Shown here piece by piece: positions 1 to 40,035 of a stretch of 40,035 nucleotides of DNA (its first letter is position 1; every line of letters begins with the position of its first letter). Under the pieces are notes generated by a model. It had not been told where the DNA came from, did no database searches, and saw only the letters and a list, made by a program, of their open reading frames with translations. A program made the translations under genes and the position numbers. Location: contig JAQVOJ010000016.1 of NCBI GenBank assembly GCA_028702675.1, forward strand, positions 1 to 40,035, read 5' to 3'. This DNA is from Bacteroidales bacterium (lineage in GTDB: Bacteria > Bacteroidota > Bacteroidia > Bacteroidales > ML635J-15).

Positions 1-383
1 GTAAAACACATAGCCATAATAATCTTTATATTTATTATATAGCTCTGCTTCGTGTCTTTCACTTCTTACAAGTTCTTCGGCTATTGTATTACCAACATGT
101 TTTTTTAGAAACTTTTCTTGTGCCTGCTTCTGAGGTTTATAAAATCGGGGAACAAATCTAAGCCGACAATTTTTCTGGGAGCATTTTGAGCAAGAACCAT
201 TGTTTGCCCTCCGGTTCCACAACCTAAATCAGCTATTTGTGATTCGCTTGTAAGATTATCAATAAATCCTAATGCTTTAATTGTAGCCTCGTCGCTTCCC
301 GTTCCTTGTCGATTAATACTCGAAAAATATTCACATATTAAGCTAAAATCGAATTCGTGAATTGATTTATTTTCTGTACTCAT
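1..383 (-). pseudogene. Internally deleted class I SAM-dependent methyltransferase remnant
   Basis: Reading from 383 downwards, the first 84 codons encode the N-terminal part of a class I methyltransferase, including the SAM-binding motif DLGCGTGGQ at residues 52-60 and [11 protein letters not shown] at 74-84. The frame then runs through eight unrelated codons to a stop at 105. From about position 136 down to 1, a different frame on the same strand encodes [20 protein letters not shown] and continues to KDYYGYVFY. I recognise this as the usual C-terminus of the same family, whose members are about 250 residues long. The middle (roughly 120-130 residues) is therefore missing, and the two ends are joined out of frame near 132-138. 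The gene should be non-functional unless the join is an assembly error. The C-terminal end lies outside the window. Confidence 0.8.
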
Positions 384-422
384 GATATTTAATTTGAAAA
401 TTAATAAATAATAGAAATATAG

Positions 423-442
423 TTAGACATGTATATGTCTAA
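423..442. promoter_or_regulatory. Operator-like inverted repeat
   Basis: TTAGACAT at 423-430 and ATGTCTAA at 435-442 are a perfect 8-base inverted repeat separated by GTAT. It lies 40-60 bases upstream of the methyltransferase remnant, which reads the other way, and about 190 bases before the ABC transporter. No T-run follows on either strand, so a terminator is unlikely. It could be a repressor site for the methyltransferase promoter. No regulator gene is adjacent. Confidence 0.35.
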
Positions 443-634
443 TATAAAACAGAAAAGATAACCTAAGGTATAAACCCAAGATTATTTAAATTACCGAATC
501 CAAAATAGTTCTATACATCCAAAAGCATTAGATTGCAAAAATATAAAACATTTTTAATGGCAACTAAATTTTGCTAAAGAAAATAAGTCAACAACAATTG
601 GGAAAATTTCCTAAAAATGTATTAGTTTTATATC

Positions 635-3421
635 ATGCAAACGCGGGAACTTCAACAAGCATTAATCAGGCTTTTTGCTATTGTGGTGGCAGGTAGCGAA
701 GGAAATTTGTCGGAACGCTCCAAAACGGTATTCGATAATTATTTAAACATCCACGTTCCTTCTCGTTCAAAGGGAGATGCTAAAAAACTATTTTATGAAT
801 TAATTGAAAAACATAATTCGGAAAAGGGTTTTAAAAAAGTATCACTTAATTCTGTAAAAATACTAAGGATTTGCAGTGAGATAAACAAACAAAATAAAAT
901 TGAACAAAGAATAGAATTACTCATCCATCTTATTTCATTTACATATTCGTTATCGAAATTAACAAAATGGTCATTAGAATTTTTGCAAGCTGTTGCCGAT
1001 GCCCTGGAAATACCCCCTAAAATATATTTAAACATAAAAAACTTTACATGCGGAGAACTTGAAAGTCTTTTAGATAAGAACTTGATAAAGAATTTTGATT
1101 CCTTTATTGCATTTAAGCCTTACGAAAACATTTATATTCTACAAAGCCGAAGTTCAGAGTTATATATAAACGGTAAGGTATTGTTTGAAGGAGAATTCAC
1201 AATAATCCCTCGAGGAGCTTTAATAGAAACAGAAGAAGGCAAATATACATGGGATATAATAAGCGATTCGTTAAGTACAAATTCAGGAGATAGTTTTTGT
1301 TTACAAATAAATTCCATAAGCTACAAGATCCGGAAAAAACAAATACTTTACCCAACATCTTTGAGGCTTAATTCGGGTGATTCACTCGCAGTTTTAGGAA
1401 CAAGCGGTGCCGGCAAAAGTACATTTCTAAAACTTATATGCAATTTATTGCCCGTGAAAAATAGCATTACTCTTAGTTCATCCGAAAACAAAATTAAGGA
1501 CTTCCAGACTGCTTATGTACCCCAAGAAGATGCTCTTATACCTGAGTTTACCCCTAGTCAGATGCTTAAGGACAGAAGAAAATTGATTAAGGCTTGTAAG
1601 CAAAAACTTTCATCATATAATAATGAAGAAATATTGCAACTTGTAGGGCTTAGTAAAGTGAGGGAACAAAAAATCGGTAATAACTTAAAATCAGAGCTTA
1701 GTGGAGGGCAACGTAAAAGATTAAGTATTGCTATGGAACTTTTACGCGAAGTTGACATTCTATGCCTTGATGAACCTACAAGCGGGCTTTCTTCGGGTGA
1801 TGCAATAAAAATTGCTGATGTAACTAATAATATTTGTAATAATGGGAAAATTGTAATTGCAAGTTTACATCAACCCTCGTTTGAATTATTAAACCGTTTC
1901 AATAAAATACTCCTTATTGACAAAGGTGGTTATCCTGTATATTATGGAACACCTGCCGAGGCTCCCGGGTATTTTAGGAACATTGCAGAAATTGCCGATA
2001 ACACAGGTTTAAATTGTCCGGCTTGCGGTTCGTACAAACCCGATGATTTATTTAAAATATTAGAATTTGAATACAATAACAAAAGACGAATAAAGTCAGA
2101 AACATGGTATGAGTATTACCTTAAAGAACATGTTCTATCAGTAAATTCTGAATCAAGCACTGAACAAGAAAGAGTCTCAAAACAAGGAAGTTTTATAAAA
2201 AAAACAATTACCTATCTGCAAAGAGATTTTAAACGCAGTTTTCTCAAAATTTCGACATTTCTAATGAACCTAGCCCTTCCGATTATTCTGATAGTGCTAA
2301 TAGGTTTGATTTCACGAGCAGGCATCACACCCTATACATTGTTCCACAATCCTAATCTTCCGGCAGCTATTTTAATGCTTATTGTTGCAGCTTTATTTAC
2401 AGGTATGGTTAGCACAGGAACGTATATTAACGGAGATTCAGAGTTTAGACCCACTGATATTATTATTGACAAATCACAAAAAGCATATTTGTTTTCAAAG
2501 CTATTGCAAGCTGTATTTTGGGCTGCTATTGCATCACTTATCTTTACGACCGGCTTCCTAAGTTTTCTCAGTATCCATGATCTCTTTACAAGATATTTTA
2601 TAATAGTTTTTCTTACAACATTATTCGGCAGCCTCACAGGTTTGGTTTTATCAAAATGGATACGCTCCGCTACTTTAGTTTATTTACTTGTACCTGCTTT
2701 AATTATACCACAACTTATGCTTAGCGGATTAGTAATTGACTATAATAACCTGCCTCAATATCTAAAAAACGAAGAATATGTACCTTTAATTGCTGAACCT
2801 ATTGCGTCTCGTTGGGCATTTGAAGCATTATGTGTTAATCAATACACCAATAACGATTATGAATTCTATTTTAACCAAACCAGACAAGAATTACACAGAG
2901 CAAATTATTATTTGTTTTATTTTATTCCTTTAGTTGAAGATACTTATAAAACCAATGCTGAAGGTGCTACACAGATAATTAAAAATGAACAAAATAAATA
3001 CTATCATTTCCCACAGTTTAGCACTGATAATTTTAACTCACTGAACTTTCTGAAGCATTATTTCAATCAATTAAGACAAAATGCCATAAACGAAGAAGAC
3101 CAAATAAAAAGTCAACTCAAAAAGGTTTACGATTTAAATCAATTATCATCAAATTACACAAACTCATCATTGAACAAACTCTTGTTTAATGTTTATAACG
3201 ACAAAGGATATAAAATTATAAGCAATAATGTAATAAGGAAATACGCACCGGTTTACCATATTCCTTACCAAAAATTTGGTAGAGCTCACATGTTTGCTCC
3301 TTATAAAAGAATGGGCAATTATTTAATCTCAACACATAACTTTAATTCTCTAATTCTAACTTTAATGAATTTACTGCTTACAATTCTTTTATTTATTAAT
3401 ATCCCAAAGCGTAATACTTAA
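635..3421 (+). CDS. ABC transporter, fused ATPase and permease with TerB-like N-terminus
   Basis: This 928-residue protein combines an ATP-binding domain and membrane permease in the ABCG-like order (ATPase first). Residues 1-60 (LIRLFAIVVAGSEGNLSER) resemble TerB-like domains. The ATPase shows Walker A GTSGAGKST at 255-263, a Q-loop near 296, signature LSGGQRKRLS from 355, Walker B ILCLDE at 375-380, and an H-loop histidine at 412. A CPAC pair at 461-464 follows the ATPase. Hydrophobic segments start near 545 and recur to about 710, then again at the extreme C-terminus, with a long soluble loop between. The substrate is unknown; ABCG-like architecture suggests export of a lipid or hydrophobic compound. 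The start is the ATG at 635. It is followed 33 bases later by tex, which has its own promoter-like box. Confidence 0.85.
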   Translation: MQTRELQQALIRLFAIVVAGSEGNLSERSKTVFDNYLNIHVPSRSKGDAKKLFYELIEKHNSEKGFKKVSLNSVKILRICSEINKQNKIEQRIELLIHLISFTYSLSKLTKWSLEFLQAVADALEIPPKIYLNIKNFTCGELESLLDKNLIKNFDSFIAFKPYENIYILQSRSSELYINGKVLFEGEFTIIPRGALIETEEGKYTWDIISDSLSTNSGDSFCLQINSISYKIRKKQILYPTSLRLNSGDSLAVLGTSGAGKSTFLKLICNLLPVKNSITLSSSENKIKDFQTAYVPQEDALIPEFTPSQMLKDRRKLIKACKQKLSSYNNEEILQLVGLSKVREQKIGNNLKSELSGGQRKRLSIAMELLREVDILCLDEPTSGLSSGDAIKIADVTNNICNNGKIVIASLHQPSFELLNRFNKILLIDKGGYPVYYGTPAEAPGYFRNIAEIADNTGLNCPACGSYKPDDLFKILEFEYNNKRRIKSETWYEYYLKEHVLSVNSESSTEQERVSKQGSFIKKTITYLQRDFKRSFLKISTFLMNLALPIILIVLIGLISRAGITPYTLFHNPNLPAAILMLIVAALFTGMVSTGTYINGDSEFRPTDIIIDKSQKAYLFSKLLQAVFWAAIASLIFTTGFLSFLSIHDLFTRYFIIVFLTTLFGSLTGLVLSKWIRSATLVYLLVPALIIPQLMLSGLVIDYNNLPQYLKNEEYVPLIAEPIASRWAFEALCVNQYTNNDYEFYFNQTRQELHRANYYLFYFIPLVEDTYKTNAEGATQIIKNEQNKYYHFPQFSTDNFNSLNFLKHYFNQLRQNAINEEDQIKSQLKKVYDLNQLSSNYTNSSLNKLLFNVYNDKGYKIISNNVIRKYAPVYHIPYQKFGRAHMFAPYKRMGNYLISTHNFNSLILTLMNLLLTILLFINIPKRNT

Positions 3422-3431
3422 TTACAATAAT

Positions 3432-3439
3432 TACTTTTG
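3432..3439 (+). promoter_or_regulatory. Bacteroidota -7 box for tex
   Basis: TACTTTTG matches the Bacteroidota -7 consensus TAnnTTTG and ends 15 bases before the preferred tex start at 3455. I see no matching -33 TTTG at the usual distance. The TTG at 3437 that would extend the tex frame lies inside this box, which argues against its use as a start. Confidence 0.45.
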
Positions 3440-3454
3440 CATAAAACAAATATT

Positions 3455-5581
3455 ATGGATGCAATAATTCAACACATATCTAAAGCCACTGATATTAGCA
3501 CAAGACAGGTAATGTCAGTTATACACTTGTTAGAACAAGGATCGAGCATTCCCTTTATATCGAGGTATAGAAAAGAACAAACAGGTGGATTAAATGAAGT
3601 AGAAATCGGAAACATTAAAATAAACTACGATAAGTTCGTAAAACTGAGTGAAAGACGTAATTTTATTATTGAGAGTATTGATTCACAAGACAAGCTAAGC
3701 GAAGAACTTAAAACACAGATTCTTGATTGTTGGGATCCTGTTGTATTAGAAGACTTATATCTGCCTTATAAGCCAAAACGCAAAACCAAAGCAAGTATAG
3801 CTAGGGAAAATAAACTAGAACCATTAGCTGACCGCATAATGCAGCAAGCCGACGGTAATGTTGAAGAATGGGCGAAGCATTTCGTTACCGAAAACGTAAA
3901 AACCACTGACGAAGCTTTGCAGGGAGCAAGAGATATTATTGCAGAAATAATAAGCGAAAATCGGGATATACGTAACACTATTCGTAAAGCCTTCGACCAT
4001 TCTGCAGTAATAAGTTCCAAACTGGTAAAAACGAAAGAGGAAGAAGCTCAAAAATATCAGGATTACTTTGAATTCAGCGAAAAACTCAGCAAATGTCCGT
4101 CTCACAGGCTTCTGGCAATTCGCAGAGGCGAAAACGAAGGTGTTTTAAGAGTTGATATTAGCCCTGACAATACTCGTGTAATAGAATCGCTAAACAGGAT
4201 GTTAGTAAAACGAAACAATGCAGCTGCCGAACAAGTTGAACTAGCAATTTCCGACTCTTACAAAAGACTTCTAAAACCCTCAATTGAAAATGAATATGCA
4301 AATATAAGCAAAGAAAAAGCCGACCTCGAAGCAATAGAAGTATTTGCACAAAACCTAAAACAATTACTTTTATCTCCGCCTCTCGGTCAGAAACGTGTAC
4401 TGGCAATAGATCCGGGTTTTAGAACCGGTTGTAAACTAGTAGTTCTTGATGCTCAAGGAAACTTAATGCACAACGAGAATATTTATCCACATAAGCCACA
4501 GGAAGACAGAAGAACTGCAACACGAAAATTAGTATCTTTGGTTGATATGTACGATATCGAAGCTATTGCTATTGGTAACGGGACAGCAAGCCGCGAAACC
4601 GAAAGTTTTATAAAGCGAATTAGGTTTAGTAAAGAAATAAAAGTATTTGTTGTAAGCGAAGATGGAGCTTCAATATATTCAGCTTCGGCTATTGCTCGCG
4701 AAGAATTTCCTAAATATGACGTTACTGTTCGTGGGGCTGTTTCTATTGGCAGAAGGTTGATGGATCCACTTGCTGAGTTAGTAAAAATTGACCCAAAATC
4801 AATTGGAATCGGGCAATATCAACACGATGTTGACCAAAAACTTCTTAAAGAAAGCCTAGATACAGTAGTAGAAAGCTGTGTAAATAATGTAGGTGTTGAT
4901 TTGAATACGGCAAGTCGTCATTTACTAACTTATGTTTCGGGTTTAGGTACTGTTTTAGCTCAAAATATTGTTGATTATCGTAAAGAAAACGGAGCGTTTT
5001 CTAATAGAGCACAACTTTTAAAAGTACCTAGATTAGGAAATAAAGCTTTTGAACAATGTGCCGGATTTTTGAGAATTCGTAACGGTGAGAATTTGTTAGA
5101 CAATACAGCTGTACACCCCGAATCGTATCATATAGTCGAAAAGATGGCTTCAGATCAGGGTAGTGATATTTTAGGATTAATAGAAAATCAGGATTTAAGA
5201 ACAAAAATTGATCTTAACAAATATGTAGATGGCAATATTGGGATACCTACCCTTACTGATATTATGAAAGAACTTGAAAAACCCGGAAGAGATATTAGAG
5301 AAACAATAAAGGTGTTTGAGTTTGCCGAAAATGTTTTCGACATAGATGATTTAGAAGTTGGCATGGTGTTACCTGGCATAGTAACTAATATTACCAAATT
5401 TGGAGCTTTTGTTGACATTGGGATCAAACAAAATGGACTTATCCATGTTTCAAATATGGCAGATAGGTTTATTAAAGATCCTGCCGAAGTAGTTAATCTT
5501 CATCAACATTTAAAAGTAAAAGTAATAAGCATAGACTTTAAAAGGGAACGGATACAACTCTCATTAAAAGATGTAGATTAA
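3455..5581 (+). CDS. tex: Tex-family transcription accessory / RNA-binding protein
   Basis: A 708-residue protein of normal length for Tex. Domains in order: an N-terminal helical Tex region (MDAIIQHISKATDISTRQV, SIPFISRYRKEQTGGLNEVE), a YqgF/RNase H-like domain beginning VLAIDPGFRTGCKLVVLD, helix-hairpin-helix segments (ASRHLLTYVSGLGTVLAQNI, LLKVPRLGNKAFEQCAGFLR), and a C-terminal S1 RNA-binding domain (GMVLPGIVTNITKFGAFVDI). Tex proteins bind nucleic acid and associate with the transcription machinery in the cytoplasm. The frame could begin at a TTG at 3437, but the ATG at 3455 fits the family N-terminus better. The gene converges on the pseudokinase gene, leaving 19 bases between the two stops and no clear terminator. 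Confidence 0.95.
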   Translation: MDAIIQHISKATDISTRQVMSVIHLLEQGSSIPFISRYRKEQTGGLNEVEIGNIKINYDKFVKLSERRNFIIESIDSQDKLSEELKTQILDCWDPVVLEDLYLPYKPKRKTKASIARENKLEPLADRIMQQADGNVEEWAKHFVTENVKTTDEALQGARDIIAEIISENRDIRNTIRKAFDHSAVISSKLVKTKEEEAQKYQDYFEFSEKLSKCPSHRLLAIRRGENEGVLRVDISPDNTRVIESLNRMLVKRNNAAAEQVELAISDSYKRLLKPSIENEYANISKEKADLEAIEVFAQNLKQLLLSPPLGQKRVLAIDPGFRTGCKLVVLDAQGNLMHNENIYPHKPQEDRRTATRKLVSLVDMYDIEAIAIGNGTASRETESFIKRIRFSKEIKVFVVSEDGASIYSASAIAREEFPKYDVTVRGAVSIGRRLMDPLAELVKIDPKSIGIGQYQHDVDQKLLKESLDTVVESCVNNVGVDLNTASRHLLTYVSGLGTVLAQNIVDYRKENGAFSNRAQLLKVPRLGNKAFEQCAGFLRIRNGENLLDNTAVHPESYHIVEKMASDQGSDILGLIENQDLRTKIDLNKYVDGNIGIPTLTDIMKELEKPGRDIRETIKVFEFAENVFDIDDLEVGMVLPGIVTNITKFGAFVDIGIKQNGLIHVSNMADRFIKDPAEVVNLHQHLKVKVISIDFKRERIQLSLKDVD

Positions 5582-5600
5582 TTTAAACTATTCCTAAATG

Positions 5601-6518
5601 CTAAATATTTTTCAAATCTTTAATAAACTCCTTACAGCTTGTATATCTTTTTGTTATGCCCTTGTTTAGTAATTGCTCTAATTGTGAATTAGGAATTTTA
5701 TAAGGGTTTTCAATAATACTTTCTTTTGCAGTAGCCTTTTTAAGTATCCTAAATATCTGTTTTGGTATTTTACTACAACTCAGTATTTCTGATGAAAGTT
5801 GATGTCTAATTATTCTTGCAGGATGGTCATCTATAAAACAATGCTTTCCGCACATCATTTCATAAAATATTAATCCTGCACTATATATATCTGTTGCACT
5901 AACTGCAAGATATTGCTTATTCAGAATCAACTCAGGCGCACTATAAAGGATGTTAAATGGATTTTTTGCAAATTCAATATCAAATTCGTTACTATCAATA
6001 ATTTTAGAAAGACTAAGATTAATGATTTTTATAATAGGGTCTTCTTCAAATAAGTTTTCAGAATTACATATAATAATATTTTCTGGAGTAATATTACAAT
6101 GTATATAACCTGTCTGATGATATGCATCTAAAGCTTCTAGTATTTTAATCATTATCTGAATTGCTAAAGCTTGATTATGTTTTTCGCTAAAGCTAAATCC
6201 GCTTAAAAATTTCTTAAAACTAATTCCTTCAACATACTCTTGAATTAAAAACAAGTTATCTCTACTTTTTAAGATGTCAATATTTCGTACAATCCCTTTA
6301 TGATTAACACTTATTGAAGCTTCGAGTAAAAATCTCAATTTCTGGGACTCGTCTTTAGCTGTTTCGGCATTTAACTGTTTGCAGATTACTTTTTCCTTTG
6401 TATTTAATCTTGCCCCTAACATTATTATAGAAGTTTTTCCGTAAGACAAAACTGTTTCAGGTACATTAGGAAAAATAATGTATTTGTCAATGGAACCTTC
6501 AAGAATAGTAGGTTTCAT
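5601..6518 (-). CDS. Protein kinase-fold protein, predicted pseudokinase
   Basis: A 305-residue cytoplasmic-looking protein with a recognisable eukaryotic-type Ser/Thr kinase fold: beta-3 lysine K47 (VICKQL), alpha-C glutamate E66, hinge LIQEYVEG near 91, APE motif at 194-196, and the F-helix aspartate in ATDIYSAGLIFYEMM near 210. Key catalytic residues are absent. The HRD-x-K-x-x-N loop reads HCNITPEN (140-147), so the catalytic Asp is Asn and the Lys is Thr. The DFG motif is NLS (167-169), and the glycine loop has lost its glycines. I infer a catalytically dead scaffold or signalling pseudokinase. It starts three bases after the stop of the GWxTD gene, so the two are probably co-transcribed. 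No membrane segment, PASTA or sensor domain is present. Assignment to the fold is strong; the role is unknown. Confidence 0.85.
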   Translation of the reverse strand: MKPTILEGSIDKYIIFPNVPETVLSYGKTSIIMLGARLNTKEKVICKQLNAETAKDESQKLRFLLEASISVNHKGIVRNIDILKSRDNLFLIQEYVEGISFKKFLSGFSFSEKHNQALAIQIMIKILEALDAYHQTGYIHCNITPENIIICNSENLFEEDPIIKIINLSLSKIIDSNEFDIEFAKNPFNILYSAPELILNKQYLAVSATDIYSAGLIFYEMMCGKHCFIDDHPARIIRHQLSSEILSCSKIPKQIFRILKKATAKESIIENPYKIPNSQLEQLLNKGITKRYTSCKEFIKDLKNI

Positions 6519-6521
6519 TTG

Positions 6522-7967
6522 TTATCTTTTATCGAATTCTTCTCTAGCTCTTGAACCCCATTGGTCATCACTTTCAGTATTATCGAAATTATATAATGAA
6601 TTATTCCTTTTACTTAAATAACGTTCCCAATTTGGAGTTTGGAGTTCACCAATAACATTACTGTGGAGTAGTTCAAAATTTTCGCCAACCAACGACTGGT
6701 TATAAAAAACAAATTTACGGTTACGTTGTTGTCCTGCCTCATAATAATGCCATATTTCGTAGGGATAAGCACTCGGTTCATGCTGGCTTTTATAAATATC
6801 GTTAGGTGTACCGTATTGTAAATAAATACGCCCTCTATCGGTTTCATAACCTTTAGAAATAGATGTTTTATACCATTTATTTACATAATCTACTTGTGCT
6901 TTATAGCTTCTCCAATCTTCGCCTGGATTAGGACTATATTTATGCCAAAACTCATAGAAAAATTGTTTCATGTGTTCTTTTTCTGCAGTATTAAGCTGAT
7001 AGTTTATGTAATTTCGTTCGCTCGTTCCTGCAATTGGCCACAAACATGCAATATACTCACGTAAAGAATCAGCACTTTCAAAGTCTCCATCAAAAATCAG
7101 GTTTAACTCATAATCTGCCAATTTATTATCATCATCAAAATTTATAAATTTACTTCGCTGAAAGAATATTTTCTTGTTAGTTATTAGTTCGTTTTCTCTA
7201 TCTCTTAATTCTATTACTAAATTATAATTGCCAGTATATAATTCGCTAATATTCAATTCTCCTACCAATGGTATTACTTTCTGAGGTTTTTGCTTCTTAA
7301 ATCTGCTTAGCTGATCAATTATTTTTCCATCTTCGTATCTTTCGACAAAATATTTAATCAAAAAATCGTCAGTAAAATCAAGATTAGTATTATATATTTC
7401 GGTGTAGAAAATTAGTCTATTCAAATTATCAGGATAAAAATCAGAAATGTATGGCACAAGATCGTATCCGTTTTTGCTAATTACGCTCTCATTTTTAGTT
7501 TCTACAAGCTCTTCTATCAGTTGAATTCCGGAGAACTCTGTTTTTTCATTTTTAAATTCTAACTTAATAATATCTAGAAACAGAAACCCTTTACTATCTG
7601 TATTTTTATCTCGTATTAATAGTTCAAAATTATAAATACCATTATTTAAGGGAATCCTCTGAACGTCAATAAAATTTGGTACATTCTTTAAAGTATCATC
7701 AATTTCAGGGCTTAAAAGATTATATTTTCGGAATGTAACAATACTATCGTTTTGTTTGAATAGCATAGTTATTTCAATCTCTGCCTGATATTTACCACTT
7801 TCAGTTTGTTTAAATACAGCAGTTTTTCCGATTGTACTTATATAAGTTTCGATATAGGTTTTTTCGGGCGAATTAAATGCAGCATACATAAAATAAGCAT
7901 CAAGCTCATTTGAATATGCCAAGCTATTTAAACTGACAACCAAAATAATCACAATAATTTTCTTCAT
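6522..7967 (-). CDS. GWxTD domain-containing secreted protein
   Basis: A 481-residue protein with an N-terminal signal peptide (MKKIIVIILVVSLNSLAYSN), so probably exported to the periplasm or outer surface. The middle is beta-rich with no motif I recognise. The C-terminal third carries the GWxTD-type domain: FWHKYSPNPGEDWRSYKAQV, then KGYETDRGRIYLQYGTPNDI, then YEIWHYYE. The signature tryptophan is tyrosine here (GYETD). This family is common in Bacteroidota but its function is not established. The start ATG at 7965-7967 directly precedes the signal peptide. A -7-like TAATTTGC lies on the minus strand at 7994-8001, one base short of consensus spacing. The predicted pseudokinase follows three bases downstream. 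Confidence 0.85.
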   Translation of the reverse strand: MKKIIVIILVVSLNSLAYSNELDAYFMYAAFNSPEKTYIETYISTIGKTAVFKQTESGKYQAEIEITMLFKQNDSIVTFRKYNLLSPEIDDTLKNVPNFIDVQRIPLNNGIYNFELLIRDKNTDSKGFLFLDIIKLEFKNEKTEFSGIQLIEELVETKNESVISKNGYDLVPYISDFYPDNLNRLIFYTEIYNTNLDFTDDFLIKYFVERYEDGKIIDQLSRFKKQKPQKVIPLVGELNISELYTGNYNLVIELRDRENELITNKKIFFQRSKFINFDDDNKLADYELNLIFDGDFESADSLREYIACLWPIAGTSERNYINYQLNTAEKEHMKQFFYEFWHKYSPNPGEDWRSYKAQVDYVNKWYKTSISKGYETDRGRIYLQYGTPNDIYKSQHEPSAYPYEIWHYYEAGQQRNRKFVFYNQSLVGENFELLHSNVIGELQTPNWERYLSKRNNSLYNFDNTESDDQWGSRAREEFDKR

Positions 7968-8009
7968 ATTCTGATATTTAATGATTTAGATGTGCAAATT
8001 ACAAAAAAA

Positions 8010-8810
8010 TTATTTACTACGCATAAATTTTTCAATTATCTGAAGTGTTTTAACAAAAATTAAAGAATTAGCTGCTACAATTTCTTTTCCAAATACATAG
8101 TTATCTTCTCCGTTAAAATCGGAAACTTTTCCACCAGCTTCGGTAACGATAAGACTTCCGGCAGCTACATCCCATGATTTAAGGTCGTATTCGTAAAAGC
8201 AATCGAATCTTCCACAAGCAACATAAGCTAGATCTGCTGCAGCAGAACCTAATCTACGAATACCATGAGAATTTTTAATTATATAATCAAGAAGTTCGAA
8301 GGATTCCTTATTTCGATAAAACCTACTTACCGGAAAACCAGTAACAAATAGGGATTCAGAAATTTTTGAATTAGTAGAACAAGTAATTTTTTCTCCATTC
8401 AAAAATGAACCCTTAGCTTTTGTTGCATAAAAACATTCATCATTCGATACTTCGTACACTACTCCAAGTATTACTTCGTTATGATGCATCAAAGCAATGC
8501 TCACAGAATATGGAGACAAACCATGAAGGTAATTAGTAGTGCCATCAAGTGGATCAATAATCCATTTATATTCTAAACTTTCGTTTATTGAATTGTGGCT
8601 CTCTTCGGCTATAAAACCTGCATTTGGAATTACATCTATTAATGATGCAATTATCATTTTTTCAGATGTTTTATCTACATAACTTACGAGGTCATTTTTT
8701 CCCTTTATTTCTATATCTGATTTACTAAATTTATTAATCTCAGATCGAATAAAGCTACCTGCTTGTTTTGCTGCGTCTATTGTTTGACTTAATATTGAAT
8801 CAAAATTCAT
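8010..8810 (-). CDS. Inositol monophosphatase family protein
   Basis: A 266-residue cytosolic enzyme of the Mg-dependent inositol monophosphatase / CysQ superfamily, usual length for the family. The metal-binding motifs are all present: FIAEESH near residue 66, IIDPLDGTTNYLHG near 85-98, and the C-terminal WDVAAGSLIVTEAGG. The fold hydrolyses small sugar or nucleotide phosphates; the actual substrate (inositol phosphate, fructose-bisphosphate or PAP) cannot be read from the sequence. The gene is translationally coupled to mtaB: the mtaB stop codon TAA is immediately followed by this ATG. It ends 42 bases before the GWxTD start. Confidence 0.9.
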   Translation of the reverse strand: MNFDSILSQTIDAAKQAGSFIRSEINKFSKSDIEIKGKNDLVSYVDKTSEKMIIASLIDVIPNAGFIAEESHNSINESLEYKWIIDPLDGTTNYLHGLSPYSVSIALMHHNEVILGVVYEVSNDECFYATKAKGSFLNGEKITCSTNSKISESLFVTGFPVSRFYRNKESFELLDYIIKNSHGIRRLGSAAADLAYVACGRFDCFYEYDLKSWDVAAGSLIVTEAGGKVSDFNGEDNYVFGKEIVAANSLIFVKTLQIIEKFMRSK

Positions 8811-10106
8811 TTAAACTAACTTTACTTTCATTAATTCTTTGTCTTTTTGTTCAACGATTTTTACCCTTGTAATAGTGTTGATTACATCAGGTATTTTTTC
8901 ATGAACAGCTCTGATATAATTTTTAGTAAAACCATACATGTAATAATCGGTATTGGCAGCATGTTCCCACAACACCTCCGACTCTGTATCTATAGCTGAA
9001 CTTAAAAAATCATAATGTTTCTTTTCTGATAGTTTATGCAATAATTTACTTCGATATTTTCTTTCCTTTTTGCTTATTACAGGCTCAATCTCTAATGATG
9101 CTGTTCCTTTTCGCTCACTATATGTAAAAACGTGAATAAAAGATACAGGTATAGATTTAATAAAATCGTAAGAATCGTTAAAAAGCTTTTCAGTTTCTCC
9201 TGCTACACCAACTATCAGGTCCATTCCAATAAAAGCATGTGGCATAAGCGATTTAATTAAGCTAACTTTTTCGGCATACACTTCCCTCTGGTATCTTCTT
9301 TTCATAATTTTCAACATTGTGTTGCTCCCCGACTGCAGAGGAATATGAAAATGCGGCATAAGATTTTTCGATTGTGCCACAATCTCAATTATTTTATTAT
9401 TTAATAGGTTTGGTTCTATGCTACCTAGTCTAATTCTAGTCTTTGTATCCAGATTGTCGATTGCTTCAATTAATTGCAAAAAACTCTCCCCATTGTTTTT
9501 GCCAAAATCTCCAATGTTAACCCCCGTAAGAACTATTTCATTAATTCCTGAGGCACTAATTTCTTGTATTTGATTTAGTGTGTCTGCAATTGACTGACTC
9601 CTACTCCTACCCCTGGCAAAAGGTATTGTGCAATAGGAGCAAAAATAATCACAACCATCTTGTATTTTCAAAAATGACCTTGTTCTTCCTTCGGTATTAA
9701 AAGCAGGGAAAAATGTTTTAAAAATCTGTTGTTCAAATTCATTATCGTTAGAAATTACATAATTACCTGACAATACTTGATCTATTTTATTCTTTTCGCT
9801 TAAACTTAATGCAATATTAGCCTCGGTTTCCTCCAAAATTTTCTGTTTGTTGAGAGCGGAATAACAACCTGTAACAATAATTAATGCATCCTTATTTAGC
9901 TTTCTTGCCTCTGATATTGCATGTAAGCTTTTTTTATCTGCCAAGCTTGTTACTGTGCAAGAGTTAATGACATAAACATCGGCAACCTCTGAAAATTTTA
10001 CTTCGGAATAGCCTAACTGCATTGCTTTTGCATAATAGCTCATGGTTTCAGCATAATTAAGCTTACAACCTAGTGTATAAAAAGCTATAGTTTTTTTGGT
10101 GTGCAT
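8811..10106 (-). CDS. mtaB: tRNA (N6-L-threonylcarbamoyladenosine(37)-C2)-methylthiotransferase MtaB
   Basis: A 431-residue radical-SAM methylthiotransferase. The N-terminal UPF0004 domain supplies cysteines C14 (FYTLGCKLN), C50 (INSCTVT) and C81 (TGCYS), which hold the auxiliary Fe-S cluster. The radical-SAM motif is C152-x3-C156-x2-C159 (DGCDYFCSYCTIPFARGRSR). The C-terminal part (about 370-431) fits a TRAM RNA-binding domain. The tRYS-like opening FYTLGCKLN distinguishes MtaB from MiaB and RimO. It converts t6A37 to ms2t6A37 in ANN-decoding tRNAs. A consensus -7 box ends five bases before the ATG, so the mRNA may be nearly leaderless. The inositol-monophosphatase-like gene follows with no gap. 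Confidence 0.93.
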   Translation of the reverse strand: MHTKKTIAFYTLGCKLNYAETMSYYAKAMQLGYSEVKFSEVADVYVINSCTVTSLADKKSLHAISEARKLNKDALIIVTGCYSALNKQKILEETEANIALSLSEKNKIDQVLSGNYVISNDNEFEQQIFKTFFPAFNTEGRTRSFLKIQDGCDYFCSYCTIPFARGRSRSQSIADTLNQIQEISASGINEIVLTGVNIGDFGKNNGESFLQLIEAIDNLDTKTRIRLGSIEPNLLNNKIIEIVAQSKNLMPHFHIPLQSGSNTMLKIMKRRYQREVYAEKVSLIKSLMPHAFIGMDLIVGVAGETEKLFNDSYDFIKSIPVSFIHVFTYSERKGTASLEIEPVISKKERKYRSKLLHKLSEKKHYDFLSSAIDTESEVLWEHAANTDYYMYGFTKNYIRAVHEKIPDVINTITRVKIVEQKDKELMKVKLV

Positions 10107-10110
10107 TGTG

Positions 10111-10118
10111 CAAAGATA
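10111..10118 (-). promoter_or_regulatory. Bacteroidota -7 box for mtaB
   Basis: On the minus strand this reads TATCTTTG followed by CACA and the mtaB ATG. It is an exact TAnnTTTG match with the favoured trailing C. Because the box ends four bases before the start codon, initiation at the usual distance would put the transcript start at or inside the ATG. No matching -33 element is seen. Confidence 0.5.
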
Positions 10119-10245
10119 AGAATTACAAAGTAAAGGGAACGATTAAGCATTCTTGCATAACAAATATTATGGGAATGATAAAACAGAGGTAAAACTAAAC
10201 TAATTCCTTTGCTTTCAAAATACGATAAGTAAGTTTAATAGCAAT

Positions 10246-10956
10246 CTAAAAGTTAGGTCTAAACTGATATTTTTTATAAAACTCATCAATAATATCTACC
10301 ACTTCTTGAGCAGTATCAACAACGTGGAACATATTCATATCTTTTTCTGATATATTATGTTCTTTGTTTAGCATTACTTCTATAATCCACTCTACAAGTC
10401 CACCCCAATAATCGGTACCTACCAAAACAATAGGGAAAGCTGCTGATTTTTGAGTTTGAATTAATGTCATTGCTTCAAATAATTCGTCGAATGTTCCAAA
10501 TCCTCCGGGGAACACAATAAAACCTTGGGAGTATTTCATAAACATTACTTTTCTCACAAAAAAGTAATCGAATGTAACAAGTTTATCATCGTCGATATAT
10601 TTATTGGCTTCTTGTTCAAATTCAAGTTTTATATTACAACCTGCCGATTTTCCACCGCCAGCCATTGCTCCTTTGTTTGCAGCTTCCATTATCCCAGGAC
10701 CACCACCTGTAATTACACCATAACCTGCCTGTGTGAGTTTGTAAGCTGTTTCTGTTGCTAATTGGTAATATTTATTATCGGATTTTGTTCTTGCCGAACC
10801 ATATATTGAAACGCAAGGTCCTATTTTCGCAAGATGTTCAAAACCATTTACAAATTCACCCATAATTTTAAAAATCATCCACGAATCTTCTGATTTTATT
10901 TCGTGCCACTCTTTTAGTGCCATCGATTCTTTTAATTTTTGTTCTTTAGTGTCCAT
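10246..10956 (-). CDS. LOG family (TIGR00730) Rossmann-fold nucleotide-processing protein
   Basis: A 236-residue cytosolic protein. It has the family motifs GGGPGIMEAANKGA (near residue 83) and PGGFGTFDELFEAMTLIQT (near 149-167), plus SIYGSAR near 50. Related LOG proteins release free bases from nucleoside 5'-monophosphates (cytokinin-activating-type phosphoribohydrolase); others were formerly annotated as lysine decarboxylases. The physiological substrate in this organism is unknown. The N-terminal extension of about 45 residues before the Rossmann fold is typical of the longer subgroup. A -7 box (TATTTTTG, minus strand, 10977-10984) lies about 20 bases upstream, so it probably has its own promoter. 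It is separated from mtaB by 139 bases and from smpB by 111. Confidence 0.9.
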   Translation of the reverse strand: MDTKEQKLKESMALKEWHEIKSEDSWMIFKIMGEFVNGFEHLAKIGPCVSIYGSARTKSDNKYYQLATETAYKLTQAGYGVITGGGPGIMEAANKGAMAGGGKSAGCNIKLEFEQEANKYIDDDKLVTFDYFFVRKVMFMKYSQGFIVFPGGFGTFDELFEAMTLIQTQKSAAFPIVLVGTDYWGGLVEWIIEVMLNKEHNISEKDMNMFHVVDTAQEVVDIIDEFYKKYQFRPNF

Positions 10957-10976
10957 ATGGTATATTCTATTTTTTT

Positions 10977-10984
10977 CAAAAATA
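10977..10984 (-). promoter_or_regulatory. Bacteroidota -7 box for the LOG-family gene
   Basis: TATTTTTG on the minus strand, an exact TAnnTTTG match ending about 20 bases before the start codon. No -33 TTTG is found at the expected 19-21 base spacing. Confidence 0.4.
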
Positions 10985-11067
10985 CTAAAACTAATGAATT
11001 ATTATCATTTTATAAATAAACAATTCAAAAACCATGTTTACTGAAATTTGAATACTAATTATAATGA

Positions 11068-11511
11068 CTAATATTTATTTAATCTGTCTAAATCTCTTTT
11101 TACATCTTTTTGCTTAATACTCTCCCTCTTATCGTACATCTTTTTTCCTCTAGCCAATGCTATTTCAAGTTTTGCAATACCTTTTTGATTGATATAAAGC
11201 TTTACCGGAATTATTGTGTATGATTTTTCATTAACTTTCTTTTGCCACTGATTTAGTTCTTTACGATTTAGTAACAACTTTCTATCTCGCTTAGGATCAT
11301 GATTATTGTGAGTTCCAAGCACATATTCAGATATGTGTAATCCCCTAATATACAACTCATTATCCTTGTACACACAATAGGAATCGGTAAAACTAACTTT
11401 GCCGGCTCTAATTGATTTTATTTCGGTACCTAACAATTGTATGCCAGCTTCTAATGTATCATAAAACTCATATTGATAATAAGCTTTTTTATTTTTAAAC
11501 AGTCTTTGCAT
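11068..11511 (-). CDS. smpB: SsrA-binding protein SmpB
   Basis: A 147-residue protein of normal SmpB length. Recognisable segments are NKKAYYQYEFYDTLEAGIQL, GTEIKSIRAGKVSFTDSYC, HNNHDPKRDRKLLLNRKEL, IIPVKLYINQKGIAKLEIAL, and the basic C-terminal tail ARGKKMYDKRESIKQKDVKR. SmpB binds tmRNA and delivers it to stalled ribosomes for trans-translation; the C-terminal tail acts in the decoding centre. The ssrA gene itself is not in this window. It starts one base after the Yip1-like gene's stop (TAATATG on the minus strand), so the two are probably one transcript. Confidence 0.95.
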   Translation of the reverse strand: MQRLFKNKKAYYQYEFYDTLEAGIQLLGTEIKSIRAGKVSFTDSYCVYKDNELYIRGLHISEYVLGTHNNHDPKRDRKLLLNRKELNQWQKKVNEKSYTIIPVKLYINQKGIAKLEIALARGKKMYDKRESIKQKDVKRDLDRLNKY

Positions 11512-11512
11512 A

Positions 11513-12076
11513 TTACAATAAATTATAAACCGGTAAAATTACAGCGAAATATAACAACAAATGGATTCCTATCACAGATAATAAAGCAACTAAATAAAAC
11601 GCTATTTTACGATCGGGGTCAGGTTTTATTAGCTTTACACAACCTAAATAAAACAAATATAAACTATATAAGCTAAATAGTTTGACAAATATTAAACTTG
11701 GAAATACACTTGTAATCATTTGAGAAAAATAAAAAGGCAGTGCAGAATAAAAAATTAGAAAAGCTGCATATACTTCATTATTTTCTCCATTAAACAAAGG
11801 GATTAATGATTTAATTATAATATAGGATACGAAAAAAGCAAGCAAATAAATTACAGTTACAAATAAAGCATAAAGAGAAATATATGGTAGCGAAGCAGTA
11901 GAAAGAGTTGAAAGGCTTTGCCCAACCAATAAACATATTCCATAAAAAATTATTACAGGGCTTACAATTTGCAAAAAGAATCGAGAAAAATTTACTTTTT
12001 CATTTTTAAAAGTATCCCATGCTGCAGTAGGATAAAGTAGTATCAGGCGTATATTTTCAAAAAACTTCGACAACAT
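11513..12076 (-). CDS. Yip1-domain-like membrane protein
   Basis: A 187-residue inner-membrane protein with about five hydrophobic segments. The beginning, FFENIRLILLYPTAAWDTF followed by a short loop and a long hydrophobic stretch, matches the layout of Bacteroidota Yip1-family proteins. Function is unknown. The frame stays open to an ATG at 12124, but I prefer the ATG at 12076: the family begins just before this motif, and an exact -7 box lies inside the extra 16 codons, so a transcript from it could not encode them. smpB follows with a one-base gap. Confidence 0.75.
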   Translation of the reverse strand: MLSKFFENIRLILLYPTAAWDTFKNEKVNFSRFFLQIVSPVIIFYGICLLVGQSLSTLSTASLPYISLYALFVTVIYLLAFFVSYIIIKSLIPLFNGENNEVYAAFLIFYSALPFYFSQMITSVFPSLIFVKLFSLYSLYLFYLGCVKLIKPDPDRKIAFYLVALLSVIGIHLLLYFAVILPVYNLL

Positions 12077-12103
12077 TTGTTTAATGCCAATTTTATAATC
12101 GGT

Positions 12104-12111
12104 CAAAAGTA
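12104..12111 (-). promoter_or_regulatory. Bacteroidota -7 box for yip1-like/smpB operon
   Basis: TACTTTTG on the minus strand matches TAnnTTTG and ends 27 bases before the preferred Yip1-like start at 12076. It supports that shorter start and predicts a common transcript through smpB. Confidence 0.45.
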
Positions 12112-12153
12112 GCGAAAATTTCATACATTAGCTGATTGAATAATGTAATTTTA

Positions 12154-13071
12154 ATGAGATACGATTTAATTTGCATATTAGGACATACTGCCGGCGGAAA
12201 AACAAGTATTGCTGCTAATCTTGCCAACATACTCGGCGGAGAAATCATTAGTGCCGATAGTCGGCAAGTTTATAAATATATGGATATTGGCACAGGTAAG
12301 GATTTAGACGAGTATATTGTAAACGGAAATGCTATTCCATATCATTTGATTGATATAGTAGAGCCTGGCACTAAATACAACATCTTTGAGTACACTAGAG
12401 ATTTTAAATCTGTATTTGATAGAATTGATAAGGATAAGCAACAAGTAATAATGTGCGGAGGGTCTGGCTTATATATTGAATCAGTACTCGAAAATTTTCA
12501 ATTATTAAAAGTTCCGGTAAATAACGAATTGCGAAATAGTTTGCAAAATAAAACTCTTGCTGAGCTGGAACAAATCTTATTAAAGAAGAAGAAGTTACAT
12601 AACAAAACCGATACCGACACAAAAAAGCGAGCAATTAGAGCTATTGAAATTGCCGATTATTATGAAAATTCCTCTGAAAGTTTTTCTAAATCCACAAAAC
12701 TAAACAGCATTGTTTTTGGGATATCGTATAACCGAGAACTACGCCGCAAAAGAATAACGGAACGACTATATGAAAGATTAAATGAGGGATTGATAGAAGA
12801 AGCAATAAAACTTCACGATATGGGGTTAAGCTACGAAGACATGGAGTATTATGGGCTTGAATACAAGTATTTATCATTATTTCTGCAAAATAAACTCACA
12901 AAAATAGAAATGATTGAACAGTTAAATATTGCTATACACCAATTTGCAAAACGACAAATGACATGGTTTAGAAAAATGGAGCGAAATGGTAGAGAAATTC
13001 ATTGGATAGATGGTGGGTTAAGCTTACAAGAGAAATTATCTTACATACAAAAAATACTTCAACATGCTTAA
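12154..13071 (+). CDS. miaA: tRNA dimethylallyltransferase MiaA
   Basis: A 305-residue enzyme that transfers dimethylallyl from DMAPP to N6 of A37 in UNN-decoding tRNAs. The P-loop is GHTAGGKTS (usual form GPTASGKT), followed by GGEIISADSRQVYKYMDIGT, the substrate-binding AIPYHLIDIVEPGTKYNIFE, and MCGGSGLYIES. The tail includes FAKRQMTWFRKMERNGREIHWID, typical of the C-terminus. The frame extends to a TTG at 12136, but the ATG at 12154 starts close to the P-loop as in the family. It diverges from the Yip1-like gene across 77 bases. It is part of the window's tRNA-modification theme, with mtaB 2 kb away on the other strand. Confidence 0.95.
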   Translation: MRYDLICILGHTAGGKTSIAANLANILGGEIISADSRQVYKYMDIGTGKDLDEYIVNGNAIPYHLIDIVEPGTKYNIFEYTRDFKSVFDRIDKDKQQVIMCGGSGLYIESVLENFQLLKVPVNNELRNSLQNKTLAELEQILLKKKKLHNKTDTDTKKRAIRAIEIADYYENSSESFSKSTKLNSIVFGISYNRELRRKRITERLYERLNEGLIEEAIKLHDMGLSYEDMEYYGLEYKYLSLFLQNKLTKIEMIEQLNIAIHQFAKRQMTWFRKMERNGREIHWIDGGLSLQEKLSYIQKILQHA

Positions 13072-13241
13072 TGCAATATTTTACATAAAGGAATGAATAA
13101 AGAATTTAACCGGCTACATAGGTGAATAATTGTAGGTAGTTTTTGATACAATGTTGTTAAGAGCTGGTAATTATTTTTTTTTAGTTTTATCTATTGTCAA
13201 AATTTGGTTTTACAGAACCAGCTTCATTAAAAGACTAGGAT

Positions 13242-13278
13242 AAAAAAACATCCGATGGCAAATCTGGGTCATCGGATG
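13242..13278 (-). terminator. Intrinsic terminator of pnp
   Basis: A perfect 9-base inverted repeat, CATCCGATG at 13249-13257 and CATCGGATG at 13270-13278, with a 12-base loop. On the minus strand the hairpin is followed directly by seven Ts (complement of the A-run at 13242-13248). It starts about ten bases after the pnp stop. Confidence 0.88.
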
Positions 13279-13287
13279 CTTAATAAA

Positions 13288-15459
13288 TTACTTTTCTTTA
13301 CTATTATCGTCTCTATTATTTTTATTCTCATCTCTAGGAGGTCTAGGTAATAATACTTTGCGGCTTAATCTTATTTTACCTGTTTTATTATCTATTTCTA
13401 GTACTTTAACTTCAACTTCTTGCCCTTCCTTAAGGACTTCGTCAACAGTTCGAAGTCGCCTCCATTCAATTTCTGATATGTGTAACAAACCTTCTTGATT
13501 TGGCATTATTTCGACAAAGGCTCCAAAAGTAGTTATGCTTTTAACAGTACCTTTATAAACTTCGCCAACTTCGGGAACTCTAACAATAGTTTTAATTCTA
13601 TTAAGTGCAGCCTGTAAGTCATCATTATTATCAGCACTCACTTCTACATAACCTAAATCATCAATTTCTTCAATCGAAATATGAGTATTAGTATCAGCCT
13701 GAATTCCTTGAATAATTTTTCCACCGGGACCAATAATAGCACCAATCATGTCTTTTCTTATGGTAATAGTTTCAAGACGCGGTGCATGAGGTTTATAATC
13801 GGAACGAGGTTCGGGCAATACTTCCAACATTTTCTTAAGGATGTGCATTCTACCCTGTTTTGCTTGTTCTAAAGCTTCTTCCATTACTGTATAGGATAAT
13901 CCGTCAACTTTAATATCCATTTGTGTAGCTGTAATACCATTTTCGGTACCAGTAATTTTAAAGTCCATATCTCCTAAATGATCTTCGTCTCCGAGTATAT
14001 CGCTAAGAACTACATATTTATCAGAATTTTTATCTGTAATAAGTCCCATAGCAATACCTGAAACAGGTCGCTGCATTTTTACACCGGCGTCCATTAGAGC
14101 TAAAGTTCCGGAACATACAGTAGCCATTGAAGATGAGCCATTTGATTCTAAGATATCTGAAACAAGTCTTACTGTATAAGGGAAATCCATGCCCTTTTGA
14201 GGAATCATACCTTTTAAAGCTCTGAATGCCAAATTTCCATGTCCAACTTCGCGACGGCTAACTCCTCTCACCGGTCTGGCATCTCCTGTAGAAAATGGAG
14301 GAAAATTATAGTGTAAAATAAAAGGCTCGTATCCATTTATAGTAGCACCATCAATCATTTGTTCATCGAGTTTGTTTCCAAATGTAACCGAAGCCAATGC
14401 TTGAGTTTCACCACGAGTAAATATTGCAGAACCATGAGCTGCAGGTAAATAATCAACTTCGCACCATATAGGTCTTATTTCGTCCATTTTTCTACCGTCG
14501 AGTCTTTTATTTTCATCAAGCATCATTCTACGTACAGCTTCTTTCTGTACATCATGATAATATCTTTTTACTAAGCTTTCTATTTCTTCTTTAGTTTCTT
14601 CGTCGTATTGCTCTAAAAATTGTTCTTCAATTTCAGAAAACAATCTACTACGTTCGTGTTTATCCGCTAACTGTTTACGAGCGACATTTAAGGCTTTATC
14701 ATAAGTTTCGTTCCAAACTTTTTGTTTTAATTCTTCATCATTGTTTTCATGACAATATTCACGTTTTTGATTCGAGCCAACTTCTGTGGCCAATTCAAGT
14801 TGTAAATTACACTGTTGCTTAATAGCTTCGTGAGCAAATTTAATAGCATCAAGCATTTCGGTTTCAGAAACTTCGTTCATTTCTCCTTCAACCATCATAA
14901 TATTGTCGAAGGTAGCAGCAACCATAATATCAATATCTGCATTTTTATTATCTGCAGCAGAGGGGTTTATTACAAATTTACCGTTTATTCGTGAAACTCT
15001 TACTTCTGATATTGGTCCATGAAAAGGGATATCCGAAACTGCAAGAGCAGCAGATGCAGCAAGTCCTGCGAGAGCATCAGGCATATCATCTTTTCCTGCT
15101 GAAACTAAATGTACATTTACGAAAGTTTCAGCATGATAATCTTCGGGAAACAATGGACGTAAAGCTCTATCTATTAATCTAGAGACAAGAATCTCGTAAT
15201 CAGATAATCGTCCTTCGCGTTTAAGAAATCCACCGGGGAATCTCCCAACTGCCGAATATTTTTCTCTATATTCTACCGACAGGGGCATAAAATCAACATC
15301 TTCTCTTGCTTCTTTTGCCGAAACAACAGTTGCAAGCAACATGGTATTACCCATCTTCACCACAACTGAACCGTCTGCTTGTTTTGCCAGTTTGCCGGTG
15401 GAAATCTCTATTACTCTGCCATCTTGCAGTGTAATACTTTTTTTAATCTCATTAATCAT
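13288..15459 (-). CDS. pnp: Polyribonucleotide nucleotidyltransferase (PNPase)
   Basis: A 723-residue phosphorolytic 3'-5' exoribonuclease of normal length. Order: first RNase PH-like domain ([32 protein letters not shown]), an all-helical linker, second RNase PH-like domain ([39 protein letters not shown]), then a KH domain with the [10 protein letters not shown] loop, and an S1 domain ([20 protein letters not shown]). The C-terminus is a charged, low-complexity tail ([14 protein letters not shown]), common in this family. It degrades mRNA in the cytoplasm, usually as a trimer. It follows rpsO in the classical rpsO-pnp order, with an intrinsic terminator between them, so pnp may depend on readthrough or a promoter I cannot recognise. 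A second terminator lies just after its stop. Confidence 0.97.
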
Positions 15460-15487
15460 ACTTCTAATTTAAGTTTTTACATTTAAA

Positions 15488-15517
15488 ATAAAAAAAGGCA
15501 ATAATAAAATTGCCTTT
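15488..15517 (-). terminator. Intrinsic terminator between rpsO and pnp
   Basis: Arms AAAGGCAAT (15494-15502) and ATTGCCTTT (15509-15517) are perfectly complementary, with a six-base loop. On the minus strand the hairpin ends in a run of Ts (complement of the A-run from 15490). On the plus strand it is also followed by Ts, so it could work in both directions. It begins 11 bases after the rpsO stop. Confidence 0.82.
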
Positions 15518-15528
15518 AATTTTTTTGG

Positions 15529-15804
15529 TTAACGGCGGAGACCTAATTCTTTAATTATTGCACGGTACCGCTCTATATCTTTTTGTTTTAGATAATCAAG
15601 TAAACTTCTTCTCTTACCAACAAGCTTTAACAATGCACGTTGTGTGCCAAAATCTTTTTTGTTCTTTTTTAAATGTTCTGTTAAATGCTTGATACGGTAG
15701 GAAAATAAGGCTATCTGACTCTCTGGTGAGCCGGTATCCGTATTAGACTTTCCGTAATTCGCAAAAATTTCTTTTTTCTTTTCTGCATCAAGATAATTTT
15801 CCAT
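15529..15804 (-). CDS. rpsO: 30S ribosomal protein S15
   Basis: A 91-residue S15, normal length. Conserved segments include [40 protein letters not shown] and a [20 protein letters not shown] ending. S15 binds 16S rRNA early in assembly of the small-subunit platform. The start ATG at 15804 lies about 40 bases after a -7 box. pnp follows, the same order as in many bacteria. In other bacteria S15 represses its own translation; no such leader structure is apparent here. Confidence 0.97.
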
Positions 15805-15844
15805 TTCTAATCTTTTTTTCTTTAGTATTAAAATTTTAAGGGTG

Positions 15845-15852
15845 CAAATATA
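15845..15852 (-). promoter_or_regulatory. Bacteroidota -7 box for rpsO
   Basis: TATATTTG followed by C on the minus strand, an exact TAnnTTTG match. It predicts an rpsO leader of roughly 35 bases. No clear -33 TTTG is present. Confidence 0.45.
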
Positions 15853-15879
15853 GTTATTTTTTCTTATTAAAGAAACTAA

Positions 15880-16404
15880 CTATTCTTGAACTACAATTCT
15901 TTTAAAGGTATGATATACAAATAATCCTCCACCAAGCACCATCATTATAAATCCTGGAAAATAAAGCCATTTCAAACTATTTTTAACAGCTAAAACACTT
16001 GCCGACTTTGGCAATAATAATCCTACTGATAGATAAAATAAAACAATCACTCCGGCACCTAGTCCGAATAATAGTAAAGTTAGAACTTTTGCTCTTGTAT
16101 GCATATCAAGCCTTATATAATATAGTGCAAACACTAAGCCTATTAAGCTATACAACATTGCTAATTCACCTGATTTTTCCAAATAATCGAATGCCTCAGC
16201 ACATACTTTTATTGCGTAACTCATATCGTTATTGTATTTTTCATCTAATACATGAGTTGTTTCATTTCGCATCCCTAATACTACACTTTCTTGTTTTAAT
16301 TCAAGTACAAGGCTAATAATTATTCCATAAAGGAAAATTAGTAAATACAGCATTATACCTATTTTAAGTGAGCGTAGTTTTGTTATTGTTCTTTGGTGTT
16401 CCAT
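15880..16404 (-). CDS. Unrecognised membrane protein with about four transmembrane segments
   Basis: I do not recognise the family of this 174-residue protein. It has a hydrophobic segment near the N-terminus (IGIMLYLLIFLYGIIISLVL), a soluble acidic stretch of about 45 residues (from LELKQES to DYLEKSG), two further close hydrophobic segments, and a fourth near the C-terminus, ending in a short basic tail. The frame is open to 16482, but the ATG at 16404 gives MEHQRTITKLRSLK, a natural basic lead into the first membrane segment. That start overlaps the end of aroQ by 22 bases, so the two are probably translationally coupled. Nothing suggests a transport or catalytic motif. Confidence 0.7.
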   Translation of the reverse strand: MEHQRTITKLRSLKIGIMLYLLIFLYGIIISLVLELKQESVVLGMRNETTHVLDEKYNNDMSYAIKVCAEAFDYLEKSGELAMLYSLIGLVFALYYIRLDMHTRAKVLTLLLFGLGAGVIVLFYLSVGLLLPKSASVLAVKNSLKWLYFPGFIMMVLGGGLFVYHTFKRIVVQE

Positions 16405-16829
16405 AATTGTTTTTGAATTATTAAGCTGCTTATTGCAACAGCATACGAAGAAGTGCCAAATCCACTTATTGTTCCAACACAAACTTTCGATAATAAAGAT
16501 TTGTTTCGAAAATATTCACGTTCAAAGATATTACTAATATGTACTTCTACTACAGGTATCTCCATTATTTTAATTGTATCTCGAATTGAAACCGAAGTGT
16601 GAGTATATCCTCCCGCATTAATTACAATACCATCGTAAATACTATTCGCCTTTTTCAATTCTACAATAATATCGGACTCTTTTTGCAACTGGACAAACAC
16701 TATTTCATGCTGATTAAAATAATTTTGAATTAAAAGTTCTATATCTGAAAGACTTGTTTTGCCATAAATTTCAGGTTCTCGAACACCTAAAGCGTCTATA
16801 TTTGGTCCATTTAGAATTAAAACTTTCAC
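16383..16829 (-). CDS. aroQ: Type II 3-dehydroquinate dehydratase
   Basis: A 148-residue enzyme, usual length, catalysing dehydration of 3-dehydroquinate to 3-dehydroshikimate (shikimate pathway, cytosol, dodecamer in known members). Visible motifs: NGPNIDALGVREPEIYG, containing the conserved N of GPN, the catalytic-loop arginine and the catalytic tyrosine; INAGGYTHTSVSIRD with the active-site histidine; and EVHISNIFERE with the HISN substrate-binding segment. A 22-base overlap with the downstream membrane gene suggests a two-gene operon. A -7 box lies 50 bases upstream, and the gene diverges from the tyrosine recombinase. Confidence 0.95.
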   Translation of the reverse strand: MKVLILNGPNIDALGVREPEIYGKTSLSDIELLIQNYFNQHEIVFVQLQKESDIIVELKKANSIYDGIVINAGGYTHTSVSIRDTIKIMEIPVVEVHISNIFEREYFRNKSLLSKVCVGTISGFGTSSYAVAISSLIIQKQLWNTKEQ

Positions 16830-16879
16830 AAATAAAAAAATTAAAACTTAATAAATAATTTAATATTTTTTAAACACAA

Positions 16880-16887
16880 CAAATATA
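16880..16887 (-). promoter_or_regulatory. Bacteroidota -7 box for aroQ
   Basis: TATATTTG on the minus strand is an exact TAnnTTTG match, about 50 bases upstream of the aroQ ATG, in the 84-base divergent gap with the recombinase. A weaker box for the recombinase, TTAATTTGC, lies at 16899-16907 on the plus strand, seven bases before its start. Confidence 0.4.
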
Positions 16888-16913
16888 TATGATTTTTATT
16901 AATTTGCACCGAA

Positions 16914-17813
16914 ATGAACTGGAATAAACTTATAGAGGATTTTGAAAACTATTTAAGACTTGAAAAGTCTTTGTCGGAGAATTCTATAAAAGCGTATGTT
17001 ACAGATATACATAAGCTTGAACAGTATTGCAGTTTATTTGAAAAAGATATACTTCCACTAAATGTTAGTATAGAAAACATTAAGTCGTTTATTCAATGGA
17101 TTAATGAAATTGGTCTTTGTACAAGAAGTCAGGCAAGAATAATTTCAGCAATTAAAGCATTTTATTGTTATATAGAAATTGAAGGATTAATTGAAACTAA
17201 CCCTGCAAACTTAATAGAATCGCCAAAACTAGGAAAATACTTACCTACAGTGCTTACAATCGAAGAGATTGACAAAATTATTGATACAATTGATTTAAGT
17301 AAACCTTTAGGTCATAGGAATAAAGCAATTATTGAAGTGCTTTATAGTTGCGGATTAAGGGTTTCGGAACTTATTAATCTTAGAATTTCAAATTTATATT
17401 TAAATGAAAATTTTATAAAAGTTACTGGCAAAGGCAATAAAGAACGACTTATTCCAATTGGAGGTAAAGCAATTAAAGAAATAGGTTTTTATTACGATTC
17501 ATTTCGTAAACATATTAAACCCGCTACCGGACATACTGATTTTTTGTTTCTTAACGCAAGAGGTAAACAACTAACCAGAGTAATGATTTTTACTATCATC
17601 AAAGGTCTTACAGAGAAATCAGGAATAAACAAAAATGTAAGTCCGCATACTTTTCGTCATTCATTTGCCACTCATTTAATTGAAGGAGGCGCAGATTTAA
17701 GAGCTGTACAGGAAATGCTTGGACATGAATCCATTATAACGACTGAAATTTACACTCATCTTAACAGAGAATACTTGCGAGAAACAATAATTCAACATCA
17801 TCCTCGCTCATAA
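16914..17813 (+). CDS. xerD: XerC/XerD-type site-specific tyrosine recombinase
   Basis: A 299-residue tyrosine recombinase of normal Xer length. The N-terminal SAM-like DNA-binding domain (about 1-105) contains LIEDFENYLRLEKSLSENSI. The catalytic domain has all six catalytic residues: R149 in CGLRVSEL, K173 in TGKGNKER, H245 and R248 in HTFRHSFATHL, H271 in LGHES, and Y280 in EIYTH. These enzymes resolve chromosome dimers at dif. Its isolated position beside housekeeping aroQ, with no flanking repeats, integrase-type N-terminal domain or cassette, fits a host Xer rather than a phage integrase. XerC versus XerD cannot be separated firmly. It converges on the large T9SS gene with 15 bases between the stops. 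Confidence 0.88.
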   Translation: MNWNKLIEDFENYLRLEKSLSENSIKAYVTDIHKLEQYCSLFEKDILPLNVSIENIKSFIQWINEIGLCTRSQARIISAIKAFYCYIEIEGLIETNPANLIESPKLGKYLPTVLTIEEIDKIIDTIDLSKPLGHRNKAIIEVLYSCGLRVSELINLRISNLYLNENFIKVTGKGNKERLIPIGGKAIKEIGFYYDSFRKHIKPATGHTDFLFLNARGKQLTRVMIFTIIKGLTEKSGINKNVSPHTFRHSFATHLIEGGADLRAVQEMLGHESIITTEIYTHLNREYLRETIIQHHPRS

Positions 17814-17828
17814 TTATTTGCTTAACAA

Positions 17829-20800
17829 TTACCTTATTAGTCTCACTTTACCGCTAATTTTGTGTCCGATGCCACCAATTTCTTTATATTGTAATTGCCA
17901 ATAATATAATCCTGATGGCATATAGTCATCTCCTTTCATTCGAGAACCACGTGTTCCGTCCCAAGAATCGGAGGAGCAAGAATTACACTTTACATCAGTA
18001 TCATAATGGTCGGTTTCGAATACTTGATTTCCCCAGCGGTCGAATATTTTTAAATCAAATTCGTATGGGTCTATTCCCTGTCCACATATACGAAAACAAT
18101 CATTCACCCCATCGCCATTGGGTGAAAATGCATCAGGGGCATAAATTGTATATTCACCTTCGATCATTACCGTACGATATGCAGAACCGGTACAGCCATG
18201 TTCATTTTCTGCTATCAAAACTACTTCATATTCACCTGTAGCATTATACATATGCATTGGTCTAGTTACATTAATTGATGAATCTCCATCACCGTAATAC
18301 CAGAATAAAAACATAGAATTATCAGTAGTACTTTCAAATGCAATTAATGGATCAACTATTGAGGCAATCTCAGGTTTAACTGTAAAGTTAACAGTAGGCT
18401 TTGGATATATCTCTATCATTTCAGATACAGAGTAGCTCGCAGAACACCCATGACTATCAGTAACAGTTAAACTAACTGTATATTTACCGGAATCTCGATA
18501 CATATGTATGGGATTTTGAATATTTGCAAATCTTCCGTCTCCAAAATTCCATTTATATTCTGCATCTGAGACAGGTGTTAAGTCGGTAAATGCAATACTT
18601 GTATTTGGGCAGCCGTTTAGAATATCGCTTGTAAATGATACTTCCGGCAATGGGATTACATTTATTGTAATAGAACCGGATACCGAAGGAGTACCGCAAT
18701 TATCTTCAAGTGAAAGATTATAGGTAGTTGTTTCAATCGGATTTACCGTAAAAGGTGAGGGAACAATTTGTCCAAATTGATTTCTAATTATATACTGTCC
18801 ACTGCCGCCTGTGGCAAGCAATTCAATTTGAGCTGATTCTCCTTGACATATCGATGGTGTATTTGTAATAATGCCTTCTATTCTTAATGAATCTCTTACA
18901 ATTACATCCATATAACTTGAGGCAGTGCAAGCATTATCGTCGGTTACTGTAACAGTATAACGAGTTGTTTCAAGCGGACTAACCATTGCCATATGCTGAT
19001 TATACTCTGATCCATCTGTACCTTGCCAATAATAAGTAGCATATCCTGTACCTCCTGAGTGTTGGGCTCCAATTGTAGTTTGCCCGTCTATACAAATCGT
19101 TTTATCGTTGTGAGTTTGTACATACAATGGCTGTGGAGAACCTATAGTTGCTGAGGCTTCTACTCTACAATTATGTGCATCTGTAACCGTAACAGTATAT
19201 GTTCCGGGAGTAGCATTTATATCTGGTGTGCTTGATAAATTAGACCATTGATAAGTATAAGGTAGAGTACCGCCTGCCACTAGTATATTAGCGCTACCAT
19301 CATCAGAATAACTACAAGTTGCATCCTGAGATTCAACAATATATGTTAATTCATCAGGCTGGGTTATGGTAAAATATGTACTTATTTGACAACCAATTGC
19401 ATCTGTAACAGTAAGAGTATAAACTCCTGCACAAAGGTTATTATTAATATTAGTGTTTGAACTCCATGAATATGAATAAGGCGGAATACCCCCTTCGATA
19501 GTAACTTCGGCACGCCCATCACAAGCATCGTAACAAGAAACGTGTTCTATGTCTAAAGTATAACTCATTTCGGGGCTTACGATAAATTCTATGGATTCGG
19601 TGTTAGAAACACAGCCATGTTCATCAACAACATATACTGAAAGAGTTGTATCTTCGTGAGGAGTAATACTAAACGATGATGGTCCTTGATTAAAACCGCT
19701 GCCACCATCCCAATAATATGTATAAGGAGCAGTACCTCCAGCTTGTTGTGCTGCCACATTTATTGTTTGATGTTCGCAAATAGACATACCGGGAGCAACA
19801 ACTACTTGCAATAAGTCAGGTTCTTGAATATTAAACTGTTCGAACAAATGACAACCGTGATCATCATAAATGCTAACTTGATAAATTCCTGCTGACATAT
19901 CAGGATAATGATTACCATTAAAGCCATCGCTCCAAATATACTGATATGGCGGTGTTCCACCATCAGCAGTAACAGTTGCCCAACCGGAGTTGTCGTTGTA
20001 GCAATCTAAGTTATGATAAACAGTATCAAAAGTCATTAACGGTGGTTGTTCTATAGTAAATTGTATTTGGTCAATTGCACAACCATTTGCGTCACTAATA
20101 TAAACTCCATAATCTCCTACGCATAAATTATTTAACACATTAGTACTACTTCCCCAATGATAAGTATAAGGAGGCGTACCACCCGTTACATTTATTTCGG
20201 CACTTCCATTACAAGATTGATAACACGGATCATCTTCGTAATTAAAAACATATTCAATTGGTGGAGGATAATAAATTATAATTGTAGTATCAACTGTTAC
20301 ACCCAGTTCAGTAATCGTTAAAGTAACCTCTTGGTTTCCTGGCACTTCCCAGTAAACTTCGTATGGGCCCCAATGAGTCCCGCTTACAATGATACCATCA
20401 CCAAAATCCCATTCGTAAGTCCCCCACTCATAACCATTTCCGGTATATGTAATTGGAATAGTATCGCTAAAACAATCAATTGGTGGATGGTAAATACTTG
20501 TAGTAGGGACATGATAAAAAGATATAGTGATAGTATCTGTCCCTGTACAATTTGGGGGCAAATTGGTTTCTGTCCACACAAAGGTATAATCTCCAAAAGC
20601 ATCAACATTTACGGTAGTTTGAGGTGAATCAGGGCTTACAATTTCGGCGGTACCATCTCCTCCGATAAAAGTCCAAAAACCTGTATTTCCTGCCGGCATA
20701 TTTGAATTTAATGGAGCCGACAATCCTATTTGTTCAAAGTCGGGACCTAAATCCGGTTCAGGCGGATAAACAACTTCGAGGGTTGTAGAAACAACAAATT

Positions 20801-22532
20801 CATCACATGGGTACGATACCGTAACTTCATAAGTTGTTGTAACATCAGGACCAACAGTTAACTCATCTACATTGCTGTCTGTTGTACTCCACACGTAAGA
20901 GAACTCGCTAGGATCACCGTCAGTAATAAAACTAATATTGAGTGTAGCTTCGTCACCAACACATATTGGTCCACTATTAGTTAATTCGGCTTCAATTTCA
21001 AACTCATCAACGATATAAACCGTATCTACTGCCGATGAACCGGCTGAGCATGGGCAACCATTTACGAATGAGAATATTATGGATTCTGCTCCTTCGGTAA
21101 TACCATCAGCAACTGCTTCAATAACTACAGTATCAGATTCTTGTCCTGCAGGGATAATGAAATTTTGTGGTATCTCAGTATAATCCACACCATTGGATGC
21201 GGTACCGGTTATAATTAACTCTACAGGAACATCTTCATTTATATCTGTATCGGGGGTGCGTGTAAAAATAAGAAAAACCTCACAACCTTCGTAAAACTCT
21301 AATGCACTCGCATTTGCACTTACAGCTTGCATTGTATAGCTTTCACCGGAAGTAAAACTCCCTGCTTTTAAAAACACGGCTGAGTCGTAGTTAGGGTCGC
21401 CACAGTCACCAACAGCAAGTTTAATGTGATATTCCTCACACATTACCACATCTGCAGTTGCAGTAAGAGTAACAGTATATCCATCGTATTCAATATTAGC
21501 ACCACCGGTGTTATCTACATAGTATTGACTATTAGTTGAAATATTTACATTATCAATGGTAACAGGCATACTTGTACCAGGAATTAGGGCAATATTGGTG
21601 TAATTATAATCCGTTCCATTTGGGTTAGTTCCTGTTAAGAAAAAACCAAAAACATCATTATAGAAGGAGTTTACAAATTCGGGATACTCCTCGGAACCAA
21701 AAACATATTCGAATTGTAAAACATCCGAAGCAGGTACAAAATCAAACTCCAATACCGTTGCATCGTTTATAGTATAGCCTGGAACTAATGCCTGTAAATG
21801 TGGGTCGCTACCACTACTAGTATTTGTACCTGTACTTCCATAGGTATTTGGACCAGGGGCATCTGCCACATCTCCTGTACTTAATACTATACCTGTGGCA
21901 AAGTCTAAACCAGGAAGTCCCTGATTAAAATAACCAATACTTTGATTACTACCGTTGTATGTAACATTATAAGCCTCTAAACAACCCGTTACCAATGTAT
22001 CTTCAACTAATTGCTGGGGGGTAAACATATCAGGGAAAACTGCTAATTTTACTTCAGGTTCTAATGACTCTATTTCGTAAACACAAATATCAACACTTGC
22101 TATGTTAGGTGTTATTATCCATAGTTGAACTATTATGTCAATTAAGGCTAAATCCTGATTTTCTGCAATAGTAATAAAACCATCTTCTGAACTAAATACA
22201 TCACATTTTAATTCCTCTAAAGTACCTTGATTGTAATAATATGTTGCTAATCCAAATTCAACTTGTTCGCTAAATTCGACTGAAAGTTTTGCATTTCCTG
22301 ATGCAGGTATTTGAAACTGAAAATAGTAATTATTATCAACATAATTTCTATTGCAAATTGGTATGCCAATCTCTGAACTTACTCCATTTTCTAAGTGCCA
22401 TTCTGTAAAGTTACATTCTGTATCTACATTAATAATATTTGGCGTATTGTAATCTTGGCTTAAAATATTTTGAGAATAGAGAAAACTACCACTAAAAATA
22501 ATAAGTGCTAAAAGAGAAAATATTTTGTGCAT
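17829..22532 (-). CDS. Giant T9SS type B surface protein with SprB repeats and PKD domains
   Basis: A 1567-residue exported protein. Order: signal peptide (1-20); a choice-of-anchor-L-like domain (about 160-410, with SNQSIGYFNQGLPGLDFATG and FEYVFGSEEYPEFVN); a Calx-beta-like domain (about 420-510); Ig-like segments (about 520-590, 912-985, 1140-1212, 1225-1295); a PKD domain around the DFGDG near 710; four SprB-type repeats (about 768-830, 841-903, 998-1060, 1072-1133), each starting with a Cys-rich segment and a GGTPPY-like motif; two further PKD domains (about 1296-1458); and a gliding-motility C-terminal domain (1462-1567: PDAFSPNGDGVND, KIFDRWGNQVFET, WDGT). That last domain is the type B T9SS signal, which predicts surface export. 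SprB repeats occur in gliding adhesins, so an adhesion role is inferred. No enzyme domain is seen. A 14-base palindrome lies 23 bases upstream. Confidence 0.92.
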   Translation of the reverse strand: MHKIFSLLALIIFSGSFLYSQNILSQDYNTPNIINVDTECNFTEWHLENGVSSEIGIPICNRNYVDNNYYFQFQIPASGNAKLSVEFSEQVEFGLATYYYNQGTLEELKCDVFSSEDGFITIAENQDLALIDIIVQLWIITPNIASVDICVYEIESLEPEVKLAVFPDMFTPQQLVEDTLVTGCLEAYNVTYNGSNQSIGYFNQGLPGLDFATGIVLSTGDVADAPGPNTYGSTGTNTSSGSDPHLQALVPGYTINDATVLEFDFVPASDVLQFEYVFGSEEYPEFVNSFYNDVFGFFLTGTNPNGTDYNYTNIALIPGTSMPVTIDNVNISTNSQYYVDNTGGANIEYDGYTVTLTATADVVMCEEYHIKLAVGDCGDPNYDSAVFLKAGSFTSGESYTMQAVSANASALEFYEGCEVFLIFTRTPDTDINEDVPVELIITGTASNGVDYTEIPQNFIIPAGQESDTVVIEAVADGITEGAESIIFSFVNGCPCSAGSSAVDTVYIVDEFEIEAELTNSGPICVGDEATLNISFITDGDPSEFSYVWSTTDSNVDELTVGPDVTTTYEVTVSYPCDEFVVSTTLEVVYPPEPDLGPDFEQIGLSAPLNSNMPAGNTGFWTFIGGDGTAEIVSPDSPQTTVNVDAFGDYTFVWTETNLPPNCTGTDTITISFYHVPTTSIYHPPIDCFSDTIPITYTGNGYEWGTYEWDFGDGIIVSGTHWGPYEVYWEVPGNQEVTLTITELGVTVDTTIIIYYPPPIEYVFNYEDDPCYQSCNGSAEINVTGGTPPYTYHWGSSTNVLNNLCVGDYGVYISDANGCAIDQIQFTIEQPPLMTFDTVYHNLDCYNDNSGWATVTADGGTPPYQYIWSDGFNGNHYPDMSAGIYQVSIYDDHGCHLFEQFNIQEPDLLQVVVAPGMSICEHQTINVAAQQAGGTAPYTYYWDGGSGFNQGPSSFSITPHEDTTLSVYVVDEHGCVSNTESIEFIVSPEMSYTLDIEHVSCYDACDGRAEVTIEGGIPPYSYSWSSNTNINNNLCAGVYTLTVTDAIGCQISTYFTITQPDELTYIVESQDATCSYSDDGSANILVAGGTLPYTYQWSNLSSTPDINATPGTYTVTVTDAHNCRVEASATIGSPQPLYVQTHNDKTICIDGQTTIGAQHSGGTGYATYYWQGTDGSEYNQHMAMVSPLETTRYTVTVTDDNACTASSYMDVIVRDSLRIEGIITNTPSICQGESAQIELLATGGSGQYIIRNQFGQIVPSPFTVNPIETTTYNLSLEDNCGTPSVSGSITINVIPLPEVSFTSDILNGCPNTSIAFTDLTPVSDAEYKWNFGDGRFANIQNPIHMYRDSGKYTVSLTVTDSHGCSASYSVSEMIEIYPKPTVNFTVKPEIASIVDPLIAFESTTDNSMFLFWYYGDGDSSINVTRPMHMYNATGEYEVVLIAENEHGCTGSAYRTVMIEGEYTIYAPDAFSPNGDGVNDCFRICGQGIDPYEFDLKIFDRWGNQVFETDHYDTDVKCNSCSSDSWDGTRGSRMKGDDYMPSGLYYWQLQYKEIGGIGHKISGKVRLIR

Positions 22533-22554
22533 AATAATTTAGTTTAGTTCAATG

Positions 22555-22568
22555 TTATGACGTCATAA
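22555..22568. promoter_or_regulatory. Perfect 14-base palindrome upstream of the surface protein
   Basis: TTATGACGTCATAA is a perfect palindrome, centred about 29 bases before the start codon of the giant surface protein and in the gap after the GH13 gene stop. Its position is suited to an operator. No T-run follows, so a terminator is unlikely. Confidence 0.35.
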
Positions 22569-22645
22569 TAATAGTTCAGTTGCTTTTTAATTCTATTAAA
22601 TTCGATTAGCCTGCAAAATAATAAAAATTATCAAAACTTACATTA

Positions 22646-24325
22646 TTAAACAAACAATAACCACTTATAATTATTTGCAGCAATATTCAAAGACATAATA
22701 TTTTCATATAATTCGTTACTAAACAAACACTTTAGGTTTTTTAGACTATTAAAATTTAATATTTTTGATGTATCCGTCAAATTATTTACAATTAATACTT
22801 TATTCTTTTTGTTAGTTCTTGTGTAAACTAAAAGCCCTGTCTCTGCCTCAATCCACTCAATATTAGCTTTGCCAAACAATTTTAAATTATTACGAATCTC
22901 TAGCATTTTTTTAATACCAAAAAACACTTCATTTTCGATACCGGATGATTTACTAATTTGTTTATTCACATACTCCCAATCAACCCTTCCTCTTACTAAA
23001 AATCTTGTATCATCGTGTCCGGTATGCTTAATCATATTTTTATAGTATTCTATGTCATTTCTTTTAGCAAATTCGTCACCATAATAAATAACCGGTGTAC
23101 CGGGTAAAGTAAACATAATACTATAAGCCAAAAGTATTTTTTTCGGATCGTTAAGCATCAATTCAGATAACCTGGCAGATATACCTTCCCCTTCTCTAAA
23201 GTCCCACTCAGGATTATGGCAATAAGAACTATGAATAAACGACCTGTCTTTTTCAGACACATAAACCAACTCCAAACTTAATTCGTCGTGGCATCGCAGA
23301 AAAGTAAACCACTGACAAGCATCAGGGATTTTAGGAGTAATTTCTTCTGACAGAACATATTTTATTGGTTCGCCGGATTGTAAAGCTAGAGTTTTAAAAA
23401 TTTGCGGCATAAGTGGGAAATGATAACCTGCATGACATTCATCACCATCTCCCATATACTTTACAACTTCTTTTGGTCTCTGACAGGCTTCAGCTAACAA
23501 TAAAGTTCCGGGCTTGAGGTAATCAATTACTGCTCGAAAAAATTTAACCACAATATGTGTTTTTGGCAAATTTTCGCAATCGGTACCCTCCTCTTTCCAC
23601 AAATACGGTATAGCATCTGCTCTAAAGCCATCAACACCTTGTTGTATCCAATATATAAAGTTTTTACTCATTTCAAGTAAGACTTCAGGATTTTTGTAAT
23701 TCAAATCGGGTTGAAATTCAAAAAATCGATGAAAATAATAATGATTGTCCAATTTTTCCCAATTACTGTTTAGCATTCCTTTAAATATTATTCTGGCATC
23801 GCTATATTTTTTATCATCATCGCTCCAAATATAGTAATCCCTATATTTACTATCAGGACTTTTTATAGCTTCTTGAAACCAATTATGCTGATTTGAGGTA
23901 TGATTAATTGCAATATCAAATATTATTTTTAAACCCTGTGTGTGTGCTTCATTAAGGAAGTCCTGAAACTTGTTTTCTCGTTCAGATTCAGAATATTTTT
24001 TGCAAAATAGTTCTGACCTTATTTTTCGATAGTCTGAAATATCGAATCCTGCGTCACGCATTGGAGATTCAAGAACTGGCAACAACCATATACAGTTAAC
24101 TCCCAAGTCTTTTAAATATAGCAATTTTTCTTGCAAACCCTCAAAGTTCTTATTAAATAAATCAACATAAAGTGAATACACAACAGCATTGCTATACCAC
24201 TCTTTGTCGCTAAAACTTGATTTAATATTTGATTTTGATTCATCAAGATACTTAAGAAAGTTTTCGAGCAATGAAATATTTTTATTACCGTACAAGATGT
24301 TCCAATATTCTCGTAATTTATTCAT
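22646..24325 (-). CDS. GH13 alpha-amylase family enzyme, trehalose-synthase-like
   Basis: A 559-residue cytoplasmic-looking protein without a signal peptide. The GH13 barrel is complete: region I DIAINHTS (D137, N141, H142), region II GVDGFRADA with nucleophile D237, region III LLLAEA with acid/base E279, and region IV CHDE (346-348) with D347. WSDD near 167 and HRFFEFQPDLN near 199 match the trehalose synthase / maltose-glucosyltransferase subgroup. A beta-sandwich C-terminal region follows. Likely substrates are alpha-glucans or maltose/trehalose; the exact reaction is uncertain. Region IV reads RCHDE where RNHDE is usual in this subgroup, so the active-site asparagine is cysteine. It diverges from a T9SS gene across 153 bases. 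Confidence 0.87.
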   Translation of the reverse strand: MNKLREYWNILYGNKNISLLENFLKYLDESKSNIKSSFSDKEWYSNAVVYSLYVDLFNKNFEGLQEKLLYLKDLGVNCIWLLPVLESPMRDAGFDISDYRKIRSELFCKKYSESERENKFQDFLNEAHTQGLKIIFDIAINHTSNQHNWFQEAIKSPDSKYRDYYIWSDDDKKYSDARIIFKGMLNSNWEKLDNHYYFHRFFEFQPDLNYKNPEVLLEMSKNFIYWIQQGVDGFRADAIPYLWKEEGTDCENLPKTHIVVKFFRAVIDYLKPGTLLLAEACQRPKEVVKYMGDGDECHAGYHFPLMPQIFKTLALQSGEPIKYVLSEEITPKIPDACQWFTFLRCHDELSLELVYVSEKDRSFIHSSYCHNPEWDFREGEGISARLSELMLNDPKKILLAYSIMFTLPGTPVIYYGDEFAKRNDIEYYKNMIKHTGHDDTRFLVRGRVDWEYVNKQISKSSGIENEVFFGIKKMLEIRNNLKLFGKANIEWIEAETGLLVYTRTNKKNKVLIVNNLTDTSKILNFNSLKNLKCLFSNELYENIMSLNIAANNYKWLLFV

Positions 24326-24404
24326 TATAAAATTTGTTTTTATATGTTCTTAGCTAATTCTACTTTTTAACTATTAAAACCATTTTAAGTTTTCTTTAAA
24401 CTTT

Positions 24405-24441
24405 TGTAAATGTAAATAAATAAAAAATCTGTACATTTACA
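24405..24441. promoter_or_regulatory. Inverted repeat in divergent intergenic region
   Basis: TGTAAATGT (24405-24413) and ACATTTACA (24433-24441) are a perfect 9-base inverted repeat separated by 19 bases. It lies between the GH13 gene (80 bases away, reading left) and the T9SS gene (38 bases away, reading right). It could be an operator for either gene. No clear -7/-33 pair is seen here. Confidence 0.3.
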
Positions 24442-24478
24442 TAATGAATATATTTTATTTTTAATAAAAAGGAATAAT

Positions 24479-25360
24479 ATGAACAAACTTATACTATTAA
24501 TAGCTTCTGTGTATTTTATATTTGCCCTTAGCATTCAAGCAATATCTCAAAATATTGGCACAGGTGCAAGCAATCTTGGATTTGAAACATGGATACCAAA
24601 TCAAATTCTTGGTGAGCAACTTGATGGCTGGGTTGTAATAAATGGCGAAAAAGACGGCGAGGATGTTTTAGAAGGAGATTATTCGCTATATCTTGAAACC
24701 GGCAACTATTTAGTATTAGGCTTACAACCCGGAATGGCTACAATTGGCAAATTCCAATCATTCAACGTATTACCTGGAGAACCTTATGGATTAGTACCAA
24801 ATTATGTGATAGGAAATGTAAAATATAATCTTTTGGAAAATGACACAGCCTTGTTTTCGGTACAATTAACACAATTTTATGAAGGAAATACCACTGTAAT
24901 TGCTAGTGCCGACACAATGTTTGCAGGTGCACAAGACAACTGGACTAATTTTGCATTACAGTTTCAATGGGACACTTGGGGAGTACCCGATAGTATTCAA
25001 ATTGCTATTACAAGTGGAGGCAACAGCGATTTAATTGGTTACCAAATTGGAACCCTTACAGCAGGGAGCTGGCTCAAAGCAGACAATTTTATGCTAACTA
25101 ATTCTGTTAATATTGATGATTTAAAAACGTCTAACAACAAAATTCTAATGTTTCCTAATCCGTGTAAAGATATTTTGCACATAAAAAATGCTGAAAATTC
25201 TTTAGTTAACATTTACAATTTGTTGGGGCAAAAATTACTAACCACAAAATTATATAATAATGAAATAATAAACATAAGTAAACTAAGTCCCGGAAACTAT
25301 ATTATAGAATTTACAAAAGGCAATTTTACAGAAGTTAAAAAGTTAAATATAATAAGATAA
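24479..25360 (+). CDS. T9SS type A sorted secreted protein
   Basis: A 293-residue protein with a signal peptide (about 1-24, ending in AISQ) and a C-terminal Por secretion tail from about residue 215. The tail shows MFPNPCKDILHIKN, VNIYNLLGQKLLTTKLYNN, and LSPGNYIIEFTKGNFTEVKK. The body begins with ASNLGFETW and carries repeated beta-rich motifs. This resembles the beta-sandwich, carbohydrate-binding-like modules common in such proteins, but I recognise no specific family. It should be secreted by the type IX system. An A-rich AAGGAATAAT precedes the ATG. elbB follows 12 bases later, so they may share a transcript despite unrelated roles. Confidence 0.85.
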   Translation: MNKLILLIASVYFIFALSIQAISQNIGTGASNLGFETWIPNQILGEQLDGWVVINGEKDGEDVLEGDYSLYLETGNYLVLGLQPGMATIGKFQSFNVLPGEPYGLVPNYVIGNVKYNLLENDTALFSVQLTQFYEGNTTVIASADTMFAGAQDNWTNFALQFQWDTWGVPDSIQIAITSGGNSDLIGYQIGTLTAGSWLKADNFMLTNSVNIDDLKTSNNKILMFPNPCKDILHIKNAENSLVNIYNLLGQKLLTTKLYNNEIINISKLSPGNYIIEFTKGNFTEVKKLNIIR

Positions 25361-25372
25361 AAACAATTTATT

Positions 25373-26023
25373 ATGAGAAAATTTGCAGTAATTCTTTCAG
25401 GGTGTGGTGTTTACGACGGCTCAGAAATTCATGAGGCTACTCTTGCTCTTTACGCATTATCTAAAAACGGTGTCGATTATGAGTGTTTTGCACCCGATAA
25501 AAATCAACATCATGTAATAAATCACCTCAATGGTAAAGAAATGAACGAAACAAGAAACGTATTAATTGAATCTGCTCGCATAGCTAGAGGTAAAATAAAA
25601 CCTTTAACAGAGTATAAAGCTAAAAATTTCGATGGAGTTTTATTCCCGGGTGGTTTTGGTGCAGCAAAAAACCTCAGTACTTATGCTTTTGATAGTACCA
25701 ATATGAAAGTTGACCCCGAAGTTGAAAGAGTAATTAAAGAAACTCATAGCGAAGGTAAAGTTATTGGAGCATTATGTATTGCCCCAACTTTAATAGCTAA
25801 AGTACTTGGAGCAAAAGTTACAATTGGAACCGATAACAACACGGCCAAGCATATTGAAAAACTTGGCGGCAAACACATAAATAAAGAAGCAATTGATGTT
25901 GCAATTGATGAAAAGAATAAAATTGTAACAAATCCTTGCTATATGAATGCAGCAAGTATTTTTCAAGTAGGACAAGGTGCCGAAGCAGCTGTAGAAGCCA
26001 TGATAGGCTTAACCAAAATATAA
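25373..26023 (+). CDS. elbB: ElbB-type DJ-1/PfpI family protein (glyoxalase-like)
   Basis: A 216-residue cytosolic protein of the DJ-1/PfpI superfamily, normal length. Diagnostic segments: SGCGVYDGSEIHEATLALYA at the N-terminus, FAPDKNQHHVINHLNG, LFPGGFGAAKNLS, and the nucleophile-elbow GALCIAPTLIAK with the catalytic cysteine near 135. TNPCYMNAASIFQVGQG closes the fold. ElbB members have been linked to isoprenoid metabolism and have weak glyoxalase activity; the physiological substrate is unresolved. It sits directly behind a T9SS gene with no functional link obvious. Confidence 0.93.
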   Translation: MRKFAVILSGCGVYDGSEIHEATLALYALSKNGVDYECFAPDKNQHHVINHLNGKEMNETRNVLIESARIARGKIKPLTEYKAKNFDGVLFPGGFGAAKNLSTYAFDSTNMKVDPEVERVIKETHSEGKVIGALCIAPTLIAKVLGAKVTIGTDNNTAKHIEKLGGKHINKEAIDVAIDEKNKIVTNPCYMNAASIFQVGQGAEAAVEAMIGLTKI

Positions 26024-26084
26024 ATTTGTAATCTGCATTTAAACAAAGTTATTTTAAGCCTGTTATTGTAAAAACATTCATAAA

Positions 26085-26279
26085 ATGAGATTTATTAAAA
26101 AACATTGGCCCATAATAGTTTTTACAATAACAGGGGCGATAGCAGGTTTTTTATATTGGAAATTTGTTGGTTGCACAACCGGTAGTTGCCCTATTAAATC
26201 TAAATGGTATTTAAGCACCCTGTATGGCGGGGCTTTGGGATTTCTAATTTCATCTCTATTTATAAAAAAGAAGGCTTAA
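26085..26279 (+). CDS. Small DUF6132-like membrane protein
   Basis: A 64-residue protein with two membrane segments and a short cysteine-containing loop (FVGCTTGSCPI) between them. The sequence IAGFLYWKFVGCTTGSCPI resembles the small Bacteroidota DUF6132 family, as I recall it. Function is not established. Its stop TAA overlaps the thioredoxin ATG by one base (TAATG), a clear coupling arrangement. The two loop cysteines and adjacent thioredoxin suggest a redox partnership, which is inference. Confidence 0.75.
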   Translation: MRFIKKHWPIIVFTITGAIAGFLYWKFVGCTTGSCPIKSKWYLSTLYGGALGFLISSLFIKKKA

Positions 26280-26683
26280 TGAAATTAAACTTAGCAGTAA
26301 TCATGCTTATAGGCATAATATTAATTTCCTGCAATAATAAAAAATCGGACAACAGTTCAATTTTGGAACTTTCAAAATCTGATAATTTTGATGAAATTAT
26401 TAAATCAGACACGCCTGTTTTAATTGATTTTTATGCTGATTGGTGTAAACCATGCAAACAACAAACCCCAATTTTAAAAGAACTCAAAAATGAATTAAAA
26501 GACAATCTGATTATTATAAAAGTTGATATTGACAAATTTCCTGAACTTGCCAACCGACATCAAATAAAGAGTATTCCATATTTAGTAATTTATTATAAAG
26601 GTTCAGCACAATGGTCTGCTGTAGGTATGCACAACAAAACTCAGTTACAAACTCTTATCGAAAATATTACTAAAAACAAATAA
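26279..26683 (+). CDS. Thioredoxin-fold lipoprotein
   Basis: A 134-residue protein with a lipoprotein signal peptide (LIGIILISC lipobox, Cys at about residue 18) and a thioredoxin domain carrying the active site DWCKPCKQQ and the cis-proline segment KSIPYLVIYYKG. It should be anchored in the cell envelope, facing the periplasm, as a thiol-disulfide oxidoreductase. The frame extends upstream to 26204, but the ATG at 26279 gives the correct signal peptide and overlaps the preceding stop by one base. WCKPC differs from the usual cytosolic WCGPC and could alter redox potential. Confidence 0.85.
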   Translation: MKLNLAVIMLIGIILISCNNKKSDNSSILELSKSDNFDEIIKSDTPVLIDFYADWCKPCKQQTPILKELKNELKDNLIIIKVDIDKFPELANRHQIKSIPYLVIYYKGSAQWSAVGMHNKTQLQTLIENITKNK

Positions 26684-26701
26684 TTAAAAAAAAAAACAAC
26701 T

Positions 26702-26766
26702 AATTATTTCTTTTGATTTTAAGGCTTACACTTATTTTTCTATTTTTACAATCAAAAGAAATTATT
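26702..26766 (+). promoter_or_regulatory. Long inverted repeat ending at the C1B peptidase start codon
   Basis: Left arm AATTATTTCTTTTGATT (26702-26718) pairs with right arm AATCAAAAGAAATTATT (26750-26766) at 16 of 17 positions, loop 31 bases. The right arm ends on the base before the ATG at 26767. Part of the left arm (TAATTATTT, 26701-26709) can instead pair with AAATAATTA at 26678-26686, so two hairpins compete. Confidence 0.4.
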
Positions 26767-28161
26767 ATGAAATACTCCGTATTTGTATTCTGTTTATTGA
26801 TTGCAGCATATAGTATAGCACAAAATAATGGGCAAATTAGTGAAACCCGCTTAAACGAAATCAGAAGAAGTTTCGACAAAGATTTAGGACACAACAAAGC
26901 ATTAATTAATGCAATCAGTGCCAACGACATAAATTCTTTAGCTATCAACCGAAATGTATGCGGAAAAGCAGAACATCACTTTAAGTATAAAGTTGATGTA
27001 AAAGGCATAACCGACCAAAAAAGTAGTGGAAGATGCTGGATGTTTGCAGGACTTAATGCTTTAAGACCAACCGTAATATCCGAATACGAACTGTCATCAT
27101 TTGAATTTTCTACCAACTATTTATTCTTCTGGGATCAGTTCGAAAAATCTAACTTATTTTTAGAAAGTATAATTAAAACCTCTGCTTTACCGGAAGATGA
27201 CAGAATGGTGGAATGGTTATTTAAAAACCCTATTGGTGATGGTGGCGTATGGAACTCTTTTGCCAATCTTGTCGAAAAATACGGAGTAGTACCTTCCAGA
27301 ATAATGCCCGAAACACACCACTCTGAAAACACCGGAAGAATGAGGCAGATACTTGCGACTAAATTACGTCAACAAGGTACAGAACTACGTGAGCTCGCTA
27401 CTAAAAATGCAGCAAATAAAGATATGCAAAAATCCAAAACCGAAATGTTAAAAGAGATTTATCGGATATTAGCTTTATGTTTGGGCGAACCTCCAACAAG
27501 TTTTGAATACCGATTTATAAATAAAAAAGGAGAAGCTAATAATCTTGAAACATATACTCCTCAGTCATTTTTTAAAAAATTATTCCCCGATTATAACACT
27601 GATGATTTTGTAATGCTTATGAATGACCCAAGCCGTGAGTACTACAAATTATACGAAATTGAATTAGATAGAAATGTACTGGAAGGTAAAAACTGGAAAT
27701 ACATAAATCTTCCTAACTCAGAAATAAAAAAATATGCAATAGAAAGCATTAAAGACAACGAAGCAATGTATGCATCTTGCGATGTAGGGAAGTTTTTAAG
27801 TAAAGAAGACGGCACTCTTGATGTTGATAACTACGATTATGAGTCCTTATTTGGAATTACTCTTGATATGGATAAAACAAGACGTATTAAAACATTTGCC
27901 AGCGGTTCGTCTCATGCTATGCTTCTAATAGCTGTAGATACCGACAAAGAAGATAAGCCCATAATGTGGCAATTTGAAAACTCTTGGGGGGCATCTCATG
28001 GACATAATGGATACCTAAGCTTTACCGATGAATGGTTTGATGAGTATATGTTTAGAGTAGTTGTAAACAAGAAGTATCTTGAGACAAAAACTATAAAGAT
28101 ACTTGAACAAGAGCCAATAATATTGCCGCCTTGGGATCCAATGTTTTTAATGGACGAATAG
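26767..28161 (+). CDS. C1B-family cysteine peptidase (bleomycin hydrolase / aminopeptidase C type), secreted
   Basis: A 464-residue papain-fold peptidase. Catalytic residues: Cys90 in SSGRCWMFAGLNALRP, His near 383 in SGSSHAMLLIAVD, and Asn near 405 in FENSWGASHGHNGYLS. These match the bleomycin hydrolase / PepC group, which usually act as cytosolic aminopeptidases. Unlike those, this protein starts with a signal peptide (MKYSVFVFCLLIAAYSIAQ), so it should work in the periplasm or outside. The frame continues to 26713, but the ATG at 26767 is the sensible start. asnB follows seven bases after the stop. A long inverted repeat precedes the ATG. Confidence 0.9.
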   Translation: MKYSVFVFCLLIAAYSIAQNNGQISETRLNEIRRSFDKDLGHNKALINAISANDINSLAINRNVCGKAEHHFKYKVDVKGITDQKSSGRCWMFAGLNALRPTVISEYELSSFEFSTNYLFFWDQFEKSNLFLESIIKTSALPEDDRMVEWLFKNPIGDGGVWNSFANLVEKYGVVPSRIMPETHHSENTGRMRQILATKLRQQGTELRELATKNAANKDMQKSKTEMLKEIYRILALCLGEPPTSFEYRFINKKGEANNLETYTPQSFFKKLFPDYNTDDFVMLMNDPSREYYKLYEIELDRNVLEGKNWKYINLPNSEIKKYAIESIKDNEAMYASCDVGKFLSKEDGTLDVDNYDYESLFGITLDMDKTRRIKTFASGSSHAMLLIAVDTDKEDKPIMWQFENSWGASHGHNGYLSFTDEWFDEYMFRVVVNKKYLETKTIKILEQEPIILPPWDPMFLMDE

Positions 28162-28168
28162 TTTTTAT

Positions 28169-30049
28169 ATGTGTGGAATAACGGGTGCATTTGCCTTTAA
28201 TGAAGAAGGGCATAAAATATTTAAGTTTACCGAAAATGCGGTAAAATCCCTTAATAAAAGAGGACCTGATTCTCATGGAATATATAGCAAAGGTAATATC
28301 TCTCTTGGTCATAGCCGATTAAGCATTATTGATACTTCTGATTACGGCAACCAACCATTTATTGATAAGTCCGGTAATTATATTCTTATTTTTAATGGAG
28401 AGTTTTATAACTACCTAATACATCGCGAAGAACTCAAAAAAGACGGAATTGAATTTAAAAGTAAAAGCGACACAGAAGTTTTACTATATTTACTGATAAA
28501 AGAAGGAATAAACGCCTTAGAAAAAATCAACGGATGTTTCAGCTTTGCTTTTTACAACAAAAAGAATAATCAGCTTTTACTTGCACGCGACCGGATGGGA
28601 ATTAATCCACTTTTATATTACTACGATAACGAAAAGTTTATTTTTGGTTCAGAAATGAAATCGATTATTGAGTATAAAATTCCTAAAAATATTAACTTTA
28701 ACTCACTTTACAATTATTTACAACTGAATTACATACCAGGCGAAAACAGCATATTCGAAAATGTAAAAAGGCTAAAGCCCGGACATTATATTAAAGTAAA
28801 TCATTCGGGAATTGAAATAAGCCAATACTATAAGATAAACAGAACAAAATCAAAATTTACTGATTATATTCATGCCCAAAACACATTAAAAAATCTTCTT
28901 AATAATGCCGTAAAAACAAGATTGATTTCTGATGTACCTTTAGGTGCTTTTTTAAGTGGCGGAATTGACTCTTCGGTAATTGTAGCACTTGCAAGCCAAC
29001 ACACAAAACATCTCAATACTTTTTCTATTGGATTTAAAGATGAACCGTTTTTTGATGAAACAAATTATGCAGAGCTGGTTGCTAAAAAGTTTAATACAAA
29101 TCACACGGTGTTCAGTTTAAGTAACAATGATTTGCTACACAATCTTCGATCAGTATTAGATTATATAGACGAGCCATTTGCCGACTCATCAGCAATTGCA
29201 GTTCATATTTTAAGTATGCATACACGTCAAAAAGCAACTGTTGCACTTTCGGGAGATGGTGCCGACGAAATGTTCGGGGGCTACAATAAACACATGGCTC
29301 ATTACAAAGCCATAAATCCCGGAGTTAGTAATAAACTGGTTGGTATTGGAGCCCCTATCTGGAAAATGTTACCTAAATCAAGAAATTCTAAACTAAGTAA
29401 TCTATTTAGGCAGTTAGACAGATTTGCAACCGGAATTAACCTAAGTCCTATTGAACGTTATTGGTTATGGGCTGCACAAGGCTCTAATAAATATGCAAGT
29501 AATCTATTACTCAAAGGTCTTTGTAAAGATACTTATAATCAGTACACAATTGAACCAGTAAACTTCGACAATGAATATTCAGAGTTAGATAATGTATTAC
29601 ATAATGATATGCAAATTGTTCTACCTTATGATATGCTTACAAAAGTTGATTTGATGAGTATGGCTAACAGTTTAGAAGTTCGTACTCCATTTCTTGATCA
29701 CAATGTAGTTGATTTTGCGTTTTCGTTACCTGATGATTTTCGGGTTAACTCTAAATTAAAAAAACGAATACTACAAGACACTTTTCGTGATATCTTACCT
29801 AAAGAATTATACAATAGACCAAAACACGGATTTGAAGTTCCTCTATTAAAATGGTTTAAAAATGAATTGTGGGAGTGGATTGATAGTGATATATTATCTA
29901 AAAATTACATATATTCGCAGAATATTTTTGAATACAAAGAAGTTTTAAATTTAAAAAAACAATTAAAAAGTAAAAATCCTGACGATTCAGTAGCAAAAAT
30001 TTGGGCTTTAATTGTTTTTCAGAATTGGTACAAACACTATATTGAATAG
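28169..30049 (+). CDS. asnB: Glutamine-hydrolysing asparagine synthase (AsnB-like), polysaccharide-locus type
   Basis: A 626-residue class II amidotransferase. The N-terminal glutaminase begins MCGITGAF with Cys2 as the nucleophile after Met removal, and contains SLGHSRLSIID, NGEFYNY and LARDRMGINPLLYY. The synthase half has the PP-loop LSGGIDSSVIV and GDGADEMFGGYNKH. Length is normal. In the family this makes asparagine from aspartate and glutamine. Here it opens a cluster of exopolysaccharide genes, where such paralogues often amidate sugar acids, so that role is possible. The GT4 gene begins four bases after its stop. Confidence 0.9.
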   Translation: MCGITGAFAFNEEGHKIFKFTENAVKSLNKRGPDSHGIYSKGNISLGHSRLSIIDTSDYGNQPFIDKSGNYILIFNGEFYNYLIHREELKKDGIEFKSKSDTEVLLYLLIKEGINALEKINGCFSFAFYNKKNNQLLLARDRMGINPLLYYYDNEKFIFGSEMKSIIEYKIPKNINFNSLYNYLQLNYIPGENSIFENVKRLKPGHYIKVNHSGIEISQYYKINRTKSKFTDYIHAQNTLKNLLNNAVKTRLISDVPLGAFLSGGIDSSVIVALASQHTKHLNTFSIGFKDEPFFDETNYAELVAKKFNTNHTVFSLSNNDLLHNLRSVLDYIDEPFADSSAIAVHILSMHTRQKATVALSGDGADEMFGGYNKHMAHYKAINPGVSNKLVGIGAPIWKMLPKSRNSKLSNLFRQLDRFATGINLSPIERYWLWAAQGSNKYASNLLLKGLCKDTYNQYTIEPVNFDNEYSELDNVLHNDMQIVLPYDMLTKVDLMSMANSLEVRTPFLDHNVVDFAFSLPDDFRVNSKLKKRILQDTFRDILPKELYNRPKHGFEVPLLKWFKNELWEWIDSDILSKNYIYSQNIFEYKEVLNLKKQLKSKNPDDSVAKIWALIVFQNWYKHYIE

Positions 30050-30052
30050 TTT

Positions 30053-31237
30053 ATGCCTAAGATATTAAGAATAATAAACAGATTTAATCTAGGAGGTCCT
30101 ACTTATAATGTAGCATACTTAAGTAAATTCTTGGCTCCGGAATATGAAACATTATTGGTTGGCGGCATACAAGATAAAAATGAAACAAGTTCTGATTATA
30201 TAACATCAAAACTAGGACTTGAACCGATTATAATTGACGAAATGCAACGAGAAATAAACGGTGTAAACGATTTAATTGCATACAGAAAAATCACGAAAAT
30301 AATCAAAAGCTATAAGCCCGACATAGTTCATACTCATGCATCAAAAGCCGGCTTTCTGGGTAGATATGCAGCAATGAACAATAATGTTCCTACAATTGTA
30401 CATACTTTTCATGGTCATATTTTTCATTCATATTTCAATAGATATAAAACAAAGTTTTTCAAAACTATTGAACGAACCCTTGCAAAAAACACTTCAAAAA
30501 TTATTGCTATTAGTAATAAGCAACTCTACGAACTATGCGATGTACATAAAATTGCACCAAAAGAGAAGTTTACAGTTATTCCTTTAGGATTCGACCTCGA
30601 AAGATTTCAAGATAATTATAACCTAAAAAGGGAGTCATTCAGAAACGAATATAATCTTTCGGAAGATGAAATTGCAATATCAATAATAGGAAGACTTGTT
30701 CCTGTAAAAAACCATCGTTTATTTATTAAATCAATAAAATTTGCAAAAGAAAATACAAACAAAAAACTTAGAGCATTTATAGTAGGAGACGGAGACCTTA
30801 AATGGGATTTGCAAGAATTCGCTACACAATTGGGTTTAAGTTTTAGCAATTCTGAGAATAAAAAAGAAAAGTCTGACATCTGTTTTACATCATGGATTAA
30901 AGACGCCGATTATGTATTTGCCGGAAGTGATATCGTAGCTCTTACCTCATTAAACGAAGGCACTCCGGTATCCTTAATAGAAGCGCAAGCAGCAAATAAA
31001 CCAATAATTTCAACAAGTGTTGGCGGAATTGAAGATGTTGTAATGGATGGAAAAACAGCACTTCTATCTCCAAATAATGAATTAATACCTTTTTCTCAAA
31101 ATTTGTGTGAACTAATTACAAACGACCTACTACGTACTGAAATGGGACAATACGGTTACGAATTTGTTAAACAAAGATATCATTACACACGTTTAGTAAA
31201 CGATATGAAAGAACTTTATCAATCTTTACTGCAATAA
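30053..31237 (+). CDS. Glycosyltransferase family 4 (GT-B)
   Basis: A 394-residue GT-B glycosyltransferase. The N-terminal acceptor half includes FNLGGPTYNVAYLS, IVHTHASKAGFLGRYAA and HTFHGHIFHSYF. The C-terminal donor half includes SIIGRLVPVKNHRLFI and the family E-x7-E region NEGTPVSLIEAQAANKPIIS followed by VGGIEDVV. It probably adds a sugar to a lipid-linked polysaccharide at the inner membrane. The donor is unknown. No signal peptide or membrane segment is present. It directly follows asnB and precedes the Wza-like gene, which has its own promoter. Confidence 0.9.
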   Translation: MPKILRIINRFNLGGPTYNVAYLSKFLAPEYETLLVGGIQDKNETSSDYITSKLGLEPIIIDEMQREINGVNDLIAYRKITKIIKSYKPDIVHTHASKAGFLGRYAAMNNNVPTIVHTFHGHIFHSYFNRYKTKFFKTIERTLAKNTSKIIAISNKQLYELCDVHKIAPKEKFTVIPLGFDLERFQDNYNLKRESFRNEYNLSEDEIAISIIGRLVPVKNHRLFIKSIKFAKENTNKKLRAFIVGDGDLKWDLQEFATQLGLSFSNSENKKEKSDICFTSWIKDADYVFAGSDIVALTSLNEGTPVSLIEAQAANKPIISTSVGGIEDVVMDGKTALLSPNNELIPFSQNLCELITNDLLRTEMGQYGYEFVKQRYHYTRLVNDMKELYQSLLQ

Positions 31238-31241
31238 TAGG

Positions 31242-31271
31242 TTGACAAATAAATAAAATTACTTATTTTTG
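31242..31271 (+). promoter_or_regulatory. Bacteroidota promoter for the export/chain-length genes
   Basis: TTG at 31242-31244, a 19-base spacer, and TATTTTTG at 31264-31271 match the -33/-7 Bacteroidota promoter pattern at its normal spacing. This is the only complete pair I found. It should start a transcript about 20 bases before the Wza-like gene, and could read on through the next genes. Confidence 0.6.
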
Positions 31272-31290
31272 ACAGATTAAATATTTGTGT

Positions 31291-32058
31291 ATGAAACTAT
31301 TCAAAAGCTTCATGATATTTCTGGTTTTGGTATTGCTAATTGGCTTGAATTCATGTAAAATTCTTCGACCTTCCGAAATGTTTATAGTTGACGAGGAGCA
31401 TCCAATAGCAGAATTTAAGCCTTCAGAAAAAGAATATAAAATTAAACCATTCGATAAATTATCTGTAAGAATTACTACAAATGATGGGTTTTCGTTAATA
31501 GGAGTAGGACAAGGTAATACAGAATCAAGTTACAGAAGACAACAACAAGGTTTTGAATATTTAGTGGAATTTGATGGATTAATTAAACTCCCAACCTTGG
31601 GGCGTATTCCAATTACCGGTTATACTATGAGAGAAGCCGAAGAATATTTAGAAGAACTATATTCACAATACTATCAATCCCCCTTTGTATTACTAAGCGT
31701 TACTAATCGAAAAGCATATATTTTCTTTAATGGTGCTACCAAAGCCAACATTGTTACTATACCAACCGAGAATCTTACTTTAATTGAAGCAATTGCTTCT
31801 ACAGGTGGAGTTACAGAAATAAGCAGATCGTATAGAATTAAACTAATAAGAGGTGAGCTTACAGAGAATCCTGAGGTATATTATTGGAATTTAAGAAGAT
31901 TAGACGACTTAAAAGACAGTAATATTTTATTGGAAGCTAATGATGTAATTTACGTAGATAGTAAACCTCAATATATTTCTAGAGCATTAAGAGAGGTTGC
32001 ACCATATTTAACATTGCTTACAACTGCATTGTCGGTATATGGAATATTTTTTAGATAA
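31291..32058 (+). CDS. Polysaccharide export lipoprotein, Wza/SLBB type
   Basis: A 255-residue outer-membrane lipoprotein with a lipobox (LLIGLNSC, Cys at about residue 22). It carries the polysaccharide biosynthesis/export domain (YKIKPFDKLSVRITTNDG, VEFDGLIKLPTLGRIPITGY, TMREAEEYLEELYSQYYQSP) and a SLBB-type segment. It ends with a short hydrophobic C-terminus (LTLLTTALSVYGIFFR). It likely forms the outer-membrane export channel. It is shorter than E. coli Wza, as is usual for Bacteroidota. The frame extends to a TTG at 31285, but the ATG at 31291 gives a proper signal peptide. The Wzc-like gene follows six bases later. Confidence 0.92.
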   Translation: MKLFKSFMIFLVLVLLIGLNSCKILRPSEMFIVDEEHPIAEFKPSEKEYKIKPFDKLSVRITTNDGFSLIGVGQGNTESSYRRQQQGFEYLVEFDGLIKLPTLGRIPITGYTMREAEEYLEELYSQYYQSPFVLLSVTNRKAYIFFNGATKANIVTIPTENLTLIEAIASTGGVTEISRSYRIKLIRGELTENPEVYYWNLRRLDDLKDSNILLEANDVIYVDSKPQYISRALREVAPYLTLLTTALSVYGIFFR

Positions 32059-32064
32059 GAGGAT

Positions 32065-34524
32065 ATGAGTAAAATTAAAATACCTGTATTTAATCAAAAA
32101 TTCGATTTGCGAACTTTCTTAATTATTTTTAAGAGAAGTTTTTGGATTATCGTTTTAATTTTTATTCTCGCAATAATTATCGGCATTGTCAAATATAGAT
32201 ACACTTTACCTGTTTTTGAAACTAAAGTAATATTACAAATAAAACAAGAAAATCAGACAAATAGAATACTTAATATAGATTACGGTCTTACACAAACAGA
32301 TTTAAGCTATGCCTTAGAACTTATACAATCAAAAACATTTTTAAACAATTGCCTCAAAAAATTACCACTCGAAGTAGAATACTATAAAAAGGGCACATTC
32401 CTTAGTTCCGAAATCTACAAACAATCGCCATTTGCTGTTGAACTTAATGTTTCTAATTCGGCTATTTATAATCAAAATATTTACATCTATTTTATTAATA
32501 ACAAGTATTTATTAAGGTATAAAATTGGTAGCAACGAATATGAATTTATCTTAACACCCGATGAGTGGCATCCAATTTACGGTGGCGAGATAATAGTTAC
32601 CTACAATTCTCCGGATAGGATTAAATCAGAAGAGGCAAACAACAATAGATCTAACTACTTTTTTGTTTTAAAAAACCCTGAATCTGTTTACAAAACAGTA
32701 TCCAGTAACCTAAATGTAAGGGTACATAAAGAATCTGCAAGAACCATAATGCTAACTTACTCTGACAATAATCCAAATAAGGCGGCCGACATATTAAATA
32801 ATATTGCAGAATCTTATCTCACATACGAGTTGGAACAAAAAAGCCAAAGTGCAAATAATGTTATTAATTATATTGATCAGCAGTTAGATGTTATCTACAA
32901 ACAACTTGAAGATAACGAAAAGGAAATGCATGATTTTAGAAAAGAAAATAAAATTCCCCCTGGAATAAAAGAATTTGGTTATGGTAAATTCTCGTTTTTA
33001 ACTACTAAAATCTCCGATATTGAAGATAATATTATTAAACTTGAACTTGAAATATTAACATTAAAACAAGTTAAACAACAAATTTATGAAGAACCTGATT
33101 TTAATGTTTATGAAGTAATGTCATTGCTTTACGGCACAAGTTCGCAGGGCTTTATGAATAGCATGATTGGATCTCTCCAAAGCCTAATGGATAAGAAAGA
33201 ATTATTGCTTTTTGACGTTACACAAAATAACCTTAAAATACAAATGATTGACGAGCAAATTGATAGAAAGAAAGAGCTTATTGCGAGCTTTATAGATTCT
33301 TCTATCGAGCGACTTGACCAAAAAATAACTGACTATAGTTCAATGATTACAGAGTTCGAGTCTCAAATGTTCGTTGATTCTGCATACAAAGAAATTGAAT
33401 TTGCTAAATTAAATCGAATCTATTCAATTAATGAAAATTTTTATTATGAATTAATCCGTACAAAAGCCGAATATATGATTTCGCAGGCAGGTTTTGTATC
33501 AGATAACTTGATTTTAGAAAAAGCTTCTGCACCAAAAATGCAGAAAAAACCTATCTTGTCACAAATTCTTCTTATAGCAATAATCATCGCAATTTTACTT
33601 TCAACAGGTATTATTACAATTAGATATTTGTTATATAATAAAATACGTTCAATTGATGATATCACAGCATTTTCGGACATTACTATTTTAGGAGGAGTAC
33701 CAAAATCAAAAATTAAATCGGAAGTTTCGCAATTAATATTGCATAATAGACCCAAATCAATGCTTGCCGAAGCATTCCGCAATATAAGATCGAATTTGGA
33801 ATTTATTAATAGCGAAAGTAAATCTAAAATTATTACAATTTCATCAACAATATCAGGCGAAGGAAAAACATTTGTTGCATTAAATTTAGGTGCTATTTTA
33901 GCAATGGCAGGACACAAAGTTATTCTACTGGATTTTGACTTACGAAAACCACGATTCCACAAAAGTTTTCAAGTAGAAAACTTAAAGGGGATTAGCACTA
34001 TACTTATTGGTAGGCACAATATTGAAGAATGCCTTAAAAATACCGAAATAGAAAACCTGAGTTTTATTTCTTCAGGTCCAATTCCGCCAAATCCTAGCGA
34101 AATATTAATGGGCAAAGGATATAAAAATTTACTAAGCGAGCTAAAACAAAATTATGATTATATAATTATAGATACACCTCCAATTGGTATTGTAACAGAT
34201 GCTATGATATCTTATCAGATAGCAGATTATCCTATATATGTTACACGATCAGAAATTTCTCCTAAAGTTTTTATTGAACATATAAACGAGTTTGCCGAAA
34301 CCTCTAAGTTGAAAAATTTAAGTATAGTTTTAAATGGAGTCGAAAGCAGTAATAGTGCCTATGGATATGGCTATAAATACGGATACGGATACAGATATTC
34401 TTATGCAAAATATGGATATGGATACACCGAAAATATGAATAAAAATTATTATACATTAGATTCTGATGATAAAAAAAGTATTATCAAGAGAATAATAGAC
34501 ATCTTTAAAAAAAACATAGACTAA
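32065..34524 (+). CDS. Wzc-like chain-length determinant and tyrosine autokinase
   Basis: An 819-residue inner-membrane protein. N-terminal Wzz region with membrane segment 26-42; a large periplasmic part with coiled-coil-rich sequence (about 255-470); second membrane segment about 500-518; then a cytoplasmic BY-kinase domain with Walker A SGEGKT (597-602), Walker A' LLDFD (621-625) and Walker B IIIDTPP (700-706). The extreme C-terminus carries 13 tyrosines within residues 766-796, with Gly-Tyr repeats, the expected autophosphorylation cluster. Such proteins control polymer length and export together with the Wza-type channel. The WecA-like gene begins four bases after the stop. Confidence 0.93.
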   Translation: MSKIKIPVFNQKFDLRTFLIIFKRSFWIIVLIFILAIIIGIVKYRYTLPVFETKVILQIKQENQTNRILNIDYGLTQTDLSYALELIQSKTFLNNCLKKLPLEVEYYKKGTFLSSEIYKQSPFAVELNVSNSAIYNQNIYIYFINNKYLLRYKIGSNEYEFILTPDEWHPIYGGEIIVTYNSPDRIKSEEANNNRSNYFFVLKNPESVYKTVSSNLNVRVHKESARTIMLTYSDNNPNKAADILNNIAESYLTYELEQKSQSANNVINYIDQQLDVIYKQLEDNEKEMHDFRKENKIPPGIKEFGYGKFSFLTTKISDIEDNIIKLELEILTLKQVKQQIYEEPDFNVYEVMSLLYGTSSQGFMNSMIGSLQSLMDKKELLLFDVTQNNLKIQMIDEQIDRKKELIASFIDSSIERLDQKITDYSSMITEFESQMFVDSAYKEIEFAKLNRIYSINENFYYELIRTKAEYMISQAGFVSDNLILEKASAPKMQKKPILSQILLIAIIIAILLSTGIITIRYLLYNKIRSIDDITAFSDITILGGVPKSKIKSEVSQLILHNRPKSMLAEAFRNIRSNLEFINSESKSKIITISSTISGEGKTFVALNLGAILAMAGHKVILLDFDLRKPRFHKSFQVENLKGISTILIGRHNIEECLKNTEIENLSFISSGPIPPNPSEILMGKGYKNLLSELKQNYDYIIIDTPPIGIVTDAMISYQIADYPIYVTRSEISPKVFIEHINEFAETSKLKNLSIVLNGVESSNSAYGYGYKYGYGYRYSYAKYGYGYTENMNKNYYTLDSDDKKSIIKRIIDIFKKNID

Positions 34525-34527
34525 AAA

Positions 34528-35595
34528 ATGATTAATAGTATTGTTTATATCATTGTATTTTCTGTATCCTTAATTATCGGTGTGTTTCTTAATCGGTTTT
34601 TCCTTAATAGAAGTAATAAATTTATTGTAAAAAAAGCAAATAAAGAAGCTGTTCGTTTTGCATCACAATCGAAACCAATTTTTGGAGGAATTACATTTTA
34701 TAGCGTGTTTTTTGTCGCTATGTTAAGTTTCATGTTTATTTCAGGGTTTAACAATAGTGTCCCCAAAGAATACATCTGCTTATTTATTACAATTACAATG
34801 GCTTTCTTTATGGGGCTTGCCGACGATATTATAAGTACACCACCAATATTTAAATTCATAATACAGTTTGCTATTGCTGCAATATTTATTTTTAGTGATA
34901 TTTATATTGTAATCTCGCCTTACACCATATTAAACTATACTATTACTGTATTATGGGTAGTTGGCATCATGAATTCAATAAATATGCTCGACAATATGGA
35001 TTCGATTACCAACTTAACAGCTCTTGGAATTATTGCTGGAGCTACAGTCTATTCGTTTTTAACTAATGGAGTAGATTTAAATTTTATTAGTTTTGTTACA
35101 ATCGCCTCTGTTGGAGCAATGCTTAGCTTTTTGATATATAATTGGAATCCTGCAAAAATGTATATGGGCGATTCAGGGAGCCAATTCCTAGGTACCTTGT
35201 TAGCATTTATTGGAATTCTTTATTTATGGAACTCAGTACCCATTGCCGACTATAGCTACGGATACAATACCAAACAAATAATAATTGTAGCACTTGCTTT
35301 CGTAATTCCAATTTCGGATACTACTACAGTTACTATTAACCGTTTATTAAAAAAGAAATCGCCATTTGTAGGTGGAAGAGACCATACTACACATTTTCTA
35401 GCATATTTGGGAGTACACGAAAGATGGATAGCAATCCTGTATTTCTCACTAACTATTGGCGGAAATTTAATCGCTTATTATCTGATAGGCAACAAATCAG
35501 AATGGAATACAAATCTATTTTGGTTATACACCCTAATACCCTTTACCATATTCATACTCCTTTATATTAATACAAAAATTACAAAACCAAAATAA
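34528..35595 (+). CDS. WecA/MraY-type sugar-1-phosphate transferase
   Basis: A 355-residue polytopic membrane protein of the MraY/WecA superfamily, which moves a HexNAc-1-phosphate from UDP-sugar to undecaprenyl phosphate. Motifs: GLADD (D99, D100), SINMLDNMDSIT with D155 and D158, MYMGDSGSQFLG with D215, and GRDHTTHFLAYLGV near 283. The usual glycine after DNMD is serine here. This enzyme would start the repeat unit that the GT4 and Wzc/Wza proteins extend and export. It is followed by the lytic transglycosylase two bases after its stop. The precise sugar is not readable from sequence. Confidence 0.88.
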   Translation: MINSIVYIIVFSVSLIIGVFLNRFFLNRSNKFIVKKANKEAVRFASQSKPIFGGITFYSVFFVAMLSFMFISGFNNSVPKEYICLFITITMAFFMGLADDIISTPPIFKFIIQFAIAAIFIFSDIYIVISPYTILNYTITVLWVVGIMNSINMLDNMDSITNLTALGIIAGATVYSFLTNGVDLNFISFVTIASVGAMLSFLIYNWNPAKMYMGDSGSQFLGTLLAFIGILYLWNSVPIADYSYGYNTKQIIIVALAFVIPISDTTTVTINRLLKKKSPFVGGRDHTTHFLAYLGVHERWIAILYFSLTIGGNLIAYYLIGNKSEWNTNLFWLYTLIPFTIFILLYINTKITKPK

Positions 35596-35597
35596 AT

Positions 35598-36551
35598 ATG
35601 TCAATTCCAAATAAAACAAAAATACCATTACTAATAGTTTCGGGTGTTTTTTTAGGATTAATTATTGCAACAATTTTGATGTCATCAACAATAAGTGATG
35701 GAAATGTAAATCCAAAAAATAATAATATTGAATTGTATGATACTCCGTATCAAGTTTTTCAACCCACAGTACCAACCGAAGTATGGTTTGCAGACGAAAA
35801 AGTCCCAATAGAATTTTTTGATGTTTACGAAAGTCTGGATAGAGAGCTTATAATTAATACTTATCGACACTCTTCCACAATATTATATGTAAAAAGGGCA
35901 AAACGTTACTTTCCTATTATTGAGCCAATTTTGCAAGCAAATGGCATTCCCGACGACTTTAAATATTTATGTGTAGCCGAAAGTGGACTCGACCATGCAA
36001 TTAGTCCTGCCGGTGCAACAGGCTTTTGGCAGTTTATGAAAACTACTGGCAGAGAATACAATCTTGAAGTTAATAATTATATTGACGAAAGATACAACAT
36101 TATTAAAACCACATCGGCAGCATGCAACTACCTTAATAATGCATACAAAAAATTTGGCAACTGGACATTAGCTGCCGTAAGTTATAATATGGGCATGGCA
36201 GGACTCCAAAGAAGACTTGATCAGCAAAAAGTTGATAATTATTGGGACTTATACCTAACTCCGGAACCTGCCAGATATGTTTATCGCATTGTTGCTCTTA
36301 AAATTGTTATGTCAAATCCTGAACTTTACGGGTTTAACATTCCTACCGAAGATTTATATCATCCGATAAATTATTATCCCATTATAGTTGATACTACAAT
36401 TAATAATTTGCAAGAATTTGCATTAAAATTTGGAATTAATTACAAATTATTGAAAATATTCAACCCGTGGATTAGAGATACCATGCTTATGAACAGGTCA
36501 GGCAAAGAATATACTTTAATAATTCCTGACTCTACCGCTAGAGTACGTTAA
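35598..36551 (+). CDS. Membrane-anchored lytic transglycosylase (GH23, MltD-like)
   Basis: A 317-residue protein with one N-terminal membrane segment (about 9-29), then a Slt/GH23 domain. The catalytic glutamate is E128 in CVAESGLDHAISPAGATGFW. Additional family segments are AACNYLNNAYKKFGNWTLAA and SYNMGMAGLQRRLDQ. The last 60 residues (LQEFALKFGINYKLLKIFNP) resemble a single LysM-like peptidoglycan-binding unit. It cleaves peptidoglycan with 1,6-anhydro product formation. Its place directly behind the WecA-like gene suggests a role in opening the wall for the polysaccharide export complex. Confidence 0.88.
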   Translation: MSIPNKTKIPLLIVSGVFLGLIIATILMSSTISDGNVNPKNNNIELYDTPYQVFQPTVPTEVWFADEKVPIEFFDVYESLDRELIINTYRHSSTILYVKRAKRYFPIIEPILQANGIPDDFKYLCVAESGLDHAISPAGATGFWQFMKTTGREYNLEVNNYIDERYNIIKTTSAACNYLNNAYKKFGNWTLAAVSYNMGMAGLQRRLDQQKVDNYWDLYLTPEPARYVYRIVALKIVMSNPELYGFNIPTEDLYHPINYYPIIVDTTINNLQEFALKFGINYKLLKIFNPWIRDTMLMNRSGKEYTLIIPDSTARVR

Positions 36552-36611
36552 TACTATTGTTTTAAACACTAATGAAACCTTTTTGTTAGTTAATTTTTGA
36601 GATAGAATGTA

Positions 36612-39440
36612 ATGAGGAGTAAAAAAGATAGTTTCATAGAAGTTTATGGTGCGAGGGTTCATAATCTTAAAAATATTGATGTAAAAATACCTCACAATAA
36701 GCTAACAGTTATAACCGGACTAAGTGGTAGTGGCAAATCATCATTAGCTTTTGATACTATATATGCAGAGGGGCAACGTAGATATATGGAAACTTTTACT
36801 GCATATGCACGGCAGTTTCTTGGCTCAATGGAAAGACCCGAAGTTGATAGAATTAGCGGCTTAAGCCCCGTAATAAGTATTGAGCAAAAAACTACAATCA
36901 AAAACCCAAGAAGCACAGTTGGTACTATTACAGAAATATATGATTTTTTGCGTTTGTTGTACGCAAGAGCTGCCGACGCATATTCGTATAATACCGGACA
37001 AAAAATGGTACGCTATACCGATGATCAAATTGTTTCAATAATTACCAAAAATTATAAAGATAAAGCAATTCGATTACTAGCTCCATTAGTAGATGGTAGA
37101 AAAGGACATTACAAAGAACTTTTTGAACAGTTAAGAAAAAAGGGGTTTTTACAGGTAAGAATAGATGGTGAAATTGTTGAATTACGTCCAGGATTAAAAC
37201 TAGATAGATACAAAACACATTTTATTGAACTTATTATAGACAAACTAATCGTTTCAGAAAAAGACACAAAGCGTTTAAAGAATAGCATGGATACAGCTAT
37301 GAAACAAGGCAAAGGCATAATAATTTTGCTCGACAACGACAATAAACCACGATATTTTAGCAAATTCTTAATGTGTCCTCAAACAGGTTTATCATACAAT
37401 GAACCTGCACCCCACAGTTTTTCTTTTAACTCTCCACAAGGAGCTTGCCCCACTTGCAACGGATTAGGAATAATTAATGATATTGATATAGAAAAACTAA
37501 TCCCCGACGATTCTATAAGTATTTACGATGGGGCAATAAAACCGCTTGGACATTACAAAAACATGATGAGTTTTTGGCTTATCCAGTCAATTTGTGATAA
37601 ACATAAAATTAGCATAAAAACTCCTGTTAAAGATTTGCCCGACAATGTTTTAAATACTATTTTGTATGGCAGTAATGAACCTATTCAGCTAAATAATACC
37701 CCATTAGGTTCTACAAGTGGATACATGATACGGTACGAGGGAGTTATCAACCATTTGAAATCAAAATATAACGAGATAGACGACTCAGAAAGTAAGAAAA
37801 ACGGAATTAACCAGTTCAATTCTTACAAAGTGTGTCCGAGCTGCGAAGGTAAACGTCTAAAAAAAGAAGCTTTATTTTTTAAAATTGCTAACCAAAACAT
37901 TGCCGAAGTAGCCTCAATGGACATTAATACTCTTTATAATTGGATAAATACCCTCTATGACAAATTAAATTCTAAACAACAAAAGATTGCCGGCGAAATT
38001 ATAAAAGAGCTTAGTAATCGACTTGGTTTTCTATTAGACGTTGGTTTAAACTATCTAAGTCTTAATCGACCTGCTAAAAGCTTGTCGGGTGGTGAATCGC
38101 AAAGAATCAGACTTGCTACACAAATTGGCTCAAAACTCGTAAACGTTCTGTATATACTAGACGAACCAAGTATCGGGTTACACCAACGGGATAATCACCT
38201 ACTAATACAATCGCTCAAAGAATTACGCGACCGAGGTAATTCAATAATTGTAGTGGAACATGACAAAGACATGATTTTATCCGCCGACCATGTTGTAGAT
38301 ATTGGTCCTGGAGCAGGACGTAAAGGCGGCAAACTTATTTTTAACGGTTCTCCTAACGAAATTGTTAAGGCAGATGGAATTACAGCCGAATATTTAACCG
38401 GTAAAAAAGACATTCCTGTGCCGGAAATTAGACGCAAAGGAAATGGTAAATATCTAATAATTAAAGGTGCCTGTGGAAATAATTTAAAAAATATTGATGT
38501 TTCTATTCCTCTCGGTAAATTAGTTTGTATTACTGGAGTTTCGGGAAGTGGTAAATCTTCGCTTTTGCATGAAACCCTATACCCTGCACTTAGTAAACAT
38601 TTTTATCGCAGTAATGCTCAAGCTTTAGAATATAAAAGCATTGAAGGTATAAAACATATTGATAAACTTATTGAAGTTAATCAAAGTCCGATTGGACGCA
38701 CACCACGTTCAAATCCTGCTACTTATACAGGAATATTTACCGAGATACGCAAATTATTTGTTTCTCTTCCCGAAAGTAAAATTAGAGGATATAAGCAAGG
38801 TAGGTTTTCGTTTAATGTAAAAGGTGGCAGATGCGAAACTTGCCAAGGTGGAGGAATGAAGGTTATTGAAATGAATTTTTTACCTGACGTTTATATTAAA
38901 TGCGAAACTTGCAATGGTAAACGGTACAACAGAGAAACTCTCGAAGTTAGGTACAAAGGTAAATCAATAGCCGATATTCTTGATATGACTATAAATCAAG
39001 CCACAGATTTTTTCAAAAATATCCCTAAAATTTATCATAAAGTAAAGATATTGAGAGAAGTAGGCTTAGGTTATATTTCGCTGGGGCAATCATCAACAAC
39101 TTTGTCGGGTGGGGAATCGCAAAGAATTAAAATTGCTACAGAACTAATGAAAAAAGATACCGGTAAAACATTATACATATTAGACGAACCCACTACCGGA
39201 CTCCACTTCGAAGACATACGTGTATTACTAAAAGTACTTAACAAACTTACCGACAAAGGAAATACTCTGATTGTAGTAGAGCATAATCTCGACATTATTA
39301 AATCGGCAGACTGGATTATAGATTTAGGTCCCGAAGGTGGTGAAAATGGTGGATATGTTGTAGCACAAGGCACTCCCGAAAGTATTGCAAAAAATAATAT
39401 AAGCTACACAGGGCAGTATCTTAAAGAAGAGTTGGGATAA
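36612..39440 (+). CDS. uvrA: Excinuclease ABC subunit A
   Basis: A 942-residue nucleotide-excision-repair damage sensor of normal UvrA length. It has two ABC ATPase modules. Module one: Walker A GLSGSGKSS near 36, then AEGQRRYMETFTAYARQFLG, zinc-finger cysteines CPTCNGLG and CPSCEGKR, signature LSGGESQRIRLATQIGS, and Walker B LYILDEPSIGLH. Module two: Walker A GVSGSGKSS, CETCQGGG and CETCNGKR zinc motif, LSGGESQRIKIATELMK, and LYILDEPTTGLH. UvrA dimers load UvrB on damaged DNA. The start ATG at 36612 fits; it is 60 bases downstream of the transglycosylase gene and not obviously part of that operon. Confidence 0.98.
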   Translation: MRSKKDSFIEVYGARVHNLKNIDVKIPHNKLTVITGLSGSGKSSLAFDTIYAEGQRRYMETFTAYARQFLGSMERPEVDRISGLSPVISIEQKTTIKNPRSTVGTITEIYDFLRLLYARAADAYSYNTGQKMVRYTDDQIVSIITKNYKDKAIRLLAPLVDGRKGHYKELFEQLRKKGFLQVRIDGEIVELRPGLKLDRYKTHFIELIIDKLIVSEKDTKRLKNSMDTAMKQGKGIIILLDNDNKPRYFSKFLMCPQTGLSYNEPAPHSFSFNSPQGACPTCNGLGIINDIDIEKLIPDDSISIYDGAIKPLGHYKNMMSFWLIQSICDKHKISIKTPVKDLPDNVLNTILYGSNEPIQLNNTPLGSTSGYMIRYEGVINHLKSKYNEIDDSESKKNGINQFNSYKVCPSCEGKRLKKEALFFKIANQNIAEVASMDINTLYNWINTLYDKLNSKQQKIAGEIIKELSNRLGFLLDVGLNYLSLNRPAKSLSGGESQRIRLATQIGSKLVNVLYILDEPSIGLHQRDNHLLIQSLKELRDRGNSIIVVEHDKDMILSADHVVDIGPGAGRKGGKLIFNGSPNEIVKADGITAEYLTGKKDIPVPEIRRKGNGKYLIIKGACGNNLKNIDVSIPLGKLVCITGVSGSGKSSLLHETLYPALSKHFYRSNAQALEYKSIEGIKHIDKLIEVNQSPIGRTPRSNPATYTGIFTEIRKLFVSLPESKIRGYKQGRFSFNVKGGRCETCQGGGMKVIEMNFLPDVYIKCETCNGKRYNRETLEVRYKGKSIADILDMTINQATDFFKNIPKIYHKVKILREVGLGYISLGQSSTTLSGGESQRIKIATELMKKDTGKTLYILDEPTTGLHFEDIRVLLKVLNKLTDKGNTLIVVEHNLDIIKSADWIIDLGPEGGENGGYVVAQGTPESIAKNNISYTGQYLKEELG

Positions 39441-39600
39441 GTATAAATTAGGCAGTTTATAATCTTATAACCAATACACAAAAAACACCAATTGTATCCG
39501 ATAAGCATATTTTCTTATATTTTAGCTGTTTTATATACACATTCATGTTTCTAATATTATTATATAATTTTATTTTGGTTTTATTAAGGTATGTATTCAT

Positions 39601-39608
39601 TATTTTTG
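39601..39608 (+). promoter_or_regulatory. Bacteroidota -7 box before the mini T9SS gene
   Basis: TATTTTTG is an exact TAnnTTTG match 32 bases before the first ATG (39641). A TTTG at 39574-39577 is 23 bases upstream, wider than the usual 19-21. Confidence 0.4.
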
Positions 39609-39640
39609 TATATTTCAAGACTATTAACTTATTAAAACTT

Positions 39641-39784
39641 ATGCTTATGAAAACTTTATGCAAAAAATTGATGTATGTATTAAAGCAAAATGCAGGAATG
39701 TTTGTTTATAACAAGAAACTTGCTGCCGGAACTTACATTATTAAAGTTGGAAACAGCTATACACAAAAAATAACTATTAACTAA
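39641..39784 (+). pseudogene. Miniature T9SS gene: protein start joined to a sorting tail
   Basis: ATGs at 39641 and 39647 open a 45-47 residue frame. The first 14 residues (MKTLCKKLMYVL) look like a signal-peptide start of a T9SS protein. The last 25 (YNKKLAAGTYIIKVGNSYT and QKITIN) are the end of a type A Por secretion tail, complete to its stop. The signal-peptide hydrophobic core, the whole mature protein and the start of the tail are missing. I infer an in-frame internal deletion of a once larger secreted protein. A -7 box sits upstream and a strong terminator just downstream, so the remnant may still be transcribed. A functional small protein is not excluded. Confidence 0.6.
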
Positions 39785-39793
39785 TTAAACTTC

Positions 39794-39827
39794 AGGCTGT
39801 CTTGTGTTTGCAAGACAGCCTTTTTTT
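39794..39827 (+). terminator. Strong intrinsic terminator
   Basis: Perfect 11-base arms AGGCTGTCTTG (39794-39804) and CAAGACAGCCT (39811-39821), loop TGTTTG, followed by seven Ts from 39821. It ends on the base before the next ATG (39828), and begins nine bases after the mini T9SS gene's stop. Confidence 0.92.
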
Positions 39828-40035
39828 ATGACTAGATTATTCAAGATATTATTATTGCTGTTAATTACTCAAAACTGTTTTCCGCAAGAAAATACTGTTT
39901 TTAATTATAATTACCCGTTGGAATGGACATATATTAGTATCTCCATGAAAGAGTATTCCAATAACTACTACCTCACTGGTAATATAGCAAGAATTACAGT
40001 AGATTGTGAATTTTGGAAATATGGATATCATATTA
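39828..40035 (+). CDS. Secreted protein, N-terminal fragment (continues past window)
   Basis: The frame from the ATG at 39828 is open to the window end (69 codons). It begins with MTRLFKILLLLLITQNCFPQ, a signal peptide with a cleavage site after about residue 20, followed by a hydrophilic, aromatic-rich mature start (ENTVFNYNYPLEWTYISISM). This composition is typical of Bacteroidota T9SS cargo, but no domain is identifiable. The start follows directly on the T-run of the upstream terminator, so its own promoter would have to lie in or before that hairpin. TGTGTTTGC inside the loop is one mismatch from a -7 box. Confidence 0.65.
   Translation, partial: MTRLFKILLLLLITQNCFPQENTVFNYNYPLEWTYISISMKEYSNNYYLTGNIARITVDCEFWKYGYHI

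Follow-up and report, generated by a model that had tools for sequence, protein, structure and literature searches.

The gene described here, in a window of 40,035 nt of Bacteroidales DNA, encodes a predicted catalytically dead Hanks-fold protein that was probably kept for binding, in a scaffold or ligand-gated role. This was the best reading of the sequences, and its main rival was residual or unusual catalysis. Bacterial pseudokinases are already known as a kind, and this Bacteroidota variant is an additional, undescribed lineage. It offers natural contrasts, since one locus holds dead as well as HCD/DFG orthologues, some genomes have a single Hanks protein, and the dead versions are under strong selection. 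In the lone-Hanks genomes, removing the gene would probe a non-catalytic role with no other Hanks kinase to confound the result. If the reading is true, they provide a natural test of the use of the kinase fold to a cell without any remaining kinase of its kind.

Gene and Predicted Structure

The features of the locus are listed in Table 1. The open reading frame began with ATG, 3 bases past the stop codon of the upstream gene. Residues 26-293 of the product matched the Pfam Pkinase profile (PF00069) with an E-value of 2.1e-32, passing the cut-off, and the Pfam scan gave no second domain within the 305 residues. Neither a transmembrane segment nor a signal peptide was seen in the protein. The AlphaFold2 model had a pLDDT of 87.4 and a pTM of 0.87, and only the activation segment (residues 172-185) fell below a pLDDT of 50. 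The closest solved structures were the kinase domains of PknB, PknA, and Stk1, and PknB was superposed over 251 residues with a Z of 30.1 and an rmsd of 2.0. The kinase fold first read from the sequence was thus found in the model, and the profile match and bilobal fold place the protein in the Hanks-type (PF00069) superfamily. Promoter and terminator scans at the locus stayed at chance level, and a search of viral contigs gave no relative. The PADLOC matches (MAD6 and PD-T4-6) reflected generic kinase similarity and were not read as a sign of phage defence.

Table 1. Features of the pseudokinase locus, with positions in the window and residues of the 305-aa protein.
Feature	Positions	Strand	Evidence
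Pseudokinase gene, 305 aa, stand-alone, predicted cytosolic	5601..6518	-	ORF; Pfam Pkinase E 2e-32; AlphaFold2; PknB similarity
alpha-G patch P233...Q240, subfamily-specific, candidate partner-docking surface	5799..5822	-	Q240 conservation
NLS, residues 167-169, instead of DFG	6012..6020	-	sequence, alignments
Catalytic loop HCNITPEN, residues 140-147; HRD Asp to Asn142, Lys to Thr144, Asn147 kept	6078..6101	-	sequence, alignments
alpha-C Glu66, retained; Thr in g4 dead clade	6321..6323	-	alignments
beta3 Lys47, retained	6378..6380	-	alignments
Degraded glycine-rich loop LSYGKTSIIML, residues 24-34	6417..6449	-	alignments
N-terminal LxGxxxxYxxFP hairpin, residues 6-17, subfamily-specific	6468..6503	-	alignments; model beta strands 8-10, 13-15
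GWxTD-domain protein, Sec signal peptide, directly upstream (3-nt gap), presumably same operon	6522..7967	-	TIGR04514 E 7e-19; synteny
Inositol monophosphatase-family (suhB-like) gene, conserved cluster	8010..8810	-	PF00459 E 2e-64; synteny
mtaB (tRNA t6A methylthiotransferase), conserved cluster	8811..10106	-	TIGR01579 above cut-off; synteny

Catalytic Motifs

The sequence-only reading had proposed that HRD was changed to HCN and DFG to NLS, and that the catalytic-loop Lys and the glycine-loop glycines were gone. Sequence and alignments confirmed H140-C141-N142, N167-L168-S169, and T144, and the alignments gave the glycine loop as L24-S-Y-G-K-T-S-I-I, in which the Ser25 and Ser30 that replace Gly were family-wide. 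In addition, the P+1-loop pair Gly188-Thr189 was Phe-Asn, and it was likewise gone in nearly the whole subfamily. The protein retained K47, E66, N147, P195-E196 (the APE Glu196, in S-A-P195-E196), the F-helix D210, and R291; the conservation claimed for K47, E66, APE, and the F-helix Asp held at each position. Among 79 generic relatives (distant kinases from a genome-contig scan, which doubled as the structure alignment), D142, K144, D167, F168, and G169 were conserved at 97-100%, with the values at 142 and 144 biased upward because the set was drawn by its catalytic-loop pattern, but not the DFG and glycine-loop figures. Judged on these alignments, the motif changes are far beyond alignment noise. 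Where a catalytically competent Ser/Thr kinase has the HRD Asp, loop Lys, DFG Asp, and GxGxxG, the window protein had N142, T144, N167, and S25/S30. It is a pseudokinase by the sequence definition of O'Boyle et al. (2025, PMC12599244), in which at least one of the beta3 Lys, HRD Asp, and DFG Asp is lost, as two of the three were lost here.

The same residues bear on weak or unconventional catalysis, in which Asn142 and Asn167 would bind Mg-nucleotide with K47, E66, and N147, giving a slow kinase or another transferase. The last three residues were retained and both catalytic Asp were changed to Asn; moreover, SelO and SidJ are precedents for transferase activity, as pseudokinases can AMPylate or glutamylate (PMC12599244). 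However, the catalytic-loop Lys was Thr, and the glycine loop and P+1 Gly-Thr were lost. Furthermore, the sister losses differed (HCG/DFA, HGN/S-ES, HRR/NLE), and no single alternative chemistry fits them. This alternative was accordingly rated unlikely.

Comparison with Known Kinases and Pseudokinases

The protein shared with Hanks kinases of the PknB/Stk1 type the kinase fold, K47/E66, the APE Glu/Arg291 pair, and the F-helix Asp, but lacked their HRD and DFG Asp, GxGxxG, P+1 Gly-Thr, transmembrane segment, and PASTA domains. It scored 101 bits against a cut-off of 450 for the PknB PASTA kinase (NCBIfam NF033483), having 305 aa and a kinase domain only. The review of bacterial pseudokinases covers seven families, the functions of which are all unknown, and does not mention Bacteroidetes/Bacteroidota (PMC12599244). 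CP1 pseudokinases, found mainly in cyanobacteria and proteobacteria, carry a COG3899 fusion (O'Boyle et al. 2025, PMC12599244). Like CP1, the window subfamily is soluble, without a transmembrane segment, and has intact and degraded members with variable motifs in one family; unlike CP1, the window protein stands alone beside GWxTD, without a COG3899 fusion. ActPs2 pseudokinases carry Arg for the beta3 Lys, HRN, and mostly a DFG deletion (PMC12599244). The window protein shared with them the change of the HRD Asp to Asn, whereas it kept Lys47 and had NLS. EssB is membrane-anchored and part of T7SSb (PMC12599244). EssB/YukC resembled the window protein as a non-catalytic kinase-fold scaffold in a bacterium with a degraded glycine loop (non-catalysis being predicted in the window protein), but it has a membrane anchor, and Pfam gave no EssB/YukC match in the window protein. 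By sequence, the protein is of the same kind as the seven reviewed families, and it fails the defining features of the two compared, CP1 and ActPs2.

Subfamily Features

The window protein belonged to a subfamily of stand-alone kinases with conserved features of its own, as it had the alpha-G Gln, [FYI]xxxY before [AP]PE, the N-terminal G-Y motif, and a clade support of 100/98. Q240 was invariant in the alignment of 29 proteins and occurred in 6% of generic kinases. The LxGxxxxY hairpin was common to the subfamily, and the trailing FP was found in f1, the family of the window. The whole subfamily was without GxGxxG (Ser there in f1), and its P+1 Gly-Thr was replaced by F/Y-N/S/A. A wider search placed members in families f5, f19, f25, f30, f54, f58, f67, and f86 of the same order. 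The relatives outside f1 shared the N-terminal Gly/Tyr motif, F[ASN]xxY before [AP]PE, the alpha-G Gln, and the degraded glycine loop, but most kept HRD/HCD with DFG/DFE, and none lay beside GWxTD in the loci read. Two dead members of f5, L181 (G249) and L182 (G152), had HRRIQPNT/NLE and HRSICPQH/AFE, respectively, both with a beta3 Arg, and f5 also held an HRDIKPSN/DFE relative (G034) beside them.

Orthologues and Their Motif States

Orthologues were sought among 100 relatives and in the surrounding DNA. The gene was present in 29 of the 30 other sampled f1 genomes; no kinase match was obtained in the f1 genome G024, a 450-contig assembly with its GWxTD gene at a contig edge. At this one syntenic locus, the motif states ranged from HCDIKPxN/D[FL]G through several distinct dead states. 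Several species of genus g4 had HCD[IV]KPxN with DFG or DLG, and this genus also held HSDLKPSN/DLG and LCDVKPSN with DLS or DIE, as well as 12 species forming a dead clade, in which the motifs were HGN[LI][TR]PEN and S[IV]E (GIE in one case). Genera g2, g3, and g5 had HRN[IL]KPSN/DFD, HCNICPEN/DLD, and HCGLKPGS/DFA, respectively, and the window genus g1 had HCNITPEN/NLS. The exact HCN/NLS pair occurred in no other orthologue found, the nearest being HRN/DFD, HCN/DLD, and HCG/DFA. The expected conservation of HCN/NLS across orthologues was therefore not borne out for the pair, while the HRD Asp was missing in each genome sampled from the four non-g4 genera. One outcome that would have spoken against the sequence-only reading, active orthologues beside a merely degenerate copy, was half seen: HCDIKPxN/DFG occurred in g4, yet the window gene is not one degenerate copy, because no genome sampled from the other four genera had the HRD Asp. 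As HCD/DFG orthologues exist, catalysis may matter in those proteins, judging from their motifs. An HCDVKPDN/DLG orthologue (L038, genome G029) had an in-frame TAG near residue 250, and another GWxTD gene in G029 (G029:C10) carried a TAG as well, which may reflect a peculiarity of assembly or coding.

Recurrent Loss of the Catalytic Aspartates

In the f1 kinase tree, for which the motif columns were left out, the HRD Asp changed 2 times by plain parsimony, with a regain needed, and 3 times when only losses were allowed. A single clade of all f1 losers was rejected (AU p 2.4e-5), as was holding g1, g2, g3, and g5 together (p 5e-4), in tests where the groups were named after motif states and long branches were in play. 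The neighbouring-gene tree joined g1, g2, g3, and g5 with weak support. In the wider subfamily tree, the HRD Asp changed 4 times and the DFG Asp 3 times, and the subfamily clade had a support of 100/98. From these trees, f1 lost the HRD Asp two to three times, and another family lost it one further time; the precise count is uncertain, but more than one loss is secure.

Selection on the Gene

The 12 dead g4 orthologues had a median dN/dS of 0.049 (46 usable pairs, with shared branches), and their HCD/DLG relatives had 0.054 (3 pairs). Moreover, the changed catalytic loop of the dead clade was nearly invariant (15 of 17 columns). By these sequence measures, the dead g4 proteins are as constrained as the HCD/DLG relatives. 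As the window lineage lacks close relatives, selection on its copy was judged by its open frame and the retained scaffold rather than by dN/dS. The window kinase evolves faster than its neighbour, as it shared 32% identity with its g4 relatives, and the GWxTD protein 51%. This long branch fits relaxed constraint or a changed function of the window kinase.

The gene might be a pseudogene in the making, recently freed from an active ancestor and with decaying constraint. Active-looking g4 orthologues, the long window branch, and the restriction of HCN/NLS to the window genome are in line with this. However, neutral simulation at 0.25 substitutions per site gave a mean of at least 8 stops and an open frame in 0 of 2000 runs, while the window gene had 305 open codons at 28% GC. 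A confident fold, kept synteny, and the missing HRD Asp throughout the genomes sampled from the four non-g4 genera also oppose decay, which was considered quite unlikely. As far as the sequence tells, this is an intact syntenic gene and not a decaying copy. The claim of a pseudokinase with its scaffold under selection was supported by the intact frame, the synteny, the fold, a dN/dS of about 0.05 in the dead sister clade, and recurrent loss of the HRD Asp.

Hanks Proteins in the Genome

The assembly that contains the window (G000) was 98.9% complete, and the pseudokinase was its only Pkinase match. One match each was also found in G001, G002, G005, G013, and G014, all with dead copies. The PP2C_2 and FHA profiles gave no match in G000, which had two genes of the SpoIIE-type phosphatase fold. 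Hence, of the proposed selection for binding or signalling, the part on a retained scaffold under selection was upheld, while canonical Ser/Thr kinase signalling is unlikely in a genome without another Pkinase, PP2C_2, or FHA match. Pseudokinases in eukaryotes commonly regulate active kinases allosterically, and several g4 genomes do hold other Hanks kinases that such a regulator could act on. For the window genome, this explanation is largely refuted and was rated highly improbable, since none of the six single-match genomes had another Pkinase match; a second Hanks kinase to be regulated is ruled out in the cell, unless it lies in the missing 1% or was missed by the profile. The number of Hanks kinases varied strongly in the order, with up to 8 in f1 genomes, 15 matches in G046, and one in sister genomes (noted at G009:C14, G008:C3, and G046).

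Proposed Mode of Action

The ancestral function of the subfamily may already have been mainly non-catalytic, because the loss of GxGxxG and P+1 Gly-Thr is subfamily-wide and the N-terminal hairpin and alpha-G Gln are shared. With a non-catalytic main role, phosphotransfer could therefore be lost repeatedly and the protein kept. We put forward only tentatively the full claim that the main ancestral job of the lineage was non-catalytic and that phosphotransfer was lost at least three to four times in parallel under strong selection, also where no other Hanks kinase exists and, in the window genome, where neither a PP2C_2-type phosphatase nor an FHA reader is at hand. The protein itself would most likely be a cytosolic scaffold or allosteric switch, with a candidate partner docked by the alpha-G/N-lobe face. 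Kinases commonly dock other proteins by the alpha-G face, and the putative partner site was placed there for this reason. Nucleotide (ligand) occupancy may set the conformation of the pseudokinase, because K47, E66, and N147 remain.

Gene Cluster and the GWxTD Neighbour

The cluster order in most f1 loci was mtaB-suhB-GWxTD-kinase-LOG, and in the window LOG lay at the opposite end of the cluster. Within this fixed cluster, the kinase gene was inherited vertically. In each of the 23 further f1 loci that were read at length, GWxTD was directly upstream of the kinase, and the gap or overlap was a few bases in most of them. An apparent cleavable signal peptide was read by eye on the GWxTD protein in all orthologues. 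A search of solved structures with GWxTD gave no convincing relative (best E 0.02), and a literature search found no paper naming it. The genomic context names no pathway, because GWxTD has an apparent signal peptide and neither a close solved relative nor a naming paper.

The pseudokinase might serve the exported GWxTD protein directly, as a cytosolic chaperone, an export adaptor, or a regulator of its envelope process. The two genes adjoined in every f1 locus read, and in the rest of the order, outside f1, GWxTD-B was next to lipid A acyltransferase and glycosyltransferase (GT2) genes, which it precedes. However, GWxTD was found in 77 of 100 relatives and had no adjoining kinase in any of the 19 non-f1 GWxTD loci read, and it can thus do without the kinase. 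The signal peptide also stands against direct service, since contact is unlikely with a protein predicted to be exported, and the alternative was given a slim chance. More likely, the pseudokinase and GWxTD would be linked by common regulation or by taking part in one envelope-related process. The idea that a highly diverged kinase is hidden beside GWxTD-B in other families was rejected, as the ten genes scanned were lipid A acyltransferase, GT2, and Dus.

Elsewhere in the window, positions 635-3421 encoded an ABCG-like ATPase-permease fusion of 928 aa, with an N-terminal region of about 220 residues without a Pfam match. The GWxTD proteins of this order were of two types, of about 430 and 490 aa (window 6522-7967; L146-L165). 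Outside f1, lipid A acyltransferase and GT2 genes accompanied the longer type, an association that hints at an envelope role.
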